Assembly: GCA_004299485.1 (NCBI GenBank)
Contig: SCQP01000016.1
Span: forward strand, 1-64,000
DNA from: Acidobacteriota bacterium
GTDB lineage: Bacteria > Acidobacteriota > Terriglobia > Terriglobales > SCQP01
Direction: 5' to 3'
DNA length: 64,000 nucleotides
In this document: positions 1-64,000 of the stretch, one piece after another
Layout of the letters: each line of letters starts with the position of its first letter
Position numbering within the stretch: the first letter of the stretch is position 1
Notes under the pieces: model-generated
Database searches by the model: none
Told to the model about the DNA's origin: nothing
The model's input: only the letters and a program-made list of their open reading frames with translations
Translations under genes and position numbers: made by a program

Positions 1-131
1 TCGGCGTGGGCGACAGCTTCGCCGTTGAGGACCTGCTGGCCGGCCCGCGCGGCCTCTGGCGCGGCCGCAATCACTACCTCAACCTCGGCCTCGACCCGCC
101 CGCCGTGATCCTCCACCTGCAACGTGGTTGA
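1..131 (+). CDS. C-terminal end of a GH13-family alpha-glucan enzyme (partial)
   Basis: Only the last 42 codons are inside the window; the frame runs from base 3 to the TGA at 129-131. The peptide contains VEDLLAG, WRGRNHYLNLG and a final VILHLQR. This resembles the all-beta C-terminal domain of GlgE, trehalose synthase and related GH13 enzymes, which often end in a DLLtG..YxWxGrrNYVrLdP..pAH pattern. Which GH13 enzyme it is cannot be decided from this fragment. GlgE (alpha-1,4-glucan:maltose-1-phosphate maltosyltransferase) is my first guess. Confidence 0.45.
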   Translation, partial: GVGDSFAVEDLLAGPRGLWRGRNHYLNLGLDPPAVILHLQRG

Positions 132-180
132 AATCACGCAGGTGTTGAGCAGTGCTGCGAGGCAGGTCTCCGAGCAGCAC

Positions 181-240
181 TGCCTAATATTTTAGGCAAA
201 ACTATTGTATTAATCTATAATGCTTTGTATACTAGGCACA
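181..240 (+). promoter_or_regulatory. hipBA promoter with palindromic operator
   Basis: A perfect inverted repeat, TGCCTAA (181-187) and TTAGGCA (192-198), is separated by TATT. A further half-site, CTAGGCA, lies at about 232-238. A consensus -10 hexamer TATAAT occupies 216-221, so the palindrome covers the expected -35 region. HipB-type antitoxins repress their own operon by binding such dyads, and autoregulation is inferred from that. The first ATG of the downstream frame (220) lies inside the -10 hexamer, so it is unlikely to be the translation start. Confidence 0.6.
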
Positions 241-516
241 GTGCAGCTATTTTTACTGGGCAAGCAGATCCGCGAAAGGCGCAGGGCTATGAGGCTGAGT
301 CAGGGTTCGCTTGCCGAAAGAGCAAGGGTCAGCCGTGCCACGCTCGATGCGCTCGAGAACGGGCGATTGGGAGAGCTGGGGTTTATAAAGGTGGGCAGAA
401 TTTTGAGCGTGCTGGGACTGGAGCTGAGGCTCCAGGAGGCGCACTTGCGCCGGCCGACGCTGGAAGATCTTGTGAACGAGGACCCCGATGATCAAGGTGT
501 GGGCGGGCGGCGCTGA
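241..516 (+). CDS. HipB-like XRE-family antitoxin
   Basis: A small DNA-binding protein of about 91 residues with a helix-turn-helix of the Cro/CI (XRE) type: LGKQIRERRRAMRLSQ, then AERARVSRATLDALENGR, which is the recognition-helix region. It overlaps the HipA-like kinase gene by 29 bases, the usual antitoxin-first arrangement. The frame is open from an ATG at 220, but that ATG overlaps the -10 box; the GTG at 241 is the next in-frame start and keeps the whole domain. No convincing Shine-Dalgarno sequence is seen, so the message may be nearly leaderless. Role inferred: neutralises HipA and represses the operon through the dyad at 181-198. Confidence 0.75.
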   Translation: MQLFLLGKQIRERRRAMRLSQGSLAERARVSRATLDALENGRLGELGFIKVGRILSVLGLELRLQEAHLRRPTLEDLVNEDPDDQGVGGRR

Positions 517-1711
517 AGCCGGGCTGGTGGACCGCTTTGCCGGGCGCGGCGGCACATTTGTGTATGCGGCGGGAGTGCCGCCCGCAAGAGCGGTTTCGGT
601 GACGATGCCGGTTCGGCTGGCATCGTGGAATGTGTCGTATGGGCTGCCTCCGATTTTCGAGATGAGCCTGCCGGAAGGTGTGTTGCGTGAACGGCTGCGC
701 TTTGCGTTTGCCAAAGCGACCGGCAGATTCGACGATCTCGACCTGCTCGGCGTGGTGGGACGCTCGCAGATCGGACGGTTGCGATACACCGGCACCAGGG
801 AGTCGCTCGAGGAAGAGGTGCCGTTCCAATCTGTGGACGAGATTCTGGAGCAGCGGCGCGGCAAGGATCTATACCGCTATCTGCTCGATAAATTCGCATC
901 GAGCTCCGGCGTCAGCGGGGTACAACCGAAAATTCTGGTGCGCGATGAGGAGGCATCGGCTTCTCTTGCCGCGGCGAAAGTCCGGGCCTCCCCGAGCTTC
1001 CGTGGAGCCACCCACATTGTGAAATTTTGGGAAGAGAATGAGTTTCCGCAACTCGCTGCGAATGAGTACTTCTGCCTCCGCGTAGCGGAGAAGGCAGGTT
1101 TAGAGACACCGCGTTATCGGTTGGCTGAAGACGCGCGGGCGCTGGTGGTCGACCGGTTCGATCTGCGGCCGGACGGCACGTATCGGGGCTTTGAGGATTT
1201 TTGCGTGCTGAACGCACGCCACACCGATGAGAAGTATCGTGGCAGCTACGAGACTGCCGTGCTGAAGCGATTCGGCGAGTTTGCCAGGTCGCCCGACCTC
1301 GTCCAGGATCTGGAACGGCTGTTTACTCTCATCGTTCTCAACTGCGCTCTACGCAATGGCGATGCGCACCTGAAGAATTTCGGCATCGTATATGACGATG
1401 TGCTGGGCGCAGCGCGGCTCGCGCCGGTTTATGACGTTGTCACCACCGCGGTCTATTTGCCGCAGGACCGCATGGCTCTTACCCTCAACGGCCGTACGAA
1501 TTGGCCCAGTGCCCGGGAGCTGCAACGGCTGGGGGAAACGCGCGCAGGCTTATCGCCGGCTCGCGTGCGCGCGATCAGGGAACGTATAGCCGACGCGATG
1601 GGGGCGGTGTCGAAGGAGTTGCTCGCGCATATGCGGGAGCACGCGGATTTCGCAGAAATCGGCGCCAGGATGCTGCGCCACTGGGATGAGGGTCGCACGA
1701 CGTCTCTGTGA
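488..1711 (+). CDS. HipA-like serine/threonine kinase toxin
   Basis: A 407-residue HipA-family protein. The N-terminal half matches the HipA N1 subdomain (SYGLPPIFEMSLPEG near residues 50-65). The C-terminal kinase core shows the catalytic-loop signature NGDAHLKNF near residue 290 and a metal-binding PVYDVVTT segment about 20 residues later. The HipA family phosphorylates aminoacyl-tRNA synthetases or other translation targets; the substrate here is unknown. Length is slightly short for the family (about 410-440) but both halves are present. It is translationally coupled to the upstream antitoxin by a 29-base overlap. Just downstream lies a broken PIN toxin, so this edge of the locus has gathered several TA pieces. 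Confidence 0.85.
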   Translation: MIKVWAGGAEAGLVDRFAGRGGTFVYAAGVPPARAVSVTMPVRLASWNVSYGLPPIFEMSLPEGVLRERLRFAFAKATGRFDDLDLLGVVGRSQIGRLRYTGTRESLEEEVPFQSVDEILEQRRGKDLYRYLLDKFASSSGVSGVQPKILVRDEEASASLAAAKVRASPSFRGATHIVKFWEENEFPQLAANEYFCLRVAEKAGLETPRYRLAEDARALVVDRFDLRPDGTYRGFEDFCVLNARHTDEKYRGSYETAVLKRFGEFARSPDLVQDLERLFTLIVLNCALRNGDAHLKNFGIVYDDVLGAARLAPVYDVVTTAVYLPQDRMALTLNGRTNWPSARELQRLGETRAGLSPARVRAIRERIADAMGAVSKELLAHMREHADFAEIGARMLRHWDEGRTTSL

Positions 1712-1848
1712 TACCTCGCCGTCGTGACGAACCACCGCGGCAGGCGGGCCGGCAGATTACCCGCCTCGTTGCCGCGGATGAACTGTACGAACGGTCGCGA
1801 CCGGCGGCAAGATCACGGCCAGCCGTGACGAGTGACGACCGGCGATGA
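1708..1848 (+). other. Small ORF preceding the PIN-toxin remnant (possible antitoxin remnant)
   Basis: A 46-codon frame starts with GTG overlapping the hipA stop and ends in a TGA that overlaps the ATG of the PIN-domain fragment (ATGA). That overlap is typical of an antitoxin/toxin pair. The middle reads ITRLVAADELYERSR, but I do not recognise a known antitoxin family. It is Arg/Pro-rich and may be non-coding or a decayed antitoxin. Only its position supports it. Confidence 0.2.
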
Positions 1849-1950
1849 GCCCGCGCTCGTTTGTGGACACGAACGTATTGTTCTACGCCTATGACGCAGA
1901 GGCGGTCGTCAGGAGAACGATTGCGGCACAGATTTTCGACCGCTGTGGCG
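1845..1950 (+). pseudogene. N-terminal stump of a PIN-domain (VapC-type) toxin
   Basis: The first 35 codons read SFVDTNVLFYAYDAE and then RTIAAQIFDRC. This is the beta1 strand with the first catalytic Asp and the following helix of a VapC/PIN ribonuclease. After about base 1950 the similarity stops and the frame continues only as an antisense shadow of the DUF4340 gene. A PIN protein is about 130 residues with four acidic active-site positions, so roughly 100 residues and at least three catalytic acids are missing. The break coincides with a hairpin-rich segment (1980-2027), which suggests deletion or insertion. No active toxin can be made from this copy. Confidence 0.6.
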
Positions 1951-1979
1951 CGACGGCGCCGTTGCCGCGGAGCGAAGCC

Positions 1980-2027
1980 CAGCCACAGCCCGACCAGCGG
2001 GAGGGCGGCTCCCACAAGAGGTGGCTG
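1980..2027. repeat. REP-like nested inverted repeat
   Basis: Outer arms CAGCCAC (1980-1986) and GTGGCTG (2021-2027) enclose inner arms GGGAG (1999-2003) and CTCCC (2009-2013). A further small dyad, GTGGC/GCCAC, follows at 2021-2033. The element lies between the PIN stump and the stop codon of the leftward DUF4340 gene (2052), where it could act as a transcription-ending hairpin for that gene or be a REP-type mobile palindrome. There is no T-run on either strand. Confidence 0.4.
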
Positions 2028-2051
2028 TGCCACTCGAAAACCTGCTTGTGG

Positions 2052-2996
2052 CTACTTGCTGACCACCGCCGGTGGCGCAGCGGGCGAGGTGAGATTGGTG
2101 ATGTCGCTGATGAGGTAGTCGCTGAGCGTGAACACCGCCGGGGTTTCGGAGTTGCGCGCGTAGTATTCGGCGGCGCCGGTTTTGGCGCCAATCGTGAGCG
2201 TATCCTGGCCGCCTTGCCATTCCAGCGTGACCACGTAGCTGGGATGGGCGAGACCATCGTTGGAGGCGAGCTTCGCCGCCGTGGCCGCGTCCGGCGCCTT
2301 CATGGCATTCATTTGGGCGTCGCTGAGCGATTCGATCAACGACGTGATGTTGCTGGCCTGAGCTTTCGGCCAGGCATCCTTGGTTTTGGTGAAATGCAGG
2401 GGCTTGCCTTTGGCGGTAAGGGTAACGCCCGTGACCTGACCGCTGGGGAAATGCAGCACCTGCTTGTCCTGGAGATCGAACGCCGCCTTGAGCGAGTCGG
2501 TCTTGATGTAGCTGGAGACCATCTCGATCGCACCCTGGCTGCCTACGCGGAAATAAGTGTTGTCGCCGGTCGGGGTATCGCTGCCGAAAATGAAATCGAT
2601 GGTTTTACCGCTGGCAAGACCGAGCTCGACCGTCGAGGGTTGACCGGTCTTAGCCGCAGCATCGAGGCCGAAGTTCGCGAGCTGGATTTTCGGCGTGACG
2701 TCGCTAACCTTGGTGGCGCCGGTGATGTTGTCGAGAGTGTTGATCAGGCTGGAGACCGCAGTGGAATCGGCGGCAAATGGGTACGGTTGCTCGAGCCTCC
2801 AATTCGACCCGGATTTGGTGAGTACAACGTCGGGCTGCCCCGGCTGTTGAATCGCGATGCGCTGCACATCGGAAGCCGTTAACGTGACCAGGGGTTTGGC
2901 CGGGGCGACGGGCTTGGCCTTGTGGGGCCACCTGAGGACCGCGACGATCACGATCAGAACGATTACGGCAACCACCAGACGCCACCAGGATTTCAC
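2052..2996 (-). CDS. DUF4340 domain-containing membrane-anchored protein
   Basis: A 314-residue protein with an N-terminal transmembrane anchor (residues about 5-22, WWRLVVAVIVLIVIVAVL) and a long soluble part predicted outside the membrane. The pattern of short repeats such as SNWRLEQPYPFAADSTAVSSLINTL and later VLHFPSGQVTGVTL is typical of DUF4340. DUF4340 genes regularly follow gldG-like genes in ABC modules; here the start overlaps the GldG-like gene by 4 bases. It is the last of four leftward genes (ATPase, permease, GldG-like, DUF4340), so it probably works with that transporter at the cell envelope. Its biochemical role is unknown. Confidence 0.75.
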   Translation of the reverse strand: MKSWWRLVVAVIVLIVIVAVLRWPHKAKPVAPAKPLVTLTASDVQRIAIQQPGQPDVVLTKSGSNWRLEQPYPFAADSTAVSSLINTLDNITGATKVSDVTPKIQLANFGLDAAAKTGQPSTVELGLASGKTIDFIFGSDTPTGDNTYFRVGSQGAIEMVSSYIKTDSLKAAFDLQDKQVLHFPSGQVTGVTLTAKGKPLHFTKTKDAWPKAQASNITSLIESLSDAQMNAMKAPDAATAAKLASNDGLAHPSYVVTLEWQGGQDTLTIGAKTGAAEYYARNSETPAVFTLSDYLISDITNLTSPAAPPAVVSK

Positions 2997-4402
2997 AGTG
3001 TCCTCCGCTTCAAGTTGACACCGATGCCGATGAGGATGATGAGCACCGGCAGCCCGATCAGGAACATGAGGAACAGGCCACGCATCTGGCCGGCGGTGAT
3101 GTTTACCGGCGCCCCGGTAGGCGGCGTCGGGCGGATGGTGATGAACTTCTGCTGGCCCGCAAGCCAGTCCATGGTATTGAGAAACAGATCGCGGTTGCCC
3201 TGAAAGTCGATGATGGCGTTGGAGACGATATCGGGGCTGCCGTAGACGACAAAGCGGGCTTCGGTGCTGTCACCCACGTTTTGCAGGCCAACGCCGCTCG
3301 ATACCGTTGGCAGCGTGCCCGCCACCCCCAGCGTGAGCGGACCGTGTCGGTCGCTAGCAGGATTGACATGTACCTGGTTGTTGGCGAAGTGGGTGGCGGC
3401 AAAGCTGTCGGGCGTGGTTTCCAGCAGCGGCGTCACCACCGCGCGCGAGTTGGCTATAGTGCCGGGCTCGACCGTACGGGCATAGGGAAATAGCGTCGCC
3501 ACCTGATGCATATTGGCGGTGATGGGGTGCTGGTCGTAATGGGCGACAACCGGCATGAGCTCGCTGGCGCCAAACAGGCGGCCGATACCACTGGTATCGA
3601 CGACGACATCGGGCGTGAGTTTGATGTCAAGCTGAGTGTCGAGATAGTTGATCAGCGGGCCGTTGGTTTCCGGATTGACCATGAACAGCGCATCGCCGCC
3701 GCCATTGATGTAGTCCTCAATTGCCGTGACCTCCGGCGCCAGCAGCGGGTGAGTAGGGCCGGCGACGATCAGCGCCGCACAATCCTTGGGTACGGCCGGG
3801 GTCTGCGCTAAGACCAGGGTCTTGACCGTGAAGTTTTCCGACTCCAGCGCGGATTTGAGGGCGCTGTAGCCATTGCGCCCATTGTCATCGGGAGATCGCT
3901 CGCCATCGCCCGCGACAAAGTAGACGATCTTCTTGGCGCCCTTGAGCACGCGGACGATGGCGTTGGTGACGTCCTGCTCGGTCATGTTGGTGACGATCTG
4001 CTGCTGATCGCCGCTCTGCACCACGATGGAGCCGTAAGACTGAATCTTGTACTGCCGTGCTTCGGCGGGATGGCGATCGGGGTCAATATATTGCACATTG
4101 ACCAGACGCGACTGCCGCTGGTACCGGTCGAAAAACTGACGCGCAGCGCCGAAGTTCGAACTGCGGTCAAACAGAATGAGATGCAGTGGTTTGTTCAGCT
4201 CGGAAAGAATTTTTACGGATTCCGCGCTGAGCGTATAGCGGTGGCTTTTGGTCCAATCCCAGCTTTTGTCGTGCCGGTTGGCGAGGACATTGACCACCAC
4301 CAGCACCGCCAGAACCACGATGAGATAAACGACCAGTGAGCTGCGTTGCAGCAGCCGGCTGGGTTTGCGGGCTTTTTGCGGAGTCTTTTCGTCGTTGGCC
4401 AT
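2993..4402 (-). CDS. GldG-like auxiliary protein of an ABC-2 transporter
   Basis: A 469-residue protein with a transmembrane helix at each end: residues about 20-42 (SLVVYLIVVLAVLVVVNVLA) and about 440-462 (GLFLMFLIGLPVLIILIGIGV). Between them lies a large extracytoplasmic ABC-2 auxiliary domain. The segment KIVYFVAGDGERSPDD and the conserved DALFMVNPET strand fit the GldG/ABC_transp_aux family. In gliding Bacteroidetes GldG works with GldA and GldF; in other phyla the module occurs without gliding, and its substrate is unknown. The gene lies 3 bases downstream of the permease and overlaps the DUF4340 gene by 4, so the four genes are almost certainly one operon. Confidence 0.8.
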   Translation of the reverse strand: MANDEKTPQKARKPSRLLQRSSLVVYLIVVLAVLVVVNVLANRHDKSWDWTKSHRYTLSAESVKILSELNKPLHLILFDRSSNFGAARQFFDRYQRQSRLVNVQYIDPDRHPAEARQYKIQSYGSIVVQSGDQQQIVTNMTEQDVTNAIVRVLKGAKKIVYFVAGDGERSPDDNGRNGYSALKSALESENFTVKTLVLAQTPAVPKDCAALIVAGPTHPLLAPEVTAIEDYINGGGDALFMVNPETNGPLINYLDTQLDIKLTPDVVVDTSGIGRLFGASELMPVVAHYDQHPITANMHQVATLFPYARTVEPGTIANSRAVVTPLLETTPDSFAATHFANNQVHVNPASDRHGPLTLGVAGTLPTVSSGVGLQNVGDSTEARFVVYGSPDIVSNAIIDFQGNRDLFLNTMDWLAGQQKFITIRPTPPTGAPVNITAGQMRGLFLMFLIGLPVLIILIGIGVNLKRRTL

Positions 4403-4405
4403 GCG

Positions 4406-5157
4406 TTACTCCGCCAGCTCCATGCGGCGCGCCGTCAGGAACAGACCGGCAACGATGAGGCTGAGATAGTAAATGACATCCTTGATGTCCACAATGCCCT
4501 GCGTGAAGTTCTGCAGATGCGAGGTGATCGACAAGTAGGCGACTACGTGCGAAATGGCGCCACTGCCGTAGGCGGTCACCCAGTCGGCAACCCAGAGGAG
4601 CAGAAACAACATGAAGGTGATGGCGCCGGCGACAATCTGATTCTTCGTAAAGCTGGAGATCAGCAGGCCGATCGCCAGAAAGGCCGCGCCGAGCAGCAGC
4701 AGACCGAGAAAGTTGGCGCCGGCGGTGAGCAGATCGGGCTTGCCATAGTGCGCGATGGCGGCGACGTAGAAGCCGGCGATGATCAGCAGCAGGATCAGCA
4801 GACCGAGAGCGGCAAAAAACTTGCCCAGGATCACATCCATGCGGCGGATGGGGGCGGTCTTGAGCAGCTCGATGGTGCCGCTGCGCATTTCCTCCGAATA
4901 CAGCCGCATGGTCACCATGGGCAGCAGAAATAGCAGCGTAATGCCGATGTCAAAGGTCAGCGGCGCCAGCACCTGCACGTTGACGTTGGGGCTGGTAGCG
5001 CCGAACTGGCCGCCACCCAGGCTCTGGACGACAAAGACGGCGAGCATGCTGTAAAAGAAGAACGCCGTCACCAGCGCGAACAGCGCGAGAACGACGTAGG
5101 CGATGGGTCCGGTGAAATAGGACTTCCACTCCTTGCGCATGATGGCCCACATGGCGC

Positions 5158-5161
<4 letters not shown>
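4406..5161 (-). CDS. ABC-2 type transporter permease (GldF-like)
   Basis: A 251-residue integral membrane protein with about six hydrophobic helices, including IAYVVLALFALVTAFFFYSML near the N-terminus and LTFDIGITLLFLLPMVTMRL. The latter is followed by the charged loop EEMRSGTIELLKTAPIRRMD, a hallmark of ABC-2 permeases of the NosY/GldF type. It overlaps the ATPase gene by 4 bases (start ATG inside the ATPase stop region), so the two are translationally coupled. It should form the membrane channel of the exporter powered by the ATPase at 5158-6150. The substrate is unknown. Confidence 0.85.
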
Positions 5162-6150
<989 letters not shown>

Positions 6151-6253
6151 GCGTGCTTCCTCCGGAAAAACTCAGTATAGACGAATGGGGCAGGCTCAGG
6201 GTTACAGAATACGACAGGTCACGGTAGGAGCCGAAACAGGCGCATATTGTGAT

Positions 6254-7201
6254 CTATATAGAGGTCGAGGCGGTCAGACGGGCGCGAAAGAAGTCTATGG
6301 TCCGGCGCAGACCGTCTTCGAGCGGGATTTGGGGCTGCCAGCCGAGCAACTCGCGGGCGCGGCTGATGTCGGGGCAACGGCGTTTGGGGTCGTCGGTGGG
6401 CAGCGGCTGGAAGGCAATATTCTCGGGCGCACCCACGAGCCGGGCGACCACCCCCGCGAATTCGATAATCGGCGTTTCGGTAGGATTGCCAATGTTGATG
6501 GGGTAAGGATCGGAGCAATCAAGCAGCCGCCGGAGGCCTTCGATCTCGTCCTCCACGTAACAGAAGCTGCGGGTTTGCGAGCCGTCGCCAAACACCGTCA
6601 GTGGCTCGCCCCGCAGCGCCTGGGCCACCAGTGCGGGGACGACGCGGCCATCATCGAGGCGCATGCGTGGCCCATAGGTGTTGAAGATCCGAGCAATCCG
6701 CGTCGGCAGGCCATAGGTGCGGTGATAGGCCATGGTGAGCGCTTCGGCAAAGCGCTTGCTTTCGTCATAGCAGGAGCGCGGCCCGACCGGATTGACGTTG
6801 CCCCAGTAATCCTCGCGCTGCGGATGCACCAGCGGATCGCCATAGGCCTCCGATGTGCAGGTAATCATGAAGCCGGCATTGCGCGCGCGCGCCAGTTCGA
6901 GGCAATTCCAGGTGCCCACGCTGCCCACCCGGAGGATTTCGAGGCGCAACCGGGCGAAATCGACCGGACTCGCCGGTGAGGCGAAATTGGCCACCATCCC
7001 GAGCGGCCCGACATCGGGCAAAGGCTCGCAGATATCGTGGCGCACGAAGGTAAAGCGCGGCTCGCGCTGCAGGCCCTCGAGATTCGCCTCGCTGCCGGTC
7101 ACCAGGTTATCGAGGCAAACGACCGTATGCCCTTCGGCGATCAGCCGGTCGCAAAAATGAGAGCCGAGAAAGCCCGCCCCGCCAGCCACCAAAATGCGCA
7201 T
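6254..7201 (-). CDS. NAD-dependent sugar-nucleotide epimerase/decarboxylase (UXS-like)
   Basis: A short-chain (extended SDR) enzyme of 315 residues starting at the ATG at 7199-7201. The NAD-binding [14 protein letters not shown] sits directly at the N-terminus. Later come NFASPASP, the TSEAYGDP strand with the catalytic Ser/Thr, and YDESKR with the YxxxK pair. The combination of ASPASP and [16 protein letters not shown] closely matches UDP-glucuronate decarboxylase (UDP-xylose synthase), which makes UDP-xylose for surface polysaccharide; a related epimerase is possible. The frame stays open a further 378 bases upstream, into a decayed copy of a small membrane protein gene, because that copy has lost its stop codon. 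I take 7201 as the start because the enzyme family begins exactly there. Confidence 0.85.
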
Positions 7202-7246
7202 GGTTCTCAGACTAGCAGAGGCGCGGGTGGGGACGGTTGCGTGAAC

Positions 7247-7586
7247 TAACGGAAGTCCGCATGACGGGGTATTGCACGCATGATCGTTATGCCGATAGGC
7301 AGCTACGGCGACGCCGAGGATGGCCGCAACCGCGATGATGGCCCAGCGCAGCCAGCGGTGCGACCTACGCACGGACGGCCGCGACTGCTCGGAAAGAGCC
7401 CGGGCGCGGACGCCGGGCAGGAGGGTTCGCGGGGACCTATTGACGGGAGCTTCTGCCGCGTAGCGGCTCGAGCCAACCCGTGCCGTCGCGACCGGCGCTG
7501 CGGCCGTTGGCAGCACAGTCGTGACTGGCGCCTGTGGAGCAGCAAAAAGGCCGAGTGGCGCTAACAGGGCGAGCGTCAAGTCTCAT
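7247..7586 (-). pseudogene. Decayed duplicate of the small signal-peptide/membrane protein gene at 7634-7978
   Basis: On the minus strand this segment mirrors the gene at 7634-7978: a signal-peptide-like [14 protein letters not shown] (parent LASLGLFAAAQAP), an Ala/Pro-rich middle, then [17 protein letters not shown] (parent HHWLRWAIVSVAAILGV) and a terminal GLP. Two lesions are visible. Just after the ancestral ATG (7584-7586) about 5 bases are missing relative to the intact copy, which shifts the frame. At the end, the TAA of the intact copy is TTA here (7247-7249), so the frame runs on into the epimerase. A TTG at 7577-7579 could still open the shifted frame. Most likely a tandem duplication in decay; a genuine fusion protein is less likely. 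Confidence 0.7.
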
Positions 7587-7633
7587 CGATCACCTCTGCC
7601 GACGCACCAGCAGCGAGCCTGGAGCAGATTGAG

Positions 7634-7978
7634 TTATGGCAGCCCCGTTGTGATCTGCTGGGTTTTGACGTTTTTGTTGATCGCAATTATCGCGATTACG
7701 CCGAGAATGGCGGCAACGGAGACGATAGCCCATCGCAGCCAGTGGTGCTGATTACGCGCGGACGGCTGCGTCTGCTCTAGTTGGACCGAATCGCCCGCGG
7801 CGGGTTGGGTGACTCCCGACGGCCGACCAACGGAGGCCCCCGTCGCGTGGCCGATCGAGACAGTCCCTGCCGATGCAGCCGGCACCGCCGCCCGCGACGG
7901 CCCGGGCGTGGCCGGCGCCTGTGCAGCAGCGAAAAGGCCGAGTGACGCGAGGAACGCGAGCGCCAGTAGCAGTTTCAT
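7634..7978 (-). CDS. Small exported protein with C-terminal membrane helix, unknown function
   Basis: A 114-residue protein starting at the ATG at 7976-7978, preceded by GAGAGGCGACCG, a fair ribosome binding site. Residues 1-20 (MKLLLALAFLASLGLFAAAQ) look like a cleavable signal peptide. Residues about 20-75 are Ala/Gly/Pro/Thr-rich and low in complexity. A transmembrane helix WLRWAIVSVAAILGVIAIIAI follows, with a short polar tail ending in GLP. I do not recognise a family. A damaged second copy lies directly downstream (7247-7586), so the gene was tandemly duplicated. The arrangement suggests a small envelope protein. Confidence 0.6.
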   Translation of the reverse strand: MKLLLALAFLASLGLFAAAQAPATPGPSRAAVPAASAGTVSIGHATGASVGRPSGVTQPAAGDSVQLEQTQPSARNQHHWLRWAIVSVAAILGVIAIIAINKNVKTQQITTGLP

Positions 7979-8039
7979 CGGTCGCCTCTCGGGGTTGCTG
8001 GCGCCTTCGCTGATGGCTGAGGTGCGGGTTTCGAGGGCT

Positions 8040-8237
8040 TCACACTGGCCATAGTTCACTGCCAACCTCGTTCGCGTAATGCACCAGCACCGTGCCGTCG
8101 GTCATGAGGATCATGGTTCCAGGATAAAAGCCTATCGGCATGGTCGTCCAGCTTTGGGCGCGAGCAAAAGGCGATGCAAACACGAACGCGAGAAGGGCGA
8201 CACAGCCAAAGAGCCGGGTGACAATTCTCAACAACAT
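8040..8237 (-). pseudogene. Truncated secreted propeller-like protein (N-terminal fragment)
   Basis: A 65-codon frame with a clear signal peptide (LLRIVTRLFGCVALLAFVFA, cut near FARAQ), followed by FYPGTMILMTDGTVLVHYAN. This is like the first blade of secreted Kelch/galactose-oxidase-type propellers, in which a GTMxLLTDGxVMV strand recurs. Such proteins are several hundred residues long, but this frame stops after ELWPV. The start has a good GGAGG site just upstream (8240-8244 on the plus strand reads CTCC). I read it as a gene that lost everything after its first blade; a genuine small secreted protein cannot be excluded. Confidence 0.4.
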
Positions 8238-8467
8238 AACGCCTCCTTAAGACATGTCACGGCGCAATATTTCTCTGCGCACACTGTGACTGTGCCCCCC
8301 CCCCCGCGGCGTGTCAATGTAAAACGTTGAGAAAGAGCGCTCTTCCGGCCTTGGGACGCCAAAGGTCCATTCATCCTTGCGTCGAAATTGTCACAATGCT
8401 GTGAAGATCCAGGCGTGGTGGCGCGAAGGGGCACGCGGATCGGGGCCATGGCAAAATAGAGGATTGC
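8238..8467. other. 230-bp intergenic region upstream of uvrA with C11 tract and 12-bp palindrome
   Basis: This divergent spacer holds a run of 11 C residues (8295-8305) and a perfect palindrome AAGAGCGCTCTT (8333-8344). There is a usable uvrA ribosome binding site (GAGG about 6 bases before the ATG at 8468). I did not find a recognisable LexA box. No gene is seen. The palindrome could be an operator for uvrA or part of a hairpin. Confidence 0.4.
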
Positions 8468-11310
<2,843 letters not shown>

Positions 11311-11314
<4 letters not shown>

Positions 11315-12360
11315 AAACAGCTCTGGTCACCGGGTCAGGCGGGCTGATCGGGTCGGCGTGCGTGGCCCGGCTGTGCCGCGAGGGATGGGCGGTTACCGGC
11401 ATCGATAACAACCTGCGGGCCTGGTTTTTCGGGCCGGGAGGTTCGACCGCATCGACCGTAGCCGCGCTCCGGCGCGATTGGCCGCAGTACATCCACTCGA
11501 CACTGGACCTGCGCGACCGCAGCGCTGTGTGCGACCTCGTTGCGGGGCTGCGCCCCGACCTGATCATTCACACCGCCGCGCAGCCCTCGCACGACCGGGC
11601 AGCGGCGATTCCGGCGGAAGACTTCGACGTCAACGCCGTCGGAACCCTCAACCTGCTGCTGGCCGCGCACGAGAATTCCCCGGAAGCCCCCTTCTGCTTC
11701 ACCAGCACCAACAAGGTCTACGGTGACCGCCCAAATCACCTGCCCTTGCGCGAACTGCCGGCGCGCTACGACTACGCCGACGGCCGCGACGGCATCGACG
11801 AACAGATGCCGGTCGATCAGTGCCTGCACTCGCTCTTCGGGGCATCCAAACTCGCGGCAGATGTGCTCTGCCAGGAATACGGCCGCTACTTCGGCATGCC
11901 CATCGGCATTTTTCGCGGCGGCTGCCTGACCGGGCCGCAGCATGCAGGCGTAGCGCTGCATGGCTTTCTGAATTACCTGGTCCGTTGCGCGGTGCAGGGT
12001 CTTCCGTACACGGTTTACGGCTACCGCGGCAAGCAAGTGCGGGATCAGATCCACGCGGCCGACGTGGCTTCCCTGTTCCTGCAATTCTGCGAGGCCCCAC
12101 GGGCGGGCGAGGTCTATAACCTCGGTGGCGGGCGGGCCAATAGCCTGTCGATTCTGGAGGCGCTGGCAGCGCTGCGCGCGCGCGGCTTGGTGCTGCAGAC
12201 CAGCTATCGCGATACCCCGCGCATCGGCGACCATATCTGTTATATCTCGGACCTGCGCAAGCTGCACTCGCATTTCCCCCACTGGCAGCTCGAATATCCC
12301 CTCAGCCGGATTCTGGACGAAATGGTCACCCACATGAGCGGCCGCCGCGCGGCGGCTTAA
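11311..12360 (+). CDS. NAD-dependent epimerase, CDP-paratose 2-epimerase-like
   Basis: A 349-residue extended SDR starting with GTG, overlapping the uvrA stop by 4 bases. The NAD motif [15 protein letters not shown] is at residues 7-21. The strand [19 protein letters not shown] (near 130-148) is characteristic of the CDP-paratose/CDP-tyvelose epimerase (RfbE/TyvE) group, and the YxxxK pair appears displaced into the [11 protein letters not shown] region. It would remodel a dideoxy- or other nucleotide sugar for O-antigen or glycan synthesis. No other dideoxysugar genes are next to it, so the real substrate is open. Its overlap with uvrA suggests co-transcription, although the functions are unrelated. 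Confidence 0.75.
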
Positions 12361-12489
12361 GGCAGCCTACCCCCAACGCCGGAGACGGGGGGAGTCGACC
12401 ATCGGGGCAATCCTGACGGTGGCAGGTTTGCGGGGCGCAGCCCCGAGCAAAAACGGCGCGAGCCGCTGTAGACTGATCGTTTGGACGCG
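12361..12489. other. GC-rich intergenic spacer with a small hairpin
   Basis: This 129-bp spacer lies between the epimerase and the CPBP protease. It contains a hairpin with arms CGGGGC (12431-12436) and GCCCCG (12440-12445) around GCA, not followed by a T-run. Words such as GGCAGCCT, CGCCGGAGAC and CGACCATCGGG recur in the dispersed repeat at 48276-48439, so it may hold a scrambled relic of that repeat. No gene is seen. Confidence 0.3.
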
Positions 12490-13524
12490 ATGCCACCAAC
12501 GCTGCCGCCCTGGCCGTACCCGGACATTCCGCCTGCCCCGCCTCCGCCGCCTCCGCGTGAGCCGGCGTGGAGCGGGCTGGAGCTCACCCTCATCGTCATT
12601 TTCACACTGGCGGCGATGGTGGTGGTCTCGCTCATCGCCGTCTTCACCTGGGCCATCGCCGCGCGCGCCAGCGGACAAGTGCTCGGTATGCCGCGCGAGC
12701 AGATGATCGTGGCGCTGATGCTGCTCGGCCAGACCGGCGGGTTTTTCCTCGGCTTCGGCTTCGCCTGGACGTGGGTGGCGCAGGCGCAAGGGCGGAAGTT
12801 CTGGGACGCCATTCACTGGCGCAAGCTCAGCGCCAGCGGTGCCGCTTACGCGTTGCTCGGCGGCGTGGCGCTGATGGCCGTGGTGCAGCTGCTCGGCCAT
12901 TGGGTGCACATGCCCAAGAACACGCCGGAGCAGGCCCTGTTCACGCCTCACACGGCGTGGATGCTGGCGGTATATGGCGTGGTGATCGCGCCTTTTTTTG
13001 AGGAGTTCTTTTTTCGCGGTCTGCTCTACCCCACGCTGAAAGCGACGTTCACGTCGGGCATGGAGCAGGACGAGCTACGGCGCTGGCGGCCGCTGACCCG
13101 GATTCTGGCCGCGCTAGGGGTGCTGGCCGTCGTAGTGTGGGCGTTGCGCGCACACTTCATGCTCGGAACCAGCGTTGGAGTCGAGAAGCCCATCCTGGTG
13201 GTGGCACTGCTCGTAATTCTGGTGATGCCGCAATGGCTGCTCCAGGGCGTGGGCTGGATTCTGAACCAGATCGCACGGCTGAACCGTGGCGAGGCACTGG
13301 CGATTCTGGTGACCGGTTTCTTGTTCGGCATGATGCACGCCGCGCAATTGAGCTGGGCCTGGGGGCCGGTGCTGCTGCTGGCCTTCGTCGGCATTGTGCT
13401 GACCGCGGTGCGGGCGGCGAGCGGTTCGCTGGTGCCGAGCTGGCTCATGCACTGCGCCTATAACGGGGTTCTCTTTGTCGCAGAGTTCGTAACCACGCAA
13501 GGGTTTCATCACTTTCCCCATTAA
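12490..13524 (+). CDS. CPBP-family intramembrane glutamic endopeptidase
   Basis: A 344-residue membrane protein. The N-terminus is a proline-rich cytoplasmic tail (PPAPPPPPPREP), followed by about eight hydrophobic segments. The CPBP/CAAX-protease (Abi) signature is present: motif 1 EEFFFRG near residue 170 (EExxxR), and motif 2 FLFGMMHAAQL, where the His should bind the catalytic water. A third motif around LMHCAYNG follows at the end. The family includes Rce1-type prenyl-protein proteases and bacteriocin-immunity proteins; the bacterial substrate is unknown. A TTG at 12481 lies three codons upstream, but the ATG at 12490 is preferred. pyrE follows after 14 bases. Confidence 0.8.
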   Translation: MPPTLPPWPYPDIPPAPPPPPPREPAWSGLELTLIVIFTLAAMVVVSLIAVFTWAIAARASGQVLGMPREQMIVALMLLGQTGGFFLGFGFAWTWVAQAQGRKFWDAIHWRKLSASGAAYALLGGVALMAVVQLLGHWVHMPKNTPEQALFTPHTAWMLAVYGVVIAPFFEEFFFRGLLYPTLKATFTSGMEQDELRRWRPLTRILAALGVLAVVVWALRAHFMLGTSVGVEKPILVVALLVILVMPQWLLQGVGWILNQIARLNRGEALAILVTGFLFGMMHAAQLSWAWGPVLLLAFVGIVLTAVRAASGSLVPSWLMHCAYNGVLFVAEFVTTQGFHHFPH

Positions 13525-13538
13525 ACTGGGGTTGCACC

Positions 13539-14159
13539 ATGGAAGAACGATTGCAGCTTCTGGATCTACTGGCGCGGGACTCGTTCCGGCTGGGAGAGTT
13601 CCATCTCTCGAGCGGCGGGACCAGCGACTACTACGTCGACTGCCGCACAACCACGCTGTCGCCGATGGGCGCGCTGCTGACGGCGCACCTGTTTTCGGAA
13701 GAGCTGCGCCAACTGGATACGCCGGTCGAGGCCGTGGGCGGCCTGACCATGGGCGCTGATCCCATCGTGGTGGGCGTAGCGATAGAAAGCGCCGGGACGG
13801 ATCACCCGATCACCGGATTCTTGGTGCGCAAGGCGGAAAAAACGCACGGCACGCTGAAGCGCATTGAGGGCCTGGTTCATCCGGGAATGAAAGTCGCCAT
13901 CGTCGATGATGTCTGCACCACGGCGGCCTCGACCATTCAGGCGATTGAAGCGGCATGGGCGGCAGAGTTGAACGTGGTCGCCGTGCGCTGCCTGGTCGAG
14001 CGCGAAGAAGCGGGCGGCCGCAATAATCTGAATCAGCTCTGGCGCGCGCATCGCGGCCGGGCGTGCCCGTTCGCCGCAATCTTCGGCGCCCAGGAAGTGC
14101 GTGCGGCGCACAAGGAGCTGCTGCGCGGCGGCAATACCATCGCCGAGGCGTCGCAGTGA
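13539..14159 (+). CDS. pyrE: Orotate phosphoribosyltransferase
   Basis: A 206-residue type I phosphoribosyltransferase that joins orotate to PRPP to make OMP in pyrimidine synthesis. Near the start, [22 protein letters not shown] is the PyrE orotate-site region with the SG(x)xSxYYvD pattern. The catalytic-loop lysines lie in [12 protein letters not shown]. The PRPP-binding loop [14 protein letters not shown] is near residue 118. The gene overlaps mtnA by 4 bases (GTGA), so the two are co-translated. A second, more divergent PyrE-like gene lies at 34965-35573; this copy has the better orotate-site match and is the likely housekeeping enzyme. Confidence 0.9.
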
Positions 14160-15214
14160 TCCCCACGCTGGAGTGGACCGAAGACGGCGTCCGTCTGCTG
14201 GACCAGCCGGCCCTGCCGCATGTGGTGCGCTATCAGCTTTGCCGTGACGCGCACGAAGTGGCGGAGGGCATCCGGAACATGGTCGTCCGCGGCGCACCCG
14301 CGATCGGCGTGGCCGCGGCCATGGGTGTGGCGCTGGGCGTAAAGCGGTCGCACGCGCAGAACGAGGCGGAGCTGGCAGCGGAGTTCGAGGCGATTTGCAA
14401 CGAGCTGGCAGCGACACGGCCGACGGCGGTGAATCTGTTCTGGGCAATTGAGCACATGAGGGCATGCTTCGCATCGCAGCGCGGGAAGCCGCTGGAGCAG
14501 ATTCGGAAGGCGCTCGAAGCCGAGGCCCTGCGCCTTGCCGCCGACGACGTGGCCATAAACCGGGCGATGGGCCGGCACGGCGCCGCCCTGCTGCCGGCGT
14601 GTGGCCGCGTGCTGACGCACTGCAACGCCGGCGCCCTGGCGACGGCCGGATACGGAACCGCTCTGGGCGTGATTCGCGCAGCGGTGGAAGCGGGCAAGAA
14701 GATCGAAGTGTTTGCCGACGAGACGCGGCCCTACCTGCAAGGGGCGCGGCTGACCGCCTGGGAGCTGGATCAGGATCACATTAAAACCACGGTCATCACC
14801 GACAGCATGGCCGGACATTTTTTGCACTCTGGCAAAATTACGGCCGTAATTGTCGGCGCCGACCGCATTGCCGCCAATGGCGATGTGGCCAACAAGATCG
14901 GCACTTATTCGGTCGCCGTCCTGGCGAAGGAAAATGGCGTTCCCTTCTATGTGGCCGCGCCGCTATCAACCCTGGACCTGAGCTTAGCGTCAGGCGAGCA
15001 GATACCGATTGAACAACGCAGTGCGGCCGAGGTGACGCATCTGCAAGGCGTGCCGATCACGCCGTCCGGCGTAGCCGTGGCGCATCCGGCGTTCGACGTA
15101 ACGCCCAACCGCTACGTCAGCGCCATCATTACCGAGGCGGGAATCGCGCGCGCGCCTTATACCGAGTCCCTCGCCCAGATTGCCCATGCCGAACCTGCGC
15201 GAGCTGCTCACTGA
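14156..15214 (+). CDS. mtnA: Methylthioribose-1-phosphate isomerase
   Basis: A 352-residue enzyme of the methionine salvage pathway, converting 5-methylthioribose-1-phosphate to the ribulose form. Family landmarks: [14 protein letters not shown] near residue 42, [15 protein letters not shown] with the catalytic Cys, [17 protein letters not shown], and [19 protein letters not shown] with the catalytic Asp. I start it at the GTG at 14156, which overlaps the pyrE stop; the open frame extends further upstream but only through pyrE. The family is related to eIF2B subunits, but the Cys/Asp pair supports the isomerase. prmC starts inside its 3' end. Confidence 0.92.
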
Positions 15215-16025
15215 AGGCGTGGCCGGGCTGGAGCGCGCCGGCGTGGCCGAGCAGCGTCTGACGGCAGAGCTGCTGCTGGCGCACGCACTGGAGCGCGAAC
15301 GCAGCTATCTGTACGCGCATCCGGAAGAGGACGCGGAACCGGAGGCGCTGGCGCGCTGGCGCGCTGCCCTGTCTGCGCGCGCCGCGGGCACGCCGCTCCA
15401 ATACATCACCGGCGAACAGGAGTTTTATGGTCGCCGGTTCACCGTGTCGCCGGCAGTGCTGATTCCACGGCCAGAAACCGAGATGGTCGTCGAGGCGGCA
15501 CTGGAGCGTACCCCCGCCAATCCCCCAGTGCGCGTGCTGGATGTAGGAACCGGATCAGGCTGCATCGCAGTGACCCTGGCACTGGAGCGGCCGCGTGCGC
15601 AAGTGATGGCCACCGATGTTTCGGCATCGGCGCTGGAGGTCGCTCAGGAGAATGCACGGCGGCTGGGAGCGTCCATCGAGTTCAAACAGACCGATCTTCT
15701 CGCCGGCGTCGAGGGTCCGTTTGACCTGATCGTTTCGAACCCGCCCTATGTGGCCGAAGGCGAGCTGGCGGCGTTGCAGCCAGAAGTACGGGAGCATGAG
15801 CCCCGCGTAGCGTTAGTTTCCGGGTCGCAGGGTAACGAAATCTACCAAAGACTAATCCCGCAGGCCCAGGCTGCGCTTGTGCCGGGCGGCTGGTTGGTGC
15901 TGGAGATGGGCTACGCCTCAGCCCAGACCGTCGTCCCACTGCTGGCAGCTTGGGGCTGGACCGATATCGCAACCCAAGCCGACACCCTCGGCTGGCAACG
16001 CGTCCTGACCGCGCGGCGCGGCTAA
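15186..16025 (+). CDS. prmC: Release factor glutamine methyltransferase PrmC (HemK)
   Basis: A 279-residue SAM-dependent methyltransferase that methylates the GGQ glutamine of release factors RF1 and RF2. An N-terminal helical domain (to about residue 75) is followed by the Rossmann domain. There, motif I is [16 protein letters not shown] and the catalytic substrate-binding motif is SNPPYVAE (NPPY). The linker [16 protein letters not shown] and the strand VLIPRPETE are PrmC hallmarks. It begins 29 bases inside mtnA; a TTG two codons upstream is an alternative start. prfA is not next to it here. Confidence 0.93.
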
Positions 16026-16036
16026 ACTAAAGAGCA

Positions 16037-17323
16037 ATGTTGGATCGCAACTACGTACGCACGCACCTGGACGAAGTGGCCGCCATGCTGGAGCGGCGGC
16101 ACACGCAACTTGACTTGAGCGGCTTCCGCGAGCTGGATCAGCGCCGCCGCGAGTTGATTCAACAATCTGATGCGCTCAAGCAGGAGCGGAATCAGGCCTC
16201 GGAGCGGGTGGCGAAGCTGAAGCGCGGGCCGGAGCGTGACAGCCCGGAAGCGGAGCAATTGATTGCCTCCACGCGCGCGCTGGGTGAGCGCATTACCGCG
16301 CTCGACGCCGAAGCCAAAGCGCTCGATGAGGCGCTCGATCCCATTCTGCTCAGCATTCCCAATATGCCGTCGGCGGCTACGCCGGTGGGCAACTCGGAGG
16401 CCGACAACGTCGAAGTGCGGCGCTGGGGCACGCCGCGCGAATTTGCGTTTACGCCCAAGCCGCATTGGGAACTCGGAGCCGAGTTGGACATTCTGGATCT
16501 CGACGCCGCAGCGCGGATTTCCGGCGCGCGGTTTGCGGTCTACAAGGGCGCCGGCGCCCGGCTGGAGCGGGCGCTGGCCAACTTTATGCTCGACCGGCAC
16601 ACGGAGCGGCACGGCTACACGGAAGTGTTGCCACCCGCGCTGGTGAATAGCGCCTGCATGCGCGGCACGGGCCAGTTGCCGAAATTTGCCGCAGACCTGT
16701 TCAAGTGCGAAGGTACGGACCTGTGGCTGATTCCAACGGCCGAAGTACCCTTGACGAATCTATTTGCCGGCCAGGTACTGGAGGCGGCCTCGCTACCGGT
16801 GAGCGTGACCGCCTACACGCCCTGCTTCCGCAGCGAAGCAGGATCGTATGGCAAGGACGTGCGCGGCATCATCCGGCAGCATCAGTTCCAGAAAGTCGAG
16901 CTGGTTAAAATAGCGCACTCGGAGAAATCGGCCGCCGATCACGAGCAGCTCACGCGCGATGCCGAGGCAATTTTGCAGGAGCTGGAGCTGCCGTACCGGG
17001 TGATGAACCTGTGTACTGCCGACCTGGGCTTCAGTGCGGCCCAGACCTACGATCTGGAGGTCTGGCTGCCGAGCCAGCAACAGTACCGCGAGATCAGCTC
17101 CTGCTCCAATTGCGGCGACTTCCAGGCACGGCGCGCCAACATCCGTTTCCGCGACGGCAAAAAAACCGCACTCGCTCACACCATCAACGGCAGCGGCCTG
17201 GCCGTCGGCCGCACCTGGATCGCGATTGTGGAGAACTACCAGCAACCCGACGGGAGCGTGCGGATTCCGTCGGCGCTTCAGCCCTATATGGCTGCGGAGC
17301 AGATTGCAACGACACTTCGGTAA
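16037..17323 (+). CDS. serS: Seryl-tRNA synthetase
   Basis: A 428-residue class II aminoacyl-tRNA synthetase, of normal length. The N-terminal coiled-coil tRNA-binding arm spans roughly residues 30-105 (RRRELIQQSDALKQERNQ onward). The catalytic domain carries motif 2 as FRSEAGSYGKDVRG with IRQHQFQKVEL after it, and motif 3 as NGSGLAVGRTWIAI near the C-terminus. It charges tRNA-Ser, and also tRNA-Sec where present. It lies 11 bases after prmC and 10 bases before hicB, in a rightward run that probably shares a transcript with pyrE-mtnA-prmC. Confidence 0.96.
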   Translation: MLDRNYVRTHLDEVAAMLERRHTQLDLSGFRELDQRRRELIQQSDALKQERNQASERVAKLKRGPERDSPEAEQLIASTRALGERITALDAEAKALDEALDPILLSIPNMPSAATPVGNSEADNVEVRRWGTPREFAFTPKPHWELGAELDILDLDAAARISGARFAVYKGAGARLERALANFMLDRHTERHGYTEVLPPALVNSACMRGTGQLPKFAADLFKCEGTDLWLIPTAEVPLTNLFAGQVLEAASLPVSVTAYTPCFRSEAGSYGKDVRGIIRQHQFQKVELVKIAHSEKSAADHEQLTRDAEAILQELELPYRVMNLCTADLGFSAAQTYDLEVWLPSQQQYREISSCSNCGDFQARRANIRFRDGKKTALAHTINGSGLAVGRTWIAIVENYQQPDGSVRIPSALQPYMAAEQIATTLR

Positions 17324-17333
17324 ACTAGGGTGC

Positions 17334-17558
17334 ATGGACCTGCCTGCCAAGCTGCCTGTGCTGCTGTACCCCGGCGAGGACGGTGCGACAGTAGCGGAAT
17401 GTCCGCTGATACCAGGGTGCATCAGTCAAGGGCGGGACCGCGAGGATGCACTCCGGAATATCCGCGAAGCAATAGCACTCTGCCTGGAAACCCAGTCGGC
17501 GGAGGGTTGGAGCTTGCCGCCGGAGTATGAGCTCACCGATGTTGCCGTGAGCCACTGA
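17334..17558 (+). CDS. HicB-like antitoxin
   Basis: A 74-residue protein with the HicB fold signature: a short strand LPVLLYPGEDGATVAECPLIPGC, then SQGRDREDALRNIREAIALCLE, which matches the RNase-H-like HicB core with its G(x)xxT(x)EEAlxNixEAI helix. It lacks a separate C-terminal DNA-binding domain, so how the operon is regulated is unclear. The ATG at 17334 follows serS by 10 bases, and its TGA overlaps the ATG of the HicA-like toxin. The order antitoxin-toxin is the reverse of the classical E. coli hicAB. Role inferred: binds and blocks the HicA ribonuclease. Confidence 0.75.
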   Translation: MDLPAKLPVLLYPGEDGATVAECPLIPGCISQGRDREDALRNIREAIALCLETQSAEGWSLPPEYELTDVAVSH

Positions 17559-17779
17559 TGCCCCCGCTGCCGGTGTTGTCGGGAGCAGAGTTGATTGCTG
17601 CGCTTCGCAAGCTTGGCTATGTATCGCTGCGACAGCGTGGCAGCCATGTGCGGCTGGCGGCGCCGGGCCGCGTACCGGTTACGGCCCCCTTGCACGCTAC
17701 TCTCGATCGGGGCACCCTGCGCGCGATTCTGCGGGCGGCGGAGATCACCGTCCAGGAACTCATCACGCTGCTGGACTGA
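17558..17779 (+). CDS. HicA-like mRNA interferase toxin (YcfA family)
   Basis: A 73-residue double-stranded-RNA-binding-like protein with the HicA signature: LIAALRKLGYVSLRQRGSHVRLAAPG, where the His of RGSH is the catalytic residue of the family. A C-terminal TLRAILRAAEITVQEL helix follows, matching the usual GTLRxILRxAGlT ending. Translation is coupled to hicB by a one-base stop/start overlap (TGATG). HicA enzymes cleave mRNA independently of ribosomes. The pair sits between two housekeeping genes, serS and mnmG, and looks like an insertion into an otherwise conserved neighbourhood. Confidence 0.78.
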   Translation: MPPLPVLSGAELIAALRKLGYVSLRQRGSHVRLAAPGRVPVTAPLHATLDRGTLRAILRAAEITVQELITLLD

Positions 17780-17803
17780 GAATCCGTCCGCTAAACTGGA
17801 AGG

Positions 17804-19663
<1,860 letters not shown>

Positions 19664-19680
19664 CGCCCAGCCTGCCTGTG

Positions 19681-19701
19681 TGTACTCTTTAAATGAGTAC
19701 A
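19681..19701 (+). promoter_or_regulatory. Palindromic operator of the tacAT-like operon
   Basis: A perfect inverted repeat, TGTACTC (19681-19687) and GAGTACA (19695-19701), has a 7-base AT-only spacer TTTAAAT that could double as a -10 element. It ends 5 bases before the antitoxin ATG at 19707. TacA-type ribbon-helix-helix antitoxins repress their promoters through such dyads, so autoregulation is inferred. Confidence 0.6.
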
Positions 19702-19706
19702 ACTTC

Positions 19707-19988
19707 ATGCCACGAATTCCTGTCGGAAATAACCAGCGTCTCCAGCTTCGCGTCCGGCCCACGGAGAAAGCTGCCCTGCTGCGAGCGGCCGCATTGCGAA
19801 ACACCGACCTGACGGACTTCGTCCTGCAACCTGCCTTGCGGGAAGCCCGGTCAGCAATAGAGGAGGCCGAGTGCGCGAAGCTGTCCGAGCGGGATAGTCT
19901 TCGCGTTCTTGACCTTCTGGAGCACCCTCCGGCTCCTAACGCGAAGCTCCGCGCCGCCATGGCGGCCCTACGCAAGCAAGAGCGATGA
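19707..19988 (+). CDS. TacA-like antitoxin (DUF1778 ribbon-helix-helix)
   Basis: A 93-residue protein of the DUF1778/TacA type. An N-terminal ribbon-helix-helix, NQRLQLRVRPTEKAALLRAAALRNTDLTDF, is followed by LQPALREARSAIEEA and a C-terminal toxin-neutralising segment with LSERDSLRVLDLLEHPP. The last of these is the typical LS..D...ll..ldnPP..n..L pattern. I start at the ATG at 19707 rather than the GTG at 19680, because the earlier start would place the operator dyad inside the coding region. The stop overlaps the TacT-like ATG by 4 bases. It should both repress transcription and block the acetyltransferase. Confidence 0.82.
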   Translation: MPRIPVGNNQRLQLRVRPTEKAALLRAAALRNTDLTDFVLQPALREARSAIEEAECAKLSERDSLRVLDLLEHPPAPNAKLRAAMAALRKQER

Positions 19989-20488
19989 CCCCGGCATGGC
20001 ACGAGGAGCCGATCGCGCGCCGGCACAACCGTAACGCGTTTGACTGCGGCGATACGGCGATGAACGATTTTCTTCGCCGTTATGCACGGCAAAGTCACGA
20101 TGCGGGAGGCGCAAAAACCTTCCTGGCGATCGACGATTCCGATAACCAAACCATTCTGGGGTTCTACAGCATCGCGCCGGCATGCCTTGCGTTTGCAGAT
20201 ACACCCGAAGTCATGCGGCGCGGCCTCGGCCATCACGAGGTGCCGGGGTTCCGTTTAGCGCGAATCGCGACGGACGTCAGCGTACAAGGCCAGGGGCTGG
20301 GTGGCCAGCTTCTGGTCGCTGCCGCGCAACGCTGCTTGCTGGCCGCAACACAGGTGGGAGGAGTCATTCTCCTAATCGACGCCAAAAACGACCGCGCCGC
20401 ACGTTGGTATGCAAGCTACGGAGCCCTACCGCTGCAGGGCAGGCCGCTCAAGCTCGTGCTGCCGCTGACGACATTTCTGCAACCCTAA
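19985..20488 (+). CDS. TacT-like GNAT acetyltransferase toxin
   Basis: A 167-residue GNAT-fold protein. The acetyl-CoA pyrophosphate-binding loop QGQGLGGQLL (Q/RxxGxG/A) is near residue 100, preceded by the strand FRLARIATDVSVQG. The end NDRAARWYASYGALPL fits the TacT family, in which a Tyr near this position is catalytic. TacT toxins acetylate the amino group of aminoacyl-tRNAs and stop translation; that activity is inferred by family. Translation is coupled to the antitoxin by ATGA overlap. Its stop overlaps, tail to tail, the M16 protease gene. Confidence 0.82.
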   Translation: MTPAWHEEPIARRHNRNAFDCGDTAMNDFLRRYARQSHDAGGAKTFLAIDDSDNQTILGFYSIAPACLAFADTPEVMRRGLGHHEVPGFRLARIATDVSVQGQGLGGQLLVAAAQRCLLAATQVGGVILLIDAKNDRAARWYASYGALPLQGRPLKLVLPLTTFLQP

Positions 20489-21804
20489 GCCGCCAGATCG
20501 GCGCGCGTAATCCGCAGCCCGTTCAGGTTGCCGAGCACCGTTAGGCCCATGCGGGCGGGGTCGAAGGCTGCGGCCGTGATGTGCTGCACGTCAGCCATGC
20601 TGACCTGCTCGATGCGCTCCAGCAGCTCGTTCATCCCAATGAAGCGGCCGAAGTAGATTTGCTGCCGCGCCAGGTTCGACATGCGCGCGCCGGTGGACTC
20701 CAAGCCCAGCATCAGGCTGCCCTTGAGATTGTCCTTGGCGCGGCGCAGTTCCTCTTCCGGAATCGGCTGGCCGCGCAACTCCCGCAGCTCCTTGAGAATC
20801 GAGTCGATCACCTGGCGCACCGACTGGTTGCTGGTGCCGGCATAAATGCCGAACATGCCAGTGTCGCTGTACGGGCTTAAATCGCTGAAGACGGCGTAGG
20901 CCAAACCCTGGCGCTCGCGGATGTTCTGGAACAGCCGCGACGACATGCCGCCCCCCACCACTGTGTTGAGCACCGACCAGGCATACCGCTGCTCGCTCAT
21001 CAGCGACTCGGCGGGCATGCCGAGGCAAATCTGCACCTGCTCGAGCTGCTTTTTATTGCGCAGGATAATCCGGGCGTGCGTAGTGGGAGCAGCGTCACGA
21101 TGGCCGTTGGGGCAGATTTTCATCTCCTCGAACCAGCGCTGGGCAAGCTCCACCAGCCTCGCGTGCTCGATATTGCCCGCCGCGGCGATCAGCAGATTGT
21201 CGGGCGAAAAGCAGGTGTGATACCAGTCGAACAGCGTCGGCTGCAACAGACGGCGGACGGTCTCCTTGGTCCCGAGAATGGGCCGCCCAAGCGGGTGGTC
21301 CTTCCAGAAATTTTGCGTGAAGATTTCGTGGACGAGGTAGTCAGGGTTGTCCTCGTCCATCTTGATTTCCTGGAGAATGACCCCCTGCTCGCGCGTGATG
21401 TCTTCGGCGCGGAACAGCGGGTTGAGCACCAGATCGGCCAGCACCTCGAAGGCGAGCGGCACGTGCTCGTCCAGCACTTTGGCGCTGAAGCACACATTCT
21501 CTTTGGAGGTGAACGCGTCCAGGTTCCCCCCGATGGAGTCCACCGAGCGGGCGATTTCCTCCGCCGAGCGGTGGCTGGTGCCCTTGAATACCATGTGTTC
21601 GATGAAGTGGGTGATGCCGTTCAGCTCGGCCGCCTCGCGGCGCGAACCGTTCAGCACCCAGATACCCATCGTCACCGAACGGACGTGCGGCATGCGCTCG
21701 CTTATAATGGTCAGACCATTGGCGAGCGTGGTGCGCTCGATCTGTTGGTTTTCGGGTGCGTCCGCGTCACGGCCGGCAACCAATTGAGAAGTGGGGCTGG
21801 ACAT
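20485..21804 (-). CDS. M16 family zinc metallopeptidase (processing-peptidase-like)
   Basis: A 439-residue protease of the pitrilysin/PqqL/MPP type. The inverted zinc motif HFIEH (HxxEH) is near residue 65, and the more distant second Glu lies in the EVLADLVLNPLF/EEIKMDEDNPDY region. GIWVLNGSRREAAELNGITHFIEHMVFKGT-like spacing is typical of the YmxG/MPP-beta group. The C-terminal half (GGGMSSRLFQNIRERQGLAYAVFS) is the second, inactive domain. The frame extends to 21921, but the ATG at 21802-21804 with AGGAAG just before it is the better start. No signal peptide is seen from this start, so it is predicted cytoplasmic. Divergent from rlmN. Confidence 0.88.
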   Translation of the reverse strand: MSSPTSQLVAGRDADAPENQQIERTTLANGLTIISERMPHVRSVTMGIWVLNGSRREAAELNGITHFIEHMVFKGTSHRSAEEIARSVDSIGGNLDAFTSKENVCFSAKVLDEHVPLAFEVLADLVLNPLFRAEDITREQGVILQEIKMDEDNPDYLVHEIFTQNFWKDHPLGRPILGTKETVRRLLQPTLFDWYHTCFSPDNLLIAAAGNIEHARLVELAQRWFEEMKICPNGHRDAAPTTHARIILRNKKQLEQVQICLGMPAESLMSEQRYAWSVLNTVVGGGMSSRLFQNIRERQGLAYAVFSDLSPYSDTGMFGIYAGTSNQSVRQVIDSILKELRELRGQPIPEEELRRAKDNLKGSLMLGLESTGARMSNLARQQIYFGRFIGMNELLERIEQVSMADVQHITAAAFDPARMGLTVLGNLNGLRITRADLAA

Positions 21805-21876
21805 TTTCTTCCTCGGCTTCCTCCGGCTGTACTGCGCTGTTGCTATTGTGGCATAAACGATGGGGAGCATTGGGAC

Positions 21877-23136
21877 GTGCCAGTCAGCCAAGAAACTGCT
21901 GAAAATAAAAGGCTTACTCAAGGCGCTCTGAGCCTTGCTCCTTTAGAGTGGAAGGAATTGGCCGCAGAATTCGGCTTGCCTGCGTTCCGCGCCAAGCAGA
22001 TTTTTGCCGCCCTCCAGCGCCAGCAGGCAGCCAGTTGGGACGAGGTCCGGCAGCTCAAGCCTGCGGACCGCAAACGCCTGGCGGAGCGGCTGCATCTGAG
22101 CTGGCCGACGATTGCGCAGCGCATCATCTCCAGCGACGGAACCATCCGCTACCTGTTGGCTCTGGAAGACGGCCAGCAGGTCGAGGCGGTTTACCTGCCC
22201 GATGAGGAATTCGACGGCGAAGGCCGCTCCGTTCGCAAACGGACGACGTTTTGCATTTCCAGCCAGGTAGGCTGCGCCGTCGGCTGCCAGTTCTGCCTGA
22301 CCGCAACCCTGGGGCTGACGCGAAGTTTGACCGCGGCTGAAATCGTCGGGCAGGTTCTGTTGCTGCTGCGCGAGCACAACCTGCGGCCGGGCAGCACCCA
22401 CGGTCGCGCCGACCGCGTAAATCTGGTTTTCATGGGGCAGGGAGAGCCGTTTCTGAACTATGCGCACGTGGTGCGGGCGGTCCAGGTGCTGACGCATCCG
22501 GACGGCGCCGGCTTGGCGGCACGCCGGATTACCGTCTCCACCTCAGGCATTGTGGAAAAAATCCGGCGCTGGGGAGAGGAAGAGTTTCCCCATGGCCGCC
22601 CGCGCCTGGCGATTTCCTTGAATGCGTCGAACGACGAGCAGCGCCAGCGGTTAATGCCGCTGCATCGCGGTCAGGGCAGCATGGATGCTCTGTGGGCCGC
22701 GGTCGATGCCTACGCCTACCAGCCGCGCGAGTACCTGACCTTCGAGTACGTCCTGCTCGCCGGCGTGAACGACACCGTCGCCGATGCCGACCGGCTGATC
22801 GCGCTGCTGCGCCACCGCCGGGCAAAGGTGAATCTGATTGCCTGGAATTTTGGTGGTGGACTGCCATTCCAAACTCCCGATGCAGAACATGTGCTGGCCT
22901 TTCAGACACGGCTGGTCGCCGGCGGCGTGGCGACCTACATCCGCCGCCCGCGCGGCCGGGATATTTACGCGGCTTGCGGTCAGTTGGCGGTGGCGGACGC
23001 AGGCCGGACGTTGCCGGAAACAACCGTGCGGATCGAACCGTCGGGGGTGCGAACCCGCAGGAACCCATCGCCGTCGAGCCCCTCGGTAACGCCCGACCAG
23101 GCAGCGTCGACGGTTACGGCCAAGCCCCGCGCGTAG
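21877..23136 (+). CDS. rlmN: Radical SAM 23S rRNA/tRNA adenine-C2 methyltransferase RlmN
   Basis: An enzyme of 419 residues that methylates C2 of A2503 in 23S rRNA and A37 in tRNAs. The radical SAM cluster motif CAVGCQFC (CxxxCxxC) is near residue 128, after KRTTFCISSQVG. VNLVFMGQGEPFLNY, ITVSTSGIV and LAISLNASNDEQR follow in family order, and the C-terminal catalytic Cys is in YAACGQL. I start at the GTG at 21877, with GGGGAG upstream; the frame is open far beyond this, but only antisense to the M16 gene. After the normal end the frame adds about 45 Pro/Ser/Thr-rich residues and overlaps the birA 3' end by 157 bases in antisense. Confidence 0.92.
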   Translation: MPVSQETAENKRLTQGALSLAPLEWKELAAEFGLPAFRAKQIFAALQRQQAASWDEVRQLKPADRKRLAERLHLSWPTIAQRIISSDGTIRYLLALEDGQQVEAVYLPDEEFDGEGRSVRKRTTFCISSQVGCAVGCQFCLTATLGLTRSLTAAEIVGQVLLLLREHNLRPGSTHGRADRVNLVFMGQGEPFLNYAHVVRAVQVLTHPDGAGLAARRITVSTSGIVEKIRRWGEEEFPHGRPRLAISLNASNDEQRQRLMPLHRGQGSMDALWAAVDAYAYQPREYLTFEYVLLAGVNDTVADADRLIALLRHRRAKVNLIAWNFGGGLPFQTPDAEHVLAFQTRLVAGGVATYIRRPRGRDIYAACGQLAVADAGRTLPETTVRIEPSGVRTRRNPSPSSPSVTPDQAASTVTAKPRA

Positions 23137-23723
23137 CCGCTCCGGCGCTCGAATTCCTCGCGGATGGCCTCGTCATCCCCCGCGTTCCAGGCAGCGTAGC
23201 GCTGCAGCAGCGAGTCCACGACAGCAATGCAGAGCTCCGAGCGATCGCAGGGCAAAAACGTCGCAATCTCGCTCAGTTCCGGCGGCAGCGCGGCGGGGCT
23301 GGTATTGATGCCAAAGCCTAGGGCCGCAGCGCCACGGTCGCTTTCAATCAGCAGCCCGCAGAATTTCTTTCCCTCCAGCAGCAAGTCGTTCGGCCAGCGA
23401 ATCTCCGCTTCGACGCCACAGACCTGCTGCACGGCGCCGGCGACAGCGAGCCCGGCGGCCAGCGTCAGCCAGAGCAGCTTGTTCACCGGACGGCGCGGCC
23501 GCAGCAGCAGGCTGGCGTAGATGCCGGCGCCAGGCGGCGAAATCCAGATGTGGCCGTGACGGCCGCGGCCGGCGGTTTGCTGCTCGGCGACAAACAACGA
23601 CCCTTCGGGCGCCCCGCCGGTGGCGGCGGCCAGCGCCTCGCGCTGCGTTGAACCGATGCTCTCGAAAAAGTGCAACGCCGATCCGAAGCGCGCTGCCAGA
23701 TCACGGCGGAACGCGTCGCTCAC
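22980..23723 (-). CDS. birA: Biotin--[acetyl-CoA-carboxylase] ligase
   Basis: A 247-residue biotin protein ligase that attaches biotin to the carboxyl carrier subunit of acetyl-CoA carboxylase. SIGSTQREAL is near residue 24, the biotinyl-AMP loop AGRGRHGHIW (GRGRxG) near 53, then IRWPNDLLLEGKKFCGLLIES (the KxxGxL region), and a small SH3-like C-terminal domain. There is no N-terminal helix-turn-helix, so it is a class I ligase and not a repressor. Its start overlaps the nadC stop by 4 bases. Its 3' end lies opposite the C-terminal extension of rlmN. Confidence 0.92.
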   Translation of the reverse strand: MSDAFRRDLAARFGSALHFFESIGSTQREALAAATGGAPEGSLFVAEQQTAGRGRHGHIWISPPGAGIYASLLLRPRRPVNKLLWLTLAAGLAVAGAVQQVCGVEAEIRWPNDLLLEGKKFCGLLIESDRGAAALGFGINTSPAALPPELSEIATFLPCDRSELCIAVVDSLLQRYAAWNAGDDEAIREEFERRSGYARGLAVTVDAAWSGVTEGLDGDGFLRVRTPDGSIRTVVSGNVRPASATAN

Positions 23724-24604
23724 ACCGGCACGATCCGCATGGAAATATCGACCGCGGGCGCGGAATGGGTGAGCGCGCCCACGCTGATGAAATCGGCGCC
23801 GGTTTCCGCATAGGCACGCACGCTGGCCAGCTTCACCCCGCCCGAGACCTCGATGGGCACGCGGCCCGCCACCGTCTTCACCGCCGCCGCCACCTGCGCA
23901 GGCGCCATGTTGTCGACCAGCAGGCGGTCGGCGCCGCCAGCCAGCGCCTGCTCCAGCTCCTCTGGCGTACGCACTTCAATTTCGACGCTCTGGCCGGCGC
24001 GGCGGTGCTTGCGCACGCGCTCCAGCACCGGCGTGATGCCGCCGGCAAGACGGATGTGATTGTTCTTGATCAGGATGGCGTCGGATAGGTCGGCGCGGTG
24101 ATTGCGCCCACCCCCGCACGTGACCGCGTACTTGTCGAGCCGGCGCAGCCCGGGGGCAGTCTTGCGGGTATCGAGAATATGCACTTTCAAGCCGGCGACA
24201 GCATCGACGAACTGGCGGGTGAGCGTGGCGATGCCGCTCATACGCTGCAAGAGATTGAGCGTGACGCGCTCACAGGAGAGCAACGGTCGCGCCAGCCCAC
24301 GCAGCACCGCCAGCGTTTGGCCTGGTTGCACGCGCACCCCGTCGAACACCTCCGGGTGGTGCGAAAACACCACCGCCCGCTGCGGACCGGTGGCCCCGGC
24401 TTTGGCCTGCATGGCGGCAAAGACGGCAAAGACCTGAGGAATCAGATCCAGCCCGGCGAGGACACACTCCTGTTTGGCAATGACTTCCGCCTGCGCCTCG
24501 GCTTCCGCAGCGACGGTAAGCAGTGTGGTAGCGTCCGCCAGCGCGTGATCTTCCGCCAGGGCGCGCTCGAGCAGAGAGTGGATACGGGGACTGTGCCAGT
24601 CCAT
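23720..24604 (-). CDS. nadC: Nicotinate-nucleotide pyrophosphorylase (quinolinate phosphoribosyltransferase)
   Basis: A 294-residue enzyme that turns quinolinate and PRPP into nicotinate mononucleotide in de novo NAD synthesis. The core motif is RKTAPGLRRLDKYAVTCGGGRNHR (Arg, Lys and His of the active site), followed by DAILIKNNH. Then come VEIEVRTPEELEQAL and the phosphate site VSGGVKLASVRAYAETG. It is of usual family length. It is the gene before birA in a leftward pair with a 4-base overlap. nadA and nadB are not in the window. Confidence 0.94.
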   Translation of the reverse strand: MDWHSPRIHSLLERALAEDHALADATTLLTVAAEAEAQAEVIAKQECVLAGLDLIPQVFAVFAAMQAKAGATGPQRAVVFSHHPEVFDGVRVQPGQTLAVLRGLARPLLSCERVTLNLLQRMSGIATLTRQFVDAVAGLKVHILDTRKTAPGLRRLDKYAVTCGGGRNHRADLSDAILIKNNHIRLAGGITPVLERVRKHRRAGQSVEIEVRTPEELEQALAGGADRLLVDNMAPAQVAAAVKTVAGRVPIEVSGGVKLASVRAYAETGADFISVGALTHSAPAVDISMRIVPV

Positions 24605-24633
24605 GTCTCTAGCTTACTGGAATAGAGTGGCGG

Positions 24634-26195
<1,562 letters not shown>

Positions 26196-26199
<4 letters not shown>

Positions 26200-26642
26200 G
26201 CGCGCTGCGCCGCCCGCGCCAGCGAGCTGATACCAAAGTAGGCAAACACCAGCGCCAACGCTAACTCAACCTGCGTGCCGGAGGAGGCTTGCGTCAGGCT
26301 GGAAATTAGTGGAATGCCGGTATGGGCCCGATCCGCGGCCCAGCTTTTGTATCCGGCAAAGCCGAAGCCGGACGCAAAGAATAAAAAAAGCACGGCCGCG
26401 ACTTGCAGGCCGAGGCGGCGCAGCGCATTGCCGGAATGCACCCAAAGTTGGCGGGCACTGCGGCGGAAGGCAGTTTTCACTGTGCCGGGCGCGCTCTTGT
26501 GTTTTTGGACCTGATTGCCCACCAGCGTGCCAGCGGCATGGCCCAATCTTGCACCCATAGGCTCCACAGGCGCCTGTTGCAGGCGTTGGCGCTGCCGGAT
26601 TAAATATGCCGCCGCACGGCCGATTTTTGCGCCTGTGCCCAT
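26196..26642 (-). CDS. Small two-helix membrane protein, unknown function
   Basis: A 148-residue protein with a basic, Gln/Arg-rich N-terminal half ([20 protein letters not shown], then [19 protein letters not shown]) and two predicted transmembrane helices, [20 protein letters not shown] and [18 protein letters not shown]. The loop between them is short and polar. I do not recognise a family. It lies upstream of the acyl-CoA mutase gene with a 4-base overlap, so the two are co-translated, and 24 bases after the receiver-like gene. A role in that operon is not evident. Confidence 0.65.
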
Positions 26643-26666
26643 GCTTCCATTCTAGGCGGCTCGCGC

Positions 26667-27092
26667 CTAGACGGTTTCGGCTAGACCGTGGCGGCGCAGC
26701 AGGCCGGGAAGGTTCTGCGAAAAAGCCGAGCGCGGCATGACCAGATCACAGCCGGCTTCCTGAGCTTTGATCTTAAGGTCAGCCTGGAGGTGATTGAGAA
26801 AGCCGATCAGGGGAATCTTCTTCAGCTCGGGATTGTGGCGGATTTTGCCAATCGTGGGAATCGGCTTGAGGGCGGTGCTGTTCAGGTCCAGGATGATGGC
26901 CGCCGGCGGCGGGGCGACCTTTTCCAGTAGCTCGCGGTCGGTCTTGGCCATGTCAATATTGACCTTGAGCTGACGGGCCGTTTCGCGGATTTTGGCAAGA
27001 AAAAACAGATCATCCACCGCAACCAGAATGCGGCGCTGAACCTGAACAGCGGGGGCTGTGGCACCCTCCACGGGGGAATTCGTAGTAGCCAA
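26667..27092 (-). CDS. Degenerate response-regulator receiver protein
   Basis: A 141-residue stand-alone receiver-like domain. The acidic pair is in ILVAVDDLFFL and the phospho-acceptor strand reads IILDLNS. The switch Ser/Thr is replaced by GF (IPLIGFLNH), and the invariant Lys of the KP motif is replaced (VMPRSAF). It therefore looks like a pseudo-receiver that may not be phosphorylated normally. The start is best set at the TTG at 27090-27092, which has GGAGG eight bases upstream; an ATG 11 codons earlier has no such site. No output domain is present. No kinase gene is nearby. Confidence 0.65.
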   Translation of the reverse strand: MATTNSPVEGATAPAVQVQRRILVAVDDLFFLAKIRETARQLKVNIDMAKTDRELLEKVAPPPAAIILDLNSTALKPIPTIGKIRHNPELKKIPLIGFLNHLQADLKIKAQEAGCDLVMPRSAFSQNLPGLLRRHGLAETV

Positions 27093-27245
27093 CGGTTTAC
27101 CTCCAGGGCGGAAATGTTCCGCCACGGAATCAGTTGTCGCAAATCGTAACAGCGGCAGCGAGCGGGACCCGAAAAGTCGCAGCTCGCGAGCTGGGGAAGC
27201 GCTCTCCAGCCAAGGCCGATACTGCCATCATAGCGCAATACCTAC
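27093..27245. other. Intergenic region upstream of the receiver-like gene
   Basis: This 153-bp spacer lies between ribH and the receiver-like gene, which are both read leftwards. It contains a perfect 14-base palindrome, CAGCTCGCGAGCTG (27180-27193), and the GGAGG site for the TTG start. The palindrome could be an operator or part of a ribH terminator hairpin. No gene is seen. Confidence 0.35.
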
Positions 27246-27728
27246 TTACTTGTGCCCGGAGAACCGGACCCGTAAGAGGCTGAATAAATTAGCCATTTCG
27301 ACCGCCGCGAGCGCGGCTTCCGCACCTTTGTTGCCAGCCTTGAGACCGGCGCGCTGGATGGCCTCCTCTAGCGTCTCACAGGTAAGGACGCCAAAAGCAT
27401 GCGGGACGCCGGTTTCGAGAGCCGACTGGCCAATGCCGCGGGTGACTTCCCGGGCGATGAAGTCGAAGTGTGGCGTTTCGCCGCGCAGGATGAGGCCCAG
27501 GCAAACGATGGCGTCGAACCCGTGGGTATCGGCCGCAGCACGCGCAGCGGCAGGAATTTCAAACGCGCCCGGCACTTCGATGACCTCGATCGTGGCGGCA
27601 CCGAGACGTTCGAGCATATCCACGGCGCTGGCGCGCAGCCGTGCGGTAATGAATTCATTGAAGCGGCTGACCACAACCGCAAAGCGAAAACCTTTGCCAC
27701 TGAGGCCGCCGGCGGTTCTACCTGCCAT
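27246..27728 (-). CDS. ribH: 6,7-dimethyl-8-ribityllumazine synthase
   Basis: A 160-residue enzyme of riboflavin synthesis that condenses an aminouracil with dihydroxybutanone phosphate. FAVVVSRFNEFITARL (with the substrate-binding Phe) is near residue 14, then VPGAFEIPAAA, CLGLILRGETPHFDFIAREV (catalytic His in THF-like HFD), and GVLTCETLEEAIQRAG. The start is the ATG at 27726-27728, which overlaps the enoyl-CoA hydratase stop by 11 bases; the frame also allows an ATG five codons upstream. No FMN riboswitch is seen, as expected inside an operon. Confidence 0.94.
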   Translation of the reverse strand: MAGRTAGGLSGKGFRFAVVVSRFNEFITARLRASAVDMLERLGAATIEVIEVPGAFEIPAAARAAADTHGFDAIVCLGLILRGETPHFDFIAREVTRGIGQSALETGVPHAFGVLTCETLEEAIQRAGLKAGNKGAEAALAAVEMANLFSLLRVRFSGHK

Positions 27729-28512
27729 GGAATTGCGCAGCACGCTTTTCGAGAAACGCCCGCGTGCCTTCTTTCATGTCCTCGCTGGCGCAGGCAAGGG
27801 CAAAGAGGTTGGCTTCAAAGGCCAATCCTTCCTCCAAGCTCATTTCCACCCCGGCGCGTACTGCTTGCAGGCAATATTGCACCGCCAACGGCGCATTGGC
27901 GGCAATCTTGTTGGCTAGGGCTTCGACCGCCGGCAGCAGTTCTGCCTGCGGATGGACGGAATTGACCAGGCCGAGGCGATGCGCTTCGGCGGCAGGAATG
28001 GGGTCGCCGCTGAGCAGAATCTGCAGCGCAGGACCGCTGCCAATGAGCCGCGCCAGCCGCTGCGTGCCGCCATAGCCGGGAATGACGCCGAGTTTAACTT
28101 CGGGCTGGCCGAGCCTGGCGTTATCGCTGGCCATGCGGAGCGTGCAGGCCATGGCCAGCTCGAGGCCCCCGCCCAGGGCAAAGCCATTGATCGCCGCTAG
28201 CACCGGAACCGGGAACATCTCGATTTCACGGAACAGCGCGTTGCCCGCCTGACTGAAGGCGCGCGCTTCGGTGATGCTCAAGCTGGCGATTTCGGAAATA
28301 TCGGCGCCGGCCACAAACGCCTTTTCCCCCGCACCCGTCAAAATGATGGCGCGCAGGCCCGCTTCCGCACGGCAGGCATCGAAGGCGCGCTTCAGATCCG
28401 CGAGCGTCGCCCGATTGAGTGCATTCAGCTTTTCCGGACGGTGCACGGTGATGCGCGCCAGCGGCGGCGCGATCTCCAGACGGACGTTCTCGAGTGCCAA
28501 GGGGGTGCTCAT
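27718..28512 (-). CDS. Enoyl-CoA hydratase/isomerase family protein (crotonase fold)
   Basis: A 264-residue crotonase-family enzyme. The oxyanion-hole strand is AFVAGADISEI near residue 67, and the second is GFALGGGLELAMAC near 110. Catalytic glutamates are in GGGLEL and in the QPEVKLGVIPGYGGTQRL segment, matching the two-Glu pattern of true enoyl-CoA hydratases (beta-oxidation or a related acyl-CoA pathway). It precedes ribH with an 11-base overlap. The substrate chain length cannot be read from the sequence. Confidence 0.88.
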   Translation of the reverse strand: MSTPLALENVRLEIAPPLARITVHRPEKLNALNRATLADLKRAFDACRAEAGLRAIILTGAGEKAFVAGADISEIASLSITEARAFSQAGNALFREIEMFPVPVLAAINGFALGGGLELAMACTLRMASDNARLGQPEVKLGVIPGYGGTQRLARLIGSGPALQILLSGDPIPAAEAHRLGLVNSVHPQAELLPAVEALANKIAANAPLAVQYCLQAVRAGVEMSLEEGLAFEANLFALACASEDMKEGTRAFLEKRAAQFHGR

Positions 28513-28565
28513 CGCTTCCTATGAGTCTAGTAGACTTGAAAGCGAGCCGCTAGCCTTTCAGCCGC

Positions 28566-30362
28566 ATGGAATCCCGCTTTATCCGTAATTTTTCAATCGT
28601 GGCGCACATCGACCACGGTAAGAGCACGCTTGCCGACCGGCTGCTGGAGGCCACCGGCGCCCTCACCGCGCGCGAGATGCAGCAGCAGGTGCTCGACAAC
28701 ATGGATCTCGAGCGTGAGCGCGGCATCACCATCAAAGCCCACGCCGTCCGGCTCGACTACAAAGCCCCCGACGGCCAGCTGTATCAGCTCAATTTGATCG
28801 ACACGCCCGGCCACGTGGATTTCTCCTATGAGGTTTCGCGCAGCCTGGCGGCATGTGAGGGCGCGCTGTTGGTGGTCGATGCGGCGCAGGGCGTCGAGGC
28901 ACAGACGGTCGCCAACGCCTACCTGGCCGTGAATCAGGGGCTCGAGATCATTCCCGTAATCAACAAGATCGATCTGCCCGGAGCCGAACCCGACCGCGTG
29001 CGCGAGCAGATCGAAACGGTGATCGGCCTGGACGCCAGCCGCGCAGTGCTGGCATCAGCGAAGACCGGGTTAGGCACCGATGCCGTGCTGCAGGCCATCG
29101 TTGAGCGCGTTCCGCCGCCAACCGGCGACGCCGCGGCGCCGCTGCGGGCACTGCTGTTCGACTCCTGGTTTGACGCCTACCGGGGCGTCATCCTGCTGAC
29201 GCGCGTTATGGAAGGCACCCTGCGCGTCGGCCAGAAAATCCGGCTGATGTCCAACGGCCAAAGCTTTCAGGTGGAATCGCTCGCGGTGCGCACCCCCAAA
29301 CCGGTCGAGGTCAGCGAGTTGGCGGCGGGCGAAGTCGGCCTGGTGGTCGCCAACATCAAGCGCGTGGCCGATGCCCGCATCGGCGACACCATTACCGGTG
29401 ACGACATGCCGGCCGCGGCGCCACTGGCCGGCTTCGAGCAGGTCAAGCCCATGGTGTTTGCGGGCTTGTACACCACCGAAAGCGATCAACACGCCCTCCT
29501 GCGCGATGCATTGGAGAAATTGCGGCTGAACGACAGCTCGTTCTTCTTCGAGCCGGAAAGCTCGGCAGCGCTGGGATTCGGCTTTCGCTGCGGCTTTTTG
29601 GGGCTGTTGCACATGGAGATCGTGCAGGAGCGGCTGGAGCGCGAGTTCAACCTTGACCTGATCGTGACCGCGCCGGGTGTGCGTTATCACGTCTTCCTGC
29701 GTGATGACACCGAGCGCGATGTGGACAACCCGGACAAGCTGCCGCCCGCGGGCGACATCGCGCGCATCGAAGAGCCCATCATTACCGCGACGATTATCTC
29801 CAACGACGATGCCCTCGGCGGCATTCTGGCGCTGTGTGAGGACAAGCGCGGCGTGCAGAAGGGTTTTGAGTATCTTGGCCCCGGACGCGTGATGCTCACC
29901 TACGAGCTGCCCCTGAATGAAGTCGTGCTCGACTTCTACGACCGCCTCAAAACCGTTTCGCGCGGCTATGCCTCGCTCGATTACCACCTCAGCGGCTACC
30001 GCGCCTCCGATCTGGTCAAACTCGACGTGCTGGTGGCGGGCGAGCCGGTTGATGCGCTGTCCATGATTCTGCATCGCGATAAGTCCTTCGAGCGTGGCAA
30101 GGCGCTGGCCGCGAAGATGAAAGAGCTCATCCCCCGGCAGCAGTTCGAGGTGCCCATCCAGGCGGCGATTGGTGGCAAGATCATCGCGCGCGAAACCGTG
30201 CGGGCAGTGCGTAAGGATGTGCTCGCCAAATGCTACGGCGGCGACATCTCCCGCAAGCGCAAGCTGCTGGAAAAACAAAAAGAAGGCAAGAAGCGGATGA
30301 AAAAGCTGGGAAAAGTAGAGATCCCGCAGGAGGCATTCCTGGCGGTGCTCAAAGTCGAGTAG
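28566..30362 (+). CDS. lepA: Elongation factor 4 (LepA), ribosome back-translocase GTPase
   Basis: A 598-residue translation GTPase of normal family length. G1 is [14 protein letters not shown] near residue 12, the switch region is [16 protein letters not shown]3 is [12 protein letters not shown], and G4 is [10 protein letters not shown]-Tu-like domain II follows, then EF-G-like domains. The LepA-specific C-terminal domain contains [25 protein letters not shown], which contacts the ribosome. The ATG at 28566 is divergent from the enoyl-CoA hydratase gene. The end overlaps the GT9 gene tail to tail by 14 bases. Confidence 0.97.
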
Positions 30363-31314
30363 GCGCCAGGGCGGCGACTTCCACAGTAACTTCGTCGACC
30401 GTAAGCGCGCTCAGAGGCGTGCGTTGCAGCCAGCGTGCCGGCGCTTGCCAGGGATGCCATACGTCGACATCCGTGATCGAGTAGAGCACAACCAGCGGCT
30501 TACCTAAAGCGGCGGCGATATGTACCGGACCGCCGTCGTTGGTGATCACCAGATCGGCTTCGGCCTCTAGCGCCATCAGTTCTTCCACACTCGTGCCGGA
30601 TAGCAAGGTTGCGCCGGGCACGGGCTCGCCCGCCGTGGCGCTCGCTTGGACGCTCGCCAGACCGTACGTGTCGCGCAACCAGGCGGCGAGCCGGCCAAAG
30701 CAATCGAGTGGCCAGCGCATGTCCGGTTCGCGGGCTTCCGTGCCCAAAAAAGCGTAGCCGCCGGTGACCCCGCGCTGCGTCAGGTGCTTGCGGACGCGTG
30801 CGCGAGCTTCGGGCCGCAGAACCAGCTTCAGAGGGCCGGGCGCGACCGGCGGCAAGCCAAGTGAAGTAAGCAGCGAAAGCACGTGCTCGACGGTGTGCAA
30901 CCGCACCCGCCCCGAGGGCGGTGCTTCTGGGGGAGTAAGGAGGTTGTACGCCCACGCGTGGCGTAGGCCGGCAAAGGTGGCGCGCTGCGGCGCGCCGGAA
31001 AAACGGGCGAGCCAGGCTGCCGTCGAGCCGCCATGCAGGCCGGCAACCAGCGCAGGATGAAAACGCCGCAGCTCGCGCAGGGCTTGCACGCGCCCAGCCA
31101 GGGTCGCGGGGGCCTCAATGATGGCGTCGAAATCAGGATTGCGCGCAACCACTGCGGCAAACCGCGGCTCGACGAGAATCGCCAGGCACACATCCGGCCG
31201 CCAGGATTTGAGGGCGGCGGCGGCAGGGGTGAGCAGCAGTGTGTCGCCCAGGCTGCGCAGGCGGATAAAGCCAACCCCAGCTCCCTGCGGCAAGTCCGGA
31301 AGGACTTCAACCAT
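30349..31314 (-). CDS. Glycosyltransferase family 9 (heptosyltransferase-like)
   Basis: A 321-residue GT-B enzyme of the ADP-heptose:LPS heptosyltransferase family. The N-terminal [20 protein letters not shown] is the family's GDxLxxxPxxxxL motif, followed by [13 protein letters not shown]. The C-terminal donor-site strand is [25 protein letters not shown], where the usual NDSGPMHIA reads NDGGPVHIA. It should add heptose or a related sugar to the lipid A core. It overlaps the Trm112-like gene upstream by 8 bases, and together they read leftwards. A second GT9 gene lies at 36572. Confidence 0.85.
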
Positions 31315-31495
31315 TGGGGGTGTCGCGCGTAGCCTCTTCCAGCAACATCACGGGGATGTCGTCACGAATCGGATAGACGCGCTGGCATTGCTCACACTTC
31401 AGGCCCGTAGGTGCATCGGCCGGACCGACCAGCAGTACCCGGGCGTGGTCATCCGGGCAAACCAGAATTTCGAGCAGCTCGCGTGCTATCGCCAT
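31307..31495 (-). CDS. Trm112 family small zinc-ribbon-like protein
   Basis: A 62-residue protein of the Trm112/YcaR (UPF0434) family: LLEILVCPDDHARVL at the N-terminus, then LKCEQCQRVYPIRDDIPVMLLEEA, the family's core IRDGIPVML-like motif. Cysteines at VCP and CEQC may bind zinc. In eukaryotes Trm112 activates methyltransferases; bacterial homologues often lie near LPS or lpxK genes. Here it sits with a GT9 gene, overlapping it by 8 bases. The exact role is unknown. Confidence 0.85.
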   Translation of the reverse strand: MAIARELLEILVCPDDHARVLLVGPADAPTGLKCEQCQRVYPIRDDIPVMLLEEATRDTPNG

Positions 31496-31498
31496 AGG

Positions 31499-31792
31499 CT
31501 ACCGATTTCCTTCGATGCTCTGACGGATGGCAAAGTTGATTGCCGAATAAGCTTCCGCCGCATGGTGCTGAAACCATTTGACCACTTCTTTGCCGTCGGG
31601 ATCGTCACAGCGATGAATGGCGTGGTCTTCGGGATGAATGGTGGAATCTACGACGACCAGGACATCGCCCGCGCGCAGCGACTGCGCATTATCGACCACC
31701 TGCCGCACGGCAACGTTGAAGACAAACGCGCGTGCGGTCGCAGCCACGCCATCGACGGGCTGATGACAGAACGGACAGTGATAGATTTCCAT
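31499..31792 (-). CDS. Small protein with N-terminal CxxC motif, unknown function
   Basis: A 97-residue protein beginning MEIYHCPFCHQPVDG, a single Cys pair. The middle strand SLRAGDVLVVVDSTIHPEDH and the ending VKWFQHHAAEAYSAINFAIRQS have several His and acidic residues. I do not recognise a family. It lies 3 bases upstream of the Trm112-like gene and is probably in the same leftward transcript. A second Cys pair for a full zinc ribbon is absent; one Cys at HRCDD could contribute. Confidence 0.6.
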   Translation of the reverse strand: MEIYHCPFCHQPVDGVAATARAFVFNVAVRQVVDNAQSLRAGDVLVVVDSTIHPEDHAIHRCDDPDGKEVVKWFQHHAAEAYSAINFAIRQSIEGNR

Positions 31793-31807
31793 GGACCGTT
31801 CCTTATC

Positions 31808-32065
31808 CTACCGCGTGGTAGGTGCGGCGCAAGAACTTTCGAGGTAGGCATCCCGTGCGGCCAGCAGCAGCCGGCCGGCCGCCTCAGGGTTGGCACGGCG
31901 TAAGAGACGGCGAGCCTGAAGGCGAAGTTTGCGGTTTTGATCCAGTGGCCGCGCCAGTTCAGCAGCTAGCAAGTTTAGGTCCCACGGAAGCGCGCCGGCT
32001 TTAGGGGCGGCAGCAGGTGCTGACCTGTGCCTGCGGCGGCGTGAGTTTGACGTGAACGGACTCAT
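31808..32065 (-). CDS. Hypothetical short Arg/Leu-rich protein
   Basis: An 85-codon frame from an ATG at 32063-32065, overlapping the previous gene by 65 bases in another frame; a shorter start (TTG in NLLAAEL) would reduce the overlap. The C-terminal half NRKLRLQARRLLRRANPEAA then GRLLLAARDAYLE looks like a pair of amphipathic helices. It is the only candidate in this gap between the CxxC protein and the carboxypeptidase-like gene. I do not recognise it. Confidence 0.35.
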   Translation of the reverse strand: MSPFTSNSRRRRHRSAPAAAPKAGALPWDLNLLAAELARPLDQNRKLRLQARRLLRRANPEAAGRLLLAARDAYLESSCAAPTTR

Positions 32066-32405
32066 TAGGTTTCTTCAGGATAAACGCTTGGCCCCAGGTG
32101 TTGAAGGAGGTGTCAATCACCTGCACCAACACTACGCCCGGTTCAAAACCCTGCACCACGACTTGGCCGTGCTCGTCGGTGTGGGTATCGATATTGAAGG
32201 GATCGTGAGGAATGCGGCCTTCATGGTCGCGCATCTGCTTGAGTACCACGAGCGCCCCTTGAATTCGATTGCCCGAAGGATCGACCACGGTGACCGTCAC
32301 GCGAATGGTGGGGACAGCCTGTTTCTTTTGGGCCGACGCCGGGAGAACGCAAAGTACCAGCGCAAGCAGCCCGCAGAGCGCCATTGTTAGCCGCGCCGTC
32401 CTCAT
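32001..32405 (-). CDS. Exported protein with carboxypeptidase-regulatory-like (beta-sandwich) domain
   Basis: A 134-residue secreted protein. The signal peptide MRTARLTMALCGLLALVLCVL ends near PASAQ. The remaining 110 residues form an Ig-like beta-sandwich: IRVTVTVVDPSGNRIQGALVVL, then DTHTDEHGQVVVQGFEPGVVLVQV. This is the carboxypeptidase regulatory-like domain common in acidobacterial secreted proteins and in Oar-type receptors. A tail with CCRP follows. The start is the ATG at 32403-32405, overlapping the hydrolase stop by 4 bases; the frame extends upstream but only through the hydrolase. Function unknown, likely periplasmic or surface. Confidence 0.7.
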   Translation of the reverse strand: MRTARLTMALCGLLALVLCVLPASAQKKQAVPTIRVTVTVVDPSGNRIQGALVVLKQMRDHEGRIPHDPFNIDTHTDEHGQVVVQGFEPGVVLVQVIDTSFNTWGQAFILKKPNESVHVKLTPPQAQVSTCCRP

Positions 32406-33352
32406 AGCCGCAGTGTAGCAGGGGTCAGCAGTTCGCGGATAGCCGTGAGGATGAGATCGGGATCTTCGAGCGGAATCCAATGCCCGCTGGATGGAGCGAC
32501 ACGGTGCACCCCGTGCGCCACCGCAGCCAGAGCCTCATGCTCGGCGCGCTGCGGTTCGGGCGTATCCGCCGCCGAAAGTACCACCAGCGGAATGTCGTCG
32601 AGCGGTGGAGCGTCGGCCATGCGCCGGCACGCTTCGGGCAGGCACTCCATTTGACTGGCCAGCGCCTGATAGAAGCGCGCGCGGCTCCAGAACCAGCGCA
32701 TCGCCGGTTTGAGTTCAGGCGGCAGGCGGGTGGCGGGCGTAAAGTTGAAATCCGACTTGGTCCGCAGCTTGCCGCCGCTGATCAGCGTGGCGCACCCGGC
32801 GGCGAGTCTCAGCGCGCCGGTCGACACCAGCCAGGCGGCGAATTGGGCAATGCCGCAACGGGCGGCGTACATGCCCCGGCGGGATAGGCGAATGCCGCTC
32901 TCGAGTTTCGCCTGATGCGCCGCATCCGGATGGGCCCACTCGGCCAGCGAAGGCGGATCGGCCAGAATCACGCCGGCGGTTTGCTCCGGATGCCGGCCGG
33001 CAAACTCGCGCACGATCAGCGCGCCATAAGAATGTCCTACCAGAAGATAAGGCGCAGGCGCCGCCGTCATAGCCAGCACCGCTTCCAGCTCCTCAACCAT
33101 ACGGTCCAGCGTGCGTGGCTGCCGTCCTGCAGCGCTATAGCCCAGCCCCGAGCGGTCGTAGCTCAGCGTAGCCACAGTTTGTGTCAGCGCCCGCTGCACG
33201 AACACCCAGCCCAGCGAGGTCCCGCCCAGCGCCGCTTCCAGCACTACCGTCGGCTGCTTCGGCCCACCCGCCGCGGCGGGCTGGTACTGCACATGCACCG
33301 CGTGGCCGTCAATCTGCAGAACTTGTCCAGGTGCCGGAACCGGAGGAGCCAC
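32402..33352 (-). CDS. Alpha/beta hydrolase
   Basis: A 316-residue alpha/beta-fold hydrolase. The strand-to-loop ALGGTSLGWVFVQRAL with SYDRSGLGYS is near residues 40-75, and the nucleophile elbow GHSYGALIVREF (GxSxG) near 105. The acid is probably in the VVLSAADTPEP region, and the His is in SGHWIPLEDPDLI near the C-terminus. It could be an epoxide hydrolase-like or haloalkane-type esterase; the substrate is unknown. The start is GTG at 33350-33352. Divergent from xseA; the two genes are separated by a repeat-rich 100-base spacer. Confidence 0.82.
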   Translation of the reverse strand: MAPPVPAPGQVLQIDGHAVHVQYQPAAAGGPKQPTVVLEAALGGTSLGWVFVQRALTQTVATLSYDRSGLGYSAAGRQPRTLDRMVEELEAVLAMTAAPAPYLLVGHSYGALIVREFAGRHPEQTAGVILADPPSLAEWAHPDAAHQAKLESGIRLSRRGMYAARCGIAQFAAWLVSTGALRLAAGCATLISGGKLRTKSDFNFTPATRLPPELKPAMRWFWSRARFYQALASQMECLPEACRRMADAPPLDDIPLVVLSAADTPEPQRAEHEALAAVAHGVHRVAPSSGHWIPLEDPDLILTAIRELLTPATLRL

Positions 33353-33357
33353 ACTCC

Positions 33358-33442
33358 CAGTTTACAGTTCACAGTCCACAGTTGAGCCCGGCGTGCCCCC
33401 AGATTCTGAGCCCGACTGTAAACTGTGAACTGTAAACTGTGA
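33358..33442. repeat. Heptamer tandem repeats in two inverted clusters
   Basis: Left cluster: TTTACAG, TTCACAG, TCCACAG (33361-33381). Right cluster: ACTGTAA, ACTGTGA, ACTGTAA, ACTGTGA (33415-33442). The clusters are inverted copies: bases 33358-33375 pair perfectly with 33422-33439 (18 bp), so a cruciform or RNA hairpin with a 46-base loop is possible. The repeats fill the spacer between the divergent hydrolase and xseA genes. Confidence 0.85.
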
Positions 33443-33453
33443 ACTTTTCCCCC

Positions 33454-34833
33454 ATGGACCAGCCCCGCCTCAATTTCGAATTCGAGCGTCAGGTCTGGAC
33501 CGTATCCGCGCTCCTCGCCAACCTCAAAGGGCTAGTGGAGCGCGAGTTTTTCGACGTCTGGATCGAGGGCGAGGTCTCGAACTGCAAGTATGCCGCCTCG
33601 CGGCATTGCTACTTTACGCTCAAGGACGCCCGCGCGCAGTTGCGCGCCGTTTTATTCGCCACCCAGGCGCGGCGGGCGAAGTTTCAGTTGCGCGATGGCT
33701 TGCAAGTGCGCGTGCGCGGCCGCATCAGTTTGTATGAAGCGCGCGGCGACGTGCAGTGCATCGTCGAGCACGTCGAGCCGCTGGGGCGCGGCGGCCTGCA
33801 GCTTGCCTTCGAGCAGCTCAAGGAAAAGCTGGCCGCCGAGGGACTGTTTGCGCCCGAGCGCAAACGCCCGCTGCCGGTGCTGCCGCGCCGCATCGGCCTG
33901 ATCACTTCACCGCGGGGCGCCGCGGTAGCCGACATGATCCGGATTCTGCAGCGCCGCTATCCGGGCCTGCACCTTCTGCTCTATCCGGTGGCCGTGCAGG
34001 GCGCCGCGGCCGCGCCCGAAATTTGCGAGGCGCTCTCGTTTTTCGGCGCGCAACCGCCGGACAGCGCCTTCGCCGTGGACCTGCTGATTGTCGGCCGCGG
34101 CGGCGGCTCGCTGGAAGACCTCTGGGCCTTCAACGAAGAGAGCGTGGCGCGGGCGCTGGCGCGCTCGCCCGTCCCAACGATTTCCGCGGTGGGTCATGAA
34201 ACCGACTTCACCATCGCCGATTTTGTGGCCGATCTGCGCGCCCCCACCCCGAGTGCCGCCGCCGAGTTGGCGGTGCGTCCCCACGCCGACTGGCTGCGCG
34301 AGCAGCAGGATCGCTGCCAGCGGCTGGAGCACGCCATGCGCTACGGCCTGCTGCGGCGCCGCCGCTATCTGGAAGATCGCGCGCGCCATGGCGCCTTTGA
34401 CGCCGTGCGCCAGCGGCTGCGCCACGGCAGCCAGCGCACCGATGACCTGGCGCACTCGCTGGAGCAGCTCCTGTGGCGGCGGCTGGCAGCCGCGAGGCGC
34501 CGCTGGGTGGCCAGCCAGGTGGGCCTGCGCCAGCGCGATCCGCGGGCACAACTCGCCGCGGCACGGTTGGCTCTGACGGCACGCCAGCGGGACTTGGCCG
34601 GCGTGGCGCTGGCCCACCTGCAGCAGCGCCGGCAGCGGCTCGACCGCCTCGCGGCGGTGCTGCGCGAGCGCGACCCCCTGCGCATCCTCGGCCGCGGCTA
34701 CACCCTGGTCTATGGCGCCAACGGCAAACTGGCGGCCCGGCGCAGCGCCGTCGCCGAAGGCGAGGCGCTGCGCATCCGCTTTGCCGATGGCTGGCTCGAG
34801 GCCGACGCCAGAGCAAAACCAGACCCGCTATAG
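33454..34833 (+). CDS. xseA: Exodeoxyribonuclease VII large subunit
   Basis: A 459-residue large subunit of the single-strand-specific exonuclease. The N-terminal OB fold (EREFFDVWIEGEVSNCKYAASRH-like start, FTLKDARAQLRAVLF) spans roughly residues 25-105. The catalytic core includes RRIGLITSPRGAAVADMI, LLIVGRGGGSLEDLWAFNEE, and ISAVGHETDFTIADFVAD with LRAPTPSAAAEL. Long helices then form the XseB-binding domain. The ATG at 33454 is chosen over a GTG at 33439 that lies inside the heptamer repeat. No XseB gene follows; the last codons form the left arm of a 108-bp palindrome. Confidence 0.95.
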   Translation: MDQPRLNFEFERQVWTVSALLANLKGLVEREFFDVWIEGEVSNCKYAASRHCYFTLKDARAQLRAVLFATQARRAKFQLRDGLQVRVRGRISLYEARGDVQCIVEHVEPLGRGGLQLAFEQLKEKLAAEGLFAPERKRPLPVLPRRIGLITSPRGAAVADMIRILQRRYPGLHLLLYPVAVQGAAAAPEICEALSFFGAQPPDSAFAVDLLIVGRGGGSLEDLWAFNEESVARALARSPVPTISAVGHETDFTIADFVADLRAPTPSAAAELAVRPHADWLREQQDRCQRLEHAMRYGLLRRRRYLEDRARHGAFDAVRQRLRHGSQRTDDLAHSLEQLLWRRLAAARRRWVASQVGLRQRDPRAQLAAARLALTARQRDLAGVALAHLQQRRQRLDRLAAVLRERDPLRILGRGYTLVYGANGKLAARRSAVAEGEALRIRFADGWLEADARAKPDPL

Positions 34834-34920
34834 CCCGACGACCCGGGTCGATTGCGGCTTCGACACCAGGAGAAGCCGCACGCAACCCGACTGCGCGTGC
34901 TACACCAAGTCTGGTTTTGC
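34813..34920. repeat. 108-bp imperfect palindrome (MITE/REP-like) after xseA
   Basis: The ends are a perfect 12-bp inverted repeat, GCAAAACCAGAC (34813-34824) and GTCTGGTTTTGC (34909-34920). Inside, 37-base halves (34825-34861 and 34872-34908) can be aligned without gaps with about two-thirds identity after inversion, and end in TGCGGCTTC/GAAGCCGCA around a 10-base centre. The left arm covers the last four xseA codons. It could be a small mobile palindrome, or a strong hairpin separating xseA from the next gene. No target duplication is visible. Confidence 0.8.
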
Positions 34921-34964
34921 GTTAAAAAAGACCGTGATACGATTTGACAGAAACGGAGGACTCA

Positions 34965-35573
34965 GTGGATCTCATCCCCAGTGAAAGCCAGGTGCGGGAA
35001 CAGTTGGAACAGACCGGCGCGCTGCGGCCCGGCCATTTCCGCCATGCGAGCGGCACCCACTCCGATGTTTACCTGCAGATTCCTCTGGCAATGCGCTATT
35101 ACAACGAATCCAAAGTGCTGAGCGTGGCCCTCAGCCGCATGCTGCGCCAGGATGACGCCGTGCGCCGCGCCATACCCAATGTCAGTATCGTAGTTCCGGC
35201 GACGGGCGGACTGCCGGTTGCCTTTGGCGTGGCCGAAGCGCTGCAGGCCTCGCAGACCTACTGGGCGGAGAAAACCGACAAAGGCGATTTGGAGCTGCGC
35301 CAGTTCGTCCAGATTCACCGCGGCGAGCGCGTCATTCTGGTCGATGACATCCTGCGCACCGGCCGCAAACTCACCCAACTGCGCAAGCTGGTCGAAACCG
35401 CCGGCGCCAAAGTGTTGGCGTTGGCGGTGTTGGTGCATCAGCCGTTTGAAAACTGCGCGCGCTTTGACGATCTGCCACTCTTCAAGTTACTGACGCTCGA
35501 GCCTCATTACTGGACCGCGAAGGACTGCCCCCTGTGCGCCCAGAAAGTGCCGGTCATCGAGGTGCACGAGTAG
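34965..35573 (+). CDS. PyrE-like type I phosphoribosyltransferase
   Basis: A 202-residue PRTase, divergent from the pyrE at 13539. The PRPP loop is RVILVDDILRTGRKL near residue 125. The orotate-site-like segment is LRPGHFRHASGTHSDVYLQIPLAM, and IVVPATGGLPVAFGVAEAL lies in the middle. The C-terminal tail YWTAKDCPLCAQKVPV has a Cys pair not typical of orotate enzymes. The start is set at the GTG at 34965 because GGAGG lies 5 bases upstream; a TTG at 34944 is less likely. It may use orotate or another base; the substrate is open. It ends in a terminator hairpin overlapping its stop. Confidence 0.75.
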   Translation: MDLIPSESQVREQLEQTGALRPGHFRHASGTHSDVYLQIPLAMRYYNESKVLSVALSRMLRQDDAVRRAIPNVSIVVPATGGLPVAFGVAEALQASQTYWAEKTDKGDLELRQFVQIHRGERVILVDDILRTGRKLTQLRKLVETAGAKVLALAVLVHQPFENCARFDDLPLFKLLTLEPHYWTAKDCPLCAQKVPVIEVHE

Positions 35574-35590
35574 CGCCTCGCGGCGCTTTT
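35572..35590 (+). terminator. Rho-independent-like terminator after the PyrE-like gene
   Basis: A hairpin with arms AGCGCC (35572-35577) and GGCGCT (35582-35587) and loop TCGC begins inside the TAG stop codon and ends in TTTT. A second GC hairpin (GGGGC TCC GCCCC) follows at about 35595-35607. It separates the PyrE-like gene from lpxK. Confidence 0.55.
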
Positions 35591-35630
35591 CCGCGGGGCT
35601 CCGCCCCGGGCCTCCCGCTGCCTCCCCGGC

Positions 35631-36575
35631 ATGGACCTCGCCTCAGGAATCTTCGGTCGTTTAGTCCGGGCGCGGGATCGCGCCTATGCAAATGGGCGCC
35701 TGGGCGTGGCGCACCTGCCCCGGCCCGTGGTCAGCATCGGCAACTTGCGCGTCGGCGGCAGCGGCAAAACGCCTACCGTCATTGCCCTCGGCCAGGCGTT
35801 GCAGCAGCAGGGGTTGCGCCTCGATGTGCTCTCGCGCGGATATCGCCGCGCCAGCAGCAAGTTGGCAATTGCTGAAACCGGCGACGAAGATGTGACCCAG
35901 GTGGGCGATGAACCTAAGCTCATCGCCGCGCGTTTAGGGGCGCCGGTTCTGGTCCATCCGGACCGCTTCCGCGCTGGCCTGGAAGGCGAGCGCCGCTTTC
36001 AGCCCCAACTCCACCTATTGGACGATGGCTTCCAGCACCGCCAGCTTTATCGAAACTTTGACCTCGTCCTCGTCGCCCCGGGCGACCTCGAAGACCGGCT
36101 GCTGCCTGCCGGTCGCCTGCGGGAACTGCCCCGCGCCCTGGCGCGCGCACACGCCGTACTCTGGGTAGGCGATGAGGCCTCGTTCGCGGCGGCACAGCCG
36201 CAACTGGCGGCGCTGACGCAAGCCAAACTGCTGCGCGGCGAGAAGCGGGCCCAGCCGCTGGACGAAATTCCCTCGCGCCCGGTTGCATTTTGTGGCCTCG
36301 CGCGTCCAGAATCGTTTTGGGAGACGCTTGCGGAGCTGGGTGTCGTCCCGGTGGCGCGGCAGACCTTCCGCGACCACCACCATTACTCTCTGCGTGACCT
36401 GGCCCGCTTGCGTGCGCGCGCCCAGGCGGCAGGCGCGGACGGATTCATCACAACGGCGAAAGATGCCGTTAATTTACCTACGCCACTGCCGCATCTGCGC
36501 GTGGTCGAGATTGCCATGCATATACCCGCCATTCAGGAATTGACGGCCATCATCCGGGAGGCGTGCGGGCTTTGA
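35631..36575 (+). CDS. lpxK: Tetraacyldisaccharide 4'-kinase
   Basis: A 314-residue inner-membrane-associated kinase that phosphorylates the lipid A precursor disaccharide. The P-loop is GNLRVGGSGKTPTVIAL near residue 37, then LDVLSRGYRR, DEPKLIAARLGAPVLV and LLDDGFQHRQLYRNFDLVLV, all in family order. Its presence shows that the organism makes lipid A and so has a Gram-negative outer membrane. The ATG has no strong ribosome site. The gene is followed directly by a heptosyltransferase gene overlapping its stop, an LPS core pair. Confidence 0.93.
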   Translation: MDLASGIFGRLVRARDRAYANGRLGVAHLPRPVVSIGNLRVGGSGKTPTVIALGQALQQQGLRLDVLSRGYRRASSKLAIAETGDEDVTQVGDEPKLIAARLGAPVLVHPDRFRAGLEGERRFQPQLHLLDDGFQHRQLYRNFDLVLVAPGDLEDRLLPAGRLRELPRALARAHAVLWVGDEASFAAAQPQLAALTQAKLLRGEKRAQPLDEIPSRPVAFCGLARPESFWETLAELGVVPVARQTFRDHHHYSLRDLARLRARAQAAGADGFITTAKDAVNLPTPLPHLRVVEIAMHIPAIQELTAIIREACGL

Positions 36576-37624
36576 CCACGGGGGCAATCCTGGCGCCAAA
36601 TTGGCTGGGCGACGTCATTATGAGCTTGCCGGCCGTATCCGCATTGCTGGCGGCCACGCCCGAGCGTTCCTGGACCGTCCTCGCCCGGCCCGGGGTTGCC
36701 AATATTTACGGCATGGCGCGGCTGCCGCTGCAGGTTGAGCCTCTGCCCCACCGTCGGAGCCTGCCCCGCCTCGCAGGCGCCAAGGCGACGCGCGAGCTCG
36801 TGATTTTTCCAAACTCCTTTCACGCCGCGCTGCTCGGCCTGCGGTTGGGCGCGCGCCGCCGCGTCGGTTATGCGCGTGACCGCCGCGGCTGGCTGCTGAA
36901 ACCGGCCGTGCCCGTTCCGGTGCCGGGCAGCCTGCCGGCGCACGAGTCGTTTTATTATCTGGAACTGCTGCGGCGTGCAGGCTTGGTTGCCGAGCTTCCG
37001 GCAGAAGATCCGGTGCGTCTGCGCGTCCCGCTCTATCCCGATCCGTCCCGCGTGCAGCGCTGGCGGCGCAAGCTGGTGCCCGCCACCCCGGGCGCCGATA
37101 CCGGGCATATTGCCGCCTTGCATGTGGGAGCTTCCGGCGGCACCGCCAAGTGTTGGCTACCGGAGCGGTTTGCGGAGCTGGCGGGCGAGCTCTCCCGGCG
37201 CGGAGTATCGGTCGTCATCGTCGGCGGCAATGCCGAGCGCGAGCTGGCGCGCAAAATCCGCATGTTGGCGCCGCATCCCGAACAAATCAAAAATCTCGCC
37301 GGAGAAACGTCCCTTGAGGATCTCGTGGCCCTGATCGCCGCGGTGGACGTGCTCGTCGCCAACGATAGCGGCCCCATGCACGTGGCGGGCGCGGTCGGGA
37401 CGCCGGTCGTGGCCCTGTTCGGGCCGACCAATGAGAAAGCCACCTATCCGCTGGCCGAAGCCGGCAAGCTGCGGCTGGTGACGGCTGCCGGTGTGGCCTG
37501 CCGCCCGTGCAAGCTGCATGAATGCCCCATCGACCACCGCTGCATGGGCAACATCTCCGTCGCCCAGGTCCGCGCCGAAGTCGACGCCGTGCTGTGGGCA
37601 GACAAAAAGGTGACACGAAGATGA
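36572..37624 (+). CDS. Glycosyltransferase family 9, lipopolysaccharide heptosyltransferase II-like
   Basis: A 350-residue GT-B enzyme. The N-terminus APNWLGDVIMSLPAVSALLAA is the heptosyltransferase GDxxxxxP motif with the catalytic Asp. FPNSFHAALLGLRLGARRRVGY follows in WaaF order, and the donor site is DVLVANDSGPMHVAGAVGTPVVALFGPT. A Cys-rich end, CRPCKLHECPIDHRCMG, is common in WaaF. It should add the second heptose to Kdo-lipid A. Start: GGGAGG (36556-36561) lies 10 bases before the TTG at 36572, which overlaps the lpxK stop, while the GTG at 36563 is too close to it. The end overlaps the next gene (ATGA). Confidence 0.88.
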   Translation: MTTGAILAPNWLGDVIMSLPAVSALLAATPERSWTVLARPGVANIYGMARLPLQVEPLPHRRSLPRLAGAKATRELVIFPNSFHAALLGLRLGARRRVGYARDRRGWLLKPAVPVPVPGSLPAHESFYYLELLRRAGLVAELPAEDPVRLRVPLYPDPSRVQRWRRKLVPATPGADTGHIAALHVGASGGTAKCWLPERFAELAGELSRRGVSVVIVGGNAERELARKIRMLAPHPEQIKNLAGETSLEDLVALIAAVDVLVANDSGPMHVAGAVGTPVVALFGPTNEKATYPLAEAGKLRLVTAAGVACRPCKLHECPIDHRCMGNISVAQVRAEVDAVLWADKKVTRR

Positions 37625-38250
37625 GCGGCGAACCAGTGGTGACCGCGCCGTCCCTGGCGGCGCATCTGGCCACTGCCGGTATGGCCAGCATTTTCCTGTC
37701 GCTCTTTGGCGGGCTGTGGATGGTGCTGGCGCTGAACAGCGAAACCTGGCTCTGGCTGGTCGCCTGCGTCCTGATCCCGGTGGTGCTGCTGCTGATGCGC
37801 GGCGTGGGGTTGATGATTTCCGGCCAACAGGCGCGCGGCCCTGCGCTGGCCGCAACCGAGGAGCGGAGCATCCGCGCCGCCGCCGGCCGCCGTATCGGCT
37901 GGGTCGTTCTGGTGGACTTTGGCGCCATGGCGGTGGCCGCCAATATTCTCTATTCCGCCCATCTCTCCGCCTGGACCGTAGCGGCGATTGCCGCCGTCGT
38001 CGCTGTGCAATTTCTCGCCTGGCCAACCCTGCTGGGCGATGCCCTCTATTACTTCCCTGCTAGCCTCGAAATCATTGGCGTCAGTGTCGTTGCCCTGACC
38101 ATGCGCCATCACATTACGCTTGCCGATTCGCTGTTTGGTTTAGTCATCGGCCTAACGCTCTGGCTGACGGTGATCTTTCTGCTCTTGCGCGGACGGCGCG
38201 TGGTGGCCCTGCTTACGCAAGCGGCGGGGGAGGCAGCGGCGTCACAGTGA
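37621..38250 (+). CDS. Integral membrane protein, unknown function
   Basis: A 209-residue protein with about six hydrophobic segments: MASIFLSLFGGLWMVLAL, LWLVACVLIPVVLLLMRG, IGWVVLVDFGAMAVAANIL, WTVAAIAAVVAVQFLAW, and two near the C-terminus, the last LWLTVIFLLLRG. Short loops carry a few charges (TEERSIRAAAGRR). I do not recognise the family. It overlaps the heptosyltransferase stop by 4 bases, so it is part of the LPS-gene transcript. Its end overlaps the phosphopantetheinyl transferase gene by 38 bases in opposite orientation. Confidence 0.65.
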   Translation: MSGEPVVTAPSLAAHLATAGMASIFLSLFGGLWMVLALNSETWLWLVACVLIPVVLLLMRGVGLMISGQQARGPALAATEERSIRAAAGRRIGWVVLVDFGAMAVAANILYSAHLSAWTVAAIAAVVAVQFLAWPTLLGDALYYFPASLEIIGVSVVALTMRHHITLADSLFGLVIGLTLWLTVIFLLLRGRRVVALLTQAAGEAAASQ

Positions 38251-38881
38251 TGCCGCCGGGCGCCTCAGCCAAAACCACCGCAGCCGCATAGCCAGGAGCG
38301 GTTTCCAACTCACACACCCACCACGCCCGGCCCAGCGCGCGCAATTGCGCGGCAGTGCCCTCGAGTTCCGCCTCGGGTTGCCGCAGCACGGCGAGGCCTC
38401 GACCATCAGCTTTCATCCACGCCTCTTTGCAGGTCCATAAGCGGGCGAAAGCGTGTTCGCGCGCCGATTCGGGCTGCGCCGCCAGCCAGGCCTGCTCGGA
38501 CGCGCTGAAATAGCGCTGCGCCAAACCGAGAAAATTGCGCGGCCGCTCGGCTTCAATGTCCACGCCCAAAGCAAGTGACGAGTGCACGCCCAATAGGCCC
38601 AGAGTTCCTGAATGCGAGAGGTTGAAGTGCAAGTTATGACCGGCCAGCCGCGGTTTGCCGCTGCTCTCACGCTCGAAGCGAAGGCTGCCAGGAAGGCAAC
38701 CCAGCCTTTGCGCCAAAATCCAGCGGAGCTGGGCATGAGCGGTCAGGTAACGTTCGCCATGGGCCGGGTTCAGGTAGCGGTCTGCGCGCGCGCGCTCCTC
38801 CGCCGATAGCCAGACGCGCCAGGCCGCCCGCTGGGCTGCCGGTGCCTTGAGTTCGAACCAATAGACGGTCAGTTCGGCCAC
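38213..38881 (-). CDS. 4'-phosphopantetheinyl transferase superfamily protein (Sfp-type)
   Basis: A 222-residue enzyme that activates carrier proteins by attaching the phosphopantetheine arm from CoA. The Sfp signature is complete: LHFNLSHSG near residue 85, ALGVDIEAERPR near 104 (Mg-binding Asp and Glu), and LWTCKEAWMKADGRGL near 148 (WxxKEAxxKxxGxGL). It is of normal length for the Sfp class. The partner carrier could be fatty acid, polyketide or lysine pathway ACP; no such cluster is nearby. Divergent from the multicopper oxidase gene with a 25-base gap. Confidence 0.88.
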   Translation of the reverse strand: MAELTVYWFELKAPAAQRAAWRVWLSAEERARADRYLNPAHGERYLTAHAQLRWILAQRLGCLPGSLRFERESSGKPRLAGHNLHFNLSHSGTLGLLGVHSSLALGVDIEAERPRNFLGLAQRYFSASEQAWLAAQPESAREHAFARLWTCKEAWMKADGRGLAVLRQPEAELEGTAAQLRALGRAWWVCELETAPGYAAAVVLAEAPGGITVTPLPPPPLA

Positions 38882-38906
38882 GCATTCAATCTACACTGGA
38901 GTTCTC

Positions 38907-40472
38907 ATGGCATGCAGCCGTCGGGAGTTTTTGCGGTTCGCCGGGGCCGCGGGCGCAGGGCTGTCGCTGGCGCGTGCCGCCTGGGCACAAACCCGGGCTG
39001 CCACGCTCGATCCGGATGCGCTGCCGCACTGGCTTGCGCCGCTGCCACAACTGGATCTCGCACAGCCCACCGCCGGCGGCGCCTACCAGATGACCATGCA
39101 GGAGGCGTTCGTGCACCTGCACCCGCATCTGCCGCCAACCCGGGTTTGGACCTATAACGGAACCTTTCCGGCGCCGTTGATTGCGGCCGAAAGCGGAAAA
39201 ACAGTGACCATTCGCTGGCGCAACCGGCTGCCGCCGCACCACTTCCTGCCCGTCGATCCCACGCTGGCAGGCAATGGCTCAACCGCGCGCGCCGTCGCGC
39301 ACGTGCACGGTGCGCGCGTGCCCGCCGCGAGCGACGGCTACCCGGAAGATTGGATCGTGCCCGGCCAGGAGCAAATATTTCAGTATCCGAACCGCCAGGA
39401 AGCGGCGCCGCTGTTCTACCACGACCACGCCATGGGCACCAGCCGGCTCAACGTTTACGCCGGTATGCTGGGGCCATACTGGATCCGCGATGCAGAGGAG
39501 CGGGCTTTGCGGCTCCCGGACGGCGAGCGCGAGCTCCCGCTGCTACTCTGCGACCGCTGGCTGGATCCGCACGGCCAGCTCTACTACCCCACCAGCGGCA
39601 TCGCCGCGCATCCGTGGGTGCCGGAAGTGTTTGGCAATTGCATGCTGGTGAATGGCGCCTTGTGGCCGCATCTGACTTTACAGCCCACGGTCTACAGGTT
39701 GCGGATCTGCAATGCGGCCAATAGCCGGTTTTTCACGCTTTCGTTCTCAGAACGCTTACCGCTGTACGTAATTGCCAGTGACCAGGGCTTGCTGCAGGCA
39801 CCGGTCGAGCAGAACGCGCTGCTGCTGGCGCCGGCAGAGCGTGCCGACGTGCTCGTAGACTTTCGCCAAGCCGCCGGGCACGCGCTCTACTTGCTCAATG
39901 ACGAGCAGCCGGTTCTGCAGTGCAGGATCGCCTCGGCCCATGGACCCGGGCGTACGGACTGGCGCCCACCGGTGCGCTTACGGCCCATAGTTCGGACCGC
40001 GCCACCCTCCGCTCGGCGCTCGCGTCCGCTGACGCTGGATGAATTCGACGGTTATCACGGCTTACCCAAGCTCATGCTGCTCAACAGCACGCGCTGGAGC
40101 GCACCCGCAACCGAAACCCCCGCTTTAGGCGACACCGAGATCTGGGAGTTCGTCAACCTAAGCACGGATACCCACCCGATTCATCTGCATCAGGTTCGGT
40201 TTCAAATCCTGGACCGGCGCACCTTCGACACCGACCAGTACCTGCTTGACCAAACTCTGCGGTATCTGGCGCCGGCACGCCCGCCGGCGGCGGTTGAGCG
40301 CGGCTGGAAGGACACTGTGCGCTGCCCCGCCGGCGATGTAACCCGCATCATTGTCCACTTCGAGTCTTACTCCGGCCGCTATGTCTGGCACTGTCACATT
40401 TTGGAACATCAGGCCAACCTGATGATGCGGCCGTTGGAAATTCTCCCGCCAAAAACATGCGCGGGTACATAA
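38907..40472 (+). CDS. Tat-exported multicopper oxidase (CotA/bilirubin-oxidase-like)
   Basis: A 521-residue protein with a twin-arginine signal (SRREFLRFAGAAGAG, cut near ARAAWAQ). Copper sites: HVHGARVP near residue 132, FYHDHAMGTSRLNVYAGM near 170, THPIHLHQVRF (HPxHLHxxxF) and WHCHILEHQANLMM (HCHxxxHxxxM/L) near the C-terminus. These give all four copper-ligand clusters of a laccase-like oxidase. The family reduces oxygen to water while oxidising phenols, bilirubin or metals such as Mn and Cu(I). The phosphoesterase gene starts 8 bases downstream, so the two may be co-expressed. Confidence 0.9.
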   Translation: MACSRREFLRFAGAAGAGLSLARAAWAQTRAATLDPDALPHWLAPLPQLDLAQPTAGGAYQMTMQEAFVHLHPHLPPTRVWTYNGTFPAPLIAAESGKTVTIRWRNRLPPHHFLPVDPTLAGNGSTARAVAHVHGARVPAASDGYPEDWIVPGQEQIFQYPNRQEAAPLFYHDHAMGTSRLNVYAGMLGPYWIRDAEERALRLPDGERELPLLLCDRWLDPHGQLYYPTSGIAAHPWVPEVFGNCMLVNGALWPHLTLQPTVYRLRICNAANSRFFTLSFSERLPLYVIASDQGLLQAPVEQNALLLAPAERADVLVDFRQAAGHALYLLNDEQPVLQCRIASAHGPGRTDWRPPVRLRPIVRTAPPSARRSRPLTLDEFDGYHGLPKLMLLNSTRWSAPATETPALGDTEIWEFVNLSTDTHPIHLHQVRFQILDRRTFDTDQYLLDQTLRYLAPARPPAAVERGWKDTVRCPAGDVTRIIVHFESYSGRYVWHCHILEHQANLMMRPLEILPPKTCAGT

Positions 40473-40480
40473 TCGCCCGT

Positions 40481-42235
40481 ATGAGGTTCACCCGCGTTCT
40501 TCCCCTCCTGCTCGGCATGGCCGTGGCAGTAGTCGCCCAGCATCCGGCTCACCCCCGTCCTGAACCTCCTGGGCCGGCGGGGCGGCTGCAGCATATTGTG
40601 GTGATCTTTCAGGAGAATATCTCCTTCGATCACTACTTCGCGACTTACCCGCACGCTCTCAATCCCCCCGGCGAGCCTCCCTTTCATGCGCTCCCCGGCA
40701 CGCCCTCCGTAGAGGGTCTCAGCGGCGCGCTGCTGACGCAGAATCCCAATTTCACCAACCGCGCCAACGGCGCCAACGCCGCCAACCCTTTCCGATTGGA
40801 CCGCTCTCAGGCGGCGACCGCCGATCAGAGTCACACCTACCATAACGAACAGTTGGCTTTCGATCACGGCAAGATGGACCTGTTTCCCAAATACACCGGG
40901 CGGCGTGGGCCCCCGCCGGGCGAGCATGCCCCCTCGTGGCTGAAACCGCCGCTGACAACGCAAGGGCTGGTCATGGGCTACTTCGATGGCAACACCGTCA
41001 CCGCCCTCTGGAACTACGCCCAGCATTACGCCATGTCCGATTATTTCTTTGGCACCACCTTTGGGCCCTCCACCGTAGGAGCTCTGAATCTGATCTCCGG
41101 GCAAACCAATGGCGTCAGCGCCACGCGCAATGGTCACGGCGGCATTGTTGACGGCGGCGCCGGATCGCTGACGGACAGCAGCGATTCCGATCCGCTCGGC
41201 GACGTCTGTTCGAATCCCGCGCGGACGCAGTTTGCCATGGGCGGCAAAAACATCGGCGATCTGCTGACCGCAGCAGGCGTCACCTGGGGATGGTTTCAGG
41301 GCGGATTCGACCTGCAGATGGTCAACCCGGACGGATCTACCGGCTGTCGCAGGCGGCATTTCTCCCGCATCGTGGGCCGCAATATCACCGATTACGTGCC
41401 GCACCACGATCCCTTTCAGTACTACGCCTCCACCGCCAACCCGCAACACCTCCGTCCCTCATCGCTGCAGGCCATCGGCCACAATGGCGGCCGTGCCAAC
41501 CACAACTACGATCTCGAAGACTTCTTTGACGCCGTCCTCGGCGGCAATTTCCCTCAGGTTACCTTCCTCAAGGCCCCCGCCTATGAGAATGGGCACGCCG
41601 GCAATTCCGACCCCCTCGACGGCCAGAACTTCATCGTGCGCGTCATCAATTTCCTGGAACGGCAGAAGCAGTGGGATCACACCGCGGTAATTCTCACTTA
41701 CGATGATTCCGACGGCTGGTACGATCACGTGGCCAGTCCGCGGGTCAATGGTTCCCGTTCCAGCGAAGACGCCTTCACTTCACCCGGCGTGTGCGGCGAT
41801 GGCACACCTCGCCTGCGCGGCATCGCCGCCAACAACCCGCGCGCGCAAGGCCGCTGTGGCTACGGTCCACGCCTGCCGCTGCTGGTGATCTCCCCCTGGA
41901 CCCGGCCGAATTTTGTCGCCCACAACCTGACCGACCAGACCTCCGTCCTGCGCCTGATCGAAGACACCTTCCTGCACGGCGAGCGCATCGGACGTGGCTC
42001 CTTTGACGCCATCTCCGGCTCGCTCGATCCCATGTTCGACTTTAGCGGCACACAACCAGGAAACACCAAGCGGCTGCTGTTGACTCCCTCAACCGGCGAG
42101 GCCCGGGGCTCCCGGGGCCCCCGGTTTGGCCGAGTGTCAAGCGTGGTAAACGACACAGTGCGTCGTTTACGGGCGCAGCCACGCCAGGTCCCGCGCCAGT
42201 CGATGTCCGGTGGCGGCAGCTCGGAGGAGTCCTGA
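40481..42235 (+). CDS. Secreted phosphoesterase (phosphatidylinositol/phospholipase C or acid phosphatase AcpA type)
   Basis: A 584-residue secreted protein with a signal peptide (RVLPLLLGMAVAVVA). Family motifs: HIVVIFQENISFDHYFATYP (catalytic Thr/Ser and metal site), VMGYFDGNTVTALWNYAQHYAMSDYFF, TYDDSDGWYDHV and RLPLLVISPWTRP. It probably hydrolyses phospholipids or phosphomonoesters outside the cytoplasm. The ATG at 40481 is preferred to one at 40457 inside the oxidase gene. The final roughly 45 residues (GEARGSRGPRFGRVSSVV onward) do not match the family and run into the dispersed repeat; they may be an acquired tail. Confidence 0.85.
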   Translation: MRFTRVLPLLLGMAVAVVAQHPAHPRPEPPGPAGRLQHIVVIFQENISFDHYFATYPHALNPPGEPPFHALPGTPSVEGLSGALLTQNPNFTNRANGANAANPFRLDRSQAATADQSHTYHNEQLAFDHGKMDLFPKYTGRRGPPPGEHAPSWLKPPLTTQGLVMGYFDGNTVTALWNYAQHYAMSDYFFGTTFGPSTVGALNLISGQTNGVSATRNGHGGIVDGGAGSLTDSSDSDPLGDVCSNPARTQFAMGGKNIGDLLTAAGVTWGWFQGGFDLQMVNPDGSTGCRRRHFSRIVGRNITDYVPHHDPFQYYASTANPQHLRPSSLQAIGHNGGRANHNYDLEDFFDAVLGGNFPQVTFLKAPAYENGHAGNSDPLDGQNFIVRVINFLERQKQWDHTAVILTYDDSDGWYDHVASPRVNGSRSSEDAFTSPGVCGDGTPRLRGIAANNPRAQGRCGYGPRLPLLVISPWTRPNFVAHNLTDQTSVLRLIEDTFLHGERIGRGSFDAISGSLDPMFDFSGTQPGNTKRLLLTPSTGEARGSRGPRFGRVSSVVNDTVRRLRAQPRQVPRQSMSGGGSSEES

Positions 42236-42387
42236 GCGCCAGCGGGCGGACCCTGCCGGGAATCGAAGCCCGCACTCCAAGCGGCCATCGGGAGCGACCA
42301 GGGCAAAAAGTGGCGAGCCACCAACGGAGCCCCGCAGGGCGTGACTGAGGTCATGGACGGACCGTGCGCCCCGAGCCAACTTCTTAG
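42215..42387 (+). repeat. Dispersed ~170-bp repeat, copy A
   Basis: This copy matches 48276-48439 in the same orientation. The core, from GAGCGCCAGCGGGCGG to the AGTGGCGAGCCAC end, is almost identical across about 85 bases. The edges (GGCAGC at the left, CCAA(A/C)TTCTTAG at the right) also match, while the part in between has diverged. It begins inside the last codons of the phosphoesterase gene and ends 6 bases before the radical SAM ATG, whose ribosome site (AGGAAG) it helps form. Confidence 0.8.
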
Positions 42388-42393
42388 GAAGCA

Positions 42394-43497
42394 ATGGCCG
42401 TCGGCGCCAAATCCGATTTCAATGACGCACCCTTCATTGCCATTTGGGAAGTAACCCAGGCGTGTGATCTCGCCTGTCAGCACTGTCGCGCCTCAGCGCA
42501 TCCGGAGCGCTCCTCGCGGGAGCTATCGACGTGCGAAGGCAAAGCTCTGTTGCGGCAGGTGCGTGAGTTGGCCGTCCCGGTCTTCGTACTCACCGGCGGC
42601 GACCCCATGAAGCGCCCCGATATCTTTCATCTGGTGGAGTACGGCACCCAGCTCGGCGTGCGTGTCTCGATGACGCCGAGCACCACGCCACTGCTGACGC
42701 GCGAGGCCATCAGGGACCTCAAAGCTTCCGGCCTGGCGCGGCTCGCCGTCAGCATCGATGGCGCCACCGCCGCCGTCCATGATCACTTCCGGCGCGTGCC
42801 GGGCGCCTTCGCGCGCGCGCTCGACACCGTCCGCTGGGCGCGGGAGGTGGGCCTGCCGGCGCAGATCAATACCACCATCGGCCGCCATAATGGCGGCGGC
42901 ATCGAGGCGATGGCGGCCCTCATGGAAACGCTCGACATCGTGCTCTGGAGCGTCTTCTTTCTGATTCCGGTCGGGCGCGGCCGGCCCGAAGATTGCCTCG
43001 ATGCGGAGAACATCGAACGCGTTTTCGCGCAGCTTTACGCTATTGCGTGCCGCGTGCGCTTCGATGTGAAAACCACCGAGGCGATGCATTACCGCCGCTA
43101 CCTCTTGCAGCAGCGTGCGCGCGAGCGGGCCTCGACCGGCGCAGTAGCCATGCCGCTGCCCTGGGCGGCGGCCGGCTCGGCGCGGGCACCGCGCGGCCTC
43201 AATGACGGCAAAGGCTTCATCTTTATCTCCTACCGGGGCGAGGTCTACCCCAGCGGCTTTCTGCCGCTGTCGGCCGGCAATGTGCGCCGCGCGCCGCTGG
43301 GCGAGATCTATCGCACCTCACCGTTGCTGCGGGCGCTGCGCGATGCCACTCTGCTCGAAGGCAAATGTGGCGTCTGTGAATTTCGTGAGATTTGCGGCGG
43401 TTCGCGCGCGCGCGCTTATGCCGTCTCGGGCAGCGTCTTCGCCGCCGATCCCGGCTGTGTCTATGAACCGCCCAGGTGGCTCAATAAAGGTCTTTAG
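42394..43497 (+). CDS. Radical SAM/SPASM domain protein
   Basis: A 367-residue enzyme. The radical SAM cluster motif is CDLACQHC (CxxxCxxC) near residue 25, then FVLTGGDPMKRPDI and LARLAVSIDGATAAVHDHFRRV. The C-terminal SPASM region has CGVCEFREICGGSRARAYA and a later DPGC, giving ligands for auxiliary clusters. This architecture is shared by heme-pathway enzymes (NirJ/AhbC/AhbD) and peptide-modifying enzymes, and looks closest to the group annotated TIGR04053. No precursor-peptide gene is adjacent. The ATG at 42394 has AGGAAG just upstream, at the end of the dispersed repeat. Confidence 0.85.
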   Translation: MAVGAKSDFNDAPFIAIWEVTQACDLACQHCRASAHPERSSRELSTCEGKALLRQVRELAVPVFVLTGGDPMKRPDIFHLVEYGTQLGVRVSMTPSTTPLLTREAIRDLKASGLARLAVSIDGATAAVHDHFRRVPGAFARALDTVRWAREVGLPAQINTTIGRHNGGGIEAMAALMETLDIVLWSVFFLIPVGRGRPEDCLDAENIERVFAQLYAIACRVRFDVKTTEAMHYRRYLLQQRARERASTGAVAMPLPWAAAGSARAPRGLNDGKGFIFISYRGEVYPSGFLPLSAGNVRRAPLGEIYRTSPLLRALRDATLLEGKCGVCEFREICGGSRARAYAVSGSVFAADPGCVYEPPRWLNKGL

Positions 43498-43850
43498 TGC
43501 CGGCGCTTCTTCTTTTTCTTCCGTCCCGGCTGCCCCACCGGTGTCGCCTCCGCTGGTGCGCTCGGTGTCGTCGCTTCCGGCCGCGCCTCTGCATGCGCTT
43601 CCGGTGCTGGCACGGGCGGTGGTGGCGGCACGTCGCTGATAGCCGGTCCCCCTGCGGTCGCAGGCGCCGGGTGCATGCCGTGGTCCGTGAGATCCATCCA
43701 GGCGAACCACGCCACTCCAATGCCAAAGAGGGCATCCGGAATCGCTATCCACCACATGTTTTCCTTCGCCATCCACACCGCCAGCACCACGACAATAATG
43801 CCCAGCACGATTAACAAGTACTGGAAGCTTTTCTGAATGCCCTCTGCCAT
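43494..43850 (-). CDS. Small membrane protein with Pro/Ala-rich tail and basic C-terminus
   Basis: A 118-residue protein. Two hydrophobic segments, FQYLLIVLGIIVVVLAVWMA and WWIAIPDALFGIGVAWFAW, are followed by a roughly 50-residue Pro/Ala/Glu-rich linker (DVPPPPPVPAPEAHAEARPE) and a very basic end (GRKKKKKRRH). The charged tail is likely cytoplasmic and could bind nucleic acid or phospholipid. I do not recognise a family. It lies 6 bases downstream of the permease gene and overlaps the radical SAM stop tail to tail by 4 bases. Confidence 0.6.
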   Translation of the reverse strand: MAEGIQKSFQYLLIVLGIIVVVLAVWMAKENMWWIAIPDALFGIGVAWFAWMDLTDHGMHPAPATAGGPAISDVPPPPPVPAPEAHAEARPEATTPSAPAEATPVGQPGRKKKKKRRH

Positions 43851-43856
43851 AAGCCT

Positions 43857-45437
43857 CTAGCCTACCGCCTTTCGCCCGCCCATCGCCACTGACCCCTGAC
43901 CCCTGTCCCCTGTTCCCTGGTGAAATTCGCTCCGCTTCCGGCCGTAGTAGTAGTACACCAGCAGTCCAATAATCATCCAGCCGAAAAACCGCACCCACGT
44001 CTCCACCGGTAGCGCCAGCATCAGCACGCCGCAAAACACCACCGCCAGGATCGGAAACAGTGGCACGAACGGCACCCGGAAGCCGCGTGGCCGGTCCGGT
44101 TGCTTCTTCCGCAGCACCAGCACCCCCAGCGCCACCAGCGCAAACGCGAATAGCGTCCCGATGTTGCTCAAATCCGCCGCCGCGCCGATGTCCACCAGTC
44201 CGGCCGGAATGCCCACCACCAGCCCCGCAATCCAGCTCGAGGCATACGGCGTCTGGTATTTCGGGTGGACTTTCGAAAATACCGGCGGTAGCAGCCGGTC
44301 GCGCGACATCGCAAACCAGATGCGCGTCTGCCCGTACTGGAACACCAGCAGCGACGACAGCATCCCCATCAGCGCCCCGATATCTACGGCGTACAGCACC
44401 CAGGGGTTGGCCTTGAGCACGCGCAGCGCGTACGACACCGGCGCATTAGCCGCCTCCCCGCTCAGAAACGTGCTGTACTTCATCATTCCCAGCAGCACCA
44501 CGGCCACGCCCACGTACAACACCGCGCACACAATCAGCGACCCGATGATGCCGAAGGGAATATCCCGCTGCGGGTTGATGGCTTCTTCCGATGCGGTCGA
44601 GACCGAGTCAAACCCGATATAAGTGAAGAACACAATCGCCCCGCCGGTGATGATGCCGGCAAAACCATGCGGCGCGAACGGGTGCCAGTTCGCCGGCTTC
44701 ACCAGCATCCCCCCGGCGATGATGAAAATCAGGATGGCGGCGAGCTTGATCACCACCATGATATTGTTCGTCTCTGCCGATTCCCGGATGCCGCGCACCA
44801 GCAGCACCGTCAGAATCATCACCACCAGAAAGCCCGGCAGGTTGAACCACGCCCCCGTCCGCACTCCGTTCTCCCAAATAGGCTGCGTCAACTGCGGGGG
44901 CAGGCGGATGCCCATCGCTCCCAGCAAACTGGTGAAGTAGCCCGAAAATCCCACCGCCACCGCGACGTTGCTGACCGCGTATTCCAGAATCAGATCCCAG
45001 CCGATGATCCAGGCGATCAGCTCGCCCAGCGTGGCGTAGGAGTATGTATACGCCGACCCTGCGATAGGAATCATCGATGCCAGCTCGGCGTAGCACAGCC
45101 CCGCAAAGCTGCACACCACCGCCACCAGAATGAACGAAATGGCGATTGACGGCCCCGCCGCTGGCCGCCCATGCATCATGGCGTGCGACAAGTTGCCGTA
45201 CTGTATCAGGCTGGTGATGATGTCCAGCACCTGCGCATGCAGAATCGACGGCACCTTGTAGGCTTCGCCCGCCGCCGCCGTGCCCGTCAGCACGAAAATG
45301 CCCGAACCCACAATCGCGCCTATCCCCAGCGCCACCAGGCTCCACGGTCCCAGCGTCTTTTTCAACTTGTGCGACGGCTCTTCCGAGGCGGCAATCAGCT
45401 TGTCGATGGATTTAGTGCGCCAGAGCTGGGAAGACAT
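43857..45437 (-). CDS. APC-superfamily amino acid permease
   Basis: A 526-residue transporter with about 12-14 transmembrane helices. The N-terminal helix contains the APC hallmark LGIGAIVGSGIFVLTGTAA, followed by FAGLCYAELASMIPIAGSAYTYSYATLGEL. It ends with paired helices (GLLVYYYYGRKRSEF). It resembles the cationic amino acid (YfnA/CAT) group. The last 20 residues, from GTGDRGQGS onward, are encoded by a heptamer tandem repeat and are probably not part of the ancestral protein. Substrate inferred only as an amino acid. The small membrane-protein gene follows after 6 bases. Confidence 0.88.
   Translation of the reverse strand: MSSQLWRTKSIDKLIAASEEPSHKLKKTLGPWSLVALGIGAIVGSGIFVLTGTAAAGEAYKVPSILHAQVLDIITSLIQYGNLSHAMMHGRPAAGPSIAISFILVAVVCSFAGLCYAELASMIPIAGSAYTYSYATLGELIAWIIGWDLILEYAVSNVAVAVGFSGYFTSLLGAMGIRLPPQLTQPIWENGVRTGAWFNLPGFLVVMILTVLLVRGIRESAETNNIMVVIKLAAILIFIIAGGMLVKPANWHPFAPHGFAGIITGGAIVFFTYIGFDSVSTASEEAINPQRDIPFGIIGSLIVCAVLYVGVAVVLLGMMKYSTFLSGEAANAPVSYALRVLKANPWVLYAVDIGALMGMLSSLLVFQYGQTRIWFAMSRDRLLPPVFSKVHPKYQTPYASSWIAGLVVGIPAGLVDIGAAADLSNIGTLFAFALVALGVLVLRKKQPDRPRGFRVPFVPLFPILAVVFCGVLMLALPVETWVRFFGWMIIGLLVYYYYGRKRSEFHQGTGDRGQGSVAMGGRKAVG
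43889..43920. repeat. Heptamer tandem repeat at the permease 3' end
   Basis: Four units on the plus strand, CTGACCC, CTGACCC, CTGTCCC, CTGTTCC, then CTGG. They lie inside the last codons of the leftward permease gene and add a low-complexity tail to the protein. The type is that of the heptamer repeats at 33361-33442, with a different core. Confidence 0.8.
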
Positions 45438-45449
45438 GCAGGAGTTCTT

Positions 45450-46220
45450 TCAGGCTAACACTGCTCCGCCGTTTGCGCTAACCACCGAGCCGGTCATGAA
45501 GTTGGCCCAGGGCGAGCACAGGAAGGCAATGCAGCCGGCGATTTCTTCCGGCTTGCCTACCCGTCCCAGCGGAATCGCGCCAAACACCCGGTCGGCATGC
45601 GCGCGGAAAGCGGGCCGCGCCATGTCGGTGTTGACCCAGCCGGGGGCCACACAATTCACCAGAATGCCGTCCCGCGCGACCTCCGTCGATAGCCCGCGCA
45701 CGAAGCCGATCACGCCTGCCTTCGCCGTCCCATAATCCGCGTGCCACGCCTCGCCCCGCTGTCCCGCCGTAGAGGCAATCGCCACAATTCGCCCGCGCGG
45801 CGTCTCGCCCTCGCGCCCCTGACTCTTCATCTGTTTCACCGCCGCCCGCACCAGATGAAACACGCCGCTCAGATTGATCGCCAGGCCGTTATTCCACGCC
45901 CCGGGCTCTAGATTCTCAATCGCCACGTCCTCGGCATTCCAGATGCCCGCGTTAGCCACGGCAATGTCCAGCCGCCCGAAGCGCTCCACCGCCGCCCGCA
46001 CCAGCGCTTCACCCGCCCCCGCCTCCCGTCCATCCGCTGCAATCGCACAAATGCTCTCCGGCGCCGTCGCCACCAGCGCCTCCGCCGCGCCCTGGTCCGC
46101 CCGGTAGCTGAACGCCACCTGCGCCCCTGCCTCCACCAGCAGCTTCACTGCCGCTGCGCCAATCCCCCGCGACCCGCCGCTCACCACCGCGACTTGCCCA
46201 TCCAAATTTATAAACAGCAC
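45450..46220 (-). CDS. Short-chain dehydrogenase/reductase (FabG-like)
   Basis: A 256-residue SDR. The cofactor motif is VVSGGSRGIGAAAV (TGxxxGIG variant with Ser) near residue 12, then VANAGIW (NAG), a catalytic Ser in IVAIASTAG, and YGTAKAGVIGFVRGL with the YxxxK pair. The end VNTDMARPAF and NFMTGSVVSANGGAVLA matches 3-oxoacyl-ACP reductase-like enzymes; the substrate is not known. I choose the GTG at 46218-46220; a longer frame has no better start. Divergent from the FitA-like antitoxin, 84 bases away. Confidence 0.82.
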   Translation of the reverse strand: MLFINLDGQVAVVSGGSRGIGAAAVKLLVEAGAQVAFSYRADQGAAEALVATAPESICAIAADGREAGAGEALVRAAVERFGRLDIAVANAGIWNAEDVAIENLEPGAWNNGLAINLSGVFHLVRAAVKQMKSQGREGETPRGRIVAIASTAGQRGEAWHADYGTAKAGVIGFVRGLSTEVARDGILVNCVAPGWVNTDMARPAFRAHADRVFGAIPLGRVGKPEEIAGCIAFLCSPWANFMTGSVVSANGGAVLA

Positions 46221-46304
46221 GTGCGCATAGTACCGGCCCCGGCCCTTTCTGCGCAACCGTCCCACGCGCTTGCATTTTGCCTGCAACGCTGGCATTATGA
46301 CTGC

Positions 46305-46541
46305 ATGGCGGTACAGATCACCATCCGCAACGTGCCTGACGCCGTTCGCAACGAACTCGCCTCCCGTGCCGCCGCCGAGGGCCGCTCCATGCAGGAATAT
46401 CTCCGCCTCGCTCTCGAGCGCCTGGCCTCCCAGCCCACCAACGAATCCCTGATGCGTCAGATCCGCGAACGTAAGCGTCTTAGCCAGTCCAGGATCAGTG
46501 CCGAGCAGATTCTTAGATATCGCGATGAAGACCGCAGGTGA
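46305..46541 (+). CDS. FitA/VapB-like ribbon-helix-helix antitoxin
   Basis: A 78-residue antitoxin. An N-terminal ribbon-helix-helix, VQITIRNVPDAVRNELASRAAAEGRSMQEYLRL, is followed by a C-terminal toxin-binding segment with ERKRLSQSRISAEQILRYRDEDRR, matching the FitA tail that inserts an Arg into the PIN active site. The ATG at 46305 is preceded by an AT-rich promoter-like stretch (GCATTATGAC). A short dyad, TGCA-N7-TGCA, at 46271-46285 may be part of the operator. The stop overlaps the VapC start by 4 bases. Confidence 0.82.
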   Translation: MAVQITIRNVPDAVRNELASRAAAEGRSMQEYLRLALERLASQPTNESLMRQIRERKRLSQSRISAEQILRYRDEDRR

Positions 46542-46936
46542 ACCTCGTCATTGATGCTTCGGCGATGGTCGTGGCGCTCGCCGATAGCGGTTCCGATGGT
46601 GCTTGGGCGGAGCGTTTAGTGCACGAACACTCCCTCGCCGCCCCAGCACTGTTCTGGGCGGAGGCGACGAACCTGTTCCGCCGCATGGAAGCGGCCGGAG
46701 ATCTCACCCTGGCAGAAGCCGGCGCAGTACGCGAAGAGCTCATGCAATTCGCGGTCGAAGCCTTCCCCTTCCGCCCGTTTGCCGCCCGCATCTGGGAGCT
46801 GCGCCACAACCTCACCAGTTACGATGCCTGGTACGTGGCCCTGGCCGAAAGCCTCGACTGCCCCCTCGCCACCCTCGATCTCCGCCTCGCCCGCGCCCCC
46901 GGCCCCCGCTGCGCTTTCCTCACGCCCGTCGACTAA
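46538..46936 (+). CDS. VapC/FitB-like PIN-domain ribonuclease toxin
   Basis: A 132-residue PIN-domain protein. The first acidic residue is in VIDASAMVVAL, a conserved Glu in FWAEATNLFRR, an Asp in LTSYDAWYVALAE and a further Asp in LATLDLRLARA, so the four-acid PIN site is complete. The start is GTG, overlapping the antitoxin stop (GTGA). VapC toxins cut tRNA or rRNA. Its sequence, notably WELRHNLTSYDAWYVALAE, is close to the toxin at 55893-56297, so the two pairs are probably paralogous or acquired from one family. Confidence 0.85.
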   Translation: MNLVIDASAMVVALADSGSDGAWAERLVHEHSLAAPALFWAEATNLFRRMEAAGDLTLAEAGAVREELMQFAVEAFPFRPFAARIWELRHNLTSYDAWYVALAESLDCPLATLDLRLARAPGPRCAFLTPVD

Positions 46937-47017
46937 ACCGTCCAGCACGCGAGAGCCGTGGCCCACCCGTCCGAGATCGGCATCGGATGATAGTAGAGAA
47001 TAGAATCGAAGGATCCG

Positions 47018-48439
47018 GTCACGGATACCGCTCTCAAAAGCGTCCTCATTATCGGCGCCGGCTTCGCCGGCCTTCACTGTGCCCGCAAACTCGCAGCCGT
47101 CCCTAATCTGTGCGTCACCCTCGTTGACAAACACAATTACCAGCAATTCCAGCCCCTGTTGTATCAGGTGGCCACGGGCATTCTAGCGCCGGAAAATGCC
47201 GCCTTCAATCTTCGTGCTGTGTTGGTCCAAGATACCAACGTCGAGGTAACGCTGGCCGAAATTGTGACCGTCGATCTCGCTGCGCGCCGGGCGACGGCGC
47301 GCAATGGCGCCGTCTTCCATGCCGATTATCTGGTCCTCGCCGCCGGCAGCACCGCCAACTTTTTCGGTATTCCCGGCGTCGCCCAGTTCGCCTTCCCTAT
47401 GTATTCGCTGCAGGATGCCGAACGCCTGCGCTCCCGCCTGCTGGAGTTGCTGGAAGCGGCCGACCGCCGAGGCACGGCCGCCCCCGGCCCGGCGATAGTG
47501 ATCGTCGGCGCCGGCGCCACCGGCGTTGAAACCGCGGGCGCCATCGCCGACATCCTGCAGCGCATGCCGCCGCATCTCTACCCCCATCTCGACCGTCATC
47601 AGGTTTCCATCACCCTGGTCGATAAGGGTGCCACCGTCCTTCCCGGCTTCACCGCTCAGTCGCAAGCCTACGCGGCCGCCATCCTCGGCGAGCGCGGCGT
47701 AACCCTGCGCCTGGGCGCCGCCGTCCGGGAAGTATCCGCTCACGCTGTCCTGCTCGCCGATGGCTCCCACCTCCAGGCAGACGCGGTGATCTGGGCGGGC
47801 GGCCTCAAGGCCTCTGGTCTAGCCGCTGCCCTCGGTCTCAAACCGGGGCACGGCGGCCGCCTGGATGTGCAGTCCGATCTCACTCTCGCCGGTTACCCCT
47901 GCGTGTACGCCCTCGGCGATTTCGCCAACTGCAGGGACGCCTCCGGCAAGCCCCTGCCTCAGTTAGCCGCGGTCGCCCAGCAAGCCGGCCGCCACTGTGC
48001 CGCCAATATTGCCGCCCACGCCGCCGGTGACCCCCAAACCCCTTTTGTGTATCTCGACAAGGGCGTCATGGCAATGATTGGCCGCAATGCCGCCGTCGCA
48101 GAAATCGGCGCCCGCCATCACCCCATCTCGGGCGTTTTCGCCTTTGCCGCCTGGCTGGGCGTGCATGTGGTCTTGCTGACCACGGTGCGCGCGAAAATGG
48201 ACACCTTCCTGGAGTGGGCGTGGGATTATTTTGGTCGCGTCCACGTCAGTCCGGTTCTCGATCGTCCCACTTGGTGGCAGCCTGGAGGAGCCCCGAGCGC
48301 CAGCGGGCGGACCCTGCCGGGAATCGAAGCCCGCACTCCAAGCGACCATCGGGAGCGACCAGGGCAAAAAATGGCGAGCCACGTCGACTGGGCGCCGGAG
48401 ACACCCACCACGCCCCGTGGCCCCAGGCCAAATTCTTAG
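47018..48439 (+). CDS. NADH dehydrogenase type 2 (NDH-2) with no canonical start codon
   Basis: A membrane-associated flavoprotein of about 470 residues that would pass electrons from NADH to quinone without pumping protons. FAD motif VLIIGAGFAGLHCARKLA is near the N-terminus, NADH motif IVIVGAGATGVETAGAIADI in the middle, then CVYALGDFANCRD and LAAVAQQAGRHCAANIAAHA. The frame is open from 46997 (after TAG 46994-46996), but no ATG, GTG or TTG occurs before the FAD motif. AGGA at 47010-47013 points to a GTC at 47018, perhaps a mutated GTG. The first normal start (TTG 47159) would lose the FAD motif. The C-terminal 55 or so residues are encoded by repeat copy B. Confidence 0.8.
   Translation, partial: VTDTALKSVLIIGAGFAGLHCARKLAAVPNLCVTLVDKHNYQQFQPLLYQVATGILAPENAAFNLRAVLVQDTNVEVTLAEIVTVDLAARRATARNGAVFHADYLVLAAGSTANFFGIPGVAQFAFPMYSLQDAERLRSRLLELLEAADRRGTAAPGPAIVIVGAGATGVETAGAIADILQRMPPHLYPHLDRHQVSITLVDKGATVLPGFTAQSQAYAAAILGERGVTLRLGAAVREVSAHAVLLADGSHLQADAVIWAGGLKASGLAAALGLKPGHGGRLDVQSDLTLAGYPCVYALGDFANCRDASGKPLPQLAAVAQQAGRHCAANIAAHAAGDPQTPFVYLDKGVMAMIGRNAAVAEIGARHHPISGVFAFAAWLGVHVVLLTTVRAKMDTFLEWAWDYFGRVHVSPVLDRPTWWQPGGAPSASGRTLPGIEARTPSDHRERPGQKMASHVDWAPETPTTPRGPRPNS
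48276..48439 (+). repeat. Dispersed ~170-bp repeat, copy B
   Basis: The same element as 42215-42387, in the same orientation; the central 85 or so bases differ at only a few positions. Here it lies inside the 3' end of the NDH-2 frame and supplies its last codons, the final TAG being the element's TTCTTAG end. Both copies follow rightward genes directly, so it may spread by insertion at gene ends or act as a transcription-end structure. Confidence 0.8.
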
Positions 48440-50091
48440 CGCCTGACCGCGGCGTAGATATGCCGCAGCAGCTCGCCGTTGGTCATGCCGCCGTTCCAGC
48501 CGTGCGGCTTTTCCGGCCGCCCGTAGACAAACGTGCCGGCATAGTGCGGGTTTTTCGTCGCCGCCAGAAAGTTCTGCATGTCGTACACGCCCAGGTTCAG
48601 GTAGTAGGTGTCCATGTCGCCCACGTACACGTGCAGCTTGTTTACGAGCTTTGGCCCCAGCGTCGGCCAGTGGGCTTGCAGATACGCGGTCAAATCGAAC
48701 CCGTGCGTGCGCGCGTACTCGGCCGCCGCGCGGCTGATCGCCCCGGTGCGCAAATTCCAGAACGCTACGGGATAGCCGTCGGCGCCAATCGGCCCGCCAG
48801 TGGCAAACCAGGCATCAAACTGCTGGCCGCTGCGGCCGTGGGATCCCTCCACCGCCTCCGCCTGGCTCATCTGTGCCACGGAGATGATCGGCTGGCCATC
48901 GCTTTGCCGCGCGGTGTAACGCGGCGTGCGCAGCCACGGCCCCAGTTTTGGCGCCCAGAATGCGTTGGCGTCCTGATACAGATCGACCATCTGGAAATGG
49001 TGAAAATCGAGGGGATCGGGATACAACGACCAGGTGCCTCCGAAAAAGTCCGGTTGCTTCAGCATCAGGTTCATCGACTCCCAGCCGCCGGTTGAGCCTC
49101 CTGTCAGCATCCGCGCGCCGGGCTTGCGGACAATCCGGAAGTGCGTCTCGACATATGGGATCAGCTCTTGCATGATGGCGTCTAGGTATGGACCCGAATT
49201 CACCGAATTCACCGTGTAGCTGTCGTCGTAGTAGGGCGTCGGCGTCTGGAAGGTGACGACGATCATGCGCGGAAATTCCGGCGATGACCACTCCCGGTAA
49301 AACTCATAGCCACTCTCGATCCCGAACACCGCGCGCATGTACCGGCTGCGCGCATCCGGCTGACTCGGCGTGGTGGTGAAACCGTAGGGCGGCCGCAGCG
49401 AGAAATGCCCTTGCACATAAACCACGGGATACTGCTGCTGCGGATGCTGCGTGTAGCCGGCAGGCAGCAGCACCGTCGCCCCCATAAAAATCGGATGCCC
49501 CCAGAACTTGGTCAGCATCGGACTCTGGATTTTGACGTGCTTCACCCACTCGGTATCCTGCGGTGGCTTGTGTGGGGGAATCACCTCATCGAGCGAGAGG
49601 GCAACCGTCTGCGCCTCGCCCGGAGCAAGATGCACCTTCTGCACCGCGCTATAAAGATTGTCGGGTGAGGTATTGAACTGCTGCCCGCCCCAATGGTCCA
49701 TGTGCGCCCAGATTGTATGACCGTCGGAACGCGGAAACCGCGTGTAGACGTTCATCAGCGCCTGCACGTAGTAGTCCCCCGCCGGCAGGTCACGAAGGCT
49801 CTTCACCACCGTGCCCAGCGCCGAGCCATCCAAAGTGACCGGCTGCCCCGGCGGAAGCTGACTGACATCTTTGCCGAAGAAGGGAATGTTTCCGTTGTAC
49901 CCGCCGGCCTGTAGGCGCGGCTCGCCGTGTTCGCCGCGCGTGAGGAATACGAAAGCCCGCCCCGTGATCGGCCCGCGATGCACGCTCGCCGGAAACGAGA
50001 GAACAAACCGCGTGCCGGGATTGTGCGACGAGCAGCCCACCGCCGCCACCGCCGCCATCGCCAACACCGTCAACCACCCCAGCTTCCGCAT
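48436..50091 (-). CDS. Secreted lipoprotein esterase (alpha/beta hydrolase, putative esterase family)
   Basis: A 551-residue protein with a lipobox signal (LAMAAVAAVGCSS), so probably anchored at a membrane. An N-terminal beta-rich part (to about 220) precedes a catalytic domain. The nucleophile elbow is LTGGSTGGWESMNL (GxSxG) near residue 318, the probable acid is in VGDMDTYYLNLGVY, and the His is in EKPHGWNGGMTN near the end. The fold resembles enterochelin-esterase/S-formylglutathione-hydrolase-type esterases; the substrate is unknown. The gene at 50173 is a paralogue over its full length. Confidence 0.75.
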   Translation of the reverse strand: MRKLGWLTVLAMAAVAAVGCSSHNPGTRFVLSFPASVHRGPITGRAFVFLTRGEHGEPRLQAGGYNGNIPFFGKDVSQLPPGQPVTLDGSALGTVVKSLRDLPAGDYYVQALMNVYTRFPRSDGHTIWAHMDHWGGQQFNTSPDNLYSAVQKVHLAPGEAQTVALSLDEVIPPHKPPQDTEWVKHVKIQSPMLTKFWGHPIFMGATVLLPAGYTQHPQQQYPVVYVQGHFSLRPPYGFTTTPSQPDARSRYMRAVFGIESGYEFYREWSSPEFPRMIVVTFQTPTPYYDDSYTVNSVNSGPYLDAIMQELIPYVETHFRIVRKPGARMLTGGSTGGWESMNLMLKQPDFFGGTWSLYPDPLDFHHFQMVDLYQDANAFWAPKLGPWLRTPRYTARQSDGQPIISVAQMSQAEAVEGSHGRSGQQFDAWFATGGPIGADGYPVAFWNLRTGAISRAAAEYARTHGFDLTAYLQAHWPTLGPKLVNKLHVYVGDMDTYYLNLGVYDMQNFLAATKNPHYAGTFVYGRPEKPHGWNGGMTNGELLRHIYAAVRR

Positions 50092-50108
50092 CGCCCCCTC
50101 GCTCTACC

Positions 50109-50168
50109 TACTGAAATACTGACATACTGATCTACTGAAATACTGACTTACTGACATACTGAAATACT
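50109..50168. repeat. Octamer tandem repeat between the two esterase paralogues
   Basis: Seven perfect 8-base units of the form TACTGANN run from 50109 to 50164 (endings AA, CA, TC, AA, CT, CA, AA), plus a partial eighth. They fill the 81-bp spacer between the two leftward lipoprotein genes, just after the stop (50173) of the upstream copy and before the start (50091) of the downstream copy. The spacing of the first unit to the downstream gene suggests an effect on its expression. Confidence 0.9.
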
Positions 50169-50172
50169 TCTT

Positions 50173-51834
50173 TCACTTCCTCACCGCCGCGTAAATCTGC
50201 CGCAGCAGCTCTCCGTTCGTCATACCGCCGTTCCAGCCATGCGGCTTCTCCGGCCGGCCGTAAACGAAGGTGCCGGCATAATGGGGGTTCTTCGTCGTCT
50301 CCAGAAAGTTCTGCATGTCGTACACCCCCAGGTTGAGGTAGTAGGTGTCCATGTCGCCGACGTAAACATGCAGCTTGTTCACCAGCTTCGGCCCGATTGT
50401 GGGCCAGTTGGCTCGCAGATAGGCGGTCAGATCAAAACCGTGATCGCGCCCGTAGGCTACAGCGCTGCGATTGATTGCACCCGTGCGCAGATTCCAGAAC
50501 GGCACCGGATACCCATCCGCTCCAATCGGCCCCCACGAAGCAAAAAAGGCGCAGAGCTGCTGTCCGCTGCGGCAATGCGTCCCCTCGACCGCCTCCGCCT
50601 GGCTCATCTGTTCGTAGTTGACCTCCGGCTGGCCGTTGGGCTCGCGCGACATGTAGCGCGGAACCTTAAGCCACGGGCCAAAACCCGGCGCCCAGAACGC
50701 GTTGGCGTCGTTGTAGGCGTCCACGCTCTGAAAGTGATGAAAATCGAGCGGGTCAGGATACAGCGTCCATGTTCCGCCGAAAAAGTCCGGATGCTTGACC
50801 ATCAGGTTCATCGACTCCCACCCTCCGGTCGATCCGCCCGTAAGCATCCGCGCGCTGGGTTTCCGGTCAATCCGGAAGTGCGTCTCCACGTAGGGAATCA
50901 GCTCCTGCAGGATGGCGTCGCCGTAGGGCCCGGAGTTGACCGAATTCACCGTGTAGCTGTCGTCGTAATAAGGGGTGGGCGTCTGGAAGGTGACCAGAAT
51001 CATCCGCGGGAAATTGGCCGCCGTCCATTCCTGATAGAACTGGTAGCCCGTTTCCATGCCGTACACTTTGCGGATGTAGGCGCTGCGCGCGTTGGGCTGG
51101 CTCGGCGTCGGGTTAAATCCGTACGGCGGCCGCAGATTGAAGTGCCCCTGAATGTAGACCACCGGGTAGGTCATGTGCGGATGCTGCTCGTACCCCGTCG
51201 GCAGCAGCACCGTCGCGCCCATGAAAATCGGGTGCCCCCAGAACTTCGTCAGCATCGGACTTTGAATCTTGATGTGCTTCACCCACGTCGTATCCGCCGG
51301 CATTTTGTGCGGCGGCAGTGCCTGATCCAGCGACAGCGTGATGGTCTGGGCCTGCTGCGGGTCGATATGCACTTTCTGCACCGCGCTGATCAGGTTCCCG
51401 GGGGCGGTATTGAACCGCTGCCCACCCCACTGGTCCATATGCGCCCAGATGACATGCCCGTCCGCACGGGGGAAGCGCGTATAGACGTTCATCAGCGCCT
51501 GTACGTAGTAGTCGCCGGCCGGCAAATCCGCCAGGCTGGTGACCACTGTCCCCAGCGCCGCGTCGTCAACTACCGCCGTCTGCCCCGGCTGGAGCTGGCT
51601 GACATCGGCGCCGAAGAAAGGAATGCTGCCGTCGTAGCCGTTGATCTGCAGGCGCGGCTGCCGCTCATCGCTCCGCGTCACAAACACAAACGCCCGCCCG
51701 GTGACCGGCCCACTATGCACGCTCGCCGGAAACGACAGCGCGAACCGCGTCCCGGAAGAGTGCGACGAACATCCCGCCGCCAGCAGGGCAAGGACGGTTA
51801 ACAGCAGAGTAGCCGCGCAGGTCAGTTTACGCAT
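50173..51834 (-). CDS. Secreted lipoprotein esterase, paralogue of the gene at 48436
   Basis: A 553-residue protein highly similar to the product of 48436-50091 along its whole length. The lipobox signal MRKLTCAATLLLTVLALLAAGCSS is followed by the same beta-rich N-terminal half, nucleophile elbow LTGGSTGGWESMNL, VGDMDTYYLNLGVY and EKPHGWNGGMTN. The start is the ATG at 51832-51834; the frame extends further, but the signal peptide begins here. Substitutions are scattered, with the active-site blocks unchanged, which fits two working copies after tandem duplication. The substrate is unknown. Confidence 0.75.
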   Translation of the reverse strand: MRKLTCAATLLLTVLALLAAGCSSHSSGTRFALSFPASVHSGPVTGRAFVFVTRSDERQPRLQINGYDGSIPFFGADVSQLQPGQTAVVDDAALGTVVTSLADLPAGDYYVQALMNVYTRFPRADGHVIWAHMDQWGGQRFNTAPGNLISAVQKVHIDPQQAQTITLSLDQALPPHKMPADTTWVKHIKIQSPMLTKFWGHPIFMGATVLLPTGYEQHPHMTYPVVYIQGHFNLRPPYGFNPTPSQPNARSAYIRKVYGMETGYQFYQEWTAANFPRMILVTFQTPTPYYDDSYTVNSVNSGPYGDAILQELIPYVETHFRIDRKPSARMLTGGSTGGWESMNLMVKHPDFFGGTWTLYPDPLDFHHFQSVDAYNDANAFWAPGFGPWLKVPRYMSREPNGQPEVNYEQMSQAEAVEGTHCRSGQQLCAFFASWGPIGADGYPVPFWNLRTGAINRSAVAYGRDHGFDLTAYLRANWPTIGPKLVNKLHVYVGDMDTYYLNLGVYDMQNFLETTKNPHYAGTFVYGRPEKPHGWNGGMTNGELLRQIYAAVRK

Positions 51835-51881
51835 GCGCGTAGTGTAGCGGAAAATTTGCGCTTCCGGGACGACGGGTGTAG

Positions 51882-51916
51882 AGTGACTCTCATCAAATCT
51901 CCTCCTGGGAGTCACT
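51882..51916 (+). promoter_or_regulatory. Hairpin immediately before the exported-protein gene
   Basis: Perfect 8-base arms AGTGACTC (51882-51889) and GAGTCACT (51909-51916) with a 19-base loop end at the base before the ATG at 51917. The loop includes CTCCTCCT on the plus strand, so no Shine-Dalgarno sequence is visible. In RNA the hairpin would sit at the ribosome entry site; as DNA it could be an operator. Confidence 0.5.
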
Positions 51917-52381
51917 ATGCGTCGAACTGTGAGCCTTCTGGCCGTTTCCTTCCTGCTGATCACCGCGGCCTTCGCGGTCAATGGCAACAAGGCGGAATAT
52001 GACGGCGGAACCGAAAATCAGGTCAAAACGAAAACCGAGGGGACGGTGTCGACTACAGGCACGGTGAACTTTGTCTTCTCCGCTGATCATGGCTCCATCT
52101 CCATCCCCTACGCCGAAGTCAATGACCTCGAGTACGGCCAGAAGGCGGGCCGTCGTGTCGGCCTGGCCATCATGGTCACTCCGCTCGCCTTGTTCTCCAA
52201 GAAACGCAAACACTTTCTTACCATCGGCTGGAAGGATGAGCACGGCCAGCAGCACGTAGCAATATTCGAGCTGGGCAAGCACATTGTCCGCGTGACCCTC
52301 GCCACGCTGGAAGCCAGGACCGGGCGCAAGGTCGAGTATCAGGACGATGAGGCGCGCAAATCCGGCCTCGGCGGCGAGTAA
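51917..52381 (+). CDS. Exported protein, unknown function
   Basis: A 154-residue protein with a signal peptide (TVSLLAVSFLLITAAFAV). The mature part starts with charged, Thr-rich KAEYDGGTENQVKTKTEGTV, then a PH-like or beta-barrel-like strand set (SISIPYAEVNDLEYG, FLTIGWKDEHGQQHVAIFEL) and a final GRKVEYQDDEARKSG. The pattern EVNDLEYGQKAGRR-V-FSKKRKHFLTIGW recalls a bacterial PH-type domain, but I cannot name a family. The next gene starts on its stop (TAATG), so the two are co-translated. Confidence 0.65.
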   Translation: MRRTVSLLAVSFLLITAAFAVNGNKAEYDGGTENQVKTKTEGTVSTTGTVNFVFSADHGSISIPYAEVNDLEYGQKAGRRVGLAIMVTPLALFSKKRKHFLTIGWKDEHGQQHVAIFELGKHIVRVTLATLEARTGRKVEYQDDEARKSGLGGE

Positions 52382-52878
52382 TGCTCGCCGCGATCCTCCT
52401 GCTGGGCCTCTTTCCTGCGATGCCGCAAGCTCCAGCGGCGCCGCCCGCTCCCTCCGGGCTGACGGCAGTAAAACGTATCTACGTCGAACCCTTCGGCAAG
52501 GACGCGCAGTCACAAGCCATACAGTCCATGGTGATCTCCACACTGGTGGCGAGCGGTCGCTTCATCGTGACAGAAAACCGTGGCCGGGCCGACGCCGTAC
52601 TCCAAGGCCAGGCGATCGAGCGCACATCGCAGCAACTCCATACTTACCAATCCGCGACCCGTGTGGGAAGACTAGCATCCAACGACCGCACCGCAGATAC
52701 CGAGACCGACTCTCACGCAGCGGTCTCGGTGCGCCTGGTCGCGAAAGATGGCGACATCCTCTGGTCCACAACCCAGGAGAGCAACGGCGGCAAATATGAG
52801 GGAGCTGGCGCCAGCGCCGCCGACGCTTGCGTCAAACAGCTCCTCCACGACGCCGGACCCTTACCGGTTCCGCACTGA
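52381..52878 (+). CDS. Exported CsgG/LpoB-like small protein
   Basis: A 165-residue protein beginning with a signal-like MLAAILLLGLFPAMP and a Pro/Ala spacer. The core VKRIYVEPFGKDAQ, then MVISTLVASGRFIVTENRGRADAVLQG and VRLVAKDGDILWSTTQES, is the pattern of CsgG/LpoB/DUF-type periplasmic proteins in which an ADAVLxG strand follows a sigma-like helix. No lipobox is visible. Its function is not known. It starts on the stop of the preceding gene and its end overlaps the protease gene tail to tail by 18 bases. Confidence 0.6.
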   Translation: MLAAILLLGLFPAMPQAPAAPPAPSGLTAVKRIYVEPFGKDAQSQAIQSMVISTLVASGRFIVTENRGRADAVLQGQAIERTSQQLHTYQSATRVGRLASNDRTADTETDSHAAVSVRLVAKDGDILWSTTQESNGGKYEGAGASAADACVKQLLHDAGPLPVPH

Positions 52879-53880
52879 GCCTGGCGATGCGAGCGCCTCG
52901 CGCAGGCGCGGCAGCAGCCCCGCCGCCAGAGCGCCGGGAAGCCGGTGCGCCAAGCCCTGGCCGTGTCCGCGCCAAGCCCGGATAACGTGGCCGGAGCTAT
53001 CCGCCAAGTGCAGACCGTAGCTCATAGACAGCCGGCCGGCGGCTGGTGTCCAGGCCTCCACTTCGCCAGTCAGCTCTGCGCTCGAACGATCGCAGTCTTG
53101 GTCCACTCCGATTCCCGAACCGACAAGGCCGTCAATCAAGGCTTCCCGAAACGTACTCACTGCGGCCGTAGTACCAAGATCGGTGATACAAACATTCCGC
53201 CTCCGAACCGGTGCGGACCTGGCCAACCGTCGTTGTGCAACCAGCGCTGCCACCTGACTTGCGGGAACTGCGAGATTCAAATCCTGGCCATTCGCGACTT
53301 GTGCCGTAGTAATGCCCACCAGCCGGCCCCCGGCATCGAATAACCCGCCACCGCTGCTCCCGGCCGACAGTGGCGCGCTGGTAACCAAGCGTGGACTACC
53401 CTTTACTTCGCGCAGGCCCGAAAGCAGGCCCTGCGAGATCACCGAGGGGATCCCCTCCGGCGCCCCCAGCGCGTACACTGTTTCCCCCGGCGTAGTCGGG
53501 CCCGCCAGGCGCACCCCGGACGGCCCCTCCTTCTCCGTCGATTGCACCCGAAGTAAGCAAAGGTCGTCAGCCTCATTGCACCGCGCCACCCGGGCAGGCG
53601 AAGCCTCACCCAGTCCCAGTACGCGCACAGAGGCAGACCCTTCGACGACATGGTAGTTTGTTGCGATCCAGCCGCCGCGCAAACGTACCCCGCTGCCCTG
53701 ATCCAGCAGCGATCCGGAGCCGTCCATCGCCTGCACCCGTACCACATCGGCTCCCAGCTTCCGCAGCAGCCGCGGTCCCGGACCGAACGACTCACTCCGA
53801 GTCCAGACCACTACCGCCGCGAGGGTTACGGCTAACGCCAGCGTCAGCGCACGCAGCCATGTGCCTCGAGTACCCCTCAC
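52861..53880 (-). CDS. Membrane-anchored trypsin-like serine protease (S1C/DegP-like, no PDZ)
   Basis: A 339-residue protein with an N-terminal transmembrane anchor (ALTLALAVTLAAVVVW) and a chymotrypsin-fold domain. The triad is His in IATNYHVVEG (near residue 77), Asp in NEADDLCLLRV (near 108) and Ser in APLSAGSSGGGLFDAGG (near 174). The Ser sits in SSGGG rather than GNSGG, a change also seen in some S1C members. There is no PDZ domain; about 110 further residues carry GRLSMSYGLHLADSSGHVIRAWRG. Likely periplasmic. Tail to tail with the small exported pair. Confidence 0.8.
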   Translation of the reverse strand: MRGTRGTWLRALTLALAVTLAAVVVWTRSESFGPGPRLLRKLGADVVRVQAMDGSGSLLDQGSGVRLRGGWIATNYHVVEGSASVRVLGLGEASPARVARCNEADDLCLLRVQSTEKEGPSGVRLAGPTTPGETVYALGAPEGIPSVISQGLLSGLREVKGSPRLVTSAPLSAGSSGGGLFDAGGRLVGITTAQVANGQDLNLAVPASQVAALVAQRRLARSAPVRRRNVCITDLGTTAAVSTFREALIDGLVGSGIGVDQDCDRSSAELTGEVEAWTPAAGRLSMSYGLHLADSSGHVIRAWRGHGQGLAHRLPGALAAGLLPRLREALASPGSVRNR

Positions 53881-54009
53881 GATACGCAGCCTACGGAGTT
53901 AAGACTTCATCCACAATCACCCAGTCGGGTGCCGGAATTCCCTTGCTTGCACTTCAGGCCACAGCCATAATCGCGGGGTCAAACTCTTACCTATCAGGAG
54001 AAATTCATC

Positions 54010-55581
54010 ATGCCCAATCGCAATTTTCTTGCCCGTGCCGTGGGCCTGGCCCTGGGCGCGGCCCTCGTGGCCTGGCTGCCCGCCGCCGCCCAGGGCCGGC
54101 AGCGCACTCCCGAGGCCGACTCGACTTCGTCGCCTTTTATGTTTGAGACCGCGGCTACCGATCCGCCGCCGGTCGTCACCCACCACACCATTACCATGGA
54201 CGGCAAAGTTCTGCATTACACCGCCACCGTGGGCAAGCTTCCCGTCCCCGACGACGCCGGCAAAATCGAAGGCCATCTCTTCTACATTGCCTACACCCTC
54301 GACAACCCCGACCCCGCTCATCCCCGCCCCGTCACCTTCAGCTACAACGGCGGCCCCGGCGCCGACTCCGTCTGGGTCGACATCGGCGGCTTCGGCCCCC
54401 GCCGCGCAGCCCTGGGCGACGACGCCCAAATCTCCCCGCCGCCCTACACCATGGTCGATAACCATCAGACCTGGCTCGACGCCAGCGACCTGGTCTTTAT
54501 CGACGCCATGGGCACCGGCTACAGCCGCGCCACCTCCCTCGCCAATCTGAAAAAAGCCGCCAGCGTCAGTGGCGACCTGCAGGCCTTCAGCGAGTTCATC
54601 CGCCTCTGGCTGTACGACAACAACCGCCTCAACTCGCCCGTGATTCTCGCCGGTGAAAGCTACGGCACCTTCCGCTCTGCCGGTCTCGCCGGAACGCTCT
54701 TGCAGCATCACATCGCGGCCAGCGGCGTGGTGCTGCTCTCGAGCGTCCTCAACCTGATGACCCTGTCGCCCTCGATGAGCAACGACCGCCCCTATTGGCT
54801 GGCGCTGCCGACGCTGACCGCCATCGCCTGGTATCACAAGAAGCTCCCCGCCGATCTGGAAAAAGAACCGCTCCCGCAGGTCGTCACCGCCGCCGAGCAG
54901 TGGGCCAGCACAAAGTACGAACACTATCTGGATGAGGGCGATACCCTGCAGGGCGCTGAGCGCCAGCAGGCTCTCAGCGAAATGGCTCGCTTTACCGGCC
55001 TGCCGGCGGAATTCTTGAACGCCAACAACCTGCGCATCGGCACCAGCCAGTTCGATACCCGGCTGCTGCAAGAGCAGGGGCTGGTGGTTGGCCGCTATGA
55101 CGGCGAAATGACTGAACCCGTCCGCACTCCGGGCTCGCCCTTCCAGATGGGCGACCCCAGCAGCAATATCAATACGCCCTACGATCACGAATTCATCAAC
55201 TACCTGCGCAACGAGCTCGACTACAAAACCACGCTCGAGTACGGCGACCGCAACGCCGGCGGCGCCGGCAATCCCGGCTGGAACTATGAGCTCGGCCGCG
55301 ACTGGTTCGGCACCGCCGATGTCACCCCGTTGCTGGCCCGGGCCTTCGAGCAGGTTCCTTCCATGCGCTTAATGCTCTGCGAAGGCTACTTCGATCAGGC
55401 CACGCCCATGTTCGAAGCCACCAACAGCATGAAACACCTGTTCATCACCCCCGCCGAGCAGAGCCACATCTCCATCGAGCACTACGGCGCCGGCCACATG
55501 CTCTACACCCACCGCGCCTCCCGCGTGAAGCTGCACCAGGACTTCGTGAACTTCGTCCACTCCCTCCCCGGCGAGCACTAG
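54010..55581 (+). CDS. Secreted serine carboxypeptidase (peptidase S10)
   Basis: A 523-residue protein with a signal peptide (MPNRNFLARAVGLALGAALVAWLPAAAQ). The S10 marks are FSYNGGPGADSVWVDIGGFGPRR near residue 110, the nucleophile GESYGTFRSAGLA near 216, Asp in EGYFDQATPM and His in GAGHMLYTHRAS. This gives the Ser/Asp/His triad of carboxypeptidase Y-type enzymes, which remove C-terminal residues at acid pH. AGGAGAAA lies just before the ATG. Acidobacteria often carry several such genes. Rightward, upstream of the FitA-like antitoxin. Confidence 0.88.
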   Translation: MPNRNFLARAVGLALGAALVAWLPAAAQGRQRTPEADSTSSPFMFETAATDPPPVVTHHTITMDGKVLHYTATVGKLPVPDDAGKIEGHLFYIAYTLDNPDPAHPRPVTFSYNGGPGADSVWVDIGGFGPRRAALGDDAQISPPPYTMVDNHQTWLDASDLVFIDAMGTGYSRATSLANLKKAASVSGDLQAFSEFIRLWLYDNNRLNSPVILAGESYGTFRSAGLAGTLLQHHIAASGVVLLSSVLNLMTLSPSMSNDRPYWLALPTLTAIAWYHKKLPADLEKEPLPQVVTAAEQWASTKYEHYLDEGDTLQGAERQQALSEMARFTGLPAEFLNANNLRIGTSQFDTRLLQEQGLVVGRYDGEMTEPVRTPGSPFQMGDPSSNINTPYDHEFINYLRNELDYKTTLEYGDRNAGGAGNPGWNYELGRDWFGTADVTPLLARAFEQVPSMRLMLCEGYFDQATPMFEATNSMKHLFITPAEQSHISIEHYGAGHMLYTHRASRVKLHQDFVNFVHSLPGEH

Positions 55582-55645
55582 GCCGCCCGACGCCAGGGCC
55601 GCGCTCCCCGCGCGGCCCCCTGGCGTAACATGCGAAATTGATGAG

Positions 55646-55653
55646 AGTATACT
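55646..55653 (+). promoter_or_regulatory. Palindrome and -10-like element upstream of the second FitA/VapC pair
   Basis: AGTATACT (55646-55653) is a perfect 8-base palindrome and includes the -10-like hexamer TATACT (55648-55653), 6 bases before the antitoxin ATG. It is a plausible operator for antitoxin self-repression. The short distance to the ATG implies an almost leaderless message. Confidence 0.35.
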
Positions 55654-55659
55654 GAGCGC

Positions 55660-55896
55660 ATGTCGTCGACCACCATGATCCAGGTCCGCAACGTGCCGCG
55701 CGAACTCCATCGTGAGCTCAAAGCGCGCGCGGCCCGGGAAGGCATTACCTTATCAGCGCTCATCCTGCGTGAGCTACGCAATCTCGCCGCGGTGCCGCCC
55801 CAGACCGAACTGTTCGAGTACTTCCGAACGCACCCGCTGCCGGAAATGAAGCCGAGCCCCGCCCAAATCATTCGCAAGATGCGGGGCAAGATTTGA
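55660..55896 (+). CDS. FitA/VapB-like antitoxin
   Basis: A 78-residue ribbon-helix-helix protein: MIQVRNVPRELHRELKARAAREGITLSALILREL, then a toxin-binding tail with FRTHPLPEMKPSPAQIIRKMRGKI. The IQVRNVP strand and the following two helices match the FitA/VapB antitoxins, including the copy at 46305. Alternative ATG at codon 6 (MIQVRN). It overlaps the toxin start by 4 bases. Confidence 0.82.
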   Translation: MSSTTMIQVRNVPRELHRELKARAAREGITLSALILRELRNLAAVPPQTELFEYFRTHPLPEMKPSPAQIIRKMRGKI

Positions 55897-56297
55897 TCGT
55901 TGCCGACGCCTCGGCTCTGGTGGAGTTTATCTGGGGGCGTCCCTCCGCTGTCACCCTCGCCGGTAGATTCCAAGATCTCCTGGGTGGAGTGCACGTGCCC
56001 CACCTGACGGACGTAGAGGTCGCCAGTTCCCTGCGGCAGTACGCCACTTCGCCGGCCGGCGCCGCGGCCGCATCGGACGCGCTTGGCCGTTATCGCGCCT
56101 TGCGCCTATGGCGCCATCGCCACGAGCCTCTGCTTGCACGCGTTTGGGAACTGCGCTACAACCTAAGCGCCTACGACGCCATCTACGTCGCGCTGGCCGA
56201 ACGGCTCGATGCGCCCCTGTTCACCTGCGACCGCCGCCTCGCCCGTGCCCCCGGCCACGCGGCGCGCATCGAGCTTCTCGCGCCTCCGGCGATGTAG
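55893..56297 (+). CDS. VapC/FitB-like PIN-domain ribonuclease toxin
   Basis: A 134-residue PIN-domain protein starting with TTG inside the antitoxin stop (TTGA). The acidic residues are in IVADASALVEF, the conserved Glu in LTDVEVASSL, Asp in LSAYDAIYVALAERL and Asp in LFTCDRRLARA, so the site is complete. The WELRYNLSAYDAIYVALAERLD block is close to the toxin at 46538, pointing to paralogy. It ends 20 bases before the stop of the leftward RND gene. Confidence 0.85.
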   Translation: MIVADASALVEFIWGRPSAVTLAGRFQDLLGGVHVPHLTDVEVASSLRQYATSPAGAAAASDALGRYRALRLWRHRHEPLLARVWELRYNLSAYDAIYVALAERLDAPLFTCDRRLARAPGHAARIELLAPPAM

Positions 56298-56317
56298 CCC
56301 CGCCGAGCGCCGGTGTC

Positions 56318-59300
56318 TTAGTCGCGAACGGCTTGTGGCTCCAGCGCCGGCGCGTGCCCCCCGCCAGCGCGCCGCAGGTAGTAGTCCACCGCCGGCGTGA
56401 TCAGCAGCGACAGCACCATCGAGATCACGATGCCGCCAATTACCGAGATGGCCAGCGGCTGCAGCATCTGCGCGCCCGCGCCCAGCGCGAAAGCCAGCGG
56501 CAGCATCCCCACCACCGCCGCCGCCGCCGTCATCACGATCGGCCGCAGCCGCCGCCGTCCCGCCTGCACCATCGCTTCCAGCGCCGGCAGCCCCATACGC
56601 CGGAACTGCTCATCGGCGTCGAGCAACAGAATACCGTTCTTCGCCACGATGCCCACCACCATGATCAGTCCCATGAACGAAGCGATATTGAATTCCGTCC
56701 CGGTAATCCACAGCAAAAAGAACACGCCCGAGGTCGACAGCACCGCCGAGGCCAGAATGCCTACCGGCGCCGAAAAGTCCCGGAACTCGAACAGCAGTAC
56801 CAGAAACACCAGCACAATCGCCAGCACCAGCACCAGCACCAGATCGCCGAACGATTTCTGCTGCGTCTCGTAGGTGCCGCCGTAAGCTACGCGAATGCCG
56901 GTGGGCAAGTGCACGCTCGCGACCGCCTGCTTCACCTCGGCAATGCCGTGGCCGAGGTCGATGCCCTCCAGGCGCGCCGAAACCGCGATCTCGCGCTGCA
57001 GGTTTTCGCGCAGAATCTCCGTCTGGCTGGGCAGCTCGGTCACCGTCGCCAGCGTCCCCAGCGTAGCCGTGTGACCCGAGGCGCTCACCAGCACCGTGTT
57101 ACGAAGGTCCTGCAAAGTCGCCCGGTCAGTGGCAGGGTAGCGCACCCGGATGGTGTACGCTCGGCCGCCGGTGATCACCGGCGTGGTCGCCGGCACGCCC
57201 TCCAGCAGCGCCTGCGCGTCCGTCGCCACTTCCTGCGCCGTAAACCCCGCATGCGCGGCGATGGCTGGATTGACGTGAAACACGATGGCCGGCCCGCTGG
57301 CGGCATCATCGATACCATTCAGCACATCCACTACGCCGCGCTTCTTCGAGATGGCATCGGCCACAATCGGCGCCCAATGGTTGAGCAGCTCGCCATTGGG
57401 GTTGAACATCTTGATCACCACCGGCTGCGGCGCGTTGGTCAAATCCCCGATCATGTCCTGCAGCGTCTGGGTGAAATCGATGTCGAGTTGTGGATAGGCG
57501 CGACTCACCCGCCGCCGTGCTTCCTCCATGATGGCCTGAATGCCCCGCGAGCGGTTTTGCGTCAGATCGACCGAAATGTCGCCCGTATTGGCCTCCGTCA
57601 CCGCCGCTAGCCCCAACTGCAGACCCGTGCGGCGCGAGGTGCCTGCTACTTCCGGAATCGTATGCAGAATGTGGTCCACCCCCACCAGCACGCGGTTCGT
57701 TTCCGCCAGCGAGCTGCCGGGCGGCATCACGTAGTCGAGCGTGAAGGCGCCTTCGTCCATGAACGGCAGTAGCCCCGTACCCAGCGCGTTGTAGCAGAAC
57801 CAGCTCGCGGCGATGAGCACGATACTGAAGGCTACCAGCCACAGCGGCCGCGCCAGCGCGCGCCGCATCCAGCGGTCGTAGAACTCGACCACCTTCAGGA
57901 AAAAGCCGCTTAGCGAGGCTTCCTCCGCCGCCAGCACACGATGCACCCCGTCCATCTGATCGAAGTTCGCCGGCATCGGCTTGGGCGGCCGGTTCTGCAG
58001 CAGGTGCAGGCTCAGCACCGGCGTCCAGGTCAGCGCCAATGCCAGCGACGTCAGCAGCGCCACCCCCACCGTGATCGCCAGCGCCCGGAAGAAAACCCCC
58101 GTGACTCCCGTTATGGAGATCAGCGGCAGAAACACCGCGATCGGCGTCAGCGTCGAGAACACCAGGGGCTTGCCAATCTCGTGAATCGCCGCATGGATCG
58201 CCTCCAACCGCCCCTTGCCCGCGTCCCGGTGCAGCACGATCGTCTCCACCATCACGATGGCGTCGTCAATCACCAGGCCGACCGCGGCGGCCAGACCGCC
58301 CAGGCTCATGATGTTGAAGCTCTGGTGCAGCACCGCCATCACAATGAAGGTGATCAGAATCGTCGACGGAATCACCAGCCCCGCCACCAGCGACGTGCCC
58401 CAGTCGCGCAGGAACAGCACCATTACAATCGAAGCCAGAATCAGCCCCAGAAGGATCGCATCGCGCACGCTGCCGATCGACTCAGAAACGATGGTGGACT
58501 GGTCGTAGAACGGCTGCACCTGAATCCCCGGCGGCAGCTCCCGCTGCAGCTCGGCGATCTTGGCATGCACCTCGTCGGCGACGGCGAGGGTGTTGCTTTT
58601 GAGTTGCCGGTTGACGTAGAGCAGCACCGCCGGCACCCCATCGGCGTCCACCAGCGTGTACTTGGGCTGGGTCGAAGGGTGGACGCTGGCCACGTCGCCC
58701 ACCCTCACCGGCACACCCGTCGCCGTGCTCTTGACCACGATATGCGCGATCTGCGCTGGGTCGGTGACCTGCCCGTTCACCAGTCCCAGGAACAATTGAT
58801 GGTTCCGCGCCAGCAGCCCGGGCGAGCTCACCAGGTTCGTGCTCTCAACCGCACTCAGCAGGTCCTGCACCGTGATGCCGGTGGCTTCGAGCTTGGCCGG
58901 ATCGGGCGTGATCTGAAACTCGGGCACCTGCCCGCCCTGCACCAGCACCGTCGACACCCCCGGCAGCCGGTTGAGTTGCGGTTTCAGGTCGTAGGTCGCC
59001 AGCGTCCATAGTTCCGTCTGCGGCACGGTCTTCGATGTCAGGCTGTAGCCGATGATCGGGAAGCTCGAGAACATCAGCCGGTGCGAGGTGATCTGCGCCG
59101 TGGGCGGCACCGAGGACTGCGCCTGCGCCATAGCGGCGTTCACCAACTGCAGCGTCGTCACCATATCGACGTTCCAGTTGAAGTACAGGTCGATCTCCGC
59201 CGATCCCCGGCTGGTAATGGAGGTGACCTTCACCAGCCCCGGCACGCTGTTCACCGCTTCCTCCAGCGGCCGCGTGATGGTCACCATCATCTGGTCGATC

Positions 59301-59503
59301 GGCATTACACCGTTGTCCACGCCCACCACAATGCGCGGAAAGCTGGTATGCGGAAACACCGCGATCGGCAGCTTCAGTGCCTCGAAGATCCCCACCAGCG
59401 ACAGCACGACGATGAGGAAAATCACCGGCCGCGAGAAGCGCTTGACGTAGCTGCGCGCTCCCGCCGCCGCCGGTTCGGCGCGATGCAGATCCATAAGGCT
59501 CAC
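56318..59503 (-). CDS. RND-family efflux pump inner-membrane subunit (HAE1/CzcA-like)
   Basis: A 1061-residue proton-driven transporter of full RND length. Twelve transmembrane helices are arranged in two halves, each with a large periplasmic loop. The N-terminal helix FSRPVIFLIVVLSLVGIFEALKL is followed by VFPHTSFPRIVVGVDNGVM. Helix 4 has LAAAVGLVIDDAIVMVETI, whose Asp pair is the proton relay of the superfamily, and helix 10 has SFMGLIMVVGIVAKNGILLLDA. The substrate class (drug, lipid or metal) is not clear; the sequence looks closer to the HAE1 side. It overlaps the membrane-fusion gene by 4 bases and is the last of five leftward genes. Confidence 0.92.
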   Translation of the reverse strand: MSLMDLHRAEPAAAGARSYVKRFSRPVIFLIVVLSLVGIFEALKLPIAVFPHTSFPRIVVGVDNGVMPIDQMMVTITRPLEEAVNSVPGLVKVTSITSRGSAEIDLYFNWNVDMVTTLQLVNAAMAQAQSSVPPTAQITSHRLMFSSFPIIGYSLTSKTVPQTELWTLATYDLKPQLNRLPGVSTVLVQGGQVPEFQITPDPAKLEATGITVQDLLSAVESTNLVSSPGLLARNHQLFLGLVNGQVTDPAQIAHIVVKSTATGVPVRVGDVASVHPSTQPKYTLVDADGVPAVLLYVNRQLKSNTLAVADEVHAKIAELQRELPPGIQVQPFYDQSTIVSESIGSVRDAILLGLILASIVMVLFLRDWGTSLVAGLVIPSTILITFIVMAVLHQSFNIMSLGGLAAAVGLVIDDAIVMVETIVLHRDAGKGRLEAIHAAIHEIGKPLVFSTLTPIAVFLPLISITGVTGVFFRALAITVGVALLTSLALALTWTPVLSLHLLQNRPPKPMPANFDQMDGVHRVLAAEEASLSGFFLKVVEFYDRWMRRALARPLWLVAFSIVLIAASWFCYNALGTGLLPFMDEGAFTLDYVMPPGSSLAETNRVLVGVDHILHTIPEVAGTSRRTGLQLGLAAVTEANTGDISVDLTQNRSRGIQAIMEEARRRVSRAYPQLDIDFTQTLQDMIGDLTNAPQPVVIKMFNPNGELLNHWAPIVADAISKKRGVVDVLNGIDDAASGPAIVFHVNPAIAAHAGFTAQEVATDAQALLEGVPATTPVITGGRAYTIRVRYPATDRATLQDLRNTVLVSASGHTATLGTLATVTELPSQTEILRENLQREIAVSARLEGIDLGHGIAEVKQAVASVHLPTGIRVAYGGTYETQQKSFGDLVLVLVLAIVLVFLVLLFEFRDFSAPVGILASAVLSTSGVFFLLWITGTEFNIASFMGLIMVVGIVAKNGILLLDADEQFRRMGLPALEAMVQAGRRRLRPIVMTAAAAVVGMLPLAFALGAGAQMLQPLAISVIGGIVISMVLSLLITPAVDYYLRRAGGGHAPALEPQAVRD

Positions 59504-60750
59504 GGCTGCGGACTCTTCACCGGCGTGACGGTCACCGGCGTGTCATCAGCCAGCGCGTAGGCGCCCACGCTCACCACCGGCTCGCCCGCGCGCAGGCCCT
59601 TAAGAATTTGAATGGCATCCGGTTCGCGCACGCCCACCGTTACGGCACGCGAGTGCGCATGATGGTCCGCTCCCACCACCATGACCGTCGTGGCGCCGGA
59701 CGTGTCGGTGAGCAGCGCGCTCGCCGGGATGACTAGCGCGTCCGGAATCGTCCGCGCCAGCATCGCCACCGTCACCGTCGTACCCGGCCGCAGCGCGTCG
59801 CCGCGATTGGCCGCCTGCGCCCACACCTGCACCGTCGTGCTGCCGATATCAGTCGCCGCGCTGACGATGGTCACCTTCGCGGGGAACGTCTTGCCCGCCG
59901 GCCCCGTCAACGTCGCCTTGGCGCCCGGCCGCAGCAGCGCCGCCTGATCCGCCGGCAGATGCGCGCGCGCCACCACCTGCGCCAGATTCATGATCGTCAT
60001 CAGCGGGCTGGACGTCGTCGCCAGCTCCCCCTCGTACACCGGACGGTCCGTCACCACCCCATCCATCGGACTCCGGATCTCCGAAAAGCTCAACTGCGCC
60101 GCCGCCGCCGCCGCCCGCGCCTGGGCGCCCGCCAGCGTCGCCGCTGCCTCCCGCAGCGCCGCGCTGTGGCCGCCGCGCTCCAGTGCCTGCAGATGCTGTT
60201 GTGCCAGCGCGGTCGCGTTTTGTGCGTCGGTCAGATTCACTTTGGCCTGATCCAGCGTCCGCTTCGGCAACGCCCCTTGCGCGAACAGTTGCTTCCGGCT
60301 CTCGTAAATCGTCTGCGCGTTCGCCTGTGCCTGCTCCGCTGCGGTGACATCGAGCTGCGCTTTCTTCAGTGCCGCCGGAATCGCCCCCGCCACTGCCGTC
60401 TGGTAGTTCGCCTGCGCCGCCTGCAGTTGCGCCTGGGCGTCTTCGTTGCCCGCCTTGAGGTCACTGTTTTCCAGTTGCGCCAGCAGCTCCCCGGCATGCA
60501 CGGTATCGCCCCGCTGCACGTAAAAATGCGCCACCGGCGCGCTGATCTTCGGCGTGATGATGGCTTGCTGCAAGGGATACAGCACCGCCTGCGTGCGTAC
60601 CCACTGCTGAATCGGCATGCGCGCGACCGGCGTCACTGCCACGGCGACGCTGGGTGCAGCCGTCGCCTCCGAAGCCGAAGTACAGGCCACGCTGAGCGCC
60701 GCGGCCACCGCCGCCAGCGAGAGCAATACCACTGCTTTGCCTCTCCACAT
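59500..60750 (-). CDS. RND efflux periplasmic adaptor (membrane-fusion protein)
   Basis: A 416-residue adaptor with a lipobox (AAALSVACTS), so probably anchored by lipid. The lipoyl-like half-motif PVAHFYVQRGDTVHAGELLAQLENSDLKA is near residue 70, followed by a long helical hairpin rich in Ala/Gln, and the second half SEIRSPMDGVVTDRPVYEGELATTSSPLMTI. Beta-barrel and membrane-proximal domains follow (KATLTGPAGKTFPAKV). The start is ATG at 60748-60750; the frame extends 138 bases upstream without support. It links the RND pump to the outer-membrane channel. Confidence 0.88.
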   Translation of the reverse strand: MWRGKAVVLLSLAAVAAALSVACTSASEATAAPSVAVAVTPVARMPIQQWVRTQAVLYPLQQAIITPKISAPVAHFYVQRGDTVHAGELLAQLENSDLKAGNEDAQAQLQAAQANYQTAVAGAIPAALKKAQLDVTAAEQAQANAQTIYESRKQLFAQGALPKRTLDQAKVNLTDAQNATALAQQHLQALERGGHSAALREAAATLAGAQARAAAAAAQLSFSEIRSPMDGVVTDRPVYEGELATTSSPLMTIMNLAQVVARAHLPADQAALLRPGAKATLTGPAGKTFPAKVTIVSAATDIGSTTVQVWAQAANRGDALRPGTTVTVAMLARTIPDALVIPASALLTDTSGATTVMVVGADHHAHSRAVTVGVREPDAIQILKGLRAGEPVVSVGAYALADDTPVTVTPVKSPQP

Positions 60751-60754
60751 AAGG

Positions 60755-62029
60755 TTAGAACGGCCCCGTAAGCGTTTTAAGCTGCGCCAGCGCCACATGA
60801 TAGCGGACCAGGCCGGTGTCGTAGGCGTCGCGCGCAGCCGTGTTGGCAGTTTCGGCGTCCACCAGTTCGACGATGGTGGCTTCGCCATCCTTGTAGCGCA
60901 GCGCGGAAAGCCGCAGGCTTTCCGCGGCCAATTGCCGCGAGCGCGCCAGCGTCGCCAGCTCGCCCTCGGCCGCCTGTGCTTCCGCGTAAAAACTCAGCAG
61001 TTGCCCTTCCAGTTGCCGGCGCGTAAAGCCGAGCTGCGCCGCCGCCTCCTGCTGCAGCAGGTGCGACTGCCGCAGTTGCGCATGCCGCGCGCCCCAATCG
61101 AAAATCGGGATGCTGAGTGAGGCCGTCGCCGATGAGCCCAGATTCGGCAGCCCCAGCTCATTGCGTACCGCAAACTGCGCGGCGTCGATGCCGTAGGTGT
61201 AGTCGAGGGTAAGCGCCGGCAGCAGGCCCGCCCGGGCAATCACCACGTCCTGCCGCGCCTCCTGCAGCGTGGCCTGCGCCGCCGCCAGAATGGGGTTGTG
61301 ATTCCGCGCCAATGCCTGAATGCGCGCCAGCGCTGGCAGCGCCGGCGTCGTCGCCAGGTCATCCACCAGCGTGAAATTCTCCTCGAAGTTCGGAAACAGC
61401 AGCACCGCCAACTGCAGCCGCGCCTGCTGCTGCGCCAACTGCGCCTGCCGCAAATCGCGCTGCCGCTGCTCTACCTGCAAGTCGGCCTTGATCACGTCCG
61501 AGTGCGCCACTTCGCCGCCGTTTTCCAGTTCCTGGCTGATGTGCAGATACTTTTGCGCGTCCGCCAGCGCCAACTGCGCCGTCGTCAGACCATGTCCGGC
61601 CGCAACCAGCATGTAATAATCCGCCGTGACCGTGGCATCCAGGCCGCGCCCGGCAATTTGTGCCTGCGCCGCCGCGAACGCTTCCGCCGCCTGCGCCTTG
61701 CTGACCGTGGCCAGCGAGCCGAAGCTCAGCGCTTCATGCACATCGCCCTGACTCAGGTATTCGTGCACCGCGTTGTTGGCGATATAACGGTTCCCCTGCG
61801 TGTAGAGATAGCTGCCCAGGAAATTCGCCGACGGCAGCAGTCCTGCGCGCGCCACCGTCGTCCCCGCCTTGGCGATCGCCTCCGTCGCCACCGCGGCCTC
61901 GAATGTGGCGCTGTTGGCGCGCGCCATCCGCAGCGCCTGGGGCAGCGTGAGCTGCCGCGCTGGCGGCGCCTGCGCGCCCGCCGCCAACACCAGCACGGCC
62001 GCGGATAAACCTAAGATCCGAATGCGCAT
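60755..62029 (-). CDS. TolC-family outer-membrane channel protein
   Basis: A 424-residue outer-membrane efflux protein with a signal peptide (GLSAAVLVLAAGAQ). Two repeated alpha-hairpin halves follow: QALRMARANSATFEAAV and LAALARIQALARNHNPILAAAQATL-type helices, each leading into strand segments such as LPALTLDYTYGIDAAQF. Ends with ELVDAETANTAARDAYDTGLVRYHVALAQLKTLTG. Start is the ATG at 62027-62029. It lies 4 bases upstream of the adaptor gene and completes the tripartite exporter. Confidence 0.88.
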   Translation of the reverse strand: MRIRILGLSAAVLVLAAGAQAPPARQLTLPQALRMARANSATFEAAVATEAIAKAGTTVARAGLLPSANFLGSYLYTQGNRYIANNAVHEYLSQGDVHEALSFGSLATVSKAQAAEAFAAAQAQIAGRGLDATVTADYYMLVAAGHGLTTAQLALADAQKYLHISQELENGGEVAHSDVIKADLQVEQRQRDLRQAQLAQQQARLQLAVLLFPNFEENFTLVDDLATTPALPALARIQALARNHNPILAAAQATLQEARQDVVIARAGLLPALTLDYTYGIDAAQFAVRNELGLPNLGSSATASLSIPIFDWGARHAQLRQSHLLQQEAAAQLGFTRRQLEGQLLSFYAEAQAAEGELATLARSRQLAAESLRLSALRYKDGEATIVELVDAETANTAARDAYDTGLVRYHVALAQLKTLTGPF

Positions 62030-62085
62030 GAGAAGGCTATAGTTTACATTGCAGCCGGAGCCACCTGAAGCCACCCTTAACGGCT

Positions 62086-62637
62086 CTAGTGGTTGGGGTG
62101 CAACTCCGCCTGCGCCGGCGCCGGCAGCCGCTTGGCCCGTTGCAGCAGCAGCGCCAGCGACCAGATTTGGTCATCGCTGAGCGTGGGCCGGAAAGCAGGC
62201 ATGCCCGTCAACCGGATGCCATTCTTGATCCGCCAGTAGATCACGCCGGTCGGGTCATCGTCGACCTTCGTGAAAAACTGCGGCGGCGGCGGGAACATGC
62301 CCGTGGCGGCATGGGGCACGGCCTGTCCCGGCAGGCCGTGGCAGAACGCGCACTCGGTGGCATACAGTTGGGCGGAGGACGTAAGCCCCGCATCGCTGAC
62401 TTTCACCGGAACCACCGCCGGTGCCCCATCGACCGAGGCGTAATGCAGCGCCCGGTCCGCCAGGCTCACCTCCAGCGGCAGCGGATGCGAGTTCGTCGCC
62501 ACCGGGAAATGACCACTGTAGGCCACCAGATACGCCAGCACCGGCAGGGTAGCGATGCCCAGAAGATACGCGATCACCACCTTGAGTTTTCCCGCTCTGC
62601 GGCGTTCGCCCACAACTGGGCTTGCAATCGGCTTCAT
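62086..62637 (-). CDS. Membrane-anchored c-type cytochrome (monoheme, class I)
   Basis: A 183-residue protein with an N-terminal transmembrane helix (KVVIAYLLGIATLPVLAYLVAY) and a cytochrome c domain. The heme-binding motif is CAFCHG (CxxCH) near residue 117 and the likely axial Met is in TGMPAFRPTLSDDQIW. It has a single heme, so it should shuttle electrons in the periplasm. It lies 3 bases after the propeller gene and 56 bases before the tolC-like gene, inside the efflux operon, which is unusual for an RND system. Confidence 0.85.
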   Translation of the reverse strand: MKPIASPVVGERRRAGKLKVVIAYLLGIATLPVLAYLVAYSGHFPVATNSHPLPLEVSLADRALHYASVDGAPAVVPVKVSDAGLTSSAQLYATECAFCHGLPGQAVPHAATGMFPPPPQFFTKVDDDPTGVIYWRIKNGIRLTGMPAFRPTLSDDQIWSLALLLQRAKRLPAPAQAELHPNH

Positions 62638-62640
62638 TTC

Positions 62641-63681
62641 TCAGTTCACCTCGAAAACCAGAATCTGCGCCGGAGTGTTCGCCGCCTTCGGCACCGCGAC
62701 AAAATACCGGCGCAGCGACGGCGCCAGCAGGGCTGTCTTGCCCAAGGCGGCTGATCGGATGATCTCCGTCTGATACTGCGTCGGCGTCTGCTGCTCGAAC
62801 ACGTAGATGTTCCCGTCGCAGGCGGCGTACACCCGCCGGCTGGCCGCATCATAAACCATGTCGTCCACCATTTTCCCCAGCGGCAGCGACTGCACTTGTT
62901 CGCCCGTTTGCGTGTCGAAAATCACCATCTGCCCGCTCCGGCAGCCTACAAAAAGCAGGTGATCGGCCTCATCCAGCGCCATCGCGGTGGGATTGTTCGC
63001 GCCCTGGATCGGCCACTCGGCCTCGACCTTGTGCGCCTGCGGATCGATCACGGCGATTGCGGCTTTACTGCGCAGATTCAAGTAAATGCGCGCGCCCCCG
63101 GACGCGATCTGCATCGCTTCCATATCGTTGGCGTCGATGTGCATGTCCGAGTGCCGCTTCGCGCTGGTGGTGTCGATGGCGCTGAAGTGCGAATACGGTT
63201 GATGCAGTGCATCGCCGCCGCTATCCACGTAGAGCGTATGGTCGGCCGGGTTGAAGCCGACCGAATCGGCATCCGGCCACAGCTTTACGCTTGCCACCTG
63301 CTGATAGGTTTTGCCGCTATAGATGCGCAGCAGCCCCGCCTCGCCATCGGTGACGTAAAGCCGGTCCACGTCGGGCCGGTAGACGATGCCGTGCGGCTCT
63401 TTGTCGTTGGTGATGGTGTGCAGGATCTTGCCACTCGCCAAATCCACCACCTCAATCGCCCCGCCTTCGTCGGTGCTGAACAGCCGGCCGCCGCTCAGAT
63501 CGATCGCCAGATGGTCGAAGTGGCCCGCTGGCGCATTGTCCAGCGGATAACTCGTGAGCAACCGCAGCGGCGCTGCCGCGGGTGCGACCGTCGTTACCGC
63601 GCTGCTGGATTTGCTGCTGGGGTTCGAACTACTGCAGCCGATCAACAGACCCGCGAACAGGATCAGGGTAAATAGTTTCAT
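62641..63681 (-). CDS. YncE-like beta-propeller lipoprotein
   Basis: A 346-residue protein with a lipobox (LFAGLLIGCSSS). A seven-bladed propeller of the YVTN/YncE type follows: repeats such as RLYVTDGEAGLLRIYSG, TLYVDSGGDAL, IYLNLRSKAAIAVIDPQ, LLFVGCRSGQMVIFDTQTGE and RVYAACDGNIYVFEQQ. Similar propellers accompany cytochrome or metal-handling systems in Gram-negative periplasms. It is the first gene of the leftward cytochrome/RND operon and has no evident catalytic residues. Confidence 0.78.
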   Translation of the reverse strand: MKLFTLILFAGLLIGCSSSNPSSKSSSAVTTVAPAAAPLRLLTSYPLDNAPAGHFDHLAIDLSGGRLFSTDEGGAIEVVDLASGKILHTITNDKEPHGIVYRPDVDRLYVTDGEAGLLRIYSGKTYQQVASVKLWPDADSVGFNPADHTLYVDSGGDALHQPYSHFSAIDTTSAKRHSDMHIDANDMEAMQIASGGARIYLNLRSKAAIAVIDPQAHKVEAEWPIQGANNPTAMALDEADHLLFVGCRSGQMVIFDTQTGEQVQSLPLGKMVDDMVYDAASRRVYAACDGNIYVFEQQTPTQYQTEIIRSAALGKTALLAPSLRRYFVAVPKAANTPAQILVFEVN

Positions 63682-63845
63682 TGCATCTCCCGGCGCAGCC
63701 GCCTAGGTTCTTCCGACCCGCTCCGCGCCTCCACATTCAGTGTCGGCTCGCGCCCAATCCTGCGGCTGAAGCAGCTATTAATTTTTGTTTATTTCGCGGC
63801 AGCAGCCGGTCATCGGCTGCTGCCGCACAAGCGAAATGCGAACCG
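63682..63845. other. Intergenic region with a strong 13-bp hairpin between a TonB receptor gene and the propeller gene
   Basis: The 164-bp spacer contains a perfect hairpin: arms at 63796-63808 (GCGGCAGCAGCCG) and 63814-63826, 5-base loop. It lies just after the TonB receptor stop (63846) in its leftward direction. The downstream strand is A-rich rather than T-rich, so it is not a classical terminator, though it should still fold in RNA. An upstream promoter for the propeller operon must lie in the rest of the spacer; no clear -35/-10 pair was identified. Confidence 0.6.
63796..63826 (-). terminator. Strong hairpin after the TonB receptor gene (atypical terminator)
   Basis: A perfect 13-bp stem and 5-base loop (GTCAT) 20 bases downstream of the receptor stop codon. 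It lacks the T-run expected for intrinsic termination on the minus strand. It could protect the 3' end or separate the receptor from the efflux operon. Confidence 0.45.
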
Positions 63846-64000
63846 CTACCAGGTCAACTTCAGCGCGAGCTGCATCTGCCGGCTGGTGCCCCACGTGGAG
63901 TCAATCAAGCCGCCCGACGAGAGCGCATTGCCTTTCGCATCGAACATGTCGGTATTGTCTACCGGCGGATTGAAGTTGGGATGGTTGAGAATGTTGAACG
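63846..64000 (-). CDS. C-terminal end of a TonB-dependent receptor (Oar-like), partial
   Basis: The last 51 codons of a leftward gene that begins beyond the window. They encode FNILNHPNFNPPVDNTDMF, then STWGTSRQMQLALKLTW, the terminal beta-strands of acidobacterial Oar/CarboxypepD_reg-plug receptors (NHPNFxxP and a final SRxxQLALKLxF). The last residue is aromatic (Trp), as outer-membrane barrels need. These receptors take up large substrates with TonB energy. It precedes the cytochrome/RND operon. Confidence 0.75.
   Translation of the reverse strand, partial: FNILNHPNFNPPVDNTDMFDAKGNALSSGGLIDSTWGTSRQMQLALKLTW

Follow-up and report, generated by a model that had tools for sequence, protein, structure and literature searches.

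Probable decay of a duplicated small membrane-protein gene that reads in frame into a UDP-glucuronate decarboxylase-like gene in an Acidobacteriota genome

Eukaryotic UXS1, as in human, carries its own evolved N-terminal membrane anchor. Pseudogenes that stem from tandem duplicates with stop loss occur in bacteria; one of the two copies lacks its start and stop signals, and the open reading frame extends into the next gene. A further point of comparison is a gene pair encoding a Kelch-type protein and a small protein, in which the stop of the Kelch gene overlaps or adjoins the start of the small gene, and which is found elsewhere in the genome studied here (the C14 locus) and in two other genomes (G001:C257 and G009:C64). 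We analyzed 64,000 nucleotides of an Acidobacteriota bacterium (assembly GCA_004299485.1, contig SCQP01000016.1, positions 1 to 64,000), referred to as the window, in which two copies of such a small gene, A and B, lie between uvrA and a gene for an enzyme resembling UXS. From the TTG at 7579, the frame of copy B continues to 6254 through the UXS-like gene, giving 441 codons without a stop, in agreement with the about 440 residues estimated in the preliminary description. The gene order is that of the three Kelch/small-protein pairs; in the window, however, only the two ends of the Kelch gene are left and the small gene occurs twice. With regard to the tandem-duplicate pseudogenes, start and stop signals are likewise lost and no difference in kind is seen; the next gene just happens to be in phase. 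Human UXS1, in contrast, has an anchor of its own, whereas the anchor-like part in the window is the remnant of an unrelated neighbor gene and occurs in one genome only.

We consider it highly probable that the locus reflects the recent decay of a redundant duplicate in a degraded cassette, with chance in-frame read-through into an enzyme whose own start is retained. According to this reading, an extra copy of the Kelch and small-gene cassette in the uvrA-UXS spacer would have degenerated, with the Kelch middle lost and the small gene in tandem. Copy A would have stayed intact, and copy B would recently have lost its in-frame start through a 5-base loss as well as its stop codon. Without this stop, the frame of copy B, open because copy B was once a gene, would reach the UXS ATG after 15 codons, in phase by chance. 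The enzyme would be expressed from its own leaderless mRNA at or near ATG 7201, as in relatives, and the fused frame is presumably not translated. The preliminary description had offered a gene fusion in the making or simple decay as alternatives. Decay gains from the shifted start, the lost stop, the truncated Kelch partner and similar copies that decay in a congener. The idea of a membrane-tethered fusion loses ground through the absence of the cassette in congeners, the promoter and start kept at 7201, the chance openings elsewhere and the lack of a credible start signal. Were the fused protein produced, the locus would show, as is rarely possible, how duplication and loss of a stop codon give rise to a gene fusion. 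The locus also calls for caution, as open frames in high-GC genomes often reach far upstream of the true start codons, and the enzyme could be annotated by automated gene callers with a false 126-residue N-terminal extension that includes a false membrane helix.

The uvrA-UXS spacer comprises 1.27 kb and is largely a degenerate copy of the Kelch and small-gene cassette. All features are summarized in Table 1. The Kelch fragment shares 74-75% identity with the N-terminus of a 564-aa ORF at C14:360776-362467 of the same genome. The tail remnant resembles the Kelch tails KPAQPEAAKSQPQKTGGKK (L072) and KPGKPAPQPAAITPPTSPGGK (L073), and its stop (TGA) overlaps the ATG of copy A (ATGA). As only an N-terminal fragment and an out-of-frame tail are left, the Kelch gene of the window has lost its middle. 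Upstream of the Kelch start, a TCACA/TGTGA inverted repeat is present in both cassette copies of this genome (window about 8410-8390, L072 about 6630-6610), a possible candidate site for a regulator. The spacer between uvrA and the Kelch fragment also contains a run of 11 G at about 8296-8306, a possible trouble spot for sequencing.

Table 1. Features of the uvrA-UXS region of the window, with positions and the observations on which they rest.
Feature	Position	Strand	Basis and details
Non-coding upstream region of the cassette, with homology to the upstream sequence of the Kelch gene on C14 of the same genome	8238..8432	(-)	Local alignment of window 8432-8075 with L072 6656-6306
Kelch-type secreted protein, N-terminal fragment, 58 codons	8064..8237	(-)	Frame stop 8042-8040
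Kelch C-terminal tail remnant VKPSKPAPQPSAKAPATPRGDR, followed by a stop, in another frame than the N-terminal fragment	7975..8043	(-)	Read from sequence
Copy A, intact small gene, 114 aa	7634..7978	(-)	Signal peptide, Ala/Pro linker, one membrane helix
Possible second Kelch-tail remnant (VGRGDR, then a stop) ahead of copy B	7583..7603	(-)	Read from sequence; short
Copy B of the small gene	7247..7586	(-)	Shine-Dalgarno AGAGG 7597-7593; vestigial out-of-frame ATG 7586; in-frame TTG 7579; stop position TTA 7249-7247
TAGTCT, -10 box of the probable leaderless UXS promoter	7209..7214	(-)	TANNNT conservation; ends 7 nt before ATG 7201
UDP-glucuronate decarboxylase (UXS)-like SDR enzyme, 315 aa, own ATG 7201	6254..7201	(-)	phmmer; congener identity

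A fuller cassette of the same genome, with the Kelch gene and one small gene, is located at C14:360218-362467 between tpiA and a tRNA-secG region. Near its 3' end, the Kelch ORF switches frame (L072:4774-4860), and homology to the C-terminal domain of its counterpart in the congener G001 goes on in ORF 4856-4536, which is either a frameshift or an assembly error. In G001 (L073), two copies of the small gene and a third that is truncated come after the Kelch 3' end, and remnants of the Kelch tail lie between these copies. In G009, which belongs to a different genus, the Kelch gene overlaps a gene for a 122-aa protein with a signal peptide and a membrane helix. The occurrence of the cassette in these three genomes identifies the pair as a recurrent unit in the bacterial family, of which tandem copying and decay take place elsewhere too. 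Overlapping or abutting stops and starts were seen in all three genomes of the family (L072:4186-6468 in C14, L073:1634-3724 and L096:1274-3450), and from this arrangement the Kelch protein and the small protein with its signal peptide, Ala/Pro linker and single helix are possibly a translationally coupled pair. Clear homologues of the small protein were restricted to G000 and G001 among 60 genomes searched, those of G001 adjoining the Kelch gene, and a genome-contig search with the small-protein alignment returned one locus on an acidobacterial MAG contig, which equals L073 in length (3726 bp) and is probably the same record. Pfam and NCBIfam gave sub-threshold matches only, the best being SLATT_1 (E 0.0015; 18.5 bits, with the cut-off at 41), and PADLOC gave no match. 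The SLATT_1 assignment was rejected as sub-threshold and taken as generic membrane-helix similarity.

That copy B is a tandem duplicate of copy A, as first proposed from the sequence, is borne out by a local nucleotide alignment score of 110.5, while 300 first-order Markov randomisations of copy B reached a mean of 14.5 and a maximum of 23. The alignment covers the segment from the Shine-Dalgarno sequence to the ATG, the signal peptide, the linker and the WLRWAI..VAAILGV segment. Ahead of copy B, the short VGRGDR remnant is suggestive of a duplicated unit that may have consisted of the Kelch tail together with the small gene. The proposed net loss of 5 bases after the ancestral ATG was recovered as a 5-nt gap directly after ATG 7586, by which the ATG frame closes after 49 codons with a TAG at 7439; entry into the ancestral frame is at TTG 7579. 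That a programmed +1 frameshift leads from ATG 7586 to the frame of copy B was considered and dropped, as inspection revealed no evident slippery site. The exchange of TAA for TTA was found as described as well, codon 7249-7247 reading TTA in copy B and TAA in copy A. Here, the 3' tail of the nucleotide alignment is weak (last 48 nt, P about 0.02); however, the position fits the family, as the A, C14 and G001 copies end 11-15 residues past the conserved HN/KN (the N of the AY.HN motif) and the GLP of copy B ends at residue 12 after the conserved N. With homology to an intact copy and disabling lesions in the form of an out-of-frame ATG and a lost stop, copy B is a likely pseudogene of a duplicated gene. 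An assembly or sequencing error behind the TTA, the 5-base loss or both is scarcely credible. It would be in line with the single assembly available and with the 11-G run farther upstream, which shows that the region has hard-to-read stretches, but it would take two errors, a stop substitution and a separate 5-base indel, and the many ordinary substitutions between the copies make copy B look like an old copy.

Despite a dS of about 0.63 from copy A, copy B has no internal stops, and in simulated neutral decay with 0.3 substitutions per site a 114-codon frame stays open with a probability of 0.18. This makes it probable that copy B spent most of its history as a gene, whose translation either ceased recently or persists via TTG 7579, and that the lesions of its start and stop are recent. 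The dN/dS between the copies is 0.72 overall (0.45/0.63) and 0.34 in the 27 helix-core codons (0.31/0.90), which is compatible with constraint on the helix. The linkers of the small-protein family evolve fast in all pairs compared, and the conserved helix-end residues of the family (AYRHN) are better kept in copy B than in copy A. This openness and the helix conservation are the main residual support for rival readings. One of these is that copy B still functions as a small gene that begins at TTG 7579 and is deprived of its stop, with an enzyme tail that is incidental or cleaved afterwards. The open ancestral frame and the preserved helix core agree with it, yet the start region is degraded and no alternative stop occurs before the end of the enzyme, and we regard it as very unlikely.

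The continuation of the frame into the enzyme has to be judged against chance. Past the TTA, 15 codons are stop-free with a chance of 0.75 in this window, or about 1 in 4 after multiplication by 1/3 for the phase. Upstream of UXS, 4 of 29 relatives have open extensions that are in frame and span 100 codons or more (5 of 30 orthologues if this genome is included), and the openness of the fused frame is therefore unremarkable. The extensions in the four relatives are unrelated to copy B. Open frames of 421-569 codons were followed up as candidates for a conserved fusion and discarded, the inspected extensions not being homologous to copy B; some of the relatives' extensions run antisense to uvrA. 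A 243-codon frame that is unlike copy B and resembles the shadow of another gene is common to three genomes of one genus.

A fused form conserved in relatives, as expected for a genuine fusion, did not emerge from the comparison, and the small gene is absent upstream of UXS in all relatives inspected. In G002-G004, of the same genus, UXS shows 79-82% identity and the same start, and the upstream sequence leads into the divergent uvrA. The congener loci L003-L005 have no small gene between UXS and uvrA, with the UXS start close to the divergent uvrA, and in L095 the UXS start lies 78 bp from the uvrA homology motif. The preliminary description had proposed looking for the same fusion in relatives, and had named a spacer unrelated to the gene at 7634 as the outcome that would speak against it. 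The latter is what the congeners display, with uvrA and UXS back to back and no cassette. The cassette at this site was either gained in this lineage or lost in others.

A real new gene fusion would start at TTG 7579 and read through into the UXS-like enzyme, so that a membrane-tethered enzyme is formed beside the free form. The 441-codon open frame, the available TTG and the membrane-helix motif kept in copy B are consistent with it, and the N-terminal membrane anchoring of eukaryotic UXS1 indicates that a tethered form could work. However, the Shine-Dalgarno sequence lies 13 nt before the TTG, which is too far, and 6 nt before the out-of-frame ATG, and no in-frame start with a well-spaced Shine-Dalgarno sequence was found in copy B. 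Moreover, the positive n-region of copies A and C14 is missing from the first residues that follow the TTG, the small gene adjoins UXS in no relative, the openness is unremarkable as outlined above, and the enzyme retains its native start and predicted promoter. Taken together, such a fusion is very unlikely. A nascent fusion caught just after stop loss, in which the duplicated small membrane protein tethers the UDP-glucuronate decarboxylase to the membrane, appears very unlikely. It would parallel the independently evolved anchor of eukaryotic UXS1, but this likeness is no evidence that the frame is used.

For the enzyme, the best PDB matches in phmmer were human UXS1 structures (2B69, 4GLL; E about 1e-99, residues 2-310), Pfam assigned GDP_Man_Dehyd/Epimerase, and the extended-SDR/UXS motifs GxxGxxG and YxxxK are intact in the translation as GGAGFLG and YDESK. 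By sequence match, the UXS-like enzyme is a predicted UDP-glucuronate decarboxylase. In family f1, a TANNNT ends 5-7 nt before the UXS ATG in 7 of 9 genomes (7 nt in six, this one included, and 5 nt in one). Across 30 orthologues, it was found in 8, against 1.06 +/- 0.98 in shuffles, a comparison in which the relatedness of the genomes overstates independence. A TANNNT located about 12 bp ahead of the start has been described as the -10 box of leaderless genes, which make up a mean of 13.3% of genes in three Acidobacteria (PMC3160421). A sigma-70 consensus scan, which depends on a -35 box and has no model for leaderless promoters that consist of TANNNT only, reported no promoter for copy B or UXS. 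A genuine fusion would be expected to have lost the downstream promoter and start, whereas both ATG 7201 and the TANNNT are retained here. Most likely, synthesis of the UXS-like enzyme relies on a leaderless mRNA of its own whose 5' end is at or beside ATG 7201. Since the conserved TANNNT lies 7 nt before this ATG, the last codons of the supposed fusion frame are probably promoter DNA of the enzyme. The leaderless signal was also sampled among the other genes of the window, where TANNNT 6-7 nt before the start codon recurs (16037, 17804 and 50173-51990); this pattern suggests that leaderless initiation is common in this organism.
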